This document shows, piece by piece, positions 1 to 64,000 of a stretch of DNA of 64,000 nt. The notes under the pieces were generated by a model. The model made no database searches. It saw only the letters and a list, made by a program, of their open reading frames with translations, and was not told the DNA's origin. The stretch's first letter is position 1; each line of letters opens with the position of its first letter. Source of the DNA: an uncultured Lachnospiraceae bacterium. GTDB taxonomy: Bacteria; Bacillota; Clostridia; Lachnospirales; Lachnospiraceae. The stretch lies in contig ONBW01000006.1 in assembly GCA_900316165.1 (NCBI GenBank), positions 84,869 through 148,868 on the forward strand. The letters are read 5' to 3'. Position numbers and translations under genes: made by a program.

Positions 1-1059
1 TGCTGCCTTTTGAGAGGCATTAAGTGTACGTGGCACAACGACATTCAGTGTCACATAGTGGTCACCACGGACATTTTTATTACGGATAGTAGGGATACCC
101 TTGCCACGGAGTCTGATCCTTGTACCTGGCTGTGTACCTGGCTTTACTTCGTATTCAACCTTACCATCTATAGTATTTATTACGATATTTGAGCCAAGTG
201 CTGCCTGTGCAAATGAGATAGGAACCTCCGAATAGACATCATAGCCATTTCTGTGGAACTCATCACTTCTGGCAACTGATACCTGAACCAGGAGGTCTCC
301 TCTAGGGCCACCATTTATGCCCGGATCTCCTTTGCCACGAAGCCTGATACTCTGTCCATCATCAATACCTGCAGGAACATCTATAACAATTCTCTTTTTC
401 TGAGCCTTGTACCCGGTTCCATGGCAGTCAGGACATTTATCTGGAATAATCTGACCAGTACCTCCGCAGTCAGGACATACTGTCTGCTGCTGAACCATTC
501 CAAACATTGATCTCTGTGTTGTAACGATACGTCCAGTTCCGCCGCACTTTGTACACTTTACTTTACTGGTGCCAGGCTTACATCCGCTGCCACCGCAGGT
601 AGGACAAGGATCCTTAAGAACCAGTTCAAGCTCCTTTTCACAGCCGAACGCTGCCTCTTTGAATGAAATCCTGATAGATGCTCTGACATTTGCCCCAGGC
701 ATAGGGCCATTTGAAGCACTGCTTCTTGAACCTGTACCAAAGAAATCTCCAAATATGTCTCCAAATCCACCGAAGATGTCTCCAAAGTCCATATTGTTGA
801 AATCAAAGCCACCGCCGCCGGCACCTCCATCAAATGCAGCATGTCCGAACTGGTCATACTGCTGACGTTTCTTTGGATCAGACAGAACGGCGTATGCTTC
901 TGAGGCTTCCTTAAACTTCGCCTCAGCATTTTTATCCCCGGGATTCATATCGGGATGATATTTCTTTGCCAGCTTACGGTATGCCTTTTTTATGGTTTCC
1001 TCATCGGCATTCTTATCTACCCCGAGAACCTCGTAGTAGTCTCTTTTCTGTTCTGCCAT
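1..1059 (-). CDS. dnaJ: Chaperone DnaJ (Hsp40), 3' end cut off by window
   Basis: DnaJ is the co-chaperone that stimulates the DnaK ATPase and delivers unfolded substrates. The reading frame is open from the ATG at 1059 to the window edge (353 codons). An N-terminal J domain carries the HPD motif ([11 protein letters not shown], about residues 30-40). A Gly/Phe-rich linker follows, then four zinc-binding CxxCxGxG repeats ([32 protein letters not shown]), then the start of the C-terminal substrate-binding region. Only about the last 30 residues seem to be missing. It is the last visible gene of the hrcA-grpE-dnaK-dnaJ operon. The 109-base gap from dnaK holds a long hairpin listed separately. 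Confidence 0.97.
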
Positions 1060-1090
1060 TTCAAATTCCTCTTATTCTGTAAAATATTAC

Positions 1091-1153
1091 GTGCAGATAC
1101 GCACACAAGACGGCTCTCAAAAAGGTTCTTTGCCGTCTTTGTGCTATCTGCAC
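1091..1153 (-). other. Long stem-loop between dnaK and dnaJ
   Basis: The left arm at 1091-1114 and right arm at 1132-1153 pair over about 22 base pairs. Each C bulge is a single base and the loop is about 17 bases. No U-tract follows on the minus strand, so it does not look like a simple terminator. An RNA processing or stability element that sets the dnaK:dnaJ ratio is the likely role (inference). Confidence 0.75.
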
Positions 1154-1168
1154 TCAGTTTTCCTGAAG

Positions 1169-3088
<1,920 letters not shown>

Positions 3089-3138
3089 CTAAATATGACT
3101 ATTGTCACTTATAATCTATATAAAAGCCTTACTGAAAA

Positions 3139-3756
3139 TCAGTTGGCAACTTTAACCATTGCATATCTGATAACCTTATCGTTGTATGTGTAGCCCTTCT
3201 GAAGGACTTCCACAATCTCCTGCTCTCCCTTATCCTTATCATCGACATGCATCACTGCATTATGGAAATTCGGATCAAAGGTCTTGCCTAAGGCATCTAT
3301 TTCCTGTACTCCGAGACCATCGAGCGCTGTCTTAAACTGCTTGTATATAGCTAAGATTCCTTTCTGGAAGGCATCATCTGTATCATCAGATACATCCGCC
3401 AACCCTCTCTCGAAATTATCGAGAACAGGAAGAAACTTCGCTATCACATCGCCTGCTCCTGCACTGTACATAGAAGCTTTTTCTTTCTCTGTACGCTTGC
3501 GGAAATTATCAAACTCGGCCATCTGCCTTAAAACCTGATCCTGAAGAGATTTGATTTTTTCATCCTTAGGATCTGTCTTTTCTTTCTTATCCTTTTTGGA
3601 TTCAGGCTTTTTTTCGTTAGTCTCCTTTGACTTATCATCAGTCTTTTCTGTTCCGGCTTCTTTTGATTCAGTCTTTTCTTCTGCTTTCTTTGAAGCCTCT
3701 TCTTCAGACTTCGGTTCCTTTAACTCTTCGTCCTTCTTTTCTTTCTTTTCACTCAA
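3139..3756 (-). CDS. grpE: Nucleotide exchange factor GrpE
   Basis: GrpE releases ADP from DnaK and resets the chaperone cycle. The protein is 205 residues. Residues 1-70 are almost entirely Lys/Glu/Ser and probably disordered. A long coiled coil follows (LQDQVLRQMAEFDNFRKRTE), and a C-terminal beta domain contains VGVQEI-like and NPNFHNAVM-type family motifs (DPNFHNAVMHV) and ends in YTYNDKVIRYAMVKVAN. It begins 12 bases after the hrcA stop, in the usual hrcA-grpE-dnaK order. Confidence 0.98.
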   Translation of the reverse strand: MSEKKEKKDEELKEPKSEEEASKKAEEKTESKEAGTEKTDDKSKETNEKKPESKKDKKEKTDPKDEKIKSLQDQVLRQMAEFDNFRKRTEKEKASMYSAGAGDVIAKFLPVLDNFERGLADVSDDTDDAFQKGILAIYKQFKTALDGLGVQEIDALGKTFDPNFHNAVMHVDDKDKGEQEIVEVLQKGYTYNDKVIRYAMVKVAN

Positions 3757-3768
3757 AACCTTGTACCT

Positions 3769-4869
3769 CTACTTCTGTTTCTGCTTATCGTCTAATCTCT
3801 TCGGCTCATGCTTGGCAGGTATCCTTGATGTATTTACAATATCTGAAAGCTGAGTCTTTAAAGACTTGAGATTTTTCATAACATTTTCGTAGTCCATTCG
3901 CTTAGGACCTAAGATACCAATTGTTCCCTTGAAACCTTCACCTAAGTCATACTTGGCGGTGACAAGTGATACATCCGGCATATTCGGTATATCATCACCA
4001 ATGAAAACTGAAATACCGTTTGGATTTCCCTCATCATCGGTTTCAATCTCATTTATCAGATTCTCAAGCTCTTCCTTATTCTCAAATGTAGAAATCAGGT
4101 GGCTCGCCCTATTCGCATCACTAAGTTCAGGATATTTAAAAATATTCGTAGTTCCGCTCGTATAAATCGTGCGGCCCTCGTCCTGCTCTATAGTTCCTGC
4201 GACGTTCTGCAGGACATTCTCAATGATATCTGCATATTCCCCAGCCGAGGATTTCATCTTCTGGATAAGTGCGAGGTTGATGTCGTTTACTGTAAGTCCT
4301 GAAAGATTAGTGTTCAGAAGCATGTTAAGCTTCAGGAGATCCTCGTTATTAAGTGGAGAATCGATATCAATGATACGGTTCCTGACGGCATTTCCATCCA
4401 TCACTACTACTGAGAGCAGCTGGTGTTCGTTAACTGCTGAAAGCTGTACGAACTTGACTCTTACACCTGTGATAGCTGGTGCTGAGATCATCGAGGTGTA
4501 CTGGGTGTTGGCTGCAAGTACATCTACGACCTGCTTCAGCATCTTCTCGAGCCTGTCTGTACGCTGCACGAGCATCTCACTTGTCGCATCCGGCGGAGGA
4601 GCTGTCTCCTTCTCGTTCATCAGCTCTGTCACATAGAAGCGGTATCCTTTATCAGAAGGAATTCTGCCTGCGGAGGTGTGCGGCTGTAATATATATCCCA
4701 TCTCCTCGAGATCGCTCATCTCATTTCTGATGGTCGCTGAGCTGAGGTTTAAATCCGAGCTTTTCGAAATCGTCCTGGATCCTACCGGCTCACCAGTCTC
4801 GAGGTAATTCTTAATGATTACATCAAGGATTTTCTTCTGTCTCTCTGTAAGCTCTTTTTCCTCACTCAC
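3769..4869 (-). CDS. hrcA: Heat-inducible transcription repressor HrcA
   Basis: HrcA represses class I heat-shock genes by binding CIRCE and is itself tuned by GroEL. The 366 residues show an N-terminal winged helix (ERQKKILDVIIKNYLETGEPVG) and the signature SSATIRNEMSDLEEMGYI, followed by the larger dimerisation and inserted domains. The start is GTG at 4869, supported by an AGGAGGTG site seven bases upstream. A perfect CIRCE lies between the promoter and the start, so the operon is autoregulated. Confidence 0.98.
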   Translation of the reverse strand: MSEEKELTERQKKILDVIIKNYLETGEPVGSRTISKSSDLNLSSATIRNEMSDLEEMGYILQPHTSAGRIPSDKGYRFYVTELMNEKETAPPPDATSEMLVQRTDRLEKMLKQVVDVLAANTQYTSMISAPAITGVRVKFVQLSAVNEHQLLSVVVMDGNAVRNRIIDIDSPLNNEDLLKLNMLLNTNLSGLTVNDINLALIQKMKSSAGEYADIIENVLQNVAGTIEQDEGRTIYTSGTTNIFKYPELSDANRASHLISTFENKEELENLINEIETDDEGNPNGISVFIGDDIPNMPDVSLVTAKYDLGEGFKGTIGILGPKRMDYENVMKNLKSLKTQLSDIVNTSRIPAKHEPKRLDDKQKQK

Positions 4870-4896
4870 TGTGCTTCACCTCCTGTCTGTTTATTG

Positions 4897-4923
4897 TTAG
4901 CACTCAAATGATTGGAGTGCTAA
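4897..4923 (-). promoter_or_regulatory. CIRCE operator for HrcA
   Basis: TTAGCACTC, a 9-base spacer and GAGTGCTAA match the CIRCE consensus perfectly. It lies between the promoter at 4939-4967 and hrcA, where bound HrcA would block the whole operon. Confidence 0.98.
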
Positions 4924-4938
4924 TATCTACTAACACAT

Positions 4939-4967
4939 AATATACGCTTGTTCGTTCACTTTGTCAA
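4939..4967 (-). promoter_or_regulatory. Sigma-A type promoter of the hrcA operon
   Basis: On the minus strand the -35 box TTGACA (4962-4967) is separated by exactly 17 bases from the -10 box TATATT (4939-4944). The CIRCE follows directly downstream. Confidence 0.9.
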
Positions 4968-5027
4968 CAACTTTTTTAAAAAATAAAAATATCCGGGCGA
5001 TTTCACTGTCTTCAGGATTTTTTTCTT

Positions 5028-5066
5028 GTAAAAATAAAAGAAACCGCTGAGACAGGTCAGCGGTTT
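5028..5066 (-). terminator. Intrinsic terminator after hemW
   Basis: A 10-bp stem (AAACCGCTGA with TCAGCGGTTT at 5041-5066, six-base loop) is followed on the minus strand by CTTTTATTTTT. It closes the lepA-hemW unit before the hrcA promoter. Confidence 0.9.
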
Positions 5067-5089
5067 AAAAATGCGGATAAATAATTTGA

Positions 5090-6352
5090 TCACTCTTTAA
5101 TGAATTTAGCCAGTGCGTAGTTGGAGAGGTCAAGCCCAGTGTCAGTAAGTGCAACAGTATCACCTGTCATAGTAAGGAGCTCCTCCTTCTCGAGCTCAAA
5201 AATCTCGTGGCCGTATATTTTTTCAATAGCCACACCAAAGGCTTTTTTGAATTCAGACTTCTTTATGCCGGCTGTCTGGCGGAGTCCAAGGAACATGTAT
5301 TCCTCCATAGCAGCCTTTCTCGATATCTGCGTGAAAGAGCCGATAGTCGCGATATCCTCGTAACCGACCTCCTCAGGAACTATCGGCAGATGTGATGCCT
5401 CCTCTATGTACTCATACAGATCACGGATATTCGAAGTGCGCCACTCAAGTCCCATTCCACCTGTCTCCTCAGGATCTTCAGGCTCTCTAACGAGGAAGCC
5501 TGGCGGAATAAGGGATGCGGCTCCAAGGCCGACACCTAAATAAGGAACACGTCTCCAGTAGCCTAAATTATGGACACACTCCTTACCGTCTCTGGCATAG
5601 TTTGATATTTCATACCTATGGTAGCCTTTCTCCTCGAGATAGAACTGAGCCCTCTTCATAAGCTCATAGGTCTGGTCCTCATTCGGAAGAAGGACTGTAT
5701 CCTCGCCTCTCTCCTGTCTTTCGGCATCTTCGTGATATTTATCATAGAATGGAGTACCCGGTTCTATAATAAGTGAATAGCATGAGATGTGTTCAGGGCG
5801 AAAAGACGTCACTTTATTTAAGGTATAGAGAAGCTTCTCAGGTGTCTGGCCTGGAAGTCCACTCATTATATCGACATTAATATTCTCGAAGCCGGCTTTT
5901 CTTAATATCTCATATGTGGACAGAAAGCGGTAAAAAGTATGAATCCTGCCAAGCATTTTAAGCTCGTCGTCATTTGCAGACTGAAGTCCAATCGATACAC
6001 GGTTAATACCGACAGAACGGTAGATATTTGCAGCCTCAGCTATAACTGTGCCCGGATTTGCTTCTATAGTAATCTCAGCAAGCGGATCCAAGTCAAAATT
6101 TTCCTTTACAGTCTGCATGATTTTCACTATGTAATCAGGATTAATCCAGGTCGGTGTTCCTCCTCCTATATAAATAGATGAGACCGTTCCAAAGACTTTC
6201 TCGGAATAAAATTCAAGCTCTTTACAGAGTGAGTTCACATAGTCTCTCTGAGTAATCGGATCATGGACTCCTGAAAGGAAATCACAATAAAGACACTTTT
6301 TGGCACAGAATGGTATATGTATATAAAGTTCAAATCTTCTATAGTCTTCCAT
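5090..6352 (-). CDS. hemW: Radical SAM protein HemW (heme chaperone, HemN-like)
   Basis: HemW belongs to the coproporphyrinogen dehydrogenase family but works as a heme-binding chaperone in characterised members. The 420 residues begin with the radical SAM motif IHIPFCAKKCLYCDF, which has the CxxxCxYC cluster cysteines but lacks the fourth Cys typical of true HemN. The GGGTPT motif and SIGLQS follow, with a HemN C-terminal domain at the end. It starts two bases after the lepA stop, the common Firmicute arrangement. Many genomes label it 'HemN'; the cysteine pattern favours HemW. Confidence 0.93.
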   Translation of the reverse strand: MEDYRRFELYIHIPFCAKKCLYCDFLSGVHDPITQRDYVNSLCKELEFYSEKVFGTVSSIYIGGGTPTWINPDYIVKIMQTVKENFDLDPLAEITIEANPGTVIAEAANIYRSVGINRVSIGLQSANDDELKMLGRIHTFYRFLSTYEILRKAGFENINVDIMSGLPGQTPEKLLYTLNKVTSFRPEHISCYSLIIEPGTPFYDKYHEDAERQERGEDTVLLPNEDQTYELMKRAQFYLEEKGYHRYEISNYARDGKECVHNLGYWRRVPYLGVGLGAASLIPPGFLVREPEDPEETGGMGLEWRTSNIRDLYEYIEEASHLPIVPEEVGYEDIATIGSFTQISRKAAMEEYMFLGLRQTAGIKKSEFKKAFGVAIEKIYGHEIFELEKEELLTMTGDTVALTDTGLDLSNYALAKFIKE

Positions 6353-6354
6353 AG

Positions 6355-8163
6355 TTATTCGTCATCATCGAGCTTTAATACACTCATGAATGCTTCCTGA
6401 GGTATCTCGACATTGCCGACCTGCCTCATCCTCTTTTTTCCTTCCTTCTGTTTCTCTAAGAGCTTTCTCTTTCGGGTAATATCACCGCCGTAACACTTCG
6501 CTAGGACATCCTTTCTCATAGCCTTTACAGTCTCACGGGCTATTACCTTGCTGCCGATTGCTGCCTGGATTGGGATTTCAAACAGGTGTCTCGGAATATT
6601 TTCTTTTAATTTTTCACACATCTTCCTGGCCCTGTCATAGGCAGTGTCCTTAAAGACAATAAATGAAAGCGCATCGACCTTTTCTCTGTTGATAAGGATA
6701 TCAAGCTTTACAAGCTCCGATCTCTGATATCCCTTTAATTCATAATCAAATGAAGCGTAACCTCTCGATCTGGACTTAAGCACATCGAAGAAATCATAGA
6801 TGATTTCATTTAACGGAAGGACGTATTTTAAGACAGCTCTGGTCTCCTCAATGTATTCAAGAGAGACATACTGTCCTCTTCTTTCCTGGCATAAATCCAT
6901 GATAGGTCCGATATAGTCGCTTGTGACCATGATCTCCGCGTCTACTACAGGCTCTTCCATATAGTCTATCTCCGATGGATCAGGGAGATTTGACGGATTC
7001 GTAAGCTCCATTACTGTACCGTCAGTCTTATAGACCTTATATACTACTCCTGGTGCTGTCGTTACGAGGTCAAGGTCGTATTCCCTTTCAAGTCTCTCCT
7101 GTACGACATCCAAGTGTAAGAGTCCAAGGAAGCCGCATCTGAAACCAAATCCAAGTGCCTGTGATGTCTCTGGCTCAAAAACAAGCGCTGCGTCATTTAG
7201 CTGAAGCTTCATAAGGGCATCCTTAAGCTCGGGATACTTGGCGCCATCAGCCGGGTAGATACCGCAGAAAACCATTGGCTTTACAGGACGGTAGCCAGGA
7301 AGTGGCTCTGAAGCAGGATTATCAGCTAATGTCACAGTGTCACCGACTCTGGTCTCCCTTAAATCCTTAATAGAAGCTGTGATATAGCCTACCATACCGG
7401 CAGAAAGTTCATCACAAGGGATAAACTGACCGGCACCGAAGTAGCCTACCTCAACGCACTCGAACTCTGCGCCTGTAGCCATCATTTTGATATGATCCTT
7501 AGGGCGGACTTTTCCCTCCCTGATACGTACAAATACTATAACTCCTCTGTAGGAGTCATAGAGTGAGTCAAAAATAAGAGCCTTAAGAGGCGCATTTACT
7601 TCGCCTGTAGGAGCTGGAAGCTCAGTGATTATCTGCTCTAAGACCTGTTCCACACCGACACCAGTCTTAGCAGAAATCCTTGGAGCATTTTCGCAGTCAA
7701 GTCCGATAACATCCTCAATCTCCTTTGCGACCTTATCAGGGTCAGCTGAAGGCAGATCGATTTTATTGATGACAGGGAGGACCTCAAGATCATGGTCTAA
7801 GGCCAGATAGACGTTTGCTAAGGTCTGAGCCTCAATTCCCTGAGCCGCATCGACTACAAGAACAGCACCATCACAGGCTGCAAGGGACCTCGATACCTCA
7901 TAATTGAAGTCGACATGTCCTGGGGTATCAATCAGGTTAAAAATATACTCTTCTCCATCCTTTGCGTGATATATAAGTCTCACTGCCTGAGACTTAATAG
8001 TGATTCCTCTCTCACGCTCGAGGTCCATATTATCGAGGACCTGCTCCTGCATCTCCCTCTTTGTCAGAGTATGCGTCATCTCGATCATCCTGTCAGCAAG
8101 TGTGGACTTGCCGTGATCTATATGCGCAATGATACAGAAATTCCTGATATGTGACTGATCCAT
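6355..8163 (-). CDS. lepA: Elongation factor 4 (LepA), ribosomal back-translocase GTPase
   Basis: LepA is a translational GTPase related to EF-G that acts on stalled or misassembled ribosomes. The 602 residues match family length. The G1 loop is [10 protein letters not shown]3 is DTPGHVDF and G4 is NKIDLPSAD. The LepA-specific C-terminal domain contains [23 protein letters not shown]-type sequence (the [13 protein letters not shown] stretch is characteristic). AGGAG precedes the ATG. Its mRNA leader would carry the heptad-repeat hairpin at 8183-8245. Confidence 0.99.
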
Positions 8164-8182
8164 TCTGGTCTCCTTTGTATTA

Positions 8183-8245
8183 TTAGGGGTTAGGGGTTAG
8201 GGAATAGTAGTATCTTATATATACCCTATACCCTATACCCTATCC
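8183..8245. repeat. Inverted pair of G-rich heptad repeats
   Basis: Left arm on the plus strand: TTAGGGG twice plus TTAGGG (8183-8202). Right arm: ATACCCT three times plus ATCC (8221-8245). The arms pair as three 5-bp GGG/CCC helices separated by 2x2 mismatches, with an 18-20 base loop. The element lies within the likely 5' untranslated region of lepA. Confidence 0.85.
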
Positions 8246-8274
8246 ATTATATCAGACAAACTTCCCCTTGACAA
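8246..8274 (-). promoter_or_regulatory. Likely lepA promoter
   Basis: Minus strand TTGTCA (8269-8274), 17-base spacer, TATAAT (8246-8251). Its -35 box overlaps that of the divergent rpsT promoter, so the two polymerase sites probably compete. Confidence 0.7.
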
Positions 8275-8296
8275 ATCCATCTCACATCTGTATTAT
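8268..8296 (+). promoter_or_regulatory. rpsT promoter
   Basis: TTGACA (8268-8273), 17-base spacer, TATTAT (8291-8296). It leaves a leader of about 80 bases before rpsT; the leader contains a perfect 16-base palindrome at 8343-8358. Confidence 0.85.
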
Positions 8297-8381
8297 AGAA
8301 AAGTATGATTGCTTGGGAGAACCGTGTCAATCCAGAAGCGTCATATTCACGTGAATATCAAAGCAACGGAGGTGAATCGAA

Positions 8382-8645
8382 TTGGCAAACATCAAATCAG
8401 CAAAGAAGAGAGTTCTTGTAAGTGCTAAGAAGGCAGAGAGAAACAAGGCTGTAAAGAGCAATGTTAAGACCGTAGTTACAAACGTCGAGAAGGCAGTAGC
8501 AAGCGGAGACAAGGCAGCAGCTGAGGCAGCATTAAAGGTTGCACAGACAGCAATCCCTAAGGCAGAGTCAAAGGGAATCCTGCATAAGAACAATGCAGCA
8601 AGAAAGGTATCACGCCTTACCAAAGCCGTTAACGCTATGGACTAA
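8382..8645 (+). CDS. rpsT: 30S ribosomal protein S20
   Basis: S20 binds the 5' domain of 16S rRNA during small-subunit assembly. The protein has 87 residues, rich in Lys and Ala, beginning ANIKSAKKRVLVSAKKAERN as usual for bacterial S20. The start codon is TTG at 8382, preceded by GGAGGTG seven bases upstream; no ATG is available. A weak start is in keeping with known S20 autoregulation in Escherichia coli, which also uses a poor start codon. It has its own promoter and a strong terminator. Confidence 0.98.
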   Translation: MANIKSAKKRVLVSAKKAERNKAVKSNVKTVVTNVEKAVASGDKAAAEAALKVAQTAIPKAESKGILHKNNAARKVSRLTKAVNAMD

Positions 8646-8659
8646 ATTATAAAATAAAC

Positions 8660-8699
8660 GCCTGTCCGGTACCGTCATTCCGGACAGGCTTATTTTTTT
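8660..8699 (+). terminator. Terminator of rpsT, probably bidirectional
   Basis: A 10-bp GC-rich stem (GCCTGTCCGG with CCGGACAGGC) and 10-base loop are followed by TTATTTTTTTA. It separates the convergent rpsT and holA genes, overlapping the holA stop. Confidence 0.92.
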
Positions 8700-9687
8700 A
8701 TAAGGTATCGTTTAAAAGCAGCTCGACTGCTATTGTATCGTCTATTTTGCCATTTTTAAAATCACACTCGAGATCAGCCGCCCTGCTTAGAAGCTCTCTC
8801 AATTCCTCTTCCTTAAATCTCTTCTGGTATGTCTCCATTTTTTTAATTATGAAATCATATGAGATACCAAGGTATTTCTTCTTATCCGCAAATGATACAC
8901 CATCACGGTCCATAATCTTAAGATTATACAGCGAAGTAAGCTGCCTTTCAATAAGTGAAAGTATTCCTGGCGCACTCTCATTCTGTCTGAGCATATCGTG
9001 ATAGACGTTAAAAACCTTCGCAGCATTTCTCTCTGAGATAGCGTCACTTAATTCAAAAATCTTTGTCTCAGAGGCATTAGAGCAGACAGCCTCTACATCT
9101 GCCTTTTCTATATGCTTCTTCTCCCAGCAGTAAGCCGAAAGTTTTTGATACTCAGCATCCATCAGATCCATTGAAGAGCTGCATCTCATATAGAACTCAC
9201 TCCAAGCATCGCGTTTCATACGAAGGCCATCTTCGTTCAAGCGTCCGCCAATCCAACGAAAGAGCTCATTTTGATCTCCCTTTACGAATTCTTCAGCAGT
9301 TCCGTACTTATTAACAGCCTTGTAGAGCTTGTCTCTCTTGTCGACTTCACTTTCTACGAAGACGATCACAGTAGTAGAAGGAATATCCGGAATGTATTTA
9401 ACCAGACTGTCCTTGTCTTTTTTATTTCCCTTGAAAAACCCGCTTTCCTCTACCAGAATCACTCTTCTCTCTGCAAAAAAGGGAAGCGTGTCACTGTCTG
9501 AAATCAGTGACGGAACATTAAAATTCTTCTCAGAAAGCAGGGTAAAATTCATATCGGATCTGTCAGTTACACCAAGGGCACTTAAGAGCTTTTCCCGGTT
9601 TTCCTTCAGGAGATAATGCTCCTTACCGAAAAGCAGATAGATATTCTTAAAAGATTTGTTTGCTATTTCATTATCAAGAGAGCGCAT
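8698..9687 (-). CDS. holA: DNA polymerase III delta subunit
   Basis: HolA opens the sliding clamp within the clamp loader. The sequence shows the delta-family opening (KNIYLLFGKEHYLL), a middle AAA-like region with VFVESEVDKRDKLYKAV, and a helical C-terminal collar domain (ETKIFELSDAISERNAAKVF). I place the start at the ATG at 9687 (about 329 residues) because GGAGAAGG lies just before it; an upstream ATG at 9732 has no visible site. The gene overlaps the upstream HD hydrolase by 14 bases. Sequence conservation in this family is low, but the pattern and rpsT neighbourhood fit. Confidence 0.92.
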   Translation of the reverse strand: MRSLDNEIANKSFKNIYLLFGKEHYLLKENREKLLSALGVTDRSDMNFTLLSEKNFNVPSLISDSDTLPFFAERRVILVEESGFFKGNKKDKDSLVKYIPDIPSTTVIVFVESEVDKRDKLYKAVNKYGTAEEFVKGDQNELFRWIGGRLNEDGLRMKRDAWSEFYMRCSSSMDLMDAEYQKLSAYCWEKKHIEKADVEAVCSNASETKIFELSDAISERNAAKVFNVYHDMLRQNESAPGILSLIERQLTSLYNLKIMDRDGVSFADKKKYLGISYDFIIKKMETYQKRFKEEELRELLSRAADLECDFKNGKIDDTIAVELLLNDTL

Positions 9688-10204
9688 TACCTTCTCCGGA
9701 TGCCTGACCAATAACGGCATCAATCCTGTCATCGTGGAAATTCAAAAATTCAGTCACAGCACACCATTTATCAGCCAAAGTGATAAGAAAACCCTCTTTC
9801 GTCTTTGGCATATCAGGCGTTACCGGCCACATATGGTTTGCAATCATATCTGACTGTGTAGCATCAAGCGTACCGCTGTCTTCTGCAGCCTTAAGCGAAC
9901 GTTTCGGATGCTCATTCGCTGTACCTGTAGTGCCCTTAAATGAGGACCTGTCATAGATACCTACGTCGTGCCAGAGGCTTCCGCGGACGATGTCCCTCTC
10001 ATTCATTTTAAAGAAGCGTGAAAGAAAAAGCATCTTCTGTGCCACATGCACGCTGTGATATCCAACTGTTGAAAAAATATGATGTCTCTGCCCCACAATT
10101 CTCTGGAATTCGGTGGATTTTAGTATATCCATTCCATACTCTTCTATAACGTGATATTCCCTGTCCTTACGTGATACCAGCTGATTCTCAGCAGAATAAT
10201 CCAT
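9674..10204 (-). CDS. HD-domain phosphohydrolase of unknown substrate
   Basis: The protein has about 176 residues and a complete HD signature: His in YHSVHVAQ, His-Asp in WHDVGIYDR, a downstream His in ANHMWP, and Asp in LADKW. Such proteins hydrolyse phosphate esters or nucleotides with a bound metal. The start at 10204 follows GGGAGG by six bases and is preferred to an ATG at 10228. It is translationally coupled to holA by a 14-base overlap. The substrate cannot be told from sequence. Confidence 0.85.
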   Translation of the reverse strand: MDYSAENQLVSRKDREYHVIEEYGMDILKSTEFQRIVGQRHHIFSTVGYHSVHVAQKMLFLSRFFKMNERDIVRGSLWHDVGIYDRSSFKGTTGTANEHPKRSLKAAEDSGTLDATQSDMIANHMWPVTPDMPKTKEGFLITLADKWCAVTEFLNFHDDRIDAVIGQASGEGNALS

Positions 10205-10266
10205 AAAATACCTCCCAATTAAAAACAATTATATCACGCCAAACAAAGATTTGCTATATTTTTCTC

Positions 10267-10295
10267 TTGCATTTTTTAAAAAATCAGTGCATAAT
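10267..10295 (+). promoter_or_regulatory. Likely comEC promoter
   Basis: TTGCAT (10267-10272), 17-base spacer, CATAAT (10290-10295), ending 49 bases before the comEC start in the divergent gap with the HD gene. Confidence 0.6.
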
Positions 10296-10344
10296 TAACT
10301 CATTATTCGCAGCACATAAATCTATGCTTACGAGAGGGAGAGTT

Positions 10345-12795
10345 ATGTATAAGAGGCCAGCTCTGATAGCGGCAGTCTCAGCACTGTCAGCAGTCTGTAC
10401 AGTTCTATACGGTTACTACATACTTATCGCAGTACCGTTCTGTCTTATTCCGGTTATTTTTTACAGAAGAAAAAGTAAACAAGCGCTGATCCTGCTCGTC
10501 TCAGTTTTTGTGACCTTTGCAGCAGGCTTCATCTCTGCAGCTTCAGCTGTAAAAGCGTACGAGGACGCAGGTAAGCAGATACTTTCTTCAGAAAATATAA
10601 CGCTCCTCGGCAGAGTATGTCGTAAAGAGAGAACAGATTACGGAACGAAGCTTACCGTAAATCTTCTTGGAGAAAGACATCTCCGGGTGTCTGTTCTATC
10701 AGATAAAGAACCAGACCTTGGCTCCATCGTGCGGATAACAGGAAATCCAGAAGCTCCTGAGGTATTAAGAAATCCAGGCTGCTTTGATGAAGCCTCTTAC
10801 TATAAATCACTTTCTATAGTTTCAGAAATAAAGGACGCAGAAATAGAACCTGCTGGCATTAAGATTTTTATAATAAAAAGAGCCTATTATCAGATTTTGG
10901 ATGTTCTATACCGCCTGAAGTACAGGATGCAGGACGTATTTACATCAGCTCTTCCAGGTGAGGAAGGGGCTCTTCTTGCAGCGCTCTGCATCGGAACCAA
11001 GAGCCTCTTAGACCCAGAGGTAAAGGAGATGTTTCAGAATGCAGGAATCAGTCACATCCTCGCTGTCTCAGGACTTCATATATCTATTGCCGGCGCCTTT
11101 ATCTATAAGCTCCTAAAGAGGCTTAAATGCAAGGTCACGACCTCAGCAGTCCTTTCGCTTATTTTTGTATTCTTTTATTCCATAACTATCTCCGATTCGG
11201 TCTCCGCTAAAAGAGCCCTTCTTATGTATGCCGTTATTATGATTTCAAAAATCATCGGTGACGGCTGCGATATCATAACATCTTTATCCTTAGTCTGTAT
11301 AATTTTAACGATCTTAGATCCTCTCTCAGTTATGCAGACAGCCTTCACCCTGTCATTTGGAGCTGTGTTTATGCTGGCTATGACTGCCAGTCCTGCCACA
11401 GAGTGCTACCACTCGTACTGCGTCCTGAAATGGGAGAATACCCACAAGGAGATCAAGGGAAACAGGTTCAAGCCAACCGCTGTTAATGATTTGATTTCCT
11501 CTCTTGTGTTTTCATTTTTCATACAGATATCGATGGCTGCATTAACCGCTAAGTATTTCTACAGCCTGCCTATGCTCTCATGCGTCTTAAATGTCCTGAT
11601 ACTGCCTCTTCTGCCGTTTGCTCTTTTCCTTGGACTTTTGGGAGGACTCTTAGGAACAATCTTTTTACCAATAGCTGAGGTTATGCTTTTCCCCTGCCAT
11701 CTGATTCTCTACTGGTACGAGCTCTCCTCATCTGCATATTCTTCTCTTCCGCTCACAAATATCGTAACAGGCGCAGTTACACCTGTTAAGGTCATTCTAT
11801 GTCTATTTGCAGCCTGCGCGATGGCGTTTATTTTTAAAAGACAGAGCCGTAAAATGTTTGAGAGGCGTTTCACCAGGATTCCATGGAAGAAAAATCTCGT
11901 GTTCCCGCTTTTTGGAAGCAGGAAAGCCTCTTTTGCTGTCGCAGCTCTCTCTGCCTCAATCTTACTAATACTGTCTATCCCGGTTCATCGCGATGGAACT
12001 GCGATGCTCGATGTCGGACAGGGAGACGGGATTCTAATGACTACGGCAGATGGCAAAGCCTTTATGATAGACGGAGGAAGTACGACCGACAGCTCGGTTG
12101 CAAAAAATGTGATCCTGCCCTCTCTTAAATACCGTTGTATAAGCTCTGTTGAAGGCTGGTTTATAACGCATATGGATGACGATCACGTAAACGGGCTTAT
12201 ACAGCTCTTGGAGAAAAATTACCCGGTAAATACAGTCTATCTCTCAAAGCATGTAGAACGCGATGAAAAGCTTGAAAGGCTTAAAAATCTCTGTGAGCTT
12301 AACAGGACAAAAATCACATATCTTGAAAATGCTGATACCCTGTCATGTAAGTATTTTACAGTGGAGACCATTTTCCCGGATAAGAGGTCTGACTTTAGTG
12401 GAGCTAATGAAAACAGTCTTGTAACTATTTTTACAATAGAGCCTGATTCAGGGCACGCAGTTAAGCTTATAGAAACTGGTGACATCGGTGAGGAGCAGGA
12501 ACGCTATATCCTAGAACACTACAGGCGCAAAATAAAAAAGAGCTCCGCAGGCGAAACCCTTATTCTTAAGTCTGCCCATCACGGCAGTAATTATTCAAAC
12601 TGCAGCGAATGGCTTAAAACTATAAACCCAGATTTTATTATTATCTCTGCTGGGAAAAATAACCGCTACGGCCATCCTGGAAGAGATACGGTAAATCGGA
12701 TAAACGAACTTGGCATAAAATCATTCTGCACTATAGATACAGGTCAGATTCAGATAAAGAATGGGAAGGCTGTTCCTATTATTCCTCAGAAATGA
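10345..12795 (+). CDS. comEC: ComEC, DNA uptake channel with metallo-beta-lactamase domain
   Basis: ComEC forms the inner-membrane channel for single-stranded DNA in natural transformation. The chosen ATG at 10345 follows GAGGGAGAG and gives 816 residues. N-terminal hydrophobic segments come first, then an OB-like DUF4131 region, then the Competence domain with the motif HILAVSGLHISIAG near residue 240 and many membrane helices. The C-terminal beta-lactamase-like nuclease has LDVGQGDGILM near 553 and HMDDDHVNGL near 609. The stop overlaps the convergent GerMN gene by 17 bases. comEA lies 3.1 kb away, but the pilus genes are not here. Confidence 0.97.
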   Translation: MYKRPALIAAVSALSAVCTVLYGYYILIAVPFCLIPVIFYRRKSKQALILLVSVFVTFAAGFISAASAVKAYEDAGKQILSSENITLLGRVCRKERTDYGTKLTVNLLGERHLRVSVLSDKEPDLGSIVRITGNPEAPEVLRNPGCFDEASYYKSLSIVSEIKDAEIEPAGIKIFIIKRAYYQILDVLYRLKYRMQDVFTSALPGEEGALLAALCIGTKSLLDPEVKEMFQNAGISHILAVSGLHISIAGAFIYKLLKRLKCKVTTSAVLSLIFVFFYSITISDSVSAKRALLMYAVIMISKIIGDGCDIITSLSLVCIILTILDPLSVMQTAFTLSFGAVFMLAMTASPATECYHSYCVLKWENTHKEIKGNRFKPTAVNDLISSLVFSFFIQISMAALTAKYFYSLPMLSCVLNVLILPLLPFALFLGLLGGLLGTIFLPIAEVMLFPCHLILYWYELSSSAYSSLPLTNIVTGAVTPVKVILCLFAACAMAFIFKRQSRKMFERRFTRIPWKKNLVFPLFGSRKASFAVAALSASILLILSIPVHRDGTAMLDVGQGDGILMTTADGKAFMIDGGSTTDSSVAKNVILPSLKYRCISSVEGWFITHMDDDHVNGLIQLLEKNYPVNTVYLSKHVERDEKLERLKNLCELNRTKITYLENADTLSCKYFTVETIFPDKRSDFSGANENSLVTIFTIEPDSGHAVKLIETGDIGEEQERYILEHYRRKIKKSSAGETLILKSAHHGSNYSNCSEWLKTINPDFIIISAGKNNRYGHPGRDTVNRINELGIKSFCTIDTGQIQIKNGKAVPIIPQK

Positions 12796-13723
12796 CCAGG
12801 TTCATGTTTGGACTGTAGGTACTGTTGTCGTTTTCATCATTAATGACAGTTGCGTCATTTCCTGTACCGATGATTATCTGAACCCTGTTTATCGCATCGA
12901 GCTCACAGAGTGAGTCTACAATAGAGTAAATTCTAAGCTGCTCTGAGACATTGCCACCGGCATTATCAAGTGTAGAATCGAGATTTACATAGCAGATTCC
13001 GTCATTAACACTTACAGAGAGAACTTTAACAGAGGAAGGCAGGGTCACATCGGCGTTCTTGTCATCAGGCTTCTTTGAAAGCTGGCTGATCACCGCCTGT
13101 GCAATCGGCACATTCTCATTTACATGTGCCTCTCTGGTCTCCTTTAAGAGTCCACTTCCATCCACAGCCGGGCAGTAAAGAGTAAGCGAAACAGATTTGG
13201 TCGAATCCTGCTCGAAATCAAAATCGTCGACAAAGGAATCTGCCGTCATTGCACCAATCGCATTGCCCTCGCTGTCTAAAAGTGACTCGTTTACTATTCG
13301 AAAAGTAACCGAACTCACATCAGGCAGCTGGACAAGTGTCTTTACTACAGCTGCCCTAAGAAGTGCCTCCTGAACCTTACTGAGTGTCTCATAGTCTCTC
13401 GAAAATGAAATCATAAGCTGTCCGCCTTTAAGGGAAAAATTTCTTATCGTAATCTGCTCAGGGATAGGATTTGTATAGTTCTTGTCAGATTTGGCAGTTG
13501 AAAGCTCCGTAAGCAGATTCCTGATTTTCTGGTGAGTATTGTCACCCTTGACAGTTTCAGAGACTGGATAGAGTGAAGTCTTGAGCTGATTTAAGTAGTA
13601 AACGTTTATTTTTCCTTTCGCGGAAGTCTTCTTAGCGCTCTTACTTCCGCATGATATTAATGATAGAACAAGGAGCATACAAAGCAGTACGCAGCCTGTT
13701 TTTTTAAGAAAATGCTTTATCAT
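12779..13723 (-). CDS. Lipoprotein with two GerMN domains
   Basis: A 314-residue secreted lipoprotein. The signal peptide ends in the lipobox LISC with acylated Cys25. Two GerMN-type modules follow, near residues 60-165 and 185-300; each has the pattern of a long loop, ISFSRDYETL or CYVNLDSTLD strand, and a final helix-strand. GerMN modules occur in spore germination GerM and in actinobacterial LpqB. Its start overlaps the end of the sensor kinase by four bases, so it probably works with that two-component system at the outer face of the membrane. Function is inferred from context only. Confidence 0.85.
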   Translation of the reverse strand: MIKHFLKKTGCVLLCMLLVLSLISCGSKSAKKTSAKGKINVYYLNQLKTSLYPVSETVKGDNTHQKIRNLLTELSTAKSDKNYTNPIPEQITIRNFSLKGGQLMISFSRDYETLSKVQEALLRAAVVKTLVQLPDVSSVTFRIVNESLLDSEGNAIGAMTADSFVDDFDFEQDSTKSVSLTLYCPAVDGSGLLKETREAHVNENVPIAQAVISQLSKKPDDKNADVTLPSSVKVLSVSVNDGICYVNLDSTLDNAGGNVSEQLRIYSIVDSLCELDAINRVQIIIGTGNDATVINDENDNSTYSPNMNLVISEE

Positions 13724-15159
13724 GACTGCTCCTTTATATAGATGAGCGGGATTCTGACATCAAAGGTCGTTCCCTCTCCAACTACTGAATGTACTTTTAT
13801 CTCACCGTGATGCATGTCGATAGCATTTTTCGTTATTGAAAGACCGAGGCCGGTTCCTCCGATTTCCCTCGAATGTGATTTATCGACACGGTAGAATCTC
13901 TCAAAAATCCTGTCTAAGGAATCGGCAGGGATTCCCATACCACTGTCCTCGACACTGATATAGAAATACTGATGATCAGCGTTTAATGATACGTGGACGT
14001 AGCCGCCCTCCTTATTGTATTTGATGCCGTTTTCAATCAGGTTCATTATAGCAAGCGAGAGCTTTACCTCATCGACCTCGGCATTTACAGGTCTGAAGCT
14101 TTCGAGCACGAGCTCGACCTTCTGCTTTTCTGCGATAGGTCCAAGTCTCTTTAAAAGGGATTCGAGCATCTCGTTTATATTCTTCGACTCGATGTTCATC
14201 GTAGCACCGGATTTGTCCATACGAACAAGGGAAAGCAGGTCATTTATGATCTTTGTCTCCCTGTCTATCTCATGGGTGATATCCTGCATGAAATCCTGAT
14301 ACAGTTCGATTGCTGCACCGTCACCCATAGAATTTAGAGAATCCGCGAGCACCTTCATCGATGTAAGAGGAGTCTTAAGCTCATGAGACACGTTTGATAC
14401 GAATTCCTGTCTCGACTCATCTATATCACGCATCTTCTGCATGACCTCGTTGAAATTATCGGAGATCTGTTCTGTCTCTGTATAGTTATCAACCTTTACC
14501 TCTTTATGAGTATCCTGAGATGACAGGATTAGGTCCGCAAGCTTCTCAAATGGATTAGTGAAGTGGTCTGAGAAAAATACCGCGATAAGAACTATTACAA
14601 CAATCAAAACTAAGAGTATGTACGTATACAGGTTTCTGAAAAAGGTGATATTCTGCTCTAAGGTATCTGTGGATTTTGTGATAAGGATAACGCCCTCGAC
14701 TGTATTTGACTTATCAGACGCTGTGATAGGAACAGTCAGTATAAGACACTTGCTTACATTATCATAAACGCTGGTCCTCTCGCCCTTAAGACTTTTTATG
14801 ACATTCTCCCAGACAAAGGTCTTTCCATCGCTTAAGTCGTAAGTATCCTTTACGACGCGGAGAGTATTATCAATAATAATGATTCGTCCGGAATAGATAT
14901 TACCTAAAGCCTTAAGCTGGGTATTTATCGTATCGATATCTGTATCCTTTAAGTACCCTGTCGAAATGATCTGATCGTTTAGAAGCTGGGCCTGGCTTGT
15001 CATTGAAATAGTATCATTACTTAAAGCCCTGTTCTGATAAAAGGACAAGAAAATGCCCCCGATAACACAACCAGGGACAAATCCTAAAATGATAAAGGCC
15101 ACCAGCAGAACGGTCTTTAAACTATGCAGTTTTTTAAAAAATGAAAACCTCTGCTTCAT
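13720..15159 (-). CDS. Membrane sensor histidine kinase (WalK/PhoR-like)
   Basis: A 479-residue kinase. Membrane helices lie at about residues 16-40 and 178-197, framing an extracytoplasmic sensor of about 135 residues. A HAMP region follows, then the dimerisation box FVSNVSHELKTPLTSMK with phospho-acceptor His259, then the ATPase boxes N (NLIENGIKYN), G1 (VEDSGMGIP) and G2 (GGTGLGLSI). No PAS domain is evident, unlike classical WalK. It lies 15 bases after its response regulator and overlaps the GerMN lipoprotein by four bases. Confidence 0.95.
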   Translation of the reverse strand: MKQRFSFFKKLHSLKTVLLVAFIILGFVPGCVIGGIFLSFYQNRALSNDTISMTSQAQLLNDQIISTGYLKDTDIDTINTQLKALGNIYSGRIIIIDNTLRVVKDTYDLSDGKTFVWENVIKSLKGERTSVYDNVSKCLILTVPITASDKSNTVEGVILITKSTDTLEQNITFFRNLYTYILLVLIVVIVLIAVFFSDHFTNPFEKLADLILSSQDTHKEVKVDNYTETEQISDNFNEVMQKMRDIDESRQEFVSNVSHELKTPLTSMKVLADSLNSMGDGAAIELYQDFMQDITHEIDRETKIINDLLSLVRMDKSGATMNIESKNINEMLESLLKRLGPIAEKQKVELVLESFRPVNAEVDEVKLSLAIMNLIENGIKYNKEGGYVHVSLNADHQYFYISVEDSGMGIPADSLDRIFERFYRVDKSHSREIGGTGLGLSITKNAIDMHHGEIKVHSVVGEGTTFDVRIPLIYIKEQS

Positions 15160-15174
15160 CTGCCTGATCCATAA

Positions 15175-15855
15175 TTATTTCTGATAAAAGTAACCCATGC
15201 CCCACTTGGTATGTATATAACGTGGCTCACTTGGGTTCGGTTCTATTTTTTCACGAAGACGTCTGATGTGTACGTCAACCGTTCTGGCATCACCTGGGAA
15301 ATCAGCGCCCCAGACTTCCTTTAACAGGGCATCCCTGCTGTAGACCTTGCCAGGATGATTTACGAGAAGAAGCATCATCTCAAACTCCTTGGATGTGAGG
15401 TTATACTCCTTATCCTTTATATAGATACGGCGGCTCGCTGTATCTATACGGATATCGCCACTTGTAATCACATCGGTGTCAGGCTTTTCCTCAGGCTTAG
15501 ATCTGCGGAGCACGGCCTTGATTCTAGCCTTAACCTCAAGAATATTAAACGGCTTCGTGATATAGTCATCTGCACCATACTCGAGTCCCATGATTTTGTC
15601 CATATCATCGCCCTTTGCGGTGAGCATCATAATAGGGACATCGGACTTTTCTCTGACACGCTGACATACCTCATAGCCATCGAGCTTAGGAAGCATCAGA
15701 TCAAGCAGAATCATATCGTAGTTATTGGATAAGGCCTTTTCTACAGCCTCCTCTCCATCATACGCTGTATCTACTTCCATTCCGTCCTGCTCTAATGCAA
15801 ACTTTATTCCTTTAACAATAATCTTCTCGTCGTCAACTACCAGAATCCGTGCCAT
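15175..15855 (-). CDS. OmpR/PhoB-family response regulator
   Basis: A 226-residue regulator with a receiver domain (DD at 8-9, phospho-acceptor Asp52 in ILLDLMLP, Lys in TKPFNILEV) and a C-terminal winged helix ending HIRRLREKIEPNPSEPRYIHTK-type sequence followed by GMGYFYQK. The recognition helix resembles WalR/YycF. It sits six bases after comEA and 15 bases before its kinase, forming a comEA-regulator-kinase-lipoprotein unit. I do not assign walR because the usual walH/walI partners are absent. Confidence 0.95.
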   Translation of the reverse strand: MARILVVDDEKIIVKGIKFALEQDGMEVDTAYDGEEAVEKALSNNYDMILLDLMLPKLDGYEVCQRVREKSDVPIMMLTAKGDDMDKIMGLEYGADDYITKPFNILEVKARIKAVLRRSKPEEKPDTDVITSGDIRIDTASRRIYIKDKEYNLTSKEFEMMLLLVNHPGKVYSRDALLKEVWGADFPGDARTVDVHIRRLREKIEPNPSEPRYIHTKWGMGYFYQK

Positions 15856-15861
15856 TTTTCC

Positions 15862-16425
15862 TTAAACCGTTATTTTGTCCTTTATCCTCTGGTAAGTGGA
15901 GTCTCCTATCCCACTTACATTTGTAATATCCTCTGTCTTTTTAAACGGGCCGTTTTCCTCGCGGTAAGCTATGATCGCAGCCGCTCTAGATGGACCTATG
16001 CCACTTATCGTAGTAAGAGTATCCTGATCAGCCCTGTTTATATCGACTTTTCCATCAGCCTTTGTCCCGCTCTCCTCTGCAGTCTTTTTCTGCTCTTTAA
16101 GCTCCTTTTTGGTAAGTACAGTAAGCTTCTGTCCATCAGTCAAAAGCTCTGCGAGGTTGAGCTCTGAGTCCGCAGCGTCCTCTTTAAGGCCACCTGCTTT
16201 CTCGACCAAAAGAAAGACTCTCGAATCAGCCGGGAGCTTATAGACTCCTGGCTTTTTTACAGCTCCATCTATCTGAACGTAGATCAGATCTGTGTCCTGC
16301 TCTTCGCCTTCAATTACACCATCTGACTCGGTCTTAGCTGTTTTGGTTTCCAGATAAGAAGTGTTACCACAGCCACAAAAAGACATAGAAAATAGAAGGA
16401 GCAGAAGAAAAATTAACTTTCTCAT
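15862..16425 (-). CDS. comEA: ComEA-like DNA-binding protein, lipoprotein form
   Basis: ComEA receives double-stranded DNA outside the membrane and hands it to ComEC. The start at 16425 follows AGGAG. The signal segment is very hydrophobic and ends in a Cys-rich SFCGCGN, so it may be lipid-anchored rather than held by a transmembrane helix. An SLBB module (IYVQIDGAVKKPGVYKLP) lies near residues 55-115, and a tandem helix-hairpin-helix module at the end (VDINRADQDTL, ISGIGPSRAAAII, VSGIGDSTYQRI). It precedes the response regulator by six bases. Confidence 0.93.
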   Translation of the reverse strand: MRKLIFLLLLLFSMSFCGCGNTSYLETKTAKTESDGVIEGEEQDTDLIYVQIDGAVKKPGVYKLPADSRVFLLVEKAGGLKEDAADSELNLAELLTDGQKLTVLTKKELKEQKKTAEESGTKADGKVDINRADQDTLTTISGIGPSRAAAIIAYREENGPFKKTEDITNVSGIGDSTYQRIKDKITV

Positions 16426-16509
16426 AAGCATCTCCTGTAAAAACATGGAGATAACTGCACTGCACCTTCTATTCTAAAGGAAACTATTTATTTTTACAAG
16501 CTAAAATTT

Positions 16510-17712
16510 TTATGAAAAGCTGTCCAAAACTTCTGTGAGTTTCCTCTCCATCTCGTCAAACCCGCTCTTTTCCATAACAAGCGGCGGCAGGAAACGAATC
16601 AGGTTTCCTTCGGCTGACAATAAAACAAGTCCGTTATTTAAAGCTTTGTTCAATATCTGACCAACCGGAATGCTCTCGTCGATTATAAGTCCCTGCATGA
16701 AGCCTAAGCCTCTGTGTCCATGGACGAATGGATATTTCTCTGTAAGCTTATCAAGAATTCCCTCGAAGTAAGGTGTTAGCTCCTTTACATGATCAGAAAG
16801 ATGTCTATTCTGGATGATGTCAAGAGATTTAGATACAGCTGCAAGAACGAATGGATTTCCACCGTAGGTGCTGCCGTGGTCTCCCGGCTCAAGAGAATTC
16901 TCTGCCACCTCATTTGTTACAAGGAAGGCTCCTACCGGAACACCGCCGCCAAGAGCTTTGGCGGTAGTAAGGATATCAGGCTTTATTCTATACTGCTCAA
17001 ATGCATAGTTTGAACCAGTTCTTCCAAGTCCACACTGAATCTCATCGATTATAAGTAAAAGGCCGTTGTCATCACAGAGCTTTCTTAAGCCCTGCATGAA
17101 TTCCTTTGTGGCAGGAGTTACACCACCCTCACCCTGAACAGTCTCAGTGATTATAGCGCAGGTATTTTTATCGATCTGCTTTGCCACACTGTCTAAGTCA
17201 TTAAAGGTCGCAAACTCTGCTCCATCCATCAGAGGATAGAAAGGTTCCCTGTAGTGCTCGGTTCCTGTAACAGAAACGGCACCGACAGTTCTTCCGTGGA
17301 AGCTGTGGTTCATCGCGATTATCTCGTAATTTCCCTTGCCGTGCTTTTTATATGCGTACTTCTTTGCTGTCTTAAGGGCACCCTCGATGGCCTCTGCACC
17401 AGAGTTCGTAAAGAATACTTTGTCCATTCCGCTGATTTTGCAGATCTTCTCAGCTGCATCAAGAAGCGGCTCATGGTAGAAGAGGTTTGAGGTGTGGAGG
17501 ATTTTATCTATCTGAGCCTTAAGCGTATCGGTATACTCCTTGTCATTATATCCAAAGGCCATAACGCCGATTCCGCTGCCGAAGTCTAAGTATTTCTTTC
17601 CATCTGTATCGTAGAGATATACGCCTTCTCCTCTTTCAAAAATAACCGGAAAACGGTTATAAACATGGATCAGATGTTCATCGGCTTTTTTTATAAAATC
17701 AGTTTTGTTCAT
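16510..17712 (-). CDS. argD: Acetylornithine aminotransferase
   Basis: A PLP enzyme that converts N-acetylglutamate semialdehyde to N-acetylornithine. From the ATG at 17712, preceded by GAGGAAAG, it has 400 residues, the family length; a longer frame to 17841 overlaps argB and is not needed. Visible motifs are the substrate loop [13 protein letters not shown], the cofactor Asp region [15 protein letters not shown], and the Schiff-base Lys in [15 protein letters not shown]. It overlaps argB by 14 bases, ending the GNAT-argJ-argB-argD unit. Confidence 0.97.
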
Positions 17713-18607
17713 CGTATCTTTCCTCGTCATCTGAAATAATAGCAGTTCCAATACCTTTGTTGGTAAAAATCTCAAGCAGCAGGCAGTGCTCAATTCGGCC
17801 GTCGAGAATATGGACTCTGTGAACTCCGTTGTCGATTGCACTTATGCAGCTTTTAACCTTTGGAAGCATTCCGCCGGCTACTGTTCCGTCCTCGATAAGC
17901 CCCTTTGCCTCGGTTACCGAAAGTTCAGAAATAAGTGAGGTTGGATCGTCCTTATCCTTTAAGACTCCAGGAGTATCTGTAAGGAAGGCGAGCTTATCAG
18001 CCTTTAGTGCCTCAGCTATAGCTGTCGCAGCGTCGTCTGCGTTGATATTATAGGTGTTGAAATCGTCGTCCATTCCTATAGGGCAGACGATTGGAAGAAA
18101 GTCTCTGTCTAACAGGTCGTAAAGTATTTTGGTATCGACCTTTTTTACATCTCCTACGAATCCAATGTCTTCACCGTTAGAATACTTCTTCTCGACGTTT
18201 AAGAGGTTTCCGTCCTTTCCGCTGATGCCGCAGGCCTTGACACCAAGGCTTTCAACCATGGTTACAAGAGACTTGTTGACCTTATTGAGGACCATCTCTG
18301 CTATATCCATTGTCGGCTGATCTGTGACACGAAGTCCGTTTACAAATCTAGGCTCCATTCCTGCTCTCTTAACCCAGGTCGAGATTTCCTTTCCGCCGCC
18401 ATGGACGATAATAGGCTTGAAGCCTACGAGCTTTAACAGGGTCACATCCTGGATGACCTGTTTCTTTAAGTGGTCGTCAAGCATAGCCGAGCCACCGTAC
18501 TTGATGACTATGATTTTTCTATTGAATCTCTGGATGTATGGCAGTGCCTCGATAAGGATCTCAGCCTTTTTCATGACTGTCTGCATCTCTTCTTTTCTCA
18601 TTATCAT
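17699..18607 (-). CDS. argB: Acetylglutamate kinase
   Basis: Phosphorylates N-acetylglutamate. The 302 residues show the amino-acid kinase pattern: [10 protein letters not shown] near the N-terminus, [10 protein letters not shown] for the phosphate loop, and [12 protein letters not shown] late. An N-terminal helix of the arginine-inhibited type ([13 protein letters not shown]) is present, so feedback inhibition by arginine is likely from family knowledge. TAGGAG lies eight bases before the ATG. It starts 15 bases after argJ. Confidence 0.98.
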
Positions 18608-18622
18608 TTTGAAATTCTCCTA

Positions 18623-19849
18623 TTATGACCTATAGTCCGCGTTTATTTTTACATAATCGTAGGTGAGGTCGCAGCCCCAGGCTGTGGCTTCGGCAGTTCC
18701 CTGCTTCATATCGCAGATGCAGGTGACCTTCTCTGAAGATAAGACCTTTGTGGCCTCGTCTTCACTGTAATCAGTGGCGATTCCGTCCTTTACTAAGATT
18801 ATCTGTCCGTTCTCACTTTCAACAGTTATATCAACTTTTTCAGGGTCGAAGTCAGCTCCTGAGTATCCTAAGGCACAGAGGATTCTGCCCCAGTTCGCGT
18901 CGTGTCCGAAGATTGCTGCCTTTGTCAGATTTGAAGTAATAACTGACTTCGCAAATGTCTTGGCCTCAGCCTTGTCTCTGCAGTGGATAGCCTTTACCTC
19001 GAAAAGAGCTGTCGCGCCCTCGCCGTCACCAGCCATCTTCATAGCAATCTCTCTTGCCACATAGAAAAGTCCATCTGTAAATGCCTTATAGTCATCGTCT
19101 TCTGCTGCAATCTCTTTGTTTCCGGCCTCACCGTTTGCAAGGACTACGCAGGTATCGTTTGTAGAGGTGTCGCCGTCTACCGAAATCATATTAAAAGTAT
19201 CACAGACTATTGATGAAAGTGCCTGCTGTAAAAGCTGCTTCTTTATAGCTGCATCAGTTGTGATAAAGCAGAGCATCGTACACATATCAGGGTGAATCAT
19301 GCCGCTGCCCTTAGCCATGGCGCCGATCGTTACAGTAGTTCCGTCACTCATCGGGATTTCTACAGCAATCTGCTTTGGCTTGGTATCCGTGGTCATGATA
19401 GCCTTTGCAGCATCAAGACCAGCCTCCTCTGTGTCTGAAAGCTTTCCAGACAGTGCCTTAACGCCAGCTTTTACTTTTTCAATAGGGAGCTGCATTCCGA
19501 TTACACCAGTCGAGCCGACGAGAGTTGAATTATCCTCGAAGCCTAAGGCTGCCTCAGCTGATTTTGCCGTTTCGTTGCAATAGAAGAAACCTTCTTCTCC
19601 GGTGCAGGCATTTGCTATGCCGGCATTAACGACTACGGTGTGGATGCCCTTTGACTCCTCGATAACCTTCTTATCGAAAAGTACAGGAGCTGCCTTTACG
19701 ACATTCCTTGTAAAAGTACCCGCTGCCACGCATGGACTCTTACTTACTATCATAGCCATATCGTCTCTGCCGGTGTACTTGATACCGGCAGCTGTATTTG
19801 CTGCCTCAAAACCCTTTGGCGATGTAACGCCGCCTGAAATAACCTTCAT
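18623..19849 (-). CDS. argJ: Glutamate N-acetyltransferase / ornithine acetyltransferase
   Basis: ArgJ recycles the acetyl group from N-acetylornithine to glutamate and in many species can also use acetyl-CoA. The 408-residue precursor is self-cleaved into two chains; the junction reads KGSGMIHPDMCTML, with Cys190-Thr191 where most homologues have Ala-Thr, and Thr191 is the nucleophile. SVDGDTSTNDT follows downstream as in the family. A good GGAAT-type site precedes the ATG. It lies 11 bases after the GNAT gene. Confidence 0.97.
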   Translation of the reverse strand: MKVISGGVTSPKGFEAANTAAGIKYTGRDDMAMIVSKSPCVAAGTFTRNVVKAAPVLFDKKVIEESKGIHTVVVNAGIANACTGEEGFFYCNETAKSAEAALGFEDNSTLVGSTGVIGMQLPIEKVKAGVKALSGKLSDTEEAGLDAAKAIMTTDTKPKQIAVEIPMSDGTTVTIGAMAKGSGMIHPDMCTMLCFITTDAAIKKQLLQQALSSIVCDTFNMISVDGDTSTNDTCVVLANGEAGNKEIAAEDDDYKAFTDGLFYVAREIAMKMAGDGEGATALFEVKAIHCRDKAEAKTFAKSVITSNLTKAAIFGHDANWGRILCALGYSGADFDPEKVDITVESENGQIILVKDGIATDYSEDEATKVLSSEKVTCICDMKQGTAEATAWGCDLTYDYVKINADYRS

Positions 19850-19860
19850 CTGATTCCTTT

Positions 19861-20310
19861 CTATTTGTTGAAGTTCGTTATATTTTTCTCATTGAGATAA
19901 AAATCATAGACGTTGAAGTCGACCCGCTCTTTCCAGCCTTCCCCCTGCCAGAAGCTGTTTCCGACTGAATTGTCTTTAAAAGCTACTAATGAAATTTTAT
20001 TCACCTTTGCCTTATGCAGTCTCTTCATGCAGAAGACTGTCATTGCCTTTCCGATTCCCTGTCTTCGTCTGTCTTCTCTCACGCAGACATGGTAAAAACA
20101 GGCGGTTCTGCCATCGTGTCCGCAGAGGATACTACCTATAATATCGTCTCCATCTACAGCCACCACTGAAAAACCTGGATTCCTGTCAAGAAAAGCCTCT
20201 ACTCCCTCCTTCGAATCATCTATAGACCTGATGCCAAAACCGTGGATAGACATCCATAGAGCATGGACCTTTTCAAAGTCTTCAATTGTCATTTCTCTTA
20301 AACTAACCAT
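19861..20310 (-). CDS. GNAT-family N-acetyltransferase, first gene of the arg unit
   Basis: A 149-residue acetyltransferase. The acetyl-CoA loop reads RRRQGIGKAM near residues 82-91, and the final strand holds FWQGEGWKER. Because it leads the argJ-argB-argD unit it could be an N-acetylglutamate synthase of a short type, which would prime the acetyl cycle, but small GNAT proteins of other function look alike, and argJ alone may serve. Function is therefore left open. Confidence 0.8.
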   Translation of the reverse strand: MVSLREMTIEDFEKVHALWMSIHGFGIRSIDDSKEGVEAFLDRNPGFSVVAVDGDDIIGSILCGHDGRTACFYHVCVREDRRRQGIGKAMTVFCMKRLHKAKVNKISLVAFKDNSVGNSFWQGEGWKERVDFNVYDFYLNEKNITNFNK

Positions 20311-20404
20311 AAAACCTCTGGTGATATATCATGAGATCAGCTTAAAATCAGCTTCTCAGACACCATAATATAGATTTATGAGCGTTTCGCGCTCACAAAT
20401 AATA

Positions 20405-20433
20405 ATCATAGCACAAATACGCTTTATTTGCGA
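20405..20433 (-). promoter_or_regulatory. Candidate promoter of the GNAT-argJBD unit
   Basis: Minus strand TCGCAA (20428-20433), 17-base spacer, TATGAT (20405-20410). An ArgR-like box lies 12 bases upstream at 20445-20462. Confidence 0.5.
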
Positions 20434-20444
20434 TATTTTTTACA

Positions 20445-20462
20445 TGTGCATAATAATACATC
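20445..20462. promoter_or_regulatory. ArgR-type box, weaker copy
   Basis: TGTGCATAATAATACATC matches 15 of 18 positions of the ARG box consensus WNTGAATWWWWATTCANW. It lies just upstream of the likely argJBD promoter. Confidence 0.5.
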
Positions 20463-20488
20463 TTTAGATTTGAAAAATCAAGATTTAT

Positions 20489-20506
20489 TTTGATTATTTA
20501 TTCATA
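20489..20506. promoter_or_regulatory. ArgR-type box, best copy
   Basis: TTTGATTATTTATTCATA matches 17 of 18 positions of the ARG box consensus. It lies upstream of the argG -35 element between the two divergent arg transcription units. Confidence 0.7.
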
Positions 20507-20519
20507 AATTTGTCAATAA

Positions 20520-20537
20520 AATGTATAAATTTACACT
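20520..20537. promoter_or_regulatory. ArgR-type box overlapping the argG -35 region
   Basis: AATGTATAAATTTACACT matches 15 of 18 consensus positions and touches the first base of the argG -35 box. Its centre is 31 bp from that of the box at 20489-20506, about three helical turns. Confidence 0.5.
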
Positions 20538-20565
20538 TGAAGTCTGACGTGATTAAGTGTAATAT
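20537..20565 (+). promoter_or_regulatory. argG promoter
   Basis: TTGAAG (20537-20542), 17-base spacer, TAATAT (20560-20565). The overlapping ArgR-type box would allow repression by arginine. Confidence 0.65.
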
Positions 20566-20604
20566 AATGTAGTTGGTAAATTTTTATACGAAAGGATTTT
20601 TTAA

Positions 20605-21843
20605 ATGGCAAACGATAAGGTTGTACTCGCCTACTCAGGCGGACTTGACACCACGGCTATCATCCCATGGCTCAAGGAGAATTATGGATACGATGTAATC
20701 TGCTGCTGCGTTGACTGCGGTCAGGAGGAGGAGCTCGACGGACTTGAGGAGCGTGCAAAGCTTTCAGGAGCCAGCAAGCTCTATATCGAGGATATCACAG
20801 ACGACTTCGCTGAAAACTACATCATGCCTTGTGTAATGGCTGACGCTGTTTACGAGGATAAGTACCTGCTTGGTACATCAATGGCCCGCCCAGGCATCGC
20901 AAAGAAGCTCGTTGAGGTAGCCAGAAAAGAGAATGCTGTCGCTATCTGCCACGGTGCTACCGGAAAGGGTAACGACCAGATCAGATTCGAGCTCTCTATC
21001 AAGGCTTTAGCTCCTGATATCAAAATCATCGCTCCATGGCGTGATGACAAGTGGAAGCTCCAGTCCCGTCAGGACGAGATAGACTATGCAAAGGCACATG
21101 GAATCAATCTTCCATTCTCAGTTGACCAGTCATATTCACGTGACAGAAACCTCTGGCACATAAGCCACGAGGGACTTGAGCTCGAGGATCCTTCAAACGA
21201 GCCTAACTATGATCATCTGCTCGTTCTTTCAAACACACCTCAGAAGGCTCCGGACGAGGGTGAGTTCGTAACAATGACCTTTGAGTCTGGTGTACCTACT
21301 TCCATCAACGGAAAGAAAATGAAAGTCGCAGATATCATTCGTGAGCTCAACCGTCTCGGCGGAAAGCACGGCATCGGTATTATAGATATCGTAGAGAACC
21401 GTGTAGTTGGAATGAAGAGCCGTGGCGTCTATGAGACTCCTGGTGGAACTATCCTCTGCGAGGCTCACAAGCAGCTCGAGGAGCTCTGCCTCGACCGTGA
21501 TACCATGGACTTCAAGAAGGACGTTGCCAACCGTATGGCACAGCTTGTTTACGAAGGCAAGTGGTACACTCCTACTATGGAAGGTCTTATCGCTTTCACT
21601 AAGACTGTTCAGAAACCTGTAACCGGTGAAGTTCGTTTCGAGCTCTATAAAGGAAACATCATCAAGGCCGGCACCACCTCTCCGTATTCTCTCTACAATG
21701 AGTCTCTTGCAAGCTTCACTACTGGTGACCTCTATGATCATCACGATGCTCAGGGCTTCATTACCCTCTTCGGTCTGCCTATGAAGGTTAGAGCTATGAA
21801 GATGCGCGAAGTTGAGGAGAAAGAAAAATCGAATAACCAATGA
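20605..21843 (+). CDS. argG: Argininosuccinate synthase
   Basis: Joins citrulline and aspartate with ATP cleavage. The 412 residues begin with the P-loop-like LAYSGGLDTTAIIPWL typical of ArgG, then HGATGKGNDQIRFEL and the citrulline-binding region WHISHEGLELEDP. AAAGGA precedes the ATG. It is transcribed away from the argJBD unit, and no argH follows; instead a long inverted repeat and terminator do. Confidence 0.99.
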   Translation: MANDKVVLAYSGGLDTTAIIPWLKENYGYDVICCCVDCGQEEELDGLEERAKLSGASKLYIEDITDDFAENYIMPCVMADAVYEDKYLLGTSMARPGIAKKLVEVARKENAVAICHGATGKGNDQIRFELSIKALAPDIKIIAPWRDDKWKLQSRQDEIDYAKAHGINLPFSVDQSYSRDRNLWHISHEGLELEDPSNEPNYDHLLVLSNTPQKAPDEGEFVTMTFESGVPTSINGKKMKVADIIRELNRLGGKHGIGIIDIVENRVVGMKSRGVYETPGGTILCEAHKQLEELCLDRDTMDFKKDVANRMAQLVYEGKWYTPTMEGLIAFTKTVQKPVTGEVRFELYKGNIIKAGTTSPYSLYNESLASFTTGDLYDHHDAQGFITLFGLPMKVRAMKMREVEEKEKSNNQ

Positions 21844-21852
21844 CCATATTAA

Positions 21853-22072
21853 AAGCTGCCACAGATGATGGCTCACTAGGTCACGTTTTTCTGTTCGCTC
21901 GCGCGCGCTGATTAGCGGCCCTCTGACAAAACGCACAGAATTGCTTTTATAAAAATTGCTGACGCAATTTTTTAAGCAATTCTGTTTGAACGGTTGTCAC
22001 CCGGGCCGCAGCTAGCGCGCTCGTTCACGACGAAAAACGCAACAATCGTTCGCCATTCATCTGTGGCAGCTT
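21853..22072. repeat. Long nested imperfect inverted repeat after argG
   Basis: A 220-base element folds around one centre through seven helices: 21853-21872 with 22052-22072 (20 bp, one bulge), 21884-21891 with 22032-22039, 21903-21909 with 22014-22020, 21915-21921 with 22003-22009, 21925-21928 with 21995-21998, 21935-21946 with 21974-21985, and 21951-21959 with 21964-21972, closed by a TGAC tetraloop. About 67 base pairs result. Parts are CpG-rich (GCTCGCGCGCGC), unlike the neighbours. It lies in the 3' untranslated region of argG. A MITE-like element or structured RNA is possible. Confidence 0.85.
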
Positions 22073-22087
22073 CTATAAGCCAAAAAT

Positions 22088-22119
22088 ATCCCACGCGATT
22101 AAGCGTGGGATTTCTTTTT
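22088..22119 (+). terminator. Terminator between argG and metA
   Basis: A 9-bp stem (ATCCCACGC with GCGTGGGAT, six-base loop) is followed by TTCTTTTT on the plus strand and, on the other side, by ATTTTT for metA, so it probably works in both directions. Confidence 0.9.
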
Positions 22120-23047
22120 AGATCAATTCTTTTTTTATTCGATTCATCTCATAGGGTGTGTTCTGATATACGTAGTAGTTGAGCCAGTTCGTATAGAGAG
22201 TGTTTGCGTGGCCTCTCCACTGAAGGAGTGGCTTTTTGTTTATGTCGTTATTTGGGTAATAATTAACCGGCATGTCGATTTTGATACCCTTTGCCAGGTC
22301 GCGCTTATACTCCTTGTCGAGTGTCATGCGGTCGTACTCCGGGTGGCCCATGCAGTAGATCTCGCTGCCGTCACAGGTCGTGCAGAGGAAGATTCCAGCC
22401 TCTCTCGATTCTGCGAGGATAATGAAGTTATCATTTTTCCTTACAGCCTCGTCATCCACCTCGGTATTTCTCGAATGCGGAGCCCAGAAGATATCGTCAA
22501 AACCACGTACAAGAGGCACTTTTCTGTGTAAGACTCTGTGCGGGAAGACACCAAAGAGCTTCTTAGGCAGAGTAACCTTAGGTACTCCGTAGTAATAATA
22601 CATAGCTGCCTGAGCGCCCCAGCATAAAAACATCGTACTCGTCACATTCTGCTTCGCCCAGTCGAGGATTTGCGTGAATTCTTCCCAGTAATCGACCTCC
22701 TCAAACGGCATCAGTTCTACAGGAGCACCTGTCACGATAAGGCCGTCAAGAGTCCGATCCTTAATATCATCGTAGGTCTCGTAGAATTTATTCAGATGGC
22801 TCTTTGAGGTATGGGTAGCCATGTGTGACTTCGTACAGAGAAAAGTAACATCTATCTGAAGAGGAGTATTAGAAAGCGAACGAAGCAGTGCCAGCTCAGT
22901 GTCCTCTTTTAAAGGCATCAGATTTAAAATACCGATTTCAATAGGTCTGATATCCTGGTGCATGGCTCTGTTCTCATCCATCAGAAAGATATTTTCCTTC
23001 TCGAGTATTTCATTTACTGGCATATCTGCCGGTGTTCTGATTGGCAT
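22118..23047 (-). CDS. metA: Homoserine O-acetyltransferase (MetA family)
   Basis: Activates homoserine for methionine synthesis. The 309 residues contain the catalytic Cys142 in MFLCWGAQAAMY and His235 and Glu237 in CMGHPEYDR. The residue that sets acyl donor choice is Glu111 (TGAPVELMPFEEVDYW); in this family Glu at 111 marks acetyl-CoA use and Gly marks succinyl-CoA use, so the enzyme is predicted to be an acetyltransferase despite the usual 'succinyltransferase' label. It lies 81 bases after ligA and ends at a shared terminator with argG. No SAM riboswitch or T-box is visible upstream. Confidence 0.96.
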   Translation of the reverse strand: MPIRTPADMPVNEILEKENIFLMDENRAMHQDIRPIEIGILNLMPLKEDTELALLRSLSNTPLQIDVTFLCTKSHMATHTSKSHLNKFYETYDDIKDRTLDGLIVTGAPVELMPFEEVDYWEEFTQILDWAKQNVTSTMFLCWGAQAAMYYYYGVPKVTLPKKLFGVFPHRVLHRKVPLVRGFDDIFWAPHSRNTEVDDEAVRKNDNFIILAESREAGIFLCTTCDGSEIYCMGHPEYDRMTLDKEYKRDLAKGIKIDMPVNYYPNNDINKKPLLQWRGHANTLYTNWLNYYVYQNTPYEMNRIKKELI

Positions 23048-23128
23048 AGTAAAAAGCTCCTTCCTTTATTTTTATATATCTTCACACTCTCTTTTTATTT
23101 TTTCAATATTCAAAAATTAAAATCTGTT

Positions 23129-25814
<2,686 letters not shown>

Positions 25815-25822
25815 AGTTGTTT

Positions 25823-25853
25823 TAAAAAAGGGGCTGTGAAAAATCACAGCTCC
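25823..25853 (-). terminator. Terminator after the SH3 protein, abutting rluF
   Basis: A 10-bp stem (25844-25853 with 25830-25839) with a four-base loop is followed on the minus strand by CTTTTTTAAA. The T-run ends about 10 bases before the rluF start. Confidence 0.85.
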
Positions 25854-25858
25854 TTATT

Positions 25859-27223
25859 TTACTTTAAGAATTCTGTCTTAACGTAACCCTTCTTGTGATG
25901 ATACTGTATCTTCGTCCAGCCGTCATCTCTGTTCTTTATGACAAGGATTTTATCTCCCTTATATGCCAGGTTAATACGCTTAACTGAGGTAGAAGGCTTC
26001 TTACGAACATTTACAGTATCTTTTAAGACAAGCTTCTTTCCCTCTGTTGGACCTGACGAAGCTGAAGTGCTCTTGCTCTTATCAGATGAGGAAGAACTGC
26101 TGCTCTTATCTGATGATGAAGAGGAAGATGACACCTTCTTTAAATACATCTTTCTGATGTATCCTGTCTTTCCCTTGTAGGAAACTTTGAGCCATTTGCC
26201 CTTGGTGCTTATCTTCGTAACCTTTGTTCCCTTGCTTAAGGTCTTTATGATATCAGAATTGACTGAAGCCTTTTTCCTGAGGTTCGTCTTTGTCGTAGTC
26301 TTATAGATAGTCTTCGATGAGGTGCTGCTGGTATCTGTGCTGTCAGAAGACTTTGTGCTGTCAGCCTTTGCTTTTTCAGCTGCTGCCTTCTTCTCCTCAG
26401 CGGCCTTCTTTGCAGCGGCTGCCTTGGCATCCTTTCTGTACTGAGTCTGCCAGGACTTAACCTTTGAAGGGTAAGTCTTACTCATGAATTTATCAAAGTC
26501 TTTGTCAGAAAGAGAAATCTCGTTGTATTCTTTCTGTACCTCTGTCTGGAGATCAACGACGTCCTTCTGTTCCTCAAACGAAGCTATAGCAGATACTACA
26601 GCCGGATCCATAGCGTTCTCTTTATTCGTCTGGTTGAAAGAACTGTAGAGGTTATTGATGTGAAGAGCACCTGAATCATCTGTTTCTACGTAGAAGAAAT
26701 CAAGTCCAGGAGCTGCAGACTTTATACCCTTGAAATGCATCTGTACATATACAGACACAAGCTTTGAGCCATCAGTTACTCCGTCCTTAGTGTAAATCTC
26801 TTTTATCTCATATGAGTCTAAGAGCTTTGACATGAACTTGATATAGCTCTTTTCCATATCGGATACAGGGGAAGCGACCTTTTCTAACGCATCTGTATCT
26901 CCTTCAGCATATTCTTTATAGTATTCGGTAAGCAGGCTGTGAATGTCAGAACCCTCTTCTTCCTTTTTATAAGAGGTTGAAGATTTAGAATCTGCTTTAG
27001 ACGAAGATGAACCAGAAGCCGAATTGGAATCAGAATCATCCAGGATAAAAGGCCGGGTCTTAACTACAGCATCTCCTGATGAAGAAGTACCACCAGAAGA
27101 ATTCGACTTAGCGTTACTTCCGGCAAGAGCTCCAATGATAATAACAGCAATTACTGCAACGATAATAGCTTCTATGTGCTTTTTATTTTTTAAAAAATCT
27201 AATACTTTATATAAATATTCCAT
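25859..27223 (-). CDS. Membrane-anchored protein with two bacterial SH3 domains
   Basis: From the ATG at 27223 (AGGTGAT upstream) the protein has about 454 residues. A short cytoplasmic N-terminus is followed by one membrane helix (residues about 19-35, IEAIIVAVIAVIIIGALAG), a Ser-rich linker, and a 150-residue region resembling an NTF2-like fold (LLTEYYKEYAEGDTDAL). An Ala/Lys helix comes next, then SH3b domains near residues 310-370 and 395-454, each with NLRKKAS or NVRKKPS and GKTGYIR or KKGYVKT. SH3b domains bind cell wall. It is followed by a terminator. Function is not known. Confidence 0.88.
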   Translation of the reverse strand: MEYLYKVLDFLKNKKHIEAIIVAVIAVIIIGALAGSNAKSNSSGGTSSSGDAVVKTRPFILDDSDSNSASGSSSSKADSKSSTSYKKEEEGSDIHSLLTEYYKEYAEGDTDALEKVASPVSDMEKSYIKFMSKLLDSYEIKEIYTKDGVTDGSKLVSVYVQMHFKGIKSAAPGLDFFYVETDDSGALHINNLYSSFNQTNKENAMDPAVVSAIASFEEQKDVVDLQTEVQKEYNEISLSDKDFDKFMSKTYPSKVKSWQTQYRKDAKAAAAKKAAEEKKAAAEKAKADSTKSSDSTDTSSTSSKTIYKTTTKTNLRKKASVNSDIIKTLSKGTKVTKISTKGKWLKVSYKGKTGYIRKMYLKKVSSSSSSSDKSSSSSSSDKSKSTSASSGPTEGKKLVLKDTVNVRKKPSTSVKRINLAYKGDKILVIKNRDDGWTKIQYHHKKGYVKTEFLK

Positions 27224-27255
27224 GATATCACCTGTAAAAATAGTCCCCTCTAAAG

Positions 27256-27329
27256 TGTAGACGATGGGATTCGAACCCACGGCCTTCAGAGTCGGAGTCT
27301 GACGCGCTATCCAGCTGCGCTACGCCTAC
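27256..27329 (-). tRNA. tRNA-Arg (anticodon CCG)
   Basis: A full cloverleaf can be drawn: acceptor GTAGGCG/CGTCTAC, D-loop with AGCTGGATA, anticodon stem TCAGA/TCTGA with loop CTCCGAC giving anticodon CCG, and T-arm GTGGGTTCGAATCCCAT. The 3' CCA is not encoded. It lies 32 bases upstream of the SH3 gene on the same strand. Confidence 0.96.
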
Positions 27330-27378
27330 AGTCGGTATTTTTAAAAATGCCGTACTAAATAATGATACCAACCTGGTG

Positions 27379-27888
27379 CTATTTTGTCAAGGTTGATAAA
27401 ATCTCTGAAGCGACCTGGTCAGGGGTCTTTCCATCCGTTTTAATCGTAATATCGGCTGCGGAAGAATATGCCTCTTCTCTCTCTCCCATCAGCGAAACTA
27501 TTCTCTGCATCGGGTCCGGACTTTTAAGAAGTGGACGGCTTGTATTATTTTTAACTCTCTCATACACTGTCTCTGCCGTAGCAGTGAGCCTTATTACTAC
27601 ACCATTTTTTTTCATATAAGAGACATTTGTTTCTCTAAGCGGCGCTCCGCCCCCGCAGGAGATTATATACTCCTTTTCCTCGGTAGAGAGCTTTTTAAAG
27701 ACGCCAGTCTCTATCTCACGAAAGCCTGCCTCGCCATCCTCTGCGAAAATCTGAGAGATCGACCTGCCCTCCTGCTCTACGATCAGCTCATCGGTATCGA
27801 GCAGTTTTTTACCTGTAAGCTTTGAGAGCTTCCTTCCGGTAGTGGTCTTTCCGGTTCCCATAAATCCAATCAGATATATCTGCATCAC
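27379..27888 (-). CDS. aroK: Shikimate kinase
   Basis: Phosphorylates shikimate. The 169 residues have the P-loop LIGFMGTGKTTTGRKL, the shikimate-binding Asp (DTDELIVEQEG), the GGG motif (ISCGGGAPLRE) and the lid Arg in NNTSRPLL. It overlaps aroD by four bases (ATGA). Both are transcribed away from the DAHP synthase-aroE pair. Confidence 0.97.
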   Translation of the reverse strand: MMQIYLIGFMGTGKTTTGRKLSKLTGKKLLDTDELIVEQEGRSISQIFAEDGEAGFREIETGVFKKLSTEEKEYIISCGGGAPLRETNVSYMKKNGVVIRLTATAETVYERVKNNTSRPLLKSPDPMQRIVSLMGEREEAYSSAADITIKTDGKTPDQVASEILSTLTK

Positions 27889-28631
27889 TCTGCCTCATCT
27901 AAAATCCTTACGATTTCCTTTAATTCCTCAAAATCAATCTGCCCCGGAGCGCTTGCCTCTCTGTCTGCGCCAAAGGTGACACAGCTTCCAAAGGTCTGTC
28001 CACAGAGTCGGCTTATCGTCCCTATGCTTCCCATAGACATAGTTATCAGCGGTGTTTCAGGATAATTCTTATGAAAATCATTTGTTACCTGAAGAAGCCT
28101 TAATACATCCGCTGACTCCTTTGGCATTACAGCAAGCTTTACTATATCAGCCCCCGCATCCTTCATAGAAATCAGGTAATCATACATGGTCTTAGTATCC
28201 GGAGTGCAGTTAAAATCATGATGAGAGAGAACTGTCTTTACTCCACAATTCTCCACTTCACCTCTTAGGCCTCTGTCGTCTCCTAAGGTATCATATTCGA
28301 TATCAATAAGATCTGCACAGCCACTTTCTGCTATGCCTTTTATTGTCTCTTTGTAATCACCGGACTTTACAGGAAAGTTTCCTCCTTCGAGATCAGTCCT
28401 AATGGTGCAAAGAAGCGGAGTGTTCTTAGCGGCGACACGAGCTTTTTTAAGGACAGCGGTTATTTTTTCAAGAGAATAAATATCCTCGAAGTAGTCTATT
28501 CTCCACTCTATCATGTCTGCGGAACCAGCCAATTCCTGAATGTGCTCTATAATGCCCTCCTGGTCCTTCTCAGTGACAGGCACACAGACCGCCGGTTTTC
28601 CGCTGTTTAAGTCAAGATTTCTTATTTTCAT
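27885..28631 (-). CDS. aroD: 3-dehydroquinate dehydratase, type I
   Basis: Schiff-base forming dehydratase of the shikimate pathway. The 248 residues show the type I pattern: IEWRIDYFED, the His in VLSHHDFNCTP and the catalytic Lys in GADIVKLAVMP. CGGAGGACTTAG precedes the ATG. The product feeds aroE on the opposite strand. Confidence 0.97.
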   Translation of the reverse strand: MKIRNLDLNSGKPAVCVPVTEKDQEGIIEHIQELAGSADMIEWRIDYFEDIYSLEKITAVLKKARVAAKNTPLLCTIRTDLEGGNFPVKSGDYKETIKGIAESGCADLIDIEYDTLGDDRGLRGEVENCGVKTVLSHHDFNCTPDTKTMYDYLISMKDAGADIVKLAVMPKESADVLRLLQVTNDFHKNYPETPLITMSMGSIGTISRLCGQTFGSCVTFGADREASAPGQIDFEELKEIVRILDEAE

Positions 28632-28644
28632 CTAAGTCCTCCGA

Positions 28645-28673
28645 TTGACAAAATATGGCTTATACTTTATCAT
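28645..28673 (+). promoter_or_regulatory. Promoter of DAHP synthase-aroE
   Basis: TTGACA (28645-28650), 17-base spacer, TATCAT (28668-28673). The divergent aroD-aroK promoter must overlap it in this 78-base gap; a weak TTGATA/TAAAGT pair on the minus strand (28664-28692) is a candidate. Confidence 0.85.
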
Positions 28674-28709
28674 ATTAAAGTTAAATTATCAAGGAAAGGA
28701 AAAAAGACA

Positions 28710-29741
28710 ATGAGTTTCAATTTTTTAAATCCAATGCCATCTCCTGATGACATAAAAAATGAGCTCCCTCTCTCCGCTAAGGGAAAAGCCGTAAAGGCCA
28801 AGAGAGATAAAGAGATTGGTGATATAATCAGAGGAAAGGACAATCGATTTTTAGTTATCGTTGGACCATGCTCAGCTGACAATGAGGACGCTGTCCTCGA
28901 GTATATAGGCCGCCTCGCTAAGGTTGCTGAAAAAATAAAAGACAAGGTTCTAGTAGTACCGCGTATCTATACGAACAAGCCACGTACGACTGGAGAGGGC
29001 TACAAGGGCATTGCCACCCAGCCTGATCCGATGGGAAAGCCTGATATGGTTGCCGGCCTCAAGGCCATGAGACATATGCACATCCGCTCTATCGAGGAGT
29101 ACGGTCTCTCTGCTGCCGATGAGATGCTCTATCCTGAGAACTGGGTTTATGTAGACGACCTTCTTTCATACGTAGCTATCGGTGCCCGCTCTGTTGAGGA
29201 CCAACACCACAGACTGACTGTTTCAGGCTTTGATGTAGCAAGCGGAATGAAGAACCCAACATCGGGAGATTTCTCCGTAATGCTTAATTCTGTATATGCA
29301 GCCCAGCATCCGCATCACTTTGCTTTTGCAGGCTATGAGGTAGAGACCTCAGGAAATCCTCTGGCGCACACAATTCTCCGTGGAGCTGTATCCAAGCACG
29401 GCAACACGACTCAGAACTATCACTACGAGGACCTGATGAGGCTTATCGATATGTATGATAAGATGGACGTCGTAAATCCAGCTACCATCATCGATGCCAA
29501 CCACTCGAACTCAGGCAAGCAGTTCAAGCAGCAGATCCGTATCGTTCACGAGGTCATGCACAACCGCCGCTTCTCACTTGACATCCGTACTCTTGTAAAG
29601 GGCGTCATGATTGAGAGCTACTTAGTTGAAGGAAATCAGAAGATCTCAGATCACCAGACCTATGGACAGTCTATTACCGATGCATGCCTTGGCTGGGACG
29701 ATACTGAGAAGCTGCTCTACGAGATAGCAGATCAGGTGTGA
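28710..29741 (+). CDS. aroF: 3-deoxy-7-phosphoheptulonate synthase, class I (AroFGH type)
   Basis: Condenses PEP and erythrose 4-phosphate, the entry to the shikimate pathway. The 343 residues match the AroFGH family, with VVPRIYTNKPRTTGEGYKG, the PEP site GARSVEDQHHR and IDANHSNSGKQ near the end. The usual GPCSIHD is GPCSADNED here. Which aromatic amino acid inhibits it cannot be told from sequence, so the symbol is for the family only. aroE follows after one base. Confidence 0.93.
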   Translation: MSFNFLNPMPSPDDIKNELPLSAKGKAVKAKRDKEIGDIIRGKDNRFLVIVGPCSADNEDAVLEYIGRLAKVAEKIKDKVLVVPRIYTNKPRTTGEGYKGIATQPDPMGKPDMVAGLKAMRHMHIRSIEEYGLSAADEMLYPENWVYVDDLLSYVAIGARSVEDQHHRLTVSGFDVASGMKNPTSGDFSVMLNSVYAAQHPHHFAFAGYEVETSGNPLAHTILRGAVSKHGNTTQNYHYEDLMRLIDMYDKMDVVNPATIIDANHSNSGKQFKQQIRIVHEVMHNRRFSLDIRTLVKGVMIESYLVEGNQKISDHQTYGQSITDACLGWDDTEKLLYEIADQV

Positions 29742-29742
29742 C

Positions 29743-30621
29743 ATGGAAAAAATACATCCGGCCTCTTTTATAGACGGCCACACTACTCTCTACTGCCTTC
29801 TGGGGCATCCAGCAAGACACAGCATCTCACCACGGATGCATACGACTGCTGCAAAGCTCCTTGGCGTAAATATGGTCTATCTGGCTTTCGACATAGAGCC
29901 AAATGAGATTGCTATAACGGTTGAAGCGCTGCGCCTCCTAAAAGCCGGCGGCTTTAACCTTACGATGCCTTTTAAGCGCACTGTAATCCCGTTTTTAGAT
30001 AAGATAACAAAGGCCTCTGAGCTCGCTGGCTCAGTAAATACTGTGACAAATAAGGACGGTGTCCTGATTGGAGATACAACTGACGGAGTCGGCTATCTGA
30101 ATTCGCTGCTCGACTCAGGCTTCGATTACCACGGTAAGAAAATGACTCTTCTTGGTGCCGGCGGAGCTGCCACCTCCATCGCGGTTTCTGCTGCCCTCTC
30201 AGGCGTAAAACGGATTGATATCTTCAAGCGCCGCAATGCTACCTTCGAGGAGATTGAGGCTTTTGCTGAAAAAATAAACGCCTCTACAGACTGCGACATT
30301 CTCGTCTTTCCTATGGACGATGAGGAGGCTATGAGGGATTCTATCTGCTCATCTGATATCCTTACAAATGCTACAAATGTGGGAATGGAGGATGACAAGA
30401 CAAGCCTGGTCCCGAAGTCATTTTTAAGGCCTGACCTGTTTGTATCAGATATCATCTACCACCCTGCTGAGACGACTCTTCTTTCATATGCAAAGGAAGT
30501 CGGCTGCAGATATAAAAACGGTGAGGACATGCTTCTTTTCCAGGGAGCTGCCTCATTTAAGGAGTGGACAGGACTTGATATGCCGATTGAGGCCATCAAA
30601 AAAACTGTTTTTGAAATCTAA
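29743..30621 (+). CDS. aroE: Shikimate dehydrogenase
   Basis: Reduces 3-dehydroshikimate. The 292 residues have the substrate motif GHPARHSISPRMH, the catalytic Lys in NLTMPFKRTVIPFLD, and the nucleotide-binding loop LLGAGGAATSIA. It starts one base after the DAHP synthase stop, so translation is coupled, and is followed by two hairpins. The nucleotide-binding region is not clear enough to separate AroE from YdiB-type cofactor use. Confidence 0.95.
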   Translation: MEKIHPASFIDGHTTLYCLLGHPARHSISPRMHTTAAKLLGVNMVYLAFDIEPNEIAITVEALRLLKAGGFNLTMPFKRTVIPFLDKITKASELAGSVNTVTNKDGVLIGDTTDGVGYLNSLLDSGFDYHGKKMTLLGAGGAATSIAVSAALSGVKRIDIFKRRNATFEEIEAFAEKINASTDCDILVFPMDDEEAMRDSICSSDILTNATNVGMEDDKTSLVPKSFLRPDLFVSDIIYHPAETTLLSYAKEVGCRYKNGEDMLLFQGAASFKEWTGLDMPIEAIKKTVFEI

Positions 30622-30624
30622 AAA

Positions 30625-30688
30625 GACCGCGCAGATACGCGGTCCTTTAATAAAAAGAGCCACGCTTCCGCGTGGCCCTTATTTTTTA
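30625..30688 (+). terminator. Double hairpin terminator between aroE and pyrG
   Basis: Hairpin 1 is GACCGCG/CGCGGTC (30625-30644) followed by CTTTAAT. Hairpin 2 is GCCACGC/GCGTGGC (30659-30676) followed by CCTTATTTTTT. The second also has an A-rich left side, so it can serve convergent pyrG. Confidence 0.88.
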
Positions 30689-32296
30689 CTGCTGTTTATC
30701 TACACAGGCTGTGATGAACTCTCTGAAGAGTGGATGAGCTTTATTTGGACGGCTCTTGAACTCTGGGTGGAACTGAACACCTACATGGAAGCGGTTCTTT
30801 GGCTCCTCGACAGCCTCTACGATAGCGCCGTCTGGAGATGTTCCTGAAATCTTAAGGCCTGCCTTTGAAAGGACATCCTTATACTCATTGTTGAACTCGA
30901 ATCTGTGTCTGTGTCTCTCATCGACCTGCTTTAAGCCGTATGCCTTCTCAAGCATTGTGCCCTTAACAATCTTGCAAGGGTATGCGCCAAGACGCATTGT
31001 GCCGCCCTTTCTGACGATACGCATCTGATCCTCCATCAGATCGATAACGAGGTGCTTGCCGTTCTCATCGAACTCACGGCTGTTGGCGTCCTCGATTCCT
31101 GCGACATCACGGGCATACTCTATAACAGAAATCTGCATTCCAAGACAGAGACCTAAGTAAGGGATATCATTCTCACGGGCATATCTGCAGGCCGCAACCA
31201 TACCCTCGATTCCTCTCTCACCAAATCCACCAGGAACTACGATTCCATCGAGTCCCTTTAATGTCTCAGCTACATTCTCATTTGTAATCTTCTCTGAATC
31301 AATCCATGAGATATCTACTGAAGCGTCATTTTCATATCCGCCGTGGTAGAGAGCCTCACGAACTGAGAGATATGCGTCGTGAAGTGCTACGTACTTACCT
31401 ACGATGCCGACTTTAACGTTTTTCTTTAAACTGTGGATACGCTTTACGAGGTTCTGCCACTCTGTGAGATCCGGCTTCTTCTTATCGAGGCCAAGCTCAC
31501 GACAGACTACTGTATCAAGACCGTTTTCATGAAGCATAAGAGGTGCTTCATAGAGAGAATCCATAGTAGTATTCTCGATAACGCAGTCCTTCTTTACGTT
31601 ACAGAAGAGTGCGATCTTATCCTTGATGCTCTGCTCAAGCGGCTCATTAGCACGGGCTACAATGATATCAGGTGAGATACCAAGTGAACGGAGTTCCTTT
31701 ACTGAATGCTGAGTCGGCTTACTCTTATGCTCATTTGAACCAGCAAGGAACGGAACTAAGGTTACATGGATGAAAATAGTATTCTCATGACCTCTCTCAA
31801 GAGAAACCTGTCTGATGGCCTCAAGGAACGGCTGTGACTCGATATCACCTGTTGTACCACCAATCTCGGTGATAAGTACATCGGCATTTGAACTCTCAGC
31901 TCCGAGATAGATGAAATGCTTGATCTCATCTGTGATATGAGGAATTACCTGAACAGTCTGTCCGAGGTATTCACCCTGTCTCTCACGGTTAAGGACATTC
32001 CAGTATACTTTTCCTGAAGTAAGGTTTGAGAATTTATTCAGGTTCTCATCGATAAATCTCTCATAGTGGCCGAGGTCAAGGTCTGTCTCCGCACCATCTT
32101 CAGTAACAAATACCTCACCATGCTGATAAGGGCTCATGGTTCCCGGATCCACATTCATATAAGGATCAAGCTTCTGAGAAGCTACCTTATATCCGCGTGT
32201 CTTTAAAAGTCTTCCGAGCGAAGCTGCTGTGATTCCTTTTCCAAGACCTGAAACCACACCACCGGTTACGAAAACAAACTTTGTGTTCTTTGCCAT
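30686..32296 (-). CDS. pyrG: CTP synthase
   Basis: Makes CTP from UTP with glutamine as nitrogen source. The 536 residues begin [16 protein letters not shown] and contain the synthetase motif [20 protein letters not shown] (cut short here) and the glutaminase domain from about residue 290 with the nucleophile in [15 protein letters not shown] and the final HPEF His. Its own promoter lies at 32355-32383, overlapping the end of the ANTAR gene region. Confidence 0.99.
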
Positions 32297-32354
32297 CTCT
32301 GTTCCTTTCTTGCTGACTGATAATTATCGTTATTTATCCTCAAATAACCAATCG

Positions 32355-32383
32355 ATTATAAACTATTATCTCAAAATAATCAA
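32355..32383 (-). promoter_or_regulatory. pyrG promoter
   Basis: Minus strand TTGATT (32378-32383), 17-base spacer, TATAAT (32355-32360), leaving a leader of about 50 bases. The GGGC start run used for pyrG attenuation in Bacillus is not evident. Confidence 0.75.
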
Positions 32384-32390
32384 CTTGAAA

Positions 32391-32960
32391 TCAATCTGTG
32401 TAAAAATCTATGATCTCCTCTGCAACCTGACCACGTGACACTCTTCTGTCCATCGCGGTTTTTTCTATGTATCTGTGAGCCTCAGCCTCTGTCATATCCT
32501 TCTGGCTCATAAGAATACTCTTGGCGTGATTTACCACCCTGACCTCTGAAAGCTTTCTCTCAAGCCGCTTTATCTCAGCGCAGGCATTTTTCATTCTGCT
32601 GTCTGCGGCCTCTGCAAAGCCTAGTGCCTGATAAAACATTGACACACTGACCGGCTTTGAGAGACAGATCACACCCTCCTTCTCCACATTGCTGGCGATA
32701 TCTTCAAAATAATCGTCTTTTACAAAAAGTATCACCTGGCAGCTCACCTCTGCAGCAAGCTCTATAGAGAGCTCCTCGCCACTCTCTGTACCGAGTGGAG
32801 CGTTAATAACGCAGATATCCGGAGAGAACTCCTCCATAGCCTGCCGCCCTTCCTCGGCGGTAGCAGCCAGTTTTATTTTGTCATAACCATTTGCTGAAAG
32901 AAAGTCTTTGAAAAATTTCATCGCCTTTGGAGCATCACTGATAATTAAAGCTCTTTCCAA
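32391..32960 (-). CDS. ANTAR-domain RNA-binding regulator with pseudo-receiver
   Basis: The 189 residues hold a receiver-like domain (1-120) and a C-terminal ANTAR domain (about 130-185; VVNHAKSILMSQKDMTEAEA then EKTAMDRRVSRGQVAEEII). ANTAR proteins prevent transcription termination by binding paired RNA hairpins. The receiver position normally occupied by the phospho-acceptor Asp is Asn53 (PDICVINAPLG), although the early acidic Asp9 and the late Lys (CLSKPVS) are kept, so control by phosphorylation is unlikely. It begins 12 bases after glutamine synthetase, like the clostridial glnA-ANTAR pairs, and probably regulates that gene. Confidence 0.9.
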   Translation of the reverse strand: MERALIISDAPKAMKFFKDFLSANGYDKIKLAATAEEGRQAMEEFSPDICVINAPLGTESGEELSIELAAEVSCQVILFVKDDYFEDIASNVEKEGVICLSKPVSVSMFYQALGFAEAADSRMKNACAEIKRLERKLSEVRVVNHAKSILMSQKDMTEAEAHRYIEKTAMDRRVSRGQVAEEIIDFYTD

Positions 32961-32972
32961 AGGAATGCCTCC

Positions 32973-34223
32973 TTACAGTTCATTTTCTTTAAGTGTTTCC
33001 AAAAAACGTTCTGTGATAAGCTTCCTGCTTCCCTCATTTAAGAATTTGGATTCTCTTGCGTCATCAATTGCCTCAGCAAGTGAAAGTGGAAGCTTAAGGT
33101 ATTTCTTTCTCTCCTCATCAGTTATCAGATATCCCTGTTTCTCAAGCGGCTCAGGAAGCTTTTCTCCATTCTTTATTCCAAGGAGTCCTGCCTGAAGAAG
33201 CATGGCAAAGGCGATATACGGATTTAACATCGAGTCTGGCGAACGCAGAATAATCGAAGTGTGTTTACCATGAACAAGTGGAACTCTGAACAGCCGCGAC
33301 TCATTCTGTCTCGACCAGGTCACGTACTTAGGCGCTTCATTCTCACCAAATCTCAGATATGACTCTTTTCTCGGATTTAAGAAAACAGTGATATCGTCAA
33401 TCCTGTTAAAAATACCCGCCATAAATGAAAATACCTTGTCAGGCTCTGTATCAAAAAGGTTCTGCGCCTCCCGGTAAAGACCGATTTTTACATGGAAACC
33501 ATTTCCAGGCAGTCCCTCAAGAGGCTTTGGATCGAAGGAGGCGGTAATTCCGTTTCTCGCTGCAATAGTCGTTACGACATTCTTATAGGTCATAAAATGG
33601 TCGGCACTCTGAAGAGCTCCAGCCTCTCTGAATTCAATCTCGTTCTGTCCAGGACCAGCCTCATGATGACTTGAAATAGGAGGCACATCCATATCTGAAA
33701 GCGAAAGGCAGATCTCACGGCGGATATTCTCACCACGGTCCAACGGGGCTACATCGAAGTAGGTTCCCTGATCCATTGGCTCCGCTGTAGGTATACCCTC
33801 CTCATCATTTTTAAAGAGATAGAACTCGCTTCTAAGTCCAAGTCTTGCAGTGAATCCCTCTTTTTTACATTCCTTTATGGTATCAGCAAGAAATTTTCTC
33901 GAGTCGTACGGGTAAGGTGAACCATCTGACGTGACTATATTACAGTAAAATCTGATTACCCTTCCTGTCTGTGGCCTCCATGGCAGCACTGAAAGTGTGG
34001 AAGAATCCGGCACGAGATATAGATCTCTGTAATCCGGATCATCATAGCCAAGAATTCTAAAAGCATCAAAGGCTATTCCAGAATCAAAGGCCTGTGCCAG
34101 AACATCTGGCTGTATCGATATATTTTTGAGATTACCAAGCATATCTGAAAATGCCAGTCTGACAAAGCGCACATCGTTTTCCTCTACGTATTCGAGCGCT
34201 TCCTGTTCTGTATATCCTGCCAT
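32973..34223 (-). CDS. glnA: Glutamine synthetase, type I
   Basis: Forms glutamine from glutamate and ammonia. With the ATG at 34223 (AGAAAGGAAACGT upstream) it has 416 residues, about 25 shorter than most GSI-alpha proteins. Visible are the beta-grasp start (NDVRFVRLAFSDMLGNLKNI), the metal-ligand region HHEAGPGQNEIEF, GNGFHVKIGL, and NESRLFRVP in place of the usual NR(S/C)A substrate motif. The glutamate flap region is shortened. Co-transcribed with the ANTAR gene; a terminator-like hairpin lies between its likely promoter and start. Confidence 0.93.
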   Translation of the reverse strand: MAGYTEQEALEYVEENDVRFVRLAFSDMLGNLKNISIQPDVLAQAFDSGIAFDAFRILGYDDPDYRDLYLVPDSSTLSVLPWRPQTGRVIRFYCNIVTSDGSPYPYDSRKFLADTIKECKKEGFTARLGLRSEFYLFKNDEEGIPTAEPMDQGTYFDVAPLDRGENIRREICLSLSDMDVPPISSHHEAGPGQNEIEFREAGALQSADHFMTYKNVVTTIAARNGITASFDPKPLEGLPGNGFHVKIGLYREAQNLFDTEPDKVFSFMAGIFNRIDDITVFLNPRKESYLRFGENEAPKYVTWSRQNESRLFRVPLVHGKHTSIILRSPDSMLNPYIAFAMLLQAGLLGIKNGEKLPEPLEKQGYLITDEERKKYLKLPLSLAEAIDDARESKFLNEGSRKLITERFLETLKENEL

Positions 34224-34275
34224 ACGTTTCCTTTCTGATGTCATAAAGCAATACAAAAAATAAAAATTATAAATA

Positions 34276-34308
34276 AGCACCTATCCAAGACGCATTTGGA
34301 CAGGTGCT
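34276..34308 (-). terminator. Terminator-like hairpin in the glnA leader
   Basis: AGCACCT and AGGTGCT arms plus an inner CCAA/TTGG helix form a strong hairpin, followed on the minus strand by TATTTATAATTTTTATTTTTT. It would end tpiA transcription, but it also lies between the likely glnA promoter and glnA, so it may be an attenuator. Confidence 0.8.
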
Positions 34309-34366
34309 TTTTAATTGATTGTATGATAATCTATCCTCCCTGTAAGGACAGAAAACCAACTTAAGT

Positions 34367-34395
34367 ATTTTACTTCAACTGAAGTATAAAATCAA
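34367..34395 (-). promoter_or_regulatory. Likely glnA promoter
   Basis: Minus strand TTGATT (34390-34395), 17-base spacer, TAAAAT (34367-34372), directly after tpiA. Transcription from here gives a leader of about 135 bases that includes the hairpin at 34276-34308. Confidence 0.65.
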
Positions 34396-34403
34396 TAAGA
34401 AAA

Positions 34404-35153
34404 TCACTTATTGTAGTTAACAATCTGACCGAAATCCGGCTTAAGTGAAGCTCCACCGATAAGTCCACCATCGATATCAGGCTTTGCAAGAAGCTCCTTG
34501 CAGTTTCCAGCGTTCATAGAACCACCGTACTGGATGCGGATCTTCTCAGCTGTGTCTGTATCATAGATATCAGCAATAGTCTCACGGATAGCCTTGCAGA
34601 CCTCCTCGGCCTGTTCAGCTGTAGCAGTCTTTCCTGTTCCGATAGCCCAGATAGGCTCATATGCGATAACCATAGAAGCTGCCTGCTCCTTTGAAATGCC
34701 TGAAAGGTCAAGCTTTATCTGCATACGGATCCAGTCAAGAGTAACGCCCTGCTCTCTCTGCTCAAGAGACTCTCCACAGCAAAGGATTGGAGTAAAGCCA
34801 TACTCGAAGGCCTTCTTAACCTTTTTGTTAAGGAACTCATCTGTCTCGTTGAAGTAACCACGTCTCTCTGAGTGACCGATGATTACATACTCAACACCAG
34901 CATCCTTAAGCATTGGAGCTGAAATCTCACCTGTGTAAGCACCCTTGTCCTCGATATAGAGGTTCTCAGCGCCTACATGGACATTGGTTCCCTTTACTGC
35001 CTCTGCTACTGGTACGATATCAATAGATGGAACACAGTAAACTACATCTACATCCGGATTATCTACCAGAGGCTTCAGAGTCTCAACGAGCTTTAATGCC
35101 TCGCTTGGAGTCTCGTTCATCTTCCAGTTTCCGGCAATTATCTTTTTTCTCAT
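34404..35153 (-). CDS. tpiA: Triosephosphate isomerase
   Basis: Interconverts the triose phosphates in glycolysis. From the ATG at 35153 there are 249 residues, the family length; the open frame to 35240 overlaps pgk and is spurious. Motifs: [12 protein letters not shown] with the catalytic Lys, [12 protein letters not shown] with His, [13 protein letters not shown] with Glu, and IQYGGSMN near the end. It follows pgk by 16 bases. Confidence 0.98.
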
Positions 35154-35169
35154 TTCGGAATATTCTCCT

Positions 35170-36393
35170 TTACTTTTCGTCAGCTGCTGCGATTCCTGGG
35201 AGCTCCTTGCCCTCGAGGAATTCAAGTGAAGCACCGCCACCAGTAGAGATGTGGCTCATCTTAGAACCAAGTCCCATCTGGTTAACGGCTGCTGCTGAAT
35301 CACCGCCACCGATGATAGTTGTAGCATCAGCATCTGCAAGAGCCTGTGCCACCTTAAGAGTACCAGCTGCAAGAGTTGGGTTCTCGAAAACGCCCATAGG
35401 TCCGTTCCAAACAACTGTCTTTGCAGAAGCAACCTCTTTGGCATACATATCAGCAGTCTTAGGTCCGATGTCGCAGCCCTCCATATCATCTGGGATAGCT
35501 GTTATATCAACTACTGTGGTATCAACCTTTGCATCGATTGGGTCTGGGAAATCCTTAACGGTTACAGCATCAACTGGGAGAAGAAGCTTCTTACCAAGCT
35601 TCTCTGCCTTCTCCATCATCTCCTTGCAGTAATCGATCTTTGTATCGTCGCAGAGAGACTTACCAACTGAATAACCCTTTGCCTTAATGAAAGTATAAGC
35701 CATACCGCCGCCAATGATAAGTGTATCGCACTTCTCAAGAAGATTTGAGATAACGTTGAGCTTATCAGCAACCTTAGCACCGCCAAGGATAGCTACAAAT
35801 GGACGAACAGGATTCTCGACAGCCTTTCCAAGGAAGTCGATCTCCTTCTGCATCAGGTAACCAACTACAGCCGGCTTACCCTCCTTGCGGAGCTCCTCAG
35901 CTACACCAACGTTTGAGCAGTGAGCTCTGTGAGCTGTTCCGAAAGCATCGTTTACGAAGACATCAGCGAGTGAAGCGAGATCCTTTGAGAAAGCCTCACC
36001 GTTCTTTGTCTCCTCTGGACGGAATCTGGTGTTCTCGAGAAGGATAACATCTCCGTCCTTCATAGCTGCAACTGCAGCCTTTGCGTTAGGACCAACGACC
36101 TCAGGATCAGCAGCGAACTTTACTTCCTGTCCTAAAAGTTCTGAAAGTCTCTTTGCTACAGGAGCAAGAGTCTTGGTCTTCTTATCCTCTTCTGTCTTAA
36201 CCTTACCGAGGTGTGAGCAAAGGATAACCTTTCCACCATCGGCAATAAGCTTCTTAATCGTAGGAAGGGCAGCTACGAGTCTGTTCTCGTCTGTGATCTC
36301 ACCATTCTTTAAAGGTACGTTGAAATCGCAGCGGCAGAGAACTCTCTTACCCTTAACATTGATATCATCAACTGATTTTTTATTAAGTCCCAT
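35170..36393 (-). CDS. pgk: Phosphoglycerate kinase
   Basis: ATP-forming step of glycolysis. The 407 residues begin with [16 protein letters not shown], then VILCSHLGK and the C-terminal nucleotide domain with [10 protein letters not shown] and [12 protein letters not shown]. It lies 83 bases after gap, with a hairpin between, and 16 bases before tpiA. Confidence 0.99.
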
Positions 36394-36414
36394 TTTAAAA
36401 ATCCTTTCATCAAA

Positions 36415-36446
36415 AGAAAACGAGCCCGGTCCTTGAGACCGGACCC
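36415..36446 (-). terminator. Hairpin between gap and pgk
   Basis: CCGGTC and GACCGG (36426-36442) close a five-base loop; on the minus strand the stem is followed by GCTCGTTTTCTTTT. Probably a partial terminator or processing site that lets gap be more abundant than pgk (inference). Confidence 0.65.
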
Positions 36447-36476
36447 TTTAAAGTCCTGATTAGATACGAGACTTCA

Positions 36477-37484
36477 TTATTTGATCAGTGAACCAAAGTA
36501 CTTGATTGTACGGCACATCTGAGTTGTGTAAGAATTCTCGTTATCATACCATGAAACTACCTGAACTAATGTATCATCACCCATAGGAAGAACCTTAGTC
36601 TGTGTAGCATCGAAGATTGAACCAGCTGTGCTGTTGATGATATCTGAAGAAACGATCTCATCCTCGTTGTACTCGAACGACTCTGTCTCTTCCTTCTTCA
36701 TCTGAGCGTTGATCTGGTCAACTGTAACCTTACCAGTAACAACTGCGTCAAGGATTGTTGTAGAACCTGTAGCGGTCGGAACACGCTGAGCAGCTCCGTT
36801 AAGCTTTCCATCAAGCTCTGGAAGTACAAGACCGATAGCCTTTGCAGCACCTGAAGAAGCTGGAGTGATGTTCATAGCAGCTGCTCTTGAACGACGAAGG
36901 TTACCCTTTCTCTGTGGTCCATCAAGGATCATCTGGTCACCAGTGTAAGCATGAACTGTTGTCATGAAACCGCTCTTGATAGGAGCCAGGTCATTTAATC
37001 CCTTAGCCATAGGTGCAAGGCAGTTAGTTGTGCATGATGCAGCAGAAATAATCTGATCATCAGCAGTAAGTGTCTTGTGGTTAACATTGTAAACGATAGT
37101 CTTGAGGTCGTTTCCAGCAGGTGCTGAGATAACTACATGCTTAGCTCCAGCATTGATGTGAGCCATTGACTTCTCTTTTGATGTATAGAATCCTGTGCAC
37201 TCAAGAACAACATCGATATCAAGCTTCTTCCAAGGAAGGTTAGCTGCGTCCTTCTCCTTGTAGATCTCGATCTCTTTGCCGTTTACGATGATTGAATGAT
37301 CTGTGCTCTCAACCTTTCCGTTGTATCTTCCGTGTGTTGTATCATACTTAAGAAGATATGCGAGCATCTCAGGGCTGGTTAAATCGTTGATAGCTACAAC
37401 ATCATAACCCTCTGCCTGGAACATCTGACGGAATGCAAGACGACCGATACGTCCAAATCCATTGATTGCTACTCTAACTGCCAT
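36477..37484 (-). CDS. gapA: Glyceraldehyde-3-phosphate dehydrogenase, type I
   Basis: The 335 residues begin [17 protein letters not shown] and contain the catalytic Cys in [24 protein letters not shown], and the NAD-choosing Asn-Asp pair in VAINDLTS, which favours NAD. AGGAGG precedes the ATG. It heads the gap-pgk-tpiA unit. Confidence 0.98.
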
Positions 37485-37550
37485 TTGTTAATTCCTCCTA
37501 CGAAAAATTATTTTGTTTTGTCAGTGGAACAATTTCCATAAACATTTTAT

Positions 37551-37579
37551 ATAATAACGGTTTTCATTTGATTTTGCAA
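37551..37579 (-). promoter_or_regulatory. gap operon promoter
   Basis: Minus strand TTGCAA (37574-37579), 17-base spacer, TATTAT (37551-37556), giving a leader of about 60 bases. Confidence 0.75.
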
Positions 37580-37646
37580 CCCTTGATTTCAAGTTTGATA
37601 AAGATTTAACGTAATTTTTTAAATCAGCCTGGATTCAGGATGAAAT

Positions 37647-38456
37647 TTATACTATCTCTATTTTTTGAGGCTGCCTCTTCACATAGACATTTATGTACCT
37701 AAAGCCTATGTCCTTAAGCTTACAAGATACCTCAGCGAAATGGTCACCAACAGTATCTGGAGCGTGCGCGTCGGCCCCAAGAGTTATATCCCTGCCGCCT
37801 AAGTCATAGTAAAACTTTAAAATCTGATACGATGGATTTGGTTCTGTCATGCCGTATCTGAAGGCTCCGGTATTTACCTCAAGTGATTTACCATGCATGA
37901 TAAGATGCTTAAGTATCGCTTCAATCTGATCCTTATAGTCAGAAAATACTAAAGGCTCATTGAAGTATTTAAGTCCATAGCGCACCACATAGTCGAGGTG
38001 TCCTAAGGTATCGTACTCATCGAACGCGCGGATATTCTCAAGCACCTGGTCGAAATACCTGTGATAAGCATCAGCTGCACTGATTCCATCATAGAATTCC
38101 TTATAGTAAGGATCCTTGCCATCTACGGCATGTACAGAGCCGATTACGAAATCAAACGGGTACTTATGTACAAGCTCATGATGCTTAGGCGCCAGATACG
38201 GCTGAAGTCCCATCTCCACACCGATATAGATCTTAAAATCATTTGTCTCATTAAAGGCCTTGATCTGGGGCATCTCGCTCCAGTATTTATCAAAATCCAG
38301 GTCAAAGAGATGCGGCTCCTCCTGATAGTCGATATCGAGATGATCAGTAAAGCAAAGTCCGCCCAGACCATTTTTCTTTGCCGCATTTATCATATCAATC
38401 GGATCTGCATCGCTGTCACCTGAAAAACAGGTATGCATATGAGTATCAAAATACAT
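37647..38456 (-). CDS. hisJ: PHP-domain histidinol-phosphatase (HisJ/HisK type)
   Basis: A PHP-family metal phosphatase of about 269 residues. Metal ligands are seen in FDTHMHTCFSGD, CFTDHLDID, DFVIGSVHAVDG, LGHLDYVVRYG and the final DAHAPDTVG. The best known members hydrolyse histidinol phosphate, but no other his gene is nearby, so another phosphate ester is possible. GGAGGTG precedes the ATG at 38456, three bases before the mnmA stop. Confidence 0.85.
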   Translation of the reverse strand: MYFDTHMHTCFSGDSDADPIDMINAAKKNGLGGLCFTDHLDIDYQEEPHLFDLDFDKYWSEMPQIKAFNETNDFKIYIGVEMGLQPYLAPKHHELVHKYPFDFVIGSVHAVDGKDPYYKEFYDGISAADAYHRYFDQVLENIRAFDEYDTLGHLDYVVRYGLKYFNEPLVFSDYKDQIEAILKHLIMHGKSLEVNTGAFRYGMTEPNPSYQILKFYYDLGGRDITLGADAHAPDTVGDHFAEVSCKLKDIGFRYINVYVKRQPQKIEIV

Positions 38457-38459
38457 CAC

Positions 38460-39539
38460 TTAACACCTCCCGTAGATAACTCCACCGCCAGCCACATAGT
38501 CTCCGTCATAGAGGACAAGTGCCTGCCCCGGAGTGACAGCTCTTACTTTTTTTTCGAACTTTACCTTTAAAAAATCACCGTCATAGGCCACATGACACGG
38601 CGTACCAGGATCTGAGTAGCGGATTTTTCCTATGTATGTCTTCTCCGGAGAAAAGCTTTCCTCACTCATATAGACGAGATCAGATGCCGTGAGACTATCA
38701 GTAAACAGCTCCTCATTTTCACCGAGCACAACCTCGTTTTTCGTGACATTAAGGCTCTGTACAAAAACACGGTGTCCGAAGGCTATGCCAAGTCCTTTTC
38801 TCTGACCTATAGTGTAGTGGGTGATTCCCTTGTGTTTTCCAAGGATATTACCATCCTTATCCACATAATTTCCCTCACCCGGAGCCTCACCTCCGAGCTC
38901 ACTGTCTAAAAATGCGCCTGTATCTCCATCAGGAATAAAGCAGACGTCCTCACTGTCCCTCTTGTGTGCTACGGGAAGGCCGGCCTCCTCGGCTATTTTT
39001 CTTACAGTGGGCTTGTCATAGTCGCCAATAGGCATAAGAGTGTGCCTAAGCTGCTCCTGCGTCAGATTATAGAGCACATAGGTCTGGTCCTTTTCGGCAG
39101 TGACAGAATTTTTTATAGCAACTCTACCATTTGGAAGTGTCTCAATCCTCGCATAGTGACCTGTAGCTATATAGTCAGCTCCGATATCGAGACTTCTCTT
39201 TAAGAGTCCCTCCCACTTTATATACCTGTTGCAGGCGATGCATGGATTTGGAGTTCTGCCGTGCTTATACTCGTCTACGAAATAATCCATCACATACTTA
39301 CGGAAATCTTCCTTGAAGTTCATCACATAGTATGGGATTCCAAGAACTCCGGCGACTCTTCTCGCATCCTCTACCGCAGACAGGCCGCAGCAGCCTCTCT
39401 CCTCGAGACGGCAGGCAGCGTCCTCGCTCTGCCAGATCTGCATAGTGACTCCTATGACTTCGTATCCCTGTTTTTTTAATAAATAAGCGGCGACTGAAGA
39501 ATCCACGCCACCGCTCATGCCAACTACTACCTTAGCCAT
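38460..39539 (-). CDS. mnmA: tRNA-specific 2-thiouridylase MnmA
   Basis: Adds sulfur to U34 of Lys, Glu and Gln tRNAs. The true start is the ATG at 39539, giving 359 residues; the frame to 39686 lies within the cysteine desulfurase gene. The ATP loop is VVGMSGGVDSSVAAYLL, the first catalytic Cys lies in TPNPCIACNRYIKW and the second in SEDVCFIPDGD. It overlaps its likely sulfur donor by eight bases (ATGGCTAA). Confidence 0.98.
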   Translation of the reverse strand: MAKVVVGMSGGVDSSVAAYLLKKQGYEVIGVTMQIWQSEDAACRLEERGCCGLSAVEDARRVAGVLGIPYYVMNFKEDFRKYVMDYFVDEYKHGRTPNPCIACNRYIKWEGLLKRSLDIGADYIATGHYARIETLPNGRVAIKNSVTAEKDQTYVLYNLTQEQLRHTLMPIGDYDKPTVRKIAEEAGLPVAHKRDSEDVCFIPDGDTGAFLDSELGGEAPGEGNYVDKDGNILGKHKGITHYTIGQRKGLGIAFGHRVFVQSLNVTKNEVVLGENEELFTDSLTASDLVYMSEESFSPEKTYIGKIRYSDPGTPCHVAYDGDFLKVKFEKKVRAVTPGQALVLYDGDYVAGGGVIYGRC

Positions 39540-40710
39540 TTTTTTCCAGATAATCCTGATAAAATAAATTCGTACTGCGAAGCATCTCAACTGTCTCCTT
39601 AAGAACATCGACAGTCTTATCAAGCTCTTCCTTTGTCGTCGCATCAGAAAGAGTAAAACGGAGAGACTCCCTTGCCTCTGTCTCATCCCGTCCTATAGCA
39701 AGAAGGACATGTGACGGATCGATACTTCCAGCCGTGCAGGCTGAACCGCTTGAAGCCGCAATGCCTTTCTGGTCGAGCATTATGAGCTCTGACTCAGCTT
39801 CTACGAATTTAAAACCAATATTTGCATTCCCCGGAAGCCTGTCATCTCCCGAAGCACCATTTACATACGTAAATGGAATTTCATCTAAAACCTTTTTTAT
39901 GAAATAATCACGAAGCGACGATTCCTGCTGCATTCTCTCATTAATAGTTGAAGCAGCAAGCTCACAGGCCTTACCAAATCCTACAATACCAGGGACATTC
40001 TCAGTTCCCGCTCTCTTGTTTCTCTCCTGTCCTCCGCCATGAATAAGCGACCTGATACGGCTGGCCTTAGGACTTAAGTAGAGAAGCCCGACACCCTTTG
40101 GCCCGTAGATTTTATGAGCACTGGCAGAAAGCAGGTCGATATTCATCTGATCAGGGTCTATAGGCAGCTGTCCAAAGGCCTGCACAGCATCAGTATGAAA
40201 GAGGATACCATGCTCATGTGCGATACAACCTATCTCCTCAATCGGCTCTATAGTGCCTATCTCGTTATTTGCGAACATCACAGAGATAAGAATCGTATCG
40301 TCTCTTATGGCCTCTTCAACCTGCTCAGGAGTTACAAACCCCTTCTCATCTACAGGAAGAAAGGTAACCTCAAAACCCTCATCCTCTAAAGCTTTCATCG
40401 TATTTATCACAGCCGGATGCTCTATCGCAGTTGTTATCAGATGATGTCCCTTGCCCTTAAGCATCTGTGCCGTCTTTATGATAGCCCAGTTGTCAGACTC
40501 CGAGCCTCCCGATGTGAAAAATATACGCTCAGCCTTAGTGTGCAAAAGAGCCGCAGCCCTGTCCCTTGCCACATCAATTGCGTATTTACTTTTATTTCCT
40601 AGCTCATAGACAGCAGACGCATTCCCGTAATACTCGCGGAAGTACGGCATCATCTCATCAAGAACTTCCTGCTTCATCTGCGTCGTAGCTGCATTATCCA
40701 AGTAAATCAC
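39532..40710 (-). CDS. Cysteine desulfurase (IscS/NifS family)
   Basis: A PLP enzyme that strips sulfur from cysteine as a persulfide. The 392 residues start MIYLDNAATTQMKQEV, with the PLP Lys in SASAHKIYGPKGVG and the active Cys in SSGSACTAGSIDPSHV. Overlap with mnmA (8 bases) suggests service in tRNA thiolation, as with Bacillus YrvO; no iscU lies beside it. It overlaps rlmB by four bases. Confidence 0.95.
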   Translation of the reverse strand: MIYLDNAATTQMKQEVLDEMMPYFREYYGNASAVYELGNKSKYAIDVARDRAAALLHTKAERIFFTSGGSESDNWAIIKTAQMLKGKGHHLITTAIEHPAVINTMKALEDEGFEVTFLPVDEKGFVTPEQVEEAIRDDTILISVMFANNEIGTIEPIEEIGCIAHEHGILFHTDAVQAFGQLPIDPDQMNIDLLSASAHKIYGPKGVGLLYLSPKASRIRSLIHGGGQERNKRAGTENVPGIVGFGKACELAASTINERMQQESSLRDYFIKKVLDEIPFTYVNGASGDDRLPGNANIGFKFVEAESELIMLDQKGIAASSGSACTAGSIDPSHVLLAIGRDETEARESLRFTLSDATTKEELDKTVDVLKETVEMLRSTNLFYQDYLEKNG

Positions 40711-41453
40711 TTTTTTTCAAGCCTCTGTCTTACTGCTTCAAAAGCTACAACTCCACATGATACCGAAGCGTTTAAGGAATCGATATCTCCAAAGGTAGGA
40801 ATTCTTACTACAGCGTCGCACTTTTCCTTTACGAGCTTTGAAATACCCTTGCCCTCGTTTCCGATGACTATGGCAAGAGGTCCGGTAAGAGCTGTCTTAT
40901 AGATGCTCTCGCCGTCTAAGTCGCAGGCGTAGATCCAGACACCCTTTTCCTTAAGTTCATCAATAGTCCTTGAGAGATTTGTAACCTTAGCTACAGGAAC
41001 GTAGGCAATAGCTCCGGCTGAAGCCTTTACAGCTGAGGCGGTAAGGCCTGCTGCCCTGTTCTTTGGAATAATGACGCCATCGGCACCGGCCATATCGGCC
41101 GTACGGATAATAGCTCCGAGGTTGTGCGGATCCTCTATCTCATCGAGGATAAAAATAAACGGATCCGTGCCCTTTTCCTTTGCCTTATTTAGAATATCGT
41201 CGATTGTAGAATACGAAAAAGCAGCCACATAGGCGATAACTCCCTGATGCTTTTTATCAGGGCAGATTTCATCAAGTCTGGCCTTATCGACAAGGTCAGT
41301 TCTGATGCCCTGCTTTTTAGCTTCGCGGAGGATAGTATGAATCGGGCCGTCAAAGCTCGACTTCAACACAAAAATTCTCTCGACTGTCGTATCTGAGCGC
41401 AGAGCCTCAAGAACCGCGTTTCTTCCTTCAATTATCGTACTTTCGTCATGCAT
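40707..41453 (-). CDS. rlmB: 23S rRNA 2'-O-methyltransferase RlmB (SpoU family)
   Basis: A knotted SpoU methyltransferase of 248 residues from the ATG at 41453. The N-terminal substrate-binding domain (IIEGRNAVLEALRS) and the three family motifs are seen: IFILDEIEDPHNLGAIIRTA, IVIGNEGKGIS and IPTFGDIDSLNASVS. The start overlaps the mrnC stop by eight bases (ATGCATGA). cysS-mrnC-rlmB is the common Firmicute order. Confidence 0.96.
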   Translation of the reverse strand: MHDESTIIEGRNAVLEALRSDTTVERIFVLKSSFDGPIHTILREAKKQGIRTDLVDKARLDEICPDKKHQGVIAYVAAFSYSTIDDILNKAKEKGTDPFIFILDEIEDPHNLGAIIRTADMAGADGVIIPKNRAAGLTASAVKASAGAIAYVPVAKVTNLSRTIDELKEKGVWIYACDLDGESIYKTALTGPLAIVIGNEGKGISKLVKEKCDAVVRIPTFGDIDSLNASVSCGVVAFEAVRQRLEKK

Positions 41454-41913
41454 GATTTTTTTCCTCAAAATCTCCGGTCTTATCCGAGAGAAGACCGGTC
41501 CTCTCAAGTCCCATTTTTACAAGCTCAAGAATCCTGTCGTCTTTTTTTAGTAGATACAGATAGCCAAGGAGCGTCTCAAATCCTGTAGCCATCCGATAAT
41601 CTGACACAGAGGCATTTTTCGCGTGAGTATAGCTTTTGGCATTTCTTCCGCGTCTGAAAACATCTGCCTCATCTTCAGTTAAGTCGCCCTCAATAGCCTC
41701 GACAATTCTGCGCTGAGAAGCAGCCTTTACTATATGTGCAGAGGCGTTGTGAAGTCTCGATGGAGAGACATTTCTTCCTGCCACTACAATAGAGCGGACT
41801 ATTATCTCAAATACACCGTCTCCTAAAAAGGCAAGGGTAAGCGGTGAATAGGTCTTTATGTCACGCTCCGGTATGTCAAAGGTATTCCGGATTGCGCTTA
41901 TACCCTCTTCCAT
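41446..41913 (-). CDS. mrnC: Mini-ribonuclease III
   Basis: Matures the 23S rRNA ends in Firmicutes. The 155-residue protein is an RNase III catalytic domain without the double-stranded RNA-binding domain. The catalytic region reads SPLTLAFLGDGVFEIIVRS, and a late ATGFETLLGYLYLL motif contains the second acidic ligand. GGGAG precedes the ATG; it overlaps cysS by 16 bases. Confidence 0.95.
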   Translation of the reverse strand: MEEGISAIRNTFDIPERDIKTYSPLTLAFLGDGVFEIIVRSIVVAGRNVSPSRLHNASAHIVKAASQRRIVEAIEGDLTEDEADVFRRGRNAKSYTHAKNASVSDYRMATGFETLLGYLYLLKKDDRILELVKMGLERTGLLSDKTGDFEEKNHA

Positions 41914-43307
41914 TTGACTCCCTCTCTCGTATCGAGGAGCTCGATTCCCTGAGCTAAGAGCTCATCTCTTATCTGATCAGCTAAAGCGAAATTTTTCTCT
42001 TTTCTAGCCTGCTGACGCTTCTCTATAAGGTCACGGATCTGCTGGTCTACATCTTCCTTCTCTACAGTGAATTCAAGGCCAAGAACACCGAGGAGTCTTT
42101 CAATCTTCTGATAAACATTCATAAGGATCTCAGAGGAACTGTCCTCGTCAAGCTTTGTATTCGCAAACTTTACAAGTTCGAAGATGGCAGCTATGGCGTC
42201 TGCTGTGTTGAAGTCGTCGTCCATGGCGTTCTCGAAATCAGTAACGTATTCCTTAGTGGTATCGAGAAGCGAGTCCTCATCCTCTGACATCTGCTCTGCA
42301 GGAGCGTTTGCGATAAGATCCTTTAATCTGTCACCGCAGGTCCTTATCCTCTCAAGTCCGCTCTTTGCAGACTCCATCAGCTCTTCAGAATAGTTAAGAG
42401 GACTTCTGTACTGGGCTGAGAGCATGAAAAATCTTAAGACATCAGGGTTATATCTCTTGAGAATTTCTCTGACTAAAAGGAAATTACCAAGAGACTTGCT
42501 CATTTTTCTGTTATCGATATTCAGGAAGCCATTGTGCATCCAGTAGTGGGCGAATGGTACCCCGTTTGCGGCCTCGGACTGGGCTATCTCATTCTCATGA
42601 TGTGGAAAAATAAGGTCTTCTCCGCCGGCATGGATATCGATTGTATTACCTAAATATCTCTTCGACATGACAGAGCACTCTATATGCCAGCCAGGTCTTC
42701 CATCGCACCATGGAGATTTCCAGAAAGGCTCTCCCTCCTTCTTAGGCTTCCAGAGAACGAAATCGAGAGGATCCTGTTTTTCGTCACCAGTTACTTTTAT
42801 ATCACGGTGCCCACCTTCGAGGTCGTCAATATTCTTGTGAGAGAGCTTTCCATATCCAGCGAAGCTTCTGGTCTTATAGTAGACAGTTCCATCTGATACT
42901 ACGTAAGCATAACCCTTGTCTATAAGAGTCTGTATCATGTCTATCATGCCGTCGATTTCCTCGGTAGCCCGTGGATTCTTGGTGGCAGGCATGATATTCA
43001 TAGCCTCCATATCCTTCTTGCACTCAGCGATATAGAACTCAGCTACATCCTGCGCACTCTTATTCTCCTGAATAGACTCTTTTATGATCTTATCGTCTAC
43101 GTCTGTGAAGTTCGATACATAGTTTACCTCATAGCCCTTGTATAAGAAGTATCTCCTTACCGTATCAAAGACTATCATAGGACGGGCATTTCCGATATGA
43201 ATGTAATTGTAGACTGTAGGTCCGCAGACATACATACTGACCTTGCCCTCTTCAATAGGCTTGAATTCTTCCTTTGTTCTCGTAAGCGTGTTGTAAATCT
43301 TAATCAT
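41898..43307 (-). CDS. cysS: Cysteinyl-tRNA synthetase
   Basis: Charges tRNA-Cys. The 469 residues contain the zinc Cys and HIGH box in VCGPTVYNYIHIGNARP, the second zinc region GRPGWHIECSVM, HHENEIAQSE, and KMSKSLGN. The start is 15 bases downstream of the ispF stop. Length is normal. Confidence 0.99.
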   Translation of the reverse strand: MIKIYNTLTRTKEEFKPIEEGKVSMYVCGPTVYNYIHIGNARPMIVFDTVRRYFLYKGYEVNYVSNFTDVDDKIIKESIQENKSAQDVAEFYIAECKKDMEAMNIMPATKNPRATEEIDGMIDMIQTLIDKGYAYVVSDGTVYYKTRSFAGYGKLSHKNIDDLEGGHRDIKVTGDEKQDPLDFVLWKPKKEGEPFWKSPWCDGRPGWHIECSVMSKRYLGNTIDIHAGGEDLIFPHHENEIAQSEAANGVPFAHYWMHNGFLNIDNRKMSKSLGNFLLVREILKRYNPDVLRFFMLSAQYRSPLNYSEELMESAKSGLERIRTCGDRLKDLIANAPAEQMSEDEDSLLDTTKEYVTDFENAMDDDFNTADAIAAIFELVKFANTKLDEDSSSEILMNVYQKIERLLGVLGLEFTVEKEDVDQQIRDLIEKRQQARKEKNFALADQIRDELLAQGIELLDTREGVKWKRV

Positions 43308-43322
43308 AAAAATCTCCTTGAC

Positions 43323-43859
43323 CTAACTCACCTTCGGGCATCCAGAGCATCCAGCGCAGCCACCGCCTATCGGCATTCCTGCCTCATACAGTGAATCTAT
43401 GATGCAGACAGCCTGTGCTGAAATGCCTTCGCCTCTTCCGGTAAAGCCTAAGTGCTCCTCAGTTGTAGCTTTTACATTTACCATATTATCCGCTATCTGA
43501 AGGTCAGATGCAATATTTTTTTTCATCTGTTCTATGTATGGACGCATTTTAGGCGCCTGGGCTATGATGGTGCAGTCGATATTTCCTACTACAAAGCCCT
43601 CATCTAAGAGCAGCTGCCTGACCTGCCGCAGAAGCTCTCTTGAATCAGCGCCCTTGTATTTATCATCATTATCAGGGAAATGAAGTCCTATGTCCCCAAG
43701 GCCTGCTGCCCCTAAGAGCGCGTCCATTACCGCATGGAGAAGCACATCTGCATCCGAATGTCCGAGAAGTCCCTTCTCATACGGGATATGTACACCGCCG
43801 ATGATCAGGTCTCTGCCCTCAGTCAGCTGGTGGACATCGTAGCCGTTTCCAATTCTCAT
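43323..43859 (-). CDS. ispF: 2-C-methyl-D-erythritol 2,4-cyclodiphosphate synthase with Cys-rich tail
   Basis: Cyclises the MEP-pathway intermediate for isoprenoids. The body has the metal pair in [10 protein letters not shown] and the motif [20 protein letters not shown], with [13 protein letters not shown] near the end. It is about 20 residues longer than usual: a tail containing [14 protein letters not shown] carries Cys168, Cys171 and Cys174. No ispD is adjacent. It is preceded by a terminator and two tRNAs. Confidence 0.95.
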
Positions 43860-43876
43860 AAAAATACCTCGTGTAC

Positions 43877-43909
43877 AAAAAAGGCTGTCACATCACAGAT
43901 GTAACAGCC
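43877..43909 (-). terminator. Terminator after the tRNA pair
   Basis: GGCTGT-ACAT pairs with ATGT-ACAGCC through one mismatch around a five-base loop, followed by TTTTTT on the minus strand. It ends the tRNA-Val/tRNA-Met transcript just upstream of ispF. Confidence 0.9.
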
Positions 43910-43920
43910 CTTAACAGCAG

Positions 43921-43994
43921 TAGCGAGAAAGAGACTCGAACTCTTGACACCGCGGGTATGAACCGCGTGCTCTAGCCAACTGAGCTATCTCGCC
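43921..43994 (-). tRNA. tRNA-Met (anticodon CAT), elongator type
   Basis: Cloverleaf with acceptor GGCGAGA/TCTCGCT (first pair G-U), D-arm AGCTCAGTTGGCTAGAGC, anticodon stem CGCGG/CCGCG with loop TTCATAC, and T-loop GTTCGAGTC. The paired acceptor end argues against the initiator form; tRNA-Ile with modified CAU is not fully excluded. CCA is not encoded. Confidence 0.92.
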
Positions 43995-44017
43995 ACAGAA
44001 ACAAAAATGTTTCTAAA

Positions 44018-44090
44018 TGGGACCTATAGGGCTCGAACCTATGACCTCCTGCTTGTAAGGCAGATGCTCTCCCAGCTGAGCTAAGATCCC
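44018..44090 (-). tRNA. tRNA-Val (anticodon TAC)
   Basis: Cloverleaf with acceptor GGGATCT/AGGTCCC (two non-Watson-Crick pairs), D-arm AGCTCAGCTGGGAGAGC, anticodon loop CTTACAA and T-arm ATAGGTTCGAGCCCTAT. CCA is not encoded. It is first in the transcript, 23 bases before tRNA-Met. Confidence 0.95.
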
Positions 44091-44135
44091 ATATATAAGC
44101 CGCGCTTTTCTCGATTTCATTTACGCGACTTGTAT

Positions 44136-44164
44136 ATACTACCAAAACAGGGAAGTAATGTCAA
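44136..44164 (-). promoter_or_regulatory. Promoter of the tRNA-Val/tRNA-Met unit
   Basis: Minus strand TTGACA (44159-44164), 17-base spacer, TAGTAT (44136-44141). Confidence 0.85.
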
Positions 44165-44206
44165 GGGAATTTTTGAAAAAATAAACGTAATTCTCACAAA
44201 AATTTT

Positions 44207-46624
44207 TCAGGCCAGGAGCCTTTCGACCAGCTGAACGCATTCAGCCGCATCTGCCGAATAGCCATCAGCTCCAATCTCATCACTGTAGGACGGAGTTATG
44301 CAGGCACCGCCTATTACAACCTTACATGACGGATACCTCTCGTTCCTTAATGCCACAACGTCCTTCATATGAACCATGGTAGTTGTCATAAGAGCAGAAA
44401 GGCCTATTACAGAGGCCTTGTTCTCGATGGCTGCATTTATTATATCTTCTGCCGGCACGTCCTTACCTAAGTCTATGACATTGTAGCCATAGTTTTTAAG
44501 CATAAGAGCCACAAGGTTCTTTCCGATATCGTGTATATCTCCCTCTACTGTTGCGACTACTATAGTCTCCTTTACCTCAGAGGAATCACTCTTAAGAAGC
44601 GGCTCAATAACGGAGACACCCTTCTCCATGGCATTGGCTCCGGAAATCATCTGTGGAAGGAAGTATTTTTTCTGCTCGTATAAGTCTCCTACCATCTTTA
44701 TCCCGGCGATGAGGTCTGTATTTAATATCTCTCTAGGATCACGTCCTGAGTCGATTTCCCTTTGTACAAGCTCCTGTATATGCGTTGTATCGCCCTTAAC
44801 TACAGCGTTCATTACAGGCGGAAGCTCTGATTTCTTCTCTTCACTTTTTTCAGGGGCTTTACCACCTGAGGTGATTGAAAAATCAGCGTCCTGCGCCTGA
44901 GTTAAATACTTTTCGGTAGCACCAGCTTTATTAAGAAGCATATCAGCCGCAGCTGCCGTAAGCATAAGAAGCTTCTGTGACGGATTTGCTATAGCCATAG
45001 TAAGGCCGTGAGCTATCGCCATATTAAGAAAAGCTGTATTTACAAAGGCTCTCTCCGGCAGGCCGAACGAGATGTTCGATAGGCCGCAGACTGTTGGTAA
45101 ACCAAGCTTTCTGCAATAATCCAAGGTTGCAAAGCACTTCTTCGCGCTGTCAGCATCAGCCCCGACTGTAGCCGTAATTACATCTACTACACAGCGGTCA
45201 GTCGACATTTCTGAATCCTTTACGGCTTTAAGAACTCTGTCGAGGTTATTATGCTTTTCCTCAATGGTCTTCGGAAGTCCTGCCGAGGAAAGAGGGAGAA
45301 CGATAAACATCGCGCCGTATTTTTTCGCGATAGGAAGCATGACCTCCATCCTCTCCTCTTCTCCGGAGATAGAGTTTATAAGCGCGCGGCCCGGGTAGCG
45401 TCTTAACGCTGCCTCCATTACCTCAGGGTAGCTCGTATCAATGCAGAGTGGCAGGTCAGTCTCATAGGTGACCTCATCAATCGCGCGAAGCATCATCTCC
45501 TTTTCATCGATGCCGTTCGTGCCCATATTTATATCGAGGATTGCAGCTCCATTTTCCTCCTGGCTTCTCGCGAAGTCATTTACCATATCCATCGAGCCTT
45601 CGCGAAGCTCAGCCTGCAGCTTCTTTTTTCCGGTAGGATTTATCCTCTCACCGATTACTAGAAAATTACCGTCAGGATTTATCTCCTGTACCTTGCGCTC
45701 AGATGAGATAACGCGCTCTGTTACAGGAGAAGGTTTAAGCACCTCCATATCCTTAGTGCGCTCTACCATCGCCTTAATATGCTCCGGCGTCGTACCGCAG
45801 CAGCCACCTATTATGACAGCTCCTGCCTTTACGAGGTTTTCCATATCTGAAGCAAACTCATCAGGAGTCATCCTATAGACTGTATTTTCGTCAATAAGTT
45901 CAGGCAGTCCGGCATTTGGCTTTGCTATGATAGGCACAGTCGCGTAACGCCTCATCTGCTCGATTAACGGCACCATTTTATCAGGACCTGTAGAGCAGTT
46001 GAGTCCGACTGCATCAGCTCCTAAAGACTGAAGGACAACTATAGCCTCAGCCGGCGCGCTGCCATAGAGAGTCTTTCCGTCCTCATTATAGGTAAGAGAG
46101 GTCATAGCAGGTACGTCCGGCGCAGTCTCCTTTACAGCGATAAGCGCAGCCCTGGTCTCCTGAAGGCTCATCATAGTCTCTATGAAAAAAATATCGACTC
46201 CGCCCTCTAAAAGCGCCTTCGCCTGTTGCTTATAGACATCTACCAGCTCCTCAAAATCGAGGTCTCCAAGTGGTGCCAGCTGCTGGCCAGTCATTGTCAT
46301 ATCGCCGGCTATGATGCACTTACCCTCGGTAGCTTTTCTCGTATTCTCGGCGAGGGTTTTATTTATATATAAAACCTGATCCTCAAGCCCGTACTCCTTA
46401 AGCTTTATGGCATTTGCGGCAAATGTAGGCGCAAGGACTATCTGGCTTCCTGCCTCCATATAGCCATGCTGAAGCTCTCCTATAGGTCCCGGATTATCTG
46501 CCATCCACTTCTCAGGGCAGACTCCCATCGGCATACCAGCCTTCATCATATTTGTTCCGACAGCGCCATCCAAAAACACAGGATGACCGCTCTCGAAAAG
46601 CTTTTTAAAATCGTCTATCGTCAT
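44207..46624 (-). CDS. metH: Cobalamin-dependent methionine synthase MetH, short form
   Basis: Transfers methyl from methyltetrahydrofolate to homocysteine through B12. The 805 residues contain a homocysteine domain (GAVGTNMM at the start; zinc ligands in VGLNCSTGP and IIGGCCGTTPEHI), a pterin domain (FLVIGERINPTGKKK, DINMGTNGI), the B12 cap domain, and the Rossmann domain with the lower-ligand His in VEGDIHDIGKNLV. The AdoMet-binding reactivation domain of Escherichia coli MetH is absent, as in many Clostridia. The ribosome site and ATG lie in a segment duplicated from the end of the upstream gene. Confidence 0.97.
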   Translation of the reverse strand: MTIDDFKKLFESGHPVFLDGAVGTNMMKAGMPMGVCPEKWMADNPGPIGELQHGYMEAGSQIVLAPTFAANAIKLKEYGLEDQVLYINKTLAENTRKATEGKCIIAGDMTMTGQQLAPLGDLDFEELVDVYKQQAKALLEGGVDIFFIETMMSLQETRAALIAVKETAPDVPAMTSLTYNEDGKTLYGSAPAEAIVVLQSLGADAVGLNCSTGPDKMVPLIEQMRRYATVPIIAKPNAGLPELIDENTVYRMTPDEFASDMENLVKAGAVIIGGCCGTTPEHIKAMVERTKDMEVLKPSPVTERVISSERKVQEINPDGNFLVIGERINPTGKKKLQAELREGSMDMVNDFARSQEENGAAILDINMGTNGIDEKEMMLRAIDEVTYETDLPLCIDTSYPEVMEAALRRYPGRALINSISGEEERMEVMLPIAKKYGAMFIVLPLSSAGLPKTIEEKHNNLDRVLKAVKDSEMSTDRCVVDVITATVGADADSAKKCFATLDYCRKLGLPTVCGLSNISFGLPERAFVNTAFLNMAIAHGLTMAIANPSQKLLMLTAAAADMLLNKAGATEKYLTQAQDADFSITSGGKAPEKSEEKKSELPPVMNAVVKGDTTHIQELVQREIDSGRDPREILNTDLIAGIKMVGDLYEQKKYFLPQMISGANAMEKGVSVIEPLLKSDSSEVKETIVVATVEGDIHDIGKNLVALMLKNYGYNVIDLGKDVPAEDIINAAIENKASVIGLSALMTTTMVHMKDVVALRNERYPSCKVVIGGACITPSYSDEIGADGYSADAAECVQLVERLLA

Positions 46625-46641
46625 TTATTTTTCCTTATCTG
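46615..46641. repeat. 27-base direct repeat, copy at the metH start
   Basis: This segment matches 46690-46716 at 24 of 27 positions, with three transitions. It contains the metH ribosome site and start codon. The two copies are offset by 75 bases. Confidence 0.85.
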
Positions 46642-46689
46642 ATGCTTATAGGCTTTATTTGTTGAAAAAATAACCGTTATCAACCCCGC

Positions 46690-46716
46690 CTGTCGTCATT
46701 TGTTTTTTCTTATCTG
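46690..46716. repeat. 27-base direct repeat, copy at the end of the MTHFR fusion gene
   Basis: Partner of 46615-46641. It encodes the last residues (QIRKNK) and stop of the upstream gene, and retains an ATG at the place that became the metH start in the other copy. Confidence 0.85.
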
Positions 46717-48474
46717 CTCTATGATCCGACAGATAAGCTTTACGCGGTTAAAAGGCACCATGAAATAGTATCCGTCAACGGTTTCCTTCATTTTATCAGC
46801 TATGTCAAGTGAAACCCTTACTGCGACCTCCTCGGCCTCCTCACGGGACATTTCCGGACTATATAGTTCGACTATCTCCTGAGGCACATGGATTCCAGGC
46901 ATCTCGTTTGCCATAAAAAGCGCATTCTTATAGCTTACAAGAGGCATAATGCCTGCCATAATCTTAGCCCCGGTCTTATTCTTAAGATACGACAACCTCT
47001 CAATATCCTCATCCCCATACACTGGCTGCGTCAGGAAAAATGAACAGCCCTGCTCCATTTTTAGGCTCATCCTGCGGGCGATAGCATCGGCATTTCTTCC
47101 GTGGTAGTTTAGCGCTCCGCCATAGACTATCCTGTCCTTCGAAAAGGCCTCGTCATTTAAGAGCTTTGCCATATTCATAAAGCGGATTGAATTGTAATCA
47201 AATACTGGCGTGATCTGGCTTCTGTCGGCAGCAGGCACAGGATCACCTGTTATCATAAGAAAATGCCTGATACCGGCGGCATAGCTTCCTAAAAGTGCCC
47301 CGCGAAGTCCTATGATATTCCTGTCACGGCAGGCGACATGTGGCATCACATCAACCCCGGTCTCGCGCTGCATCATAGCGCCTAGAAGCATCGGATCCAT
47401 CCGGCTCCTGCCCATCGGCGAGTCTGATAGAGTTATGATATCTATCCCGGCATCCGCCAAGGTGTGGGCTGAATTCATGACCTTCGTTATATCGCTGTCA
47501 AACGGCGGATCCAATTCGACTATAAAAGGCTTCTCGCCGCTCTCGATTTTTTTATAAAATGACGAGAAGGTTCTCGTCGTCTTTTTCTCAGCAGCCTCTA
47601 TACTTTTCTGCTCCGGCTTTTTCTCTGCGAAATCCTTCGAGAGCTTTTCTATAAACTCAGGAGAAGTGCCGCAGCAGCCACCGACGATATCGGCACCAGC
47701 AGAGATAATAGCTTTTATTTTTTCAGTGAAGAAATCACTGTCGCCCCTGTAGATCTGCCTGCCTCTAAGGGTGTAAGGATAACCGGCATTCGGCATCACT
47801 ATAAATGGCTTATCTATATAGAACGCTGCCTTCTCTATGAGCTGAGCCATATGGGAAGGGCCGACGCCGCAGTTAAAGCCGTAGACATCGATGTTAGCTT
47901 CCTTCGCACCGTAGCGCATGATATTATCGACCGAGAGACCGCCTGTCGTCATTCCGGTTTTATTTATAGAAAATGACAGGATGATCTCCGCGTCCGGTTT
48001 TTTTTCTTTGATATATGAAAAAATATCCGACAGCCCCTCTGTCTGTGTCTGCGTCTCGAAATCAAAAACTGCAGCACCCTCATCTAAAAACGCATCGATC
48101 ACAGGCCTTAGACTCGTAAGGATTTCACCGTTCATCGCCGGATCGAATACAGTTCCGATATCAGCGCAGACTACGCAGTTCTTTCCACTTTCTTCTACCG
48201 TCTCTTTTGCAATTGAATACGATTTTCGGGCAATCTCCTCCCGCTCCTCATCAGAGTCAATAAATGGCCCTGCCACCGCAAAGCTGTCAGTCCTGATAAG
48301 TGAAGCGCCCGATTCGATATAGCTTTTATGTATTGCCTTGATCCTGTCCGGGGACTTAAGCACCGCGCGCTCAACTATATCCTCATCGTCTGGATAGAGG
48401 CTCTGGTAGTAGGTGCCCATCGCACCGTCTGTTATAAGTATTTTTTGATTCAGTATATCCTTAAGCCTGTTCAC
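46696..48474 (-). CDS. Fused homocysteine S-methyltransferase / methylenetetrahydrofolate reductase (YitJ type)
   Basis: The 592-residue protein joins a homocysteine-binding methyltransferase domain (TDGAMGTYYQS at the start; zinc ligands in VYGFNCGVGPS and DIVGGCCGTSPEFI) to a methylenetetrahydrofolate reductase barrel from about residue 300 (PFIVELDPPFDSD, HVACRDRNI, FFLTQPVYGDEDIE). It makes the methyl-THF used by MetH, which follows. The start is GTG at 48474, with GAGGAG six bases upstream. Bacillus subtilis YitJ has the same layout. Confidence 0.93.
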   Translation of the reverse strand: MNRLKDILNQKILITDGAMGTYYQSLYPDDEDIVERAVLKSPDRIKAIHKSYIESGASLIRTDSFAVAGPFIDSDEEREEIARKSYSIAKETVEESGKNCVVCADIGTVFDPAMNGEILTSLRPVIDAFLDEGAAVFDFETQTQTEGLSDIFSYIKEKKPDAEIILSFSINKTGMTTGGLSVDNIMRYGAKEANIDVYGFNCGVGPSHMAQLIEKAAFYIDKPFIVMPNAGYPYTLRGRQIYRGDSDFFTEKIKAIISAGADIVGGCCGTSPEFIEKLSKDFAEKKPEQKSIEAAEKKTTRTFSSFYKKIESGEKPFIVELDPPFDSDITKVMNSAHTLADAGIDIITLSDSPMGRSRMDPMLLGAMMQRETGVDVMPHVACRDRNIIGLRGALLGSYAAGIRHFLMITGDPVPAADRSQITPVFDYNSIRFMNMAKLLNDEAFSKDRIVYGGALNYHGRNADAIARRMSLKMEQGCSFFLTQPVYGDEDIERLSYLKNKTGAKIMAGIMPLVSYKNALFMANEMPGIHVPQEIVELYSPEMSREEAEEVAVRVSLDIADKMKETVDGYYFMVPFNRVKLICRIIEQIRKNK

Positions 48475-48570
48475 GGGGTTCTCCTCAATTCAGCTTTTTA
48501 TTTCGCATAACCTGCCTGTTTAGTGTAACACTTACTTTTATTTTTCACAAGATTTTGATATGATATACAG

Positions 48571-48631
48571 GTGTATATAAGTGAAGATGGTTTGGCCTTT
48601 CGTTTGCAGGCCAATGAAATTCGATATACAC
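48571..48631 (+). other. Candidate structured leader of the FAD dehydrogenase gene
   Basis: GTGTATAT (48571-48578) pairs with ATATACAC (48624-48631), enclosing TTGGCCT (48592-48598) paired with AGGCCAA (48608-48614). Purine-rich internal loops of 13 and 9 bases lie between the helices. The outer helix ends directly at the GGAAAGG ribosome site. I match it to no known riboswitch class. Confidence 0.55.
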
Positions 48632-48646
48632 GGAAAGGTATTTGAT

Positions 48647-50029
48647 ATGAATTATGACGTGATTATAATAGGCGCTGGTCCTGGTGGGATCTACGCCGCA
48701 TACGAGCTTACAAAGAAAGCTCCTGGGATTAAGATTGGATTATTTGAGGAGGGCACATCTCTTGAAAAGCGCCACTGCCCAATCGACGGAAAAAAGATTA
48801 AGAGCTGCATCCACTGCAAAAGCTGCTCTATCATGAACGGCTTCGGCGGCGCCGGCGCTTTCTCAGACGGAAAGTACAATATCACGAACGATTTCGGCGG
48901 TACTCTCTACGAATACATCGGACGTGACAAGGCTCTTGAGCTGATGCACTATGTCGATGAGATAAATATGGCTAACGGTGGAAGCGGCACAAAGCTCTAC
49001 TCGACGGCCGGCTCTTCTTTTAAGACTCTCTGCATGCAGAACGGCCTCCAGCTATTAGACGCCTCTGTCCGACACTTAGGAACTGATAAGAACTATGTGG
49101 TATTGGAGCACCTCTACTCATTTTTGAAGGATAAGGTTGATTTTCACTTCGATACCCCTGTGCGCAAAATAGATGCCATCGAAGACGGTGATGGTTTCAT
49201 CTATAAAATCCATACGGATTCAGAGACCTTCGAGGCGCCTAAATGCATTGTCTCTGTAGGTAGAAGCGGCTCGAAATGGATGGAGACTGTCTGCAGCGAC
49301 TTAGGCATCCATACAAAAAGCAACCGTGTAGACATTGGTGTCCGCGTAGAGCTCGCTGCTCCTATTTTCGAGCATATCACAAAGGAGCTCTATGAGGGAA
49401 AAATAGTCTACCGCACGAAAAAGTTCGAGGACAAGGTCAGGACCTTCTGCATGAATCCTCATGGTATCGTCGTAAGCGAGAACACTAACGGAATTATAAC
49501 AGTCAATGGACACAGCTTTGAGGATCCCGCTATGAAGACTGAGAACACGAACTTCGCTCTTCTCGTGGCCAAGCACTTTTCTGAACCGTTCCACGATTCA
49601 AACGGCTACGGCGAAAGCATCGCCCGCCTTTCGAATATGCTTGGCGGCGGTGTCATAGTCCAGAGATTCGGAGACCTCGAAAGAGGCAGACGCTCGACTG
49701 AAAAGCGTATCGAGGAGTGCACTGTCCATCCTACCCTTAACGCGACTCCTGGCGACCTCTCGCTCGTTCTTCCGAAGAGAATTTTAGACGGTATCATCGA
49801 GATGATCTATGCCCTCGACCGTATCGCTCCGGGCACCGCCGGAGATGACACCCTTCTATACGGAGTCGAGGTCAAGTTCTACAACATGGAGGTAGAATTA
49901 AACGAGCACCTCGAGACCAGCTACAACGGCCTCTACATGATAGGCGACGGCAGCGGTGTCACGCACTCCCTCTCCCACGCCTCCGCCAGCGGTGTCTTTG
50001 TGGCAGATGAGATTATAAATGAAAACTAA
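48647..50029 (+). CDS. FAD-dependent dehydrogenase, COG2509 family
   Basis: A 460-residue flavoprotein from the ATG at 48647 (GGAAAGG upstream). The N-terminus is the FAD fold YDVIIIGAGPGGIYAAYEL. A Cys cluster (Cys44, 54, 57, 60; HCPIDGKK then CIHCKSC) precedes NGFGGAGAFSDGKYN, the mark of this uncharacterised family. The C-terminus has a second nucleotide region, LYMIGDGSGVTHSL. The substrate is unknown; relatives are described as NAD(P)/FAD oxidoreductases. It lies alone between divergent and convergent neighbours, with its own leader. Confidence 0.9.
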   Translation: MNYDVIIIGAGPGGIYAAYELTKKAPGIKIGLFEEGTSLEKRHCPIDGKKIKSCIHCKSCSIMNGFGGAGAFSDGKYNITNDFGGTLYEYIGRDKALELMHYVDEINMANGGSGTKLYSTAGSSFKTLCMQNGLQLLDASVRHLGTDKNYVVLEHLYSFLKDKVDFHFDTPVRKIDAIEDGDGFIYKIHTDSETFEAPKCIVSVGRSGSKWMETVCSDLGIHTKSNRVDIGVRVELAAPIFEHITKELYEGKIVYRTKKFEDKVRTFCMNPHGIVVSENTNGIITVNGHSFEDPAMKTENTNFALLVAKHFSEPFHDSNGYGESIARLSNMLGGGVIVQRFGDLERGRRSTEKRIEECTVHPTLNATPGDLSLVLPKRILDGIIEMIYALDRIAPGTAGDDTLLYGVEVKFYNMEVELNEHLETSYNGLYMIGDGSGVTHSLSHASASGVFVADEIINEN

Positions 50030-50076
50030 TTCAACTGTTTATCTCTGCTAAATATCCGAAACCAATAATCAAGCAC

Positions 50077-50117
50077 AAAAAAGACTTCCCACATTAATCG
50101 GTGTGAGAAGTCTTTTT
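50077..50117. terminator. Bidirectional terminator between the FAD dehydrogenase and SPFH genes
   Basis: AAAAAGACTTC pairs with GAAGTCTTTTT, with an inner CACA/TGTG helix, giving T-runs on both strands for the two convergent genes. Confidence 0.9.
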
Positions 50118-50174
50118 GCAATTCAAATAAAATCCTTCAGAATGTTTTTAAATCTATAAAAACCAGCAGTAAAA

Positions 50175-51239
50175 TCAGTCCTCATCCTCTTCCTTCTTGT
50201 CATCAGCGGACTGCTGGTACTGCATTGCCTTTGAGGTGTCAGCCACATTCTTATGGATTGCGCTTTCTGATCTAGGAGAAAGAGCGATCGTCATATGAGG
50301 ATCACTCATATCCGGAGCCTTCTTTACTTTGACAGAAGGATTTGAGAACGCGCTCTTTATGCCCTCGCCAAGGATTTCAGCATTTGATACATCGTCGATA
50401 AGTGAAGCCGGCATGAAAATCTTCGTGGCATTGCCATTTGCAACACCCTGAATAGCCTCATAGCCCTTGAGCTTAAGAACCTCAGGAGAAACTCCGGATT
50501 CTGTAAGTGTCTTAAGGGCATAAGCCTGAGCCTCTGCACGAAGACGGGTGGCCTTAGCCTCACCTTCAGCTCTTGCTACAGCTGCCTCAGCCTCAGCCTG
50601 GGCTGCAAGAACCTTAGCCTGCTTGTCACCCTCAGCAGTGGTAACGACTGACTGCTTATGAGCCTCAGCCTCTGTGATGGCCTGTCTCTTCTCACGCTCA
50701 GCTCTCATCTGCTTCGTCATGACTTCCTGGATGTCCTTAGGCGGCTGGATGTTCTTTACCTCGACACGGGTGATCTTAATTCCCCAGGCATCAGTAGCCT
50801 CATCAAGCTCTGACTGAAGCTTGGCATTTATAGTGTCACGGGAGGTAAGAGTCTCATCAAAGGTCAGAGCTCCGACCAGGTTTCTTAATGTCGTAGCAGA
50901 AAGCGTCTCAACACCCTGTCTCGGATTTGAAATCTTATAGGTGTAGAGCATCGAATCGAAGACCTTCATATATACTACAGAATCGATCATCATCGTGACA
51001 TTATCCTTAGTGATAACCGGCTGTGGCGGAAAGTCAAGAACTGCTTCCTTAAGTGAAACTCTTGCGCGGATAGATTCAATAAACGGAATTTTGAAATTGA
51101 TTCCGGCATGCATCGTACGGTTGTATTTTCCAAGCCGCTCAACGATAGCCTCAGATGACTCCGGCACGATCTTTATAAAGGATGCCAGGAGAATGATGGC
51201 GATGATAATGACAATAACAACAGCTACAATTGGGTTCAT
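50175..51239 (-). CDS. SPFH/Band 7 (stomatin-like) membrane protein
   Basis: A 354-residue protein with one N-terminal membrane helix (about residues 4-25), then the SPFH domain (VPESSEAIVERLGKYNRTMH, VVYMKVFDSMLYTYKI), and an Ala/Glu-rich coiled coil (about 195-260). The C-terminal 60 residues are variable and end in an acidic KKEEDED. It resembles QmcA/YbbK-type proteins that organise membrane microdomains or hold proteases. No NfeD partner is next to it. Confidence 0.92.
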   Translation of the reverse strand: MNPIVAVVIVIIIAIILLASFIKIVPESSEAIVERLGKYNRTMHAGINFKIPFIESIRARVSLKEAVLDFPPQPVITKDNVTMMIDSVVYMKVFDSMLYTYKISNPRQGVETLSATTLRNLVGALTFDETLTSRDTINAKLQSELDEATDAWGIKITRVEVKNIQPPKDIQEVMTKQMRAEREKRQAITEAEAHKQSVVTTAEGDKQAKVLAAQAEAEAAVARAEGEAKATRLRAEAQAYALKTLTESGVSPEVLKLKGYEAIQGVANGNATKIFMPASLIDDVSNAEILGEGIKSAFSNPSVKVKKAPDMSDPHMTIALSPRSESAIHKNVADTSKAMQYQQSADDKKEEDED

Positions 51240-51492
51240 AGAATTCCTCTCTTTCCTAAACCACGCTCTGCCAATTTATTATACAGAACGCACAAAATGT
51301 TAAATATTCCTAAACTGATATTATCACTTGCGCCCCAGTTTCGCAACTATTTTATTTTTAAAGTTTATGTAAAATCCACATTAAAAAGTTTTAGCATTTA
51401 TTGAAAAATAACCGCATTATTTTCGAATGTCATTCAATTTTTAAGCGTTTTTGATATAAATGGCTTTTATTTTTCCAGGGAGGGTGTTATTA

Positions 51493-51498
51493 TATAAT
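51493..51498 (+). promoter_or_regulatory. -10 box of ssrA
   Basis: TATAAT eight bases before the tmRNA 5' end. The expected -35 region reads TTTTTC, so it is weak or relies on upstream sequence. The remainder of 51240-51480 is AT-rich with no feature I can name. Confidence 0.7.
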
Positions 51499-51505
51499 CA
51501 GTTTC

Positions 51506-51841
51506 GGGGTAGTAAAGGTCTCGACAGGGATCTTGAAGCTTTAGAAGCGAGCCGCAGGATGATGCGTCAAATCTCAATTTAAATTTAAACGCTGAAGATA
51601 ATTTAGCATACGCTGCCTGAGGGCAGCAGTCGCCTGAGCGTACCCATGCGTTCAGTCACCGGCTTCAAACACATGGGAAACGGCTTTCGTTAAGCTTTGC
51701 GCGTAAGTACGTATCATGAAGCTACTGAAACCGGAAGGGCGTGCTCTCCCGTCCGGCAGAGGGAATGATAAATAGATCACTACGCTCGTAGAAGGAGAGT
51801 GAATGGATTTTTGGACGCGGGTTCGACTCCCGCCTACTCCA
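51506..51841 (+). ncRNA. ssrA: tmRNA (ssrA)
   Basis: Rescues stalled ribosomes with SmpB. The 5' acceptor strand GGGGTAG pairs with CTACTCC at the 3' end, and the T-arm reads GCGGGTTCGACTCCCGC. The tag frame 51591-51620 (GCT GAA GAT AAT TTA GCA TAC GCT GCC TGA) encodes AEDNLAYAA. CCA is not encoded. The 336-base one-piece form is usual for Firmicutes. smpB lies 510 bases away on the other strand. Confidence 0.97.
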
Positions 51842-51853
51842 CTTTTTTAAAGA

Positions 51854-51890
51854 AACAGCCGCCACTTTTTTATGTGACGGCTGTTTTTTG
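51854..51890 (+). terminator. ssrA terminator
   Basis: AACAGCCG pairs with CGGCTGTT, extended by CAC/GTG across one mismatch, then TTTTTTG. Confidence 0.88.
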
Positions 51891-51934
51891 TGTCTTACCC
51901 CAGATTTATAATCTTACTTTTTCTAACCAGCCCA

Positions 51935-52171
51935 TCACCGTTCTGTCAGCAGGAAAGCCATGTAAAGAGGTAATGTCAGAACCTGTCCGCTCCGCCCTAC
52001 ATTGTAGTCTCCCAGTTTGATAGCCTGATCCACGTGATATTTTTCGGGATGTTTGAGGATCGTACTGGTGCTCTTGGCATTCCCCGTATTAGCCTTTACT
52101 TCTACTAATGTGCATTTGCCCTTATATCGGATTACAAAATCGGCGAGTTTTAAGCGGATACTGCAACTTTT
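51935..52171 (-). pseudogene. C-terminal remnant of a DUF4143-type ATPase
   Basis: Minus-strand translation from 52144 to the TGA at 51935 gives about 69 residues that look like the end of AAA_14/DUF4143 proteins: ADFVIRYKGKCTLVEVKA (with a PD-(D/E)xK-like Asp and Glu-x-Lys), HPEKYHVDQAIKLGDYN and LTLPLYMAFLLTER. The frame is cut by a stop at 52172-52174, within the 33-bp repeats, and the ATPase part is absent. No start codon or ribosome site serves it. The match is by pattern memory and was not searched. Confidence 0.75.
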
Positions 52172-52241
52172 TCAAGCGAGTTTTTAACAGATATTGCAAC
52201 TTTTTCAAGCGAGTTTTGACCGTACGCTACAACTTTTTAAT
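52143..52241. repeat. Three tandem 33-bp repeats
   Basis: Units 52143-52175, 52176-52208 and 52209-52241 each begin GCGAGTTTT and hold CAACTTTTT; the first two are near identical and the third has diverged. There are no unique spacers. On the minus strand one frame reads an 11-residue repeat like LEKVAISVKNS. Confidence 0.85.
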
Positions 52242-52268
52242 AAAAAATCCCGTGGAATATCCACGGGA
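52242..52268 (-). terminator. Terminator of the secG-rnr-smpB unit
   Basis: TCCCGTGGA pairs with TCCACGGGA around a three-base loop, followed on the minus strand by TTTTTTA. It lies about 80 bases past the smpB stop; nothing else is seen in 52269-52350. Confidence 0.88.
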
Positions 52269-52350
52269 CCTGCTTCAGTAATTCAAATTTTACTTGTGCA
52301 AATTTTGCCAGAGGCCGTTATTGAGAATATATGCTCATGCCCCTGCGCTA

Positions 52351-52824
52351 TCACCCCAGATTCCTGATCTTAAAGTCCCTTGCGGCCTCGCGCTGCTGGT
52401 CGCGCTTGGCGATGTCTGCGCGCTTGTCGTAGAGCTTCTTGCCTCGGGCAAGGGCAATCTCGATCTTCACATTTGAATTTTTGAAATATACCTCGACAGG
52501 AACAAGGGTATAACCCTTCTCCTTGATTTTCTGCTCGAGCTTTAGAATCTCGTTTTTGTGCAGGAGCAGCTTCCTCGGGCGGAGCGGATCCTTATTCATG
52601 ATATTGCCCTTCTCATATGGAGCGATATGCATCTGGTAGATCCAGACCTCACCATTCTGGATACGGACCCACGCCTCCTTAAGAGAGCAGCCACCGTTAC
52701 GCAGGCTCTTAACCTCAGTGCCCACGAGGACGATTCCGCACTCTATGTATTCGTCGAGAAAATAATCGTGTCTAGCCTTGCGGTTAGTGGCGATGATTTT
52801 TCTTCCTGTTTTTTCCTTTGCCAT
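52351..52824 (-). CDS. smpB: SsrA-binding protein SmpB
   Basis: Binds the tmRNA tRNA-like domain and places it in the ribosome. The 157 residues contain [38 protein letters not shown] and the C-terminal basic tail [19 protein letters not shown], complete with the functional tail. The start lies inside rnr (41-base overlap), with GGAGG 11 bases upstream. Confidence 0.99.
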
Positions 52825-55150
52825 CTCTTTGCTTTCCTCCAGACAGCCTGTTTAACTGCTTTAAGGCTTTCTTTGAAAATCTGCCATTGTGAGTCGGCTT
52901 TTCGAGTCCCACAGGCTTCTTTCTGTTCTTCGTACCTCCGCCCATAAAGTCGTCTACAAGCTCAAAGTCAATAAGCCTTGTCGTAGGCTCAGCAGCAACA
53001 AGCTTTACGCGAAGCATCATGCCAAGAGTATAGTGTCTTTTAAAGCTCTTTCCGACAAGCTCATAGCTCTCCTCCGAGAACTCGTAGAAATCATCAGTCA
53101 TAGTGCGGACTGGAATCATACCCTCGATAGAATTCGGCAGTGCCACATAAAGACCCCATGAGGTAACACCGGAAATCTTTCCATTGAACTCCTCTCCGAT
53201 ATGAGGAACCATGTACTGAACCTTCTTGAGCTTGACCGCATCCCTTTCAGCGCTGTCAGCTCTTCTCTCGAGAGTCGAGGTACGTTCAGCGATGCCAGGC
53301 AGAGCCTCGTTTAAGGCGTTTATTTTTTTCTTGGTGAGTTTCTTATATATCGCAAGCTTTAAGACCCTGTGGATAAAGAGGTCCGGGTACCTTCTTATTG
53401 GTGACGTGAAGTGGCAGTAATATCCTGCGGCGAGGCCAAAATGACCGCTGCAGTCGATAGTGTACTTCGCCTGCTGCATGCTCCTCAGCGTCAGAGTCTG
53501 GATAAGGCTCTCCTCAGGCGCGCCCTCTACCCTGTCAAGAAGTCTCTGCAGCTCCTTAGGGTGAATCTGGTTTACATCACCCTCAAGCGTGTAGCCAAAA
53601 CCACCGACAAATGCCTTTAAGGTATTGAGCTTCTCAGGATCAGGGAAACCGTGAGTTCTGTAGAGGAAAGGCAGCTTGTGATCAAAAGCGTGCTTTGCAA
53701 CAGTCTCGTTCGCAGCAAGCATAAAGTCCTCGATCATCCTCTGAGCCACACCTCTGTAGTACGGATGGATTTCTTTAGGATTTCCGTCCTCATCAAGCTC
53801 TACTACAGTCTCAGGAAAATCAAAATCTAACGAACCCCTGTAGGTCCGTCTGCCATGGAGGATAAAGGCAAGCTCCTCCATCTGCCTAAACATAGGAACA
53901 GCATCAGCGTATTTATCAGATTCTTCCTTGTCGTCATCCTCGAGAATTTTATTTACCGAAGTGTAGGTCATCCGGTGGTTCGAGCGGATAACGGACTCTA
54001 CAATCCTGTGATCCTTTATAGCACCGGTATCGTCAATTCTCATGATACAGGACATCGCAAGTCTGTCAACGCCCTCGTTCAACGAACAGATACCATTTGA
54101 AAGGTCCGTTGGAAGCATAGGGATAACGCGGTCAGGAAGATATACAGAGGTCGAGCGCTTAAGAGCCTCCTTATCAAGTGCTGAGTCCTCCTTTACGTAG
54201 TGCGACACATCAGCGATATGAACACCAAGAATGTAATCTTTTCCGTCCATCCGAAGAGATACAGCGTCGTCAAGATCCTTTGAATCCTCACCGTCAATAG
54301 TCACCATCATGACATCCCTAAGGTCCTCACGGCCTTTTATGTCAGACTTTTTTACCTTTCCACGGCCGGAAACCTTCTTTGCCTCAGCTAAGACCTCCTC
54401 AGGGAAATCCGTCGGAATGTCGTTTTCTTTTACAATGGATAAAATATCGACTCCCGGCTCGCCCTTAAGTCCGATAATCTCAGTAATCTCACCCTCAGGC
54501 TTCCTGTTCTGACTCCCGTAATATGTAAGGTGGCAGACGACCTTTGAATTATCCTTAGCGCCCATAGTCTTAAGCGCCGGGATAAAAATATCGCTGTTTA
54601 AATGCCTGTCGTCAGGTACGACAAAGCCGAAATTACTCGACTTCTCAAAGGTACCAACCACATCGGTGTAGGCGTGCTCAAGAATCTCAACGACTCTGGC
54701 CTCTCTCCTGCCACCAGGCTGCTGCGCGCCGACCGGCTCGATACGCACAGTATCCTTGTGGAATGCCATCTGCGTGTACTTCTCAGGAATAAAGAAATCC
54801 TCGTCATAGCCCTCGACGGTAACGAAGCCGAAACCCTTTGTATTACTTGAAAAAATACCCGTCAGGTATTTATCCTCTCCTGATTTGACAGGAGCCGGCT
54901 CCGCGTTTATTTTTTCAGAAGGATAAACCGGTACTTCTCTCTTCTGCAGCACAATGCTGTATGTGCCGTCAGAAGCCTTCGTAATCTTCCTCTCAGCTAC
55001 AAGAGACGAGAGAGCTTCCTTTAGCTCGCTGTCGTCCTCGAGCAGAAGAAGTTCCTTAAGCTCATCCTTTTTCATCGGCAGATAGGAAGGATCCTGCATC
55101 AGCTGATACAGGGCTGCCTTCTGATCTGTCCATCTCTCTTTCTTAGTCAT
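52784..55150 (-). CDS. rnr: Ribonuclease R
   Basis: A 3'-5' exoribonuclease that degrades structured RNA and works with tmRNA in quality control. The 788 residues carry an N-terminal winged helix ([12 protein letters not shown]), cold-shock domains ([24 protein letters not shown]), the RNB catalytic core ([16 protein letters not shown], with the Asp ligands), an S1 domain ([19 protein letters not shown]) and a basic tail. It lies 49 bases after secG and overlaps smpB. Confidence 0.99.
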
Positions 55151-55165
55151 TTCTTCTTAAACCAT

Positions 55166-55194
55166 AAAAGGCCACCGCCGAAGCGATGACCTTT
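55166..55194 (-). terminator. Leaky hairpin between secG and rnr
   Basis: AAGGTCATCG pairs imperfectly with CGGTGGCCTT around CTTCGG-like loop sequence, followed by TTAT. With no other rnr promoter evident it must allow read-through. Confidence 0.6.
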
Positions 55195-55199
55195 CTTTC

Positions 55200-55448
55200 T
55201 TAAAGTGAAAATGTATTCGTGTTTAGTAATAAAGCTAAAACGAAAAATGCAACAACAAGAACTGTAGTAACCTTTACTATAACGCCCTCTTTCGAACGTC
55301 CCTTGTTCTTGCTCCAGTATGTGTCAAGACTCTGTCCGCTTAAGGAACCTAAGCCGGCGTCCTCACCCTCCTGCATCATGATAACGATAGTCAGGACGAT
55401 GGAAACGATGATGAACAGTGCCATGAGAATATACTTTAAAGCTGTCAT
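55200..55448 (-). CDS. secG: Protein translocase subunit SecG
   Basis: Small SecYEG channel subunit, 82 residues with two membrane helices (about 3-22 and 57-77) and the loop MMQEGEDAGLGSLSGQSLDTYW typical of SecG (quoted here up to its core GEDAGLGSLSG). CGGAGG precedes the ATG. secG-rnr-smpB is a standard Firmicute operon. Confidence 0.96.
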   Translation of the reverse strand: MTALKYILMALFIIVSIVLTIVIMMQEGEDAGLGSLSGQSLDTYWSKNKGRSKEGVIVKVTTVLVVAFFVLALLLNTNTFSL

Positions 55449-55499
55449 CGTATATATACCTCCGATAAATTATAGTCATGCGTAAGTCACAACTAAGAT

Positions 55500-55528
55500 A
55501 TTATACTATACAAGACTAAGATTTGCAA
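55500..55528 (-). promoter_or_regulatory. secG-rnr-smpB promoter
   Basis: Minus strand TTGCAA (55523-55528), 17-base spacer, TATAAT (55500-55505). Confidence 0.85.
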
Positions 55529-55536
55529 GCTTTATT

Positions 55537-56922
55537 TCATTTGTTCTTGAAGTATGCGTCGATTCCCTTTGCAGCAGCCTTACCAGCTCCCATTGCAAGT
55601 ATAACAGTTGCAGCACCTGTAACAGCATCTCCACCTGCATAGACAGCGGTCTTTGAGGTCTCGCCGTCCTCTTCCTTTGCGATGATGCAGCCCTTCTGGT
55701 TTGTATTGAGACCTTTGGTGGTAGAAGCGATAAGTGGGTTTGGAGATGTACCAAGTGCCATGATTACTGTATCGCACTCGATCTCGTACTCACTTCCCTC
55801 GATTGGTACAGGTCTCCTACGGCCTGAAGCGTCAGGCTCGCCAAGCTCCATTTTGATAACGCGGATGCCCTTGACCCAGCCCTTGTCATCTGCAAGGATC
55901 TCAACAGGATTCTGAAGAAGGTCAAAATGAATGCCCTCCTCCTTAGCGTGATGAACCTCTTCTGCTCTCGCAGGAAGCTCCTTCTCACTACGTCTGTAAA
56001 CGATATGAACCTCAGCGCCAAGACGAAGTGAAGTACGGGCAGCATCCATTGCTACGTTACCACCGCCGACTACAACGACCTTTTTGCCGTGGAAAATAGG
56101 AGTATCTCCGTCCTCGTATGCCTTCATCAGATTAGATCTCGTAAGAACCTCGTTTGCAGAGAATACTCCGTTTGACTGCTCACCAGGGATTCCCATGAAT
56201 CTAGGAAGACCGGCACCTGATCCGATAAATACAGCCTCATAGCCGAACTCATCCATCAGGTCATCGATTGTAATAGACTTTCCGACTACTACATCAGTCT
56301 CTATATCAACGCCTAAGCCCTTTACGTTCTCAACCTCGGCTGCTACGACCTTCTCCTTTGGAAGACGAAACTCTGGAATACCATAGACTAAAACTCCGCC
56401 AGCCTTCTGAAGAGCCTCATAGATAGTTACATCATAGCCCATCTTTGCAAGGTCTCCAGCACAGGTAAGTCCTGAAGGACCTGAACCTATTACAGCGACC
56501 TTGTGACCGTTCTTTTCCTTTGGTGGCTGTGGGTGGATACCGTTCTCTCTTGCCCAGTCAGCTACGAATCTCTCGAGCTTTCCGATAGCTACAGCCTCAC
56601 CCTTGATACCTCTGATGCAGACGCCCTCGCACTGTGTCTCCTGTGGGCAGACACGGCCGCAGACAGCTGGAAGTGATGAAGACTCACTGATTATCTCATA
56701 GGCCTTCTTGAAATCTCTCTCAGTAACTGCATGGATAAATGCAGGGATGTTTATAGATACAGGGCAGCCTCCAACGCAGCGTGGATTTTTACAGTTGAGA
56801 CATCTCTTAGCCTCTTCTACTGCCTCTTCCTCTGTATATCCGAGACAAACCTCGTCAAAATTATGTGCTCTTACCTGTGGCTCCTGCTCTGCGATAGGAA
56901 CTCTCTTTGTCATATCTGCCAT
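55537..56922 (-). CDS. nfnB: NfnB, large subunit of NADH-dependent ferredoxin:NADP oxidoreductase (GltD-like)
   Basis: The 461-residue flavoprotein resembles the glutamate synthase small chain. It has Cys motifs for two [4Fe-4S] clusters (KRCLNCKNPRCVGGCP and CGRVCPQETQCEGVC), an FAD fold (VAVIGSGPSGLTCAGDL) and an NADPH fold (VVVVGGGNVAMDAART). Because it overlaps nfnA by one base (TAATG) it is most likely part of the electron-bifurcating NfnAB complex rather than a stand-alone glutamate synthase. No gltB is nearby. Confidence 0.93.
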   Translation of the reverse strand: MADMTKRVPIAEQEPQVRAHNFDEVCLGYTEEEAVEEAKRCLNCKNPRCVGGCPVSINIPAFIHAVTERDFKKAYEIISESSSLPAVCGRVCPQETQCEGVCIRGIKGEAVAIGKLERFVADWARENGIHPQPPKEKNGHKVAVIGSGPSGLTCAGDLAKMGYDVTIYEALQKAGGVLVYGIPEFRLPKEKVVAAEVENVKGLGVDIETDVVVGKSITIDDLMDEFGYEAVFIGSGAGLPRFMGIPGEQSNGVFSANEVLTRSNLMKAYEDGDTPIFHGKKVVVVGGGNVAMDAARTSLRLGAEVHIVYRRSEKELPARAEEVHHAKEEGIHFDLLQNPVEILADDKGWVKGIRVIKMELGEPDASGRRRPVPIEGSEYEIECDTVIMALGTSPNPLIASTTKGLNTNQKGCIIAKEEDGETSKTAVYAGGDAVTGAATVILAMGAGKAAAKGIDAYFKNK

Positions 56923-57812
56923 TATTTGTCACCTCCGCATACACCGCAGCCGCCATGATGTGTTTCGCCCTCTTCGAACTCGAGCTTCTTACGGCCTTCC
57001 TCGGTCTTATACTGCTGCATTCTTGCCATTGCCTTGTCGAAATCTACGAGATGTCCGTCGAACTCAGGTCCATCTACGCAGGCAAATTTTACTTTTCCAT
57101 CAACGATAAGACGGCAGGCACCGCACATACCGGTTCCGTCTACCATAATAGGGTTCATAGAAACTACTGTGTGGATGCCAAGCTCCTTAGTAAGCTTGCA
57201 GACGAATTTCATCATAATCATAGGTCCGATGGCTACGCACCAGTCATATCTCTTGCCCTCGTCCCAGAGAGCCTGGAGCTGATTTGTGCCCATTCCGTGG
57301 AATCCGTATGAACCATCATCAGTACAGATATAATGATTTCCGGCAACAGCCTTAACCTTGTCAGCGAAGAAAAGAAGGTCCTTTGATCTCGATCCCTGGA
57401 TTACATCGGCATCGATTCCATGCTCATGAAGCCACTTTACCTGAGGATAAACAGGAGCAGTTCCTACACCACCTGAGATAAATACGATGTGCTTTTTCTT
57501 AGTCTCCTCGAGATTTTCCTCAAGGCAGAGCTCTGAAGGCTTTCCTAAAGGACCAACGAAATCGTGGAAGCAGTCTCCCTCGTTAAGCTGTGCCATTCTC
57601 TCGGTAGATGCGCCGATTGGCTGGAAAACGATGGTGACAGTCTGCTTCTGCCTGTCATAGTCACAGATGGTAAGAGGGATTCTCTCTCCATCCTCCTCAG
57701 CAATGGCGATTACAAACTGTCCCGGAAGACAGGAATGTGTGACCATCGGAGCCTTGACGTCCATCATATAGATGTTCGCCGCAAGCTGTTCCTTCTTTAC
57801 AATCTCATACAT
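56922..57812 (-). CDS. nfnA: NfnA, small subunit of NADH-dependent ferredoxin:NADP oxidoreductase
   Basis: The 296-residue subunit binds FAD (PLTICDYD region) and NAD, and holds a [2Fe-2S] cluster in GTGMCGACRLIVDGKVKFAC. With NfnB it couples NADH and reduced ferredoxin oxidation to NADP reduction. The C-terminus ends HHGGCGVCGGDK, adding Cys289 and Cys292 beyond the known cluster ligands. Start at 57812, with AAAGGAAAAAG upstream. Confidence 0.92.
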   Translation of the reverse strand: MYEIVKKEQLAANIYMMDVKAPMVTHSCLPGQFVIAIAEEDGERIPLTICDYDRQKQTVTIVFQPIGASTERMAQLNEGDCFHDFVGPLGKPSELCLEENLEETKKKHIVFISGGVGTAPVYPQVKWLHEHGIDADVIQGSRSKDLLFFADKVKAVAGNHYICTDDGSYGFHGMGTNQLQALWDEGKRYDWCVAIGPMIMMKFVCKLTKELGIHTVVSMNPIMVDGTGMCGACRLIVDGKVKFACVDGPEFDGHLVDFDKAMARMQQYKTEEGRKKLEFEEGETHHGGCGVCGGDK

Positions 57813-57876
57813 ATTTTTCTTTTTCCTTTCTGTGGAAAATGTAGTTTGCGGTCATGGAAGCTGCCGCCGCCCTGAC

Positions 57877-58860
57877 CTAGTTAAAATATACCAGTTCCTC
57901 TTCCTGAGTTGCCGGTTTATCTCCTTTTTCAACGCTTATCGGATAAAGCACCGGGCCTCTGCCTCTGTACTCTCTTGCGAACTCGTTTTTAATCTTTGCC
58001 TTGACCTTTACCCAGCTCTTGTGCTCGATTTCAGCGGCCTTGTCGTATCTGCACGGAAGTCCAAGGAACTGGATATCCTGTACGCAGCAGGTCATCGCGA
58101 ATCTTCCTGCTACAAAAGTGCCTTTGTGAAGCTTCCCCTTGCCTTCCTTTGGATTATAGACAAGTCCTAAAAAGTCAACCGTCTTGCCGTCGTACTTCTT
58201 AGGGTTATCCATACAGTCCATAAACCAGAGCGCGTAGTCGGCATCTGAGATGTGAAGCTCAGACTGATTTATATCAAACGGGAGCTCATCCGGCCTGTTA
58301 TCTATAGAGCCGTCCTTCCTCTCGTATACTATCTGTGCCTTTCTGTTAAGGCCTTTGACATTCGCCCTGAATTTTGCCTTAGGCGTATTGTCATCACATC
58401 TGTTAAAAATAATAACGTCGGCCCTAAACATCTGCTCCTTTATCATGGTACCCATATTCTTAAGGTACATCTCAAAGGTAGTCGCGTCCACTGTGCAGAG
58501 GCTCTGGACTATAACCCAGTCATCAGGACCGTCCATCTCATAGAGAAGGCTTGACTCCCAGGTCCCGTTGTACTCGATAAAAATCGCCTGCGGGTCGTAC
58601 TCTTTCTGGAGAGCGTTCATTTTTTCAAGAGTGAAATCCTCCTTGTCGTCAATCTCGACAAAGTCGATTCCATTCTCCTTCAGCTGATCCTCGTCGTATT
58701 CCTCATCGCCATCCTCACAGGCTATCAGAAGGCATCTGTCATATTCATCGGCAAAGCCGTTCTGAAAAAGTGTCTCCTTGATAAGCGACGTTTTGCCGGA
58801 ATCCATAAATCCAAAGAATACGTATACGGGGATCTCACCGTTATCTTCGTTAGTATTCAT
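57877..58860 (-). CDS. GTPase of COG0523/CobW type fused to a DUF1980-like domain
   Basis: The 327-residue protein has an N-terminal P-loop GFMDSGKTSLI (17-27) and G-domain signature IIFNRCDDNTP, but lacks the CxCC metal motif of true COG0523 proteins. The C-terminal part (about 220-320) reads VDFLGLVYNP, GTFVAGRFAMTCCVQDIQFL and SWVKVKAKIKNEF, which resembles the C-terminal domain of DUF1980/YcgQ proteins. It follows the His-rich GTPase by nine bases. A metal-linked role is inferred. Confidence 0.8.
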   Translation of the reverse strand: MNTNEDNGEIPVYVFFGFMDSGKTSLIKETLFQNGFADEYDRCLLIACEDGDEEYDEDQLKENGIDFVEIDDKEDFTLEKMNALQKEYDPQAIFIEYNGTWESSLLYEMDGPDDWVIVQSLCTVDATTFEMYLKNMGTMIKEQMFRADVIIFNRCDDNTPKAKFRANVKGLNRKAQIVYERKDGSIDNRPDELPFDINQSELHISDADYALWFMDCMDNPKKYDGKTVDFLGLVYNPKEGKGKLHKGTFVAGRFAMTCCVQDIQFLGLPCRYDKAAEIEHKSWVKVKAKIKNEFAREYRGRGPVLYPISVEKGDKPATQEEELVYFN

Positions 58861-58869
58861 TTATCTCCT

Positions 58870-59940
58870 TTATAATCCGAAAAGCTCTGCAACCTTGTCC
58901 TCAACTACATCTGTTCCGATGACTACGAGCTTTCCTGTTACATCAGGCTCACCTGTTCTGATCTCGTACTCGCCGTCTACAAGGTCGAAGTAGATCCAGG
59001 TTCCGTCTTCTGCAGGAACGATTCCCTTTGAACGGACGATATAGCCATAGTCCTCGCTATTAGCGAGAGTCTTTAATGCGTTCTCAATTGTTTCTTTCGT
59101 AAACTTATGTGGTGTCTCACGGCCCCAGGTCGTAAAGATATCATCAGCATGGTGATGATGGTGATGCTCATGTCCCTCATGATCATGCTCATCGTGGTCA
59201 TGGTCGTGATCATCATGGTCATGGTAGTGATGCTCATGCTCGTGCTCATCGTGGTCATGATTGTCATGATCGTGGTGATGATGATGGTGCTCTGCCTCTT
59301 CCTCAGCATGATGCTTCTCAGCGAGCTCAAATACCTCGAGGTTGTCCTTTCCGGTGATAGCATCCATGATCTGTTTTCCATTAAGGTCATCCCAAGGAGT
59401 TGTGATAACGACAGCCTTTGGATTAAGAGCCTTAATCTCTTTTACGGTATCCTCAAGCTTTGCCTCGTCCATTTTCTGGGTACGGGATAAAACAACTGCT
59501 GTAGCGTGCTCTATCTGATCCTTGAAAAATTCACCGAAGGCCTTCATCTGCTTCTTAGCCTTAAGGGCATTTACGATAGTGACAAGTGCTCCGATGTGGA
59601 TTTCCTCAGTCTTTCCTACATCGAGAACAGCAACCTCGATATCAGAGAGCTTTGCGACTCCTGAAGGCTCTACGAGAATCCTGTCCGGATGATAGGTCTT
59701 TATAACCTCATGGAGATTTGTAGTAAAATCACCTACCAAAGTGCAGCAGACACAGCCGCCGTTGATCTCTGAAACCTGGATTCCGGTATCCTTTAAGAAG
59801 CCTGAGTCGATTCCGATCTCACCGAACTCGTTCTCCACGATAACTACTTTTTCATCGCTGAATGCCTCAGCAACGAGCTTTTTCATAAAAGTCGTCTTGC
59901 CGGCGCCTAAGAAACCTGAAACAATATCTACTTCTGTCAT
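58870..59940 (-). CDS. COG0523 metallochaperone GTPase with His-rich insert
   Basis: The 356 residues have the P-loop GFLGAGKTTFMKK (9-21), the metal motif GGCVCC (Cys63, 65, 66), and a stretch of about 57 residues (210-266) built almost only of His, Asp and Glu. A CobW C-terminal domain follows (YGYIVRSKGIVPAED). Proteins of this build insert or buffer zinc, cobalt or nickel. It starts 18 bases after argS, so it is probably co-transcribed with queT and argS; no Zur box is visible in that gap. Confidence 0.93.
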   Translation of the reverse strand: MTEVDIVSGFLGAGKTTFMKKLVAEAFSDEKVVIVENEFGEIGIDSGFLKDTGIQVSEINGGCVCCTLVGDFTTNLHEVIKTYHPDRILVEPSGVAKLSDIEVAVLDVGKTEEIHIGALVTIVNALKAKKQMKAFGEFFKDQIEHATAVVLSRTQKMDEAKLEDTVKEIKALNPKAVVITTPWDDLNGKQIMDAITGKDNLEVFELAEKHHAEEEAEHHHHHHDHDNHDHDEHEHEHHYHDHDDHDHDHDEHDHEGHEHHHHHHADDIFTTWGRETPHKFTKETIENALKTLANSEDYGYIVRSKGIVPAEDGTWIYFDLVDGEYEIRTGEPDVTGKLVVIGTDVVEDKVAELFGL

Positions 59941-59958
59941 TTCTACCTCCTGTAAAAA

Positions 59959-61725
59959 TTACATCCGCTCCGGTGCCTTAAATCCAAGCAGGTCAATGCC
60001 TGTGGTAAGCACATCAAGCGTCAGTGAAAGAAGAGACATATAGCTCTTCTGTTTTTTGTCATCCTCGCAGGCGAGGATTTTTGTCTCATGATAAAAATGG
60101 TTGAAAGCATTTGACAGCTCATAAATATACTGACAGATGCGGTTTGGCATGTTTTCGTCGTAAGCGGCTCTTACGCTGTCCTGGAATGGAGCGAGTGCTA
60201 AGAGAAGACTTCTCTCACTCTCAGTCTCAGGAGGCAGGATAGAAAAGTCATTAAGATTCTTTCCAAGAGCCTCATATTTCCTGATGATAGATTTCATACG
60301 GACTATAGTATAGAGGATATACGGTCCGGTATTTCCCTCGAAAGAGGTAAATTTATCTATATCAAATACATAGTCCTTTGAAGGCTGGTTTGAAAGGTCG
60401 CCATACTTAATAGCCGCGAGAGCTATAGTATTAGCTGTCTCTTTAGCCTCATCTTCTGGGAGCTCGTTGTTCTCACTGATCTTCTTATACATCTGCTCAT
60501 CGACATCCGCGATAAGGTTTGAGAGTCTCATGACTCCGCCCTCACGGGTCTTAAACGGCTTTCCATCCTTGCCGTTCATAGTGCCGAAGCCTATGAAGTC
60601 GAGCGCGCAGTTATCAGGAACTATTCCGCACTTTCTCGCAGCCCTGAAGCACTGGATAAAGTGAAGCTCCTGTCTCTTATCTACGACATAAGCTATCCTG
60701 TCAGGATGATAGTCATTTACACGCCAGATCATAGTAGCGAGGTCTGTAGTATTATACAGTGCCGCTCCATCTGATTTAAGGATCATGCACGGAGGAATCT
60801 CCTTCTTATCCGACTCTTCCTTTACATCGACTACGAGGGCGCCGTCACTCTCATACGCAAGTCCCTTATCCTTCATATCCTTAACCATATCAGGGATATA
60901 TGGAGCCGCGTCTGACTCGCCCTTCCAGAGGTCGAACGAAACGTTTAATTTTTCATAATTCTTCTTAAGGTCCGTAACGCTTACGTCCATGATATGCTTA
61001 AGGAGTGCCTGGTATCCGCGTCTTCCCTTCTGAAGCTCGTTTGTAGCCTCGAGTGCCTTCTCATGGTAGGACTCGTCCTCCTTAGACCTGCCTGATGCGA
61101 AAGGATAAATCTCCTCAAGCTCTGAGATTGTAAAAGGTGGCTCCTTCGGGTACTCACCTGTATAGCTCTCGTCAAAATAAACGAGATCCGGCTTTCTCTC
61201 GTGAAGCTCTGTTATGATAAGGCCCATCTGAAGTCCCCAGTCACCGAGATGTACATCTCCGATAACCTTGTGTCCCATATAGCGGGCGATTCTCTTAATT
61301 GACTCACCGATAACGGCTGATCTCAAGTGACCGACATGAAGTGGTTTTGCGACGTTCGGACCGCCGTAGTCTAAGATTATCGTAAGCGGCTTTTCTGGTG
61401 CCTCAAGTCCGAAATGATCGTTAGATGCCATCTGGTTCACATAGTCAGAAAGGAATGCTGCGCTTAAATCGAAGTTCAGAAAGCCAGGCTTAACTGCTTC
61501 GACCTTTGAGAAAACGCTGCTGTCCTTAAGGCACTCTGCGACTGCCTCTGCCATAACGATCGGTGCCTTGTGGTACTGCTTTGCTGCTGCCATAGCGCCA
61601 TTGCACTGGTACTCGCAGAGATCAGGACGGTTACTTACGGTCACACGTCCGTATGACGCATCTAAGCCGGCTTTGGTAAAGCCGGCTTTCACTTCGTCTG
61701 TTATAAGTTCGAGAAGTTCTTTCAT
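59959..61725 (-). CDS. argS: Arginyl-tRNA synthetase
   Basis: Charges tRNA-Arg. The 588 residues have the N-terminal Add1 domain, the HIGH box in KPLHVGHLRSAVIGES, the catalytic-domain motif YVVDKRQELHFIQ, and the helical DALR anticodon domain at the end (ELSNAFNHFYHETKIL). The start overlaps the queT stop by one base. Confidence 0.98.
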   Translation of the reverse strand: MKELLELITDEVKAGFTKAGLDASYGRVTVSNRPDLCEYQCNGAMAAAKQYHKAPIVMAEAVAECLKDSSVFSKVEAVKPGFLNFDLSAAFLSDYVNQMASNDHFGLEAPEKPLTIILDYGGPNVAKPLHVGHLRSAVIGESIKRIARYMGHKVIGDVHLGDWGLQMGLIITELHERKPDLVYFDESYTGEYPKEPPFTISELEEIYPFASGRSKEDESYHEKALEATNELQKGRRGYQALLKHIMDVSVTDLKKNYEKLNVSFDLWKGESDAAPYIPDMVKDMKDKGLAYESDGALVVDVKEESDKKEIPPCMILKSDGAALYNTTDLATMIWRVNDYHPDRIAYVVDKRQELHFIQCFRAARKCGIVPDNCALDFIGFGTMNGKDGKPFKTREGGVMRLSNLIADVDEQMYKKISENNELPEDEAKETANTIALAAIKYGDLSNQPSKDYVFDIDKFTSFEGNTGPYILYTIVRMKSIIRKYEALGKNLNDFSILPPETESERSLLLALAPFQDSVRAAYDENMPNRICQYIYELSNAFNHFYHETKILACEDDKKQKSYMSLLSLTLDVLTTGIDLLGFKAPERM

Positions 61726-62246
61726 TATTTAGTGATCCTTTGTGTCTCTTTTACGGGAAAGAGTGTATTTCTGTATCTGCCAAGAATCTTCTTTAATGCA
61801 AATCCAAATCCAAATACTGAGATAGCCTCTCCGGCACCTACTGTAAGAACGAGGAGCGGATATGCAGTAGTCACTCCGTATGCAAGTACGAGGATAACAG
61901 GTACTCCAAGTGCATTAAAAAGTACAGGAGGAATGGTGTAGATAAACTTCCTGTCCTTTAAAAATCTCGTAACTACAGCTGCAGCAAGAGTTATCAGACT
62001 TCCGAATACTACATCATAGACAGCTGATCCTGTAATAAGGTTTGCTAAAAGGCACCCAATGAAAAGTCCTGGTACTGCTGCCGGTGTAAATACCGGAAGA
62101 ACTGTAAGAGCCTCTGAGATACGGACCTGAATAGCTCCGCTCGCGAGATCAAAGCCTGCCGCAAATACCGTGAGAACTACATAGAGTGCTGCGATGATTC
62201 CTGCCTGTGCCACAAAGAGCGCGGTGCTGCCATTTTTCCTAGACAT
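61725..62246 (-). CDS. queT: QueT-family transporter (queuosine precursor, ECF S-component like)
   Basis: A 173-residue membrane protein with five to six hydrophobic helices. The family sequences AGFDLASGAIQVRISEALTV and IGCLLANLITGSAVYDVVFG are visible. Members import preQ1 or a related base. TTGGAGG lies seven bases before the ATG. Leader 62247-62340 has a small hairpin (GAAGC/GCTTC) but no preQ1 riboswitch that I recognise. Confidence 0.9.
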   Translation of the reverse strand: MSRKNGSTALFVAQAGIIAALYVVLTVFAAGFDLASGAIQVRISEALTVLPVFTPAAVPGLFIGCLLANLITGSAVYDVVFGSLITLAAAVVTRFLKDRKFIYTIPPVLFNALGVPVILVLAYGVTTAYPLLVLTVGAGEAISVFGFGFALKKILGRYRNTLFPVKETQRITK

Positions 62247-62340
62247 ATAAAACCTCCAATTGTATAAAAATAAAACCAGAAGCTATGTCACCTCGCTTCA
62301 TGTGTCAACAGTAAAATATTTTAACATAGGTTGTACGCAA

Positions 62341-62387
62341 TTTAAAGGCAGACCTTGTATTTCCTAAAGTGCAATACAAGGTCTGCC
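62341..62387 (-). terminator. Strong hairpin after glmM
   Basis: A perfect 15-bp stem (62347-62361 with 62373-62387) and 11-base loop, followed on the minus strand by TTTAAATT. The T-run is short, but position after the glmM stop fits a terminator. Confidence 0.8.
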
Positions 62388-62396
62388 TGCTGTGTC

Positions 62397-63731
62397 TTAT
62401 TTAAGCTCACTCTCAATTACGTCAACCATCTGATCTACGTACTTCGCACAGAGCTCTTTCGTATCAGCTTCTGCCATAACACGGATAACTGGCTCAGTGC
62501 CACTCGCACGGAGAAGCATTCTGCCGTTACCCTTAAGCTCCTGCTCTATTTCTTCCTTACACTCCTGAACCTTTTTGTTATTCAGGATCGCATCCTTATC
62601 TGAAACCTTGACGTTCTTAAGAAGCTGAGGGTATTTTTTCATGCCGGAGGCAAGTGTATGAAGTGACGTCTTCTCCTCCATAATGACTTCCATCACCATA
62701 ATGGCTGTAAGGATTCCGTCACCGGTAGTTGCGTGTTTTGAAAAAATAATATGCCCCGACTGTTCGCCACCAAGTACATATCCCTTAGCAACCATATCCT
62801 CATTTACGTACTTATCGCCGACTGTTGTAACATCGTACTCTATACCGTTCTTCTCAAGGGCTTTGAAGAGTCCAAGGTTTGCCATAATTGTCGCTACGAC
62901 ATGATTTCCGTCGAGACGACCATGCTTCTTTAAGTAGGTACCGCATATATAGATGATGTAGTCGCCGTCGATTACCTGACCTGTCTCATCTACCGCAATA
63001 CATCTGTCCGCATCTCCGTCGAAGGCAAATCCACAGTCAAGCTCTTTTTCTTTTACAAGGCTTACGAGATTTTCGATATGGGTCGATCCGCAGTTCTGGT
63101 TGATATTTAATCCGTTAGGCTCATTTCCTACTACATAGGTCTTGGCTCCAAGAGCATCGAAAACGCTCTTTGCGATGTTAAAGGTAGAACCGTTCGCGCA
63201 GTCGAGTCCGATTCTCTTTCCCTTGTAAGAGCGTGTCGCAAGTGAGATCAGATATCCGATATATCTGTTTCTTCCAATAGCATAGTCGATAGCGACACCG
63301 ATATTTTCACCGATTGCGAACGGAACCGGGTCAGACTTTCCATCGAGATAATCCTCTATCTGGCTCTCAACAGCGGCTGACATCTTGTGGCCGTTCGAAT
63401 CCATAAGCTTGATACCGTTATCGGTGTATGGATTGTGAGAAGCCGATACCATAACTCCGCAATCGAAGTCCTCTGTGCGGACCACATATGCTACTGAAGG
63501 AGTTGTAGTTACATGCAGAAGATACGCATCTGAACCCGATGAGATGATTCCCGCTACAAGAGCATACTCAAACATGTAACTCGACCTTCTCGTATCCTTA
63601 CCTATAACAATCCTGCCGCGCTTCTCTCTGCCGTAGTACCAGCCTAGATAGCGTCCGATTTTGTACGCGTGATCCGCTGTAAGAACTTTTCCTGCTTCTC
63701 CTCTAAATCCATCTGTTCCAAAATACTTCAT
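62397..63731 (-). CDS. glmM: Phosphoglucosamine mutase
   Basis: Converts glucosamine 6-phosphate to the 1-phosphate for cell wall synthesis. The 444 residues begin YFGTDGFRGEAGKVLTADHA and contain the phosphoserine loop VMVSASHNPYTDNGIKLM, the metal loop FDGDADRCIAVD, the sugar loop GGEQSGHIIF and the phosphate-binding RASGTEPVIRVM. It lies 12 bases after the fibronectin gene. Length is normal. Confidence 0.98.
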   Translation of the reverse strand: MKYFGTDGFRGEAGKVLTADHAYKIGRYLGWYYGREKRGRIVIGKDTRRSSYMFEYALVAGIISSGSDAYLLHVTTTPSVAYVVRTEDFDCGVMVSASHNPYTDNGIKLMDSNGHKMSAAVESQIEDYLDGKSDPVPFAIGENIGVAIDYAIGRNRYIGYLISLATRSYKGKRIGLDCANGSTFNIAKSVFDALGAKTYVVGNEPNGLNINQNCGSTHIENLVSLVKEKELDCGFAFDGDADRCIAVDETGQVIDGDYIIYICGTYLKKHGRLDGNHVVATIMANLGLFKALEKNGIEYDVTTVGDKYVNEDMVAKGYVLGGEQSGHIIFSKHATTGDGILTAIMVMEVIMEEKTSLHTLASGMKKYPQLLKNVKVSDKDAILNNKKVQECKEEIEQELKGNGRMLLRASGTEPVIRVMAEADTKELCAKYVDQMVDVIESELK

Positions 63732-63743
63732 TTTCTTCTTTCC

Positions 63744-64000
63744 TTATTTTACCTTTACACTCTTTACGCCTGACCATGAACTGTAGGCCTTCTTACCAGC
63801 TGAAGTGGTGTAGTAAGTTCTCACTTTAAAGTAATATCTCTTTTTGCTCTTCAGAGAGTTCATGGTGTACTTTGTCTTTGTCGTGTTCTCTGTCTTTGTT
63901 CCCTTGGTGACTGCTCTGTTTGTCCCGGCCTTGACCTGATAGCCGCTTATGCCGGAGACTTTCTTATAAGAAACCGTAGCTTTTTTCTTTCCGGCAGAAA
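63744..64000 (-). CDS. Fibronectin type III protein, C-terminal end only
   Basis: The frame is open from the window edge to TAA at 63744 (85 codons). It reads KKVSGISGYQVKAGTNRAV, then RYYFKVRTYYTTSAGKKAYS and SWSGVKSVKVK at the end, the pattern of the fibronectin type III modules at the ends of clostridial surface proteins. Lys-rich. The rest of the protein is outside the window. Confidence 0.85.
   Translation of the reverse strand, partial: SAGKKKATVSYKKVSGISGYQVKAGTNRAVTKGTKTENTTKTKYTMNSLKSKKRYYFKVRTYYTTSAGKKAYSSWSGVKSVKVK

What the first reader, a model, noticed from the sequence alone, without database searches (positions are those of the whole stretch)
21853..22072. A 220-base, seven-helix nested inverted repeat downstream of argG
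About 67 base pairs nest around one centre and span the 3' untranslated region of argG, far beyond the ordinary terminator that follows at 22088. Mismatched internal loops and GC-rich arms (GCTCGCGCGCGC) differ from the AT-rich neighbours. TA dinucleotides lie near both ends (21850-21851 and 22074-22075), which could be the target duplication of a Tc1/mariner-type MITE. It could equally be a structured RNA or an RNase-processed 3' end. I match it to no named RNA family.
Basis: partly seen in the sequence, partly recalled or inferred. Interest (0 to 1): 0.7.

Follow-up and report, generated by a model that had tools for sequence, protein, structure and literature searches.

The report
Scattered DNA hairpin repeat after argG
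The long hairpin after argG is one copy of a small repeat scattered through some Lachnospiraceae genomes, whose copies keep a folded shape while much of their sequence changes, which suggests that the shape of the DNA itself is what matters.

Summary
In detail: window 21853-22072 folds into one long interrupted hairpin (RNA z -10.8; DNA z -9.9 and -11.6 on the two strands). It is multi-copy: six near-full-length copies plus partial ones in its own genome, 32 model matches in one relative, 1-8 in three others of the genus, and weaker members in 8 of 298 other family genomes. Four relatives keep argG next to metA without it. Covariation is very strong (24 of 34 core pairs with double-sided changes; 0 of 500 shuffles reach this), so a folded strand, or copying of one arm onto the other, has shaped it. 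G.T and A.C mispairs are equally common (139 vs 145; outer arms 48 vs 50), unlike one tmRNA control (13 vs 1), so selection on one RNA strand is less likely. Copies whose cores are 96% identical can share only about the innermost 15 arm bases, yet each copy's arms mostly pair with each other. No Rfam, phage, plasmid or viral-contig match was found, nor a TA rule, clear target duplication or partner enzyme. Best reading: a non-autonomous mobile DNA hairpin, a new variant of MITE/YPAL-like palindromic repeats, possibly recognised by shape. How it moves and any host role are not shown.

The parts
21850..21868 (+). left outer arm; its GCTGCCACAG or a near variant is seen in several other copies, beyond it copies differ
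22057..22075 (+). right outer arm, complement of the left (95%)
21869..22054 (+). match to the family covariance model R1, 162.3 bits on +, 26.4 bits on -
21887..21925 (+). 5' conserved block, TTTTCTGTTCG to CCCTCTG; holds conserved bases that the consensus structure leaves unpaired (columns 28, 29, 40, 43, 44 of A4 kept in 43-47 of 47 rows)
21998..22036 (+). 3' conserved block, CACCCGGGCC to CGACGAAAAA
21935..21985 (+). apical hairpin, variable between subfamilies (long in the own-genome type, short in many G012 copies)
22082..22117 (+). separate short hairpin followed by T-rich DNA, terminator-like; not part of the element
20605..21843 (+). argG, upstream neighbour (context)

Best explanation
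It is a copy of a non-autonomous, interspersed DNA repeat. The element is a long interrupted palindrome with a conserved, polar core (two blocks with conserved unpaired bases around short helices that change almost only by Watson-Crick exchange) and outer arms whose sequence is much freer but which mostly pair with each other. Shown: it is multi-copy, its presence differs between close relatives at the same site, some copies are shortened by internal deletion, and folding is kept with no preference for the G.U pairs of either strand. Inferred: copies spread as DNA, extruded or single-stranded, by an enzyme not found here that reads the folded core; arms are kept matched by selection for folding, by arm-to-arm template switching, or by both. 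Copies are found more between convergent than between divergent genes, as expected if promoters are spared. At argG it is most likely a fairly recent, near-neutral insertion between the gene and its terminator.
For: Multi-copy in the own genome. Model matches at E<=0.001 in 5 of 13 genus genomes: 9, 36, 8, 3 and 1, of which 2 and 4 in the first two are reverse-strand reads of the same copies. Matches in 9 of 299 family genomes, own included. No element after argG in G007, G009, G011 and G012, which keep metA next to argG by inspection. L100 filled in G002, empty in G010; L206 filled in G260, no element in G335. Covariation: 53 pairs, 39 with a double-sided change, 19 copies; 34 core pairs in 46 distinct copies, 94.4% of cells paired, 24 pairs with a double-sided change, 0 of 500 shuffles reach it, slid registers 33-47% paired. 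G.T vs A.C: 139 vs 145 in 49 copies, 48 vs 50 in their outer arms, 59 vs 72 in 22 further copies, against 13 vs 1 in the window's tmRNA. Own arms pair above the 95th percentile of arms taken from different copies in 59 of 70. Convergent 19 vs divergent 6 (p 0.015). Only 7 of 71 copies have 7 or more T in the 12 bases after the 3' arm.
Against: No target duplication was shown and no partner was found. Y1 transposases (PF01797) are absent from G012, which has the most copies, and from G002 and G010; IS110 (PF02371) does not track the element; other transposase families were not searched. The 23 sites of the 3' half found at up to 2 mismatches all fall in known copies, so no copy split by a gene was seen, but that pattern misses diverged forms (such as L011, a 3' half alone). 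In the 34 core pairs G.T vs A.C is 47 vs 27, with 18 of the 47 in one column pair beside a loop. At one locus the core is identical in G260 and G335 (0 of 137 changes vs 43 of 530 in flanks), which hints at a host function; L101/L107 shows no such excess (5 of 136 vs 20 of 1000). A mild sense bias among co-directional neighbours (28 vs 15, p 0.066) could mean an RNA role. Arms pair poorly in some copies (11 of 70 not above the 95th percentile).
Confidence: 0.6

Rival explanations
1. A structured RNA element: the transcript of the 3' untranslated region folds and controls mRNA stability, RNase III processing or termination, and copies were spread secondarily.
For: Very strong covariation; often soon after a stop codon (median 82 bases from stop to model match for co-oriented upstream genes) with a mild sense bias, 28 vs 15; core unchanged between G260 and G335 at one locus.
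Against: G.T and A.C mispairs equal while the one tmRNA control gives 13 vs 1; no Rfam match at gathering scores, only weak ones below them; no T run after the stem in 64 of 71; position not conserved; no model match in 8 of 13 genus genomes, although one of the eight, G007, holds an internally deleted copy.
Confidence: 0.17
2. Covariation without function: replication template switching between the two arms (quasipalindrome correction) keeps the arms matched; the element is a decaying relic.
For: Homogenisation of inverted-repeat arms by template switching is described (abstract and outline of PMC8604942 seen); exchange with no strand preference; in L205 pairing is near perfect close to the core and decays outward.
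Against: Conserved bases that stay unpaired are kept in most copies (A4 columns 28, 29, 40, 43, 44 in 43-47 of 47), which correction alone would tend to erase; 0 of 137 core changes at one orthologous locus.
Confidence: 0.15
3. Tc1/mariner-type (IS630) MITE with TA target duplication.
Against: TA is not regular at the ends of other copies (inspection); outer arms are not a terminal repeat shared by all copies; the L100 filled/empty pair has no TA duplication.
Confidence: 0.03
4. A bidirectional transcription terminator family.
For: Convergent contexts exceed divergent ones (19 vs 6); at L103 and L206 the sister species has a short hairpin at or near the same place.
Against: No T run after the outer arm in 64 of 71 copies; argG keeps a terminator-like hairpin of its own downstream; L109 lies between two co-directional open frames, about 42 bases after one and 53 before the other, counted from the model match.
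Confidence: 0.05

Closest known systems
YPAL / RU-2 repeats of Yersinia (review PMC2229807: section 11 read, other passages seen)
   Same: Intergenic palindromic repeat of similar size, no TA rule at the ends, not A+T-rich, target sites described there as spanning or next to dyad symmetry; several copies here also sit between other inverted repeats
   Different: Different phylum; no target duplication detected here (YPAL: 3-26 bp); arms highly variable between copies with near-identical cores
REP repeats with RAYT transposases (PMC3733652: abstract lines and passages seen)
   Same: Multi-copy extragenic palindromes whose stem residues vary in a complementary way
   Different: REPs are 20-40 bp with a GTAG or CGTC tag; GTAG REPs go with a tyrosine transposase, and the richest genome here has no Y1 transposase. 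That paper often saw GT stem pairs and took them as a sign of RNA; here GT equals AC
ERIC and Correia/NEMIS elements (PMC2229807 passages)
   Same: About 100-200 bp, next to genes, transcripts would form long stem-loops
   Different: Those have TA at the ends and target duplications; their sequences were not compared here
Integron attC sites (PMC3053210 passages)
   Same: Works-like comparison only: a folded single strand read through unpaired (extrahelical) bases
   Different: No cassette array seen; no integrase or attC box search was run; not claimed as a member

Membership tests
Tc1/mariner (IS630) MITE | TA target-site duplication | tested here: not met
   one clean filled/empty pair, L100; ends of copies by inspection
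Tc1/mariner (IS630) MITE | terminal inverted repeat shared by copies | tested here: not met
   pairs of copies with cores 92% or more identical often have arm scores within the all-pairs range
YPAL / RU-2 | no 5'TA3' ends, not A+T-rich | tested here: met
   model matches 0.43-0.67 G+C; ends by inspection, the argG copy itself having TA near its ends
YPAL / RU-2 | target duplications of 3-26 bp | tested here: inconclusive
   few clean empty sites, none with a clear duplication
YPAL / RU-2 | sequence homology to Yersinia YPAL | not tested
   no YPAL reference was aligned
REP/RAYT | Y1 (REP-associated) transposase in carrier genomes | tested here: not met
   PF01797 absent from carriers G012, G002 and G010, present in G000 and G009 and in G004, G005, G008, G011 without model matches
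REP/RAYT | GTAG or CGTC tag next to a short stem | not tested
   no systematic tag scan was made
Structured RNA family (Rfam) | match at a gathering score | tested here: not met
   4 matches in the window, none at this place
Structured RNA (general) | G.U tolerated more than A.C on the functional strand | tested here: not met
   core 47 vs 27 with 18 from one column pair
attC-like structure-recognised site | recombination of the folded strand by a tyrosine recombinase | not testable with these tools
   needs an assay; no integrase search was run

The most novel reading that the evidence does not exclude
A new class of mobile DNA recognised by shape: an enzyme binds the folded single strand through conserved unpaired bases in the core, so the flanking stem sequence is free to change and is rebuilt or replaced in new copies, leaving families in which copies share a core but each carries its own self-complementary arms.
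Probability: 0.2. Interest if true: 0.8.

Novelty: new variant of a known kind. Interest (0 to 1): 0.55.

Why it matters
Bacterial palindromic repeats are usually grouped by shared sequence. Here folding is kept while much of the sequence is not, with no strand preference, so strong covariation alone could have been read as a conserved RNA. The set is a good test case for telling RNA selection, DNA-hairpin selection and arm-to-arm copying apart, and it points to a mobilising enzyme not yet identified in these Lachnospiraceae.

Tried and rejected
Rfam at gathering and permissive thresholds: nothing credible. Phage and plasmid records by distant blastn and viral contigs by one pattern: no match. 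Y1/RAYT and IS110 as mobilisers: no association. Autonomous copy with a gene in the loop: the 23 sites of the 3' half (up to 2 mismatches, 13 genomes) all fall in known copies. Insertion into the loop of a pre-existing terminator: at L100 and L103 (sister G010) and L206 (sister G335) the sister genome lacks the arms, and no uninterrupted AAGCCTGC..GCAGGCTT hairpin with a 4-34 base loop exists in the own genome, so not adopted. Literature: eight searches; the rows listed name no such family, but only the top rows were shown and many subscription papers are not held. GGGACGGTTCTTTT and two longer forms of that motif were in no held paper.

Known faults. L212 was cut at the wrong place (1 of 71 rows); one search repaired it for arm pairing, not for the context counts. 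ORF calls are a simple open-frame heuristic, and distances are from the match padded by 40 bases. A4 (47 rows, 46 distinct) is fitted to its own model, so pair counts lean towards it. Copies are related, so counts of copies are not independent events. In one search the loci of G001, G004, G005, G006 and G008 show the wrong side of argG or stop short and say nothing about its 3' side; G002, G003 and G010 show no element there, G010 at a contig end. The tmRNA control is a single molecule. In one search the arm alignment is poor in a few copies (for example L089_1489, L093, L096, second L094).

Full report
Observation. Window 21853-22072 is a real, far-from-chance hairpin on both strands. It sits between argG (20605-21843) and a separate terminator-like hairpin; a convergent homoserine O-succinyltransferase gene follows.

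Copies. blastn in the own genome gave 18 matches, several of them the same place on the opposite strand: six near-full-length copies (L001-L006) and partial ones. L007, L008, L009, L014, L016 and a 35-base place on C111 look like internal deletions that keep the outer hairpin; L011 and L013 keep only 3' parts. By blastn 3 of 61 genomes had a match (own, G012, G002). A covariance model (R1) found matches in 5 of 13 genus genomes: G000 9, G012 36, G002 8, G010 3, G009 1; 2 of the 9 and 4 of the 36 are reverse-strand reads of other matches. A second model (R2) found matches in 9 of 299 family genomes, own included, with stricter filters than usual; the eight others score 27-50 bits, weak, but many of those printed show the same motifs and fold. 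A DNA pattern scan of named genomes hit five Lachnospiraceae assemblies and one named 'Clostridiales'.

Gain and loss. Four relatives with argG next to metA have no element there, so a gain in this genome is simplest. At L100, G002 is filled and G010 empty: one base of the empty site is unmatched at the join and the arms are absent from it. At L206 the sister G335 has no element. Shared sites also exist: L101/L107 (G002/G010), L110 (G009/G007, with an internal deletion in G007 at a CGCT repeat), L210 (G260/G335), and L002/L046 (G000/G012, where G012 keeps mainly the arms).

Structure. On 19 copies RNAalifold predicts 53 pairs, 39 with at least one double-sided change. On 46 distinct copies 94.4% of cells pair, 24 of 34 pairs have double-sided changes and no shuffle of 500 reaches this. 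Some unpaired core bases are nearly fixed (A4 columns 28, 29, 40, 43 and 44 in 43-47 of 47 rows). The model is polar: 162 bits on one strand, 26 on the other.

DNA or RNA. In RNA stems G.U is tolerated and A.C is not (established knowledge), so their ratio shows which strand folds. Here they are equal: 139 vs 145 in 49 copies, 48 vs 50 in outer arms, 59 vs 72 in 22 further copies. In the 34 core pairs it is 47 vs 27, with 18 of the 47 from one column pair beside a loop. The tmRNA of the window gives 13 vs 1. So the DNA hairpin, both strands, or arm-to-arm copying is the likelier cause; a sense-strand RNA is the weaker reading.

Arms. Own arms pair above the 95th percentile of arms from different copies in 59 of 70 copies. 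Yet copies with 96% identical cores can share little beyond the innermost 15 or so arm bases (L196/L214, L003/L004). Other sets (three G333 copies, three G205 copies, many G012 copies) share longer arms, so arms can travel with the core. How arms come to differ is not solved: at shared sites they are largely conserved (95-100% in L101/L107, L110/G007 and L210/G335; 82 and 95% in L002/L046), so fast drift alone does not explain it.

Context. Of 71 copies (one row mis-cut), neighbours were co-directional sense 28, co-directional antisense 15, convergent 19, divergent 6, unknown 3. Divergent sites are fewer; the sense bias is only suggestive (p 0.066). No T run follows the stem in 64 of 71.

Mechanism. 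Shown: dispersal, presence/absence differences, folding constraint, no strand preference. Inferred: movement as DNA by an unidentified enzyme that reads the folded core. Not shown: target duplication, partner gene, transcription, effect on argG.

Comparison. The nearest described kind is YPAL/RU-2, then REP/RAYT and ERIC/Correia; attC is a works-like comparison only. Features tested fail for Tc1/mariner and REP/RAYT and are incomplete for YPAL, so no membership is claimed.

Noticed in passing
G012 loci L084, L086, L091, L094, L097: Copies in opposite orientation lie 0.5-1.0 kb apart around DNA with no ORF over 95 aa wholly between them; four of the five units have a GGGACGGTTCTTTTTGTCCC-type hairpin on both outer sides and one on one side.
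   Followed up: partly
L002, L005, L006 (own genome): Copies sit between inverted copies of GTTTGCAGGCTT-like sequence, facing the opposite way to a simple terminator hairpin (L002 in a diverged form); no uninterrupted version was found in the genome by the pattern used.
   Followed up: partly
L205 (G333): One copy is flanked by arms that match for roughly 75 bases almost without mismatch, then decay.
   Followed up: no
L002 vs L046: Intergenic DNA and the start of the next gene look far more alike between G000 and G012 (60 bases right of the core 95% identical) than the 500-base flanks (83-85%); perhaps a transferred tract.
   Followed up: no
L089 (G012:C43:80788-81143): Two copies in tandem about 200 bases apart; the outer arms of the first do not pair well.
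   Followed up: no
L109 (G010): A copy lies between two co-directional open frames by the heuristic; by eye the downstream protein resembles a V-type ATP synthase subunit (recalled, not searched).
   Followed up: no
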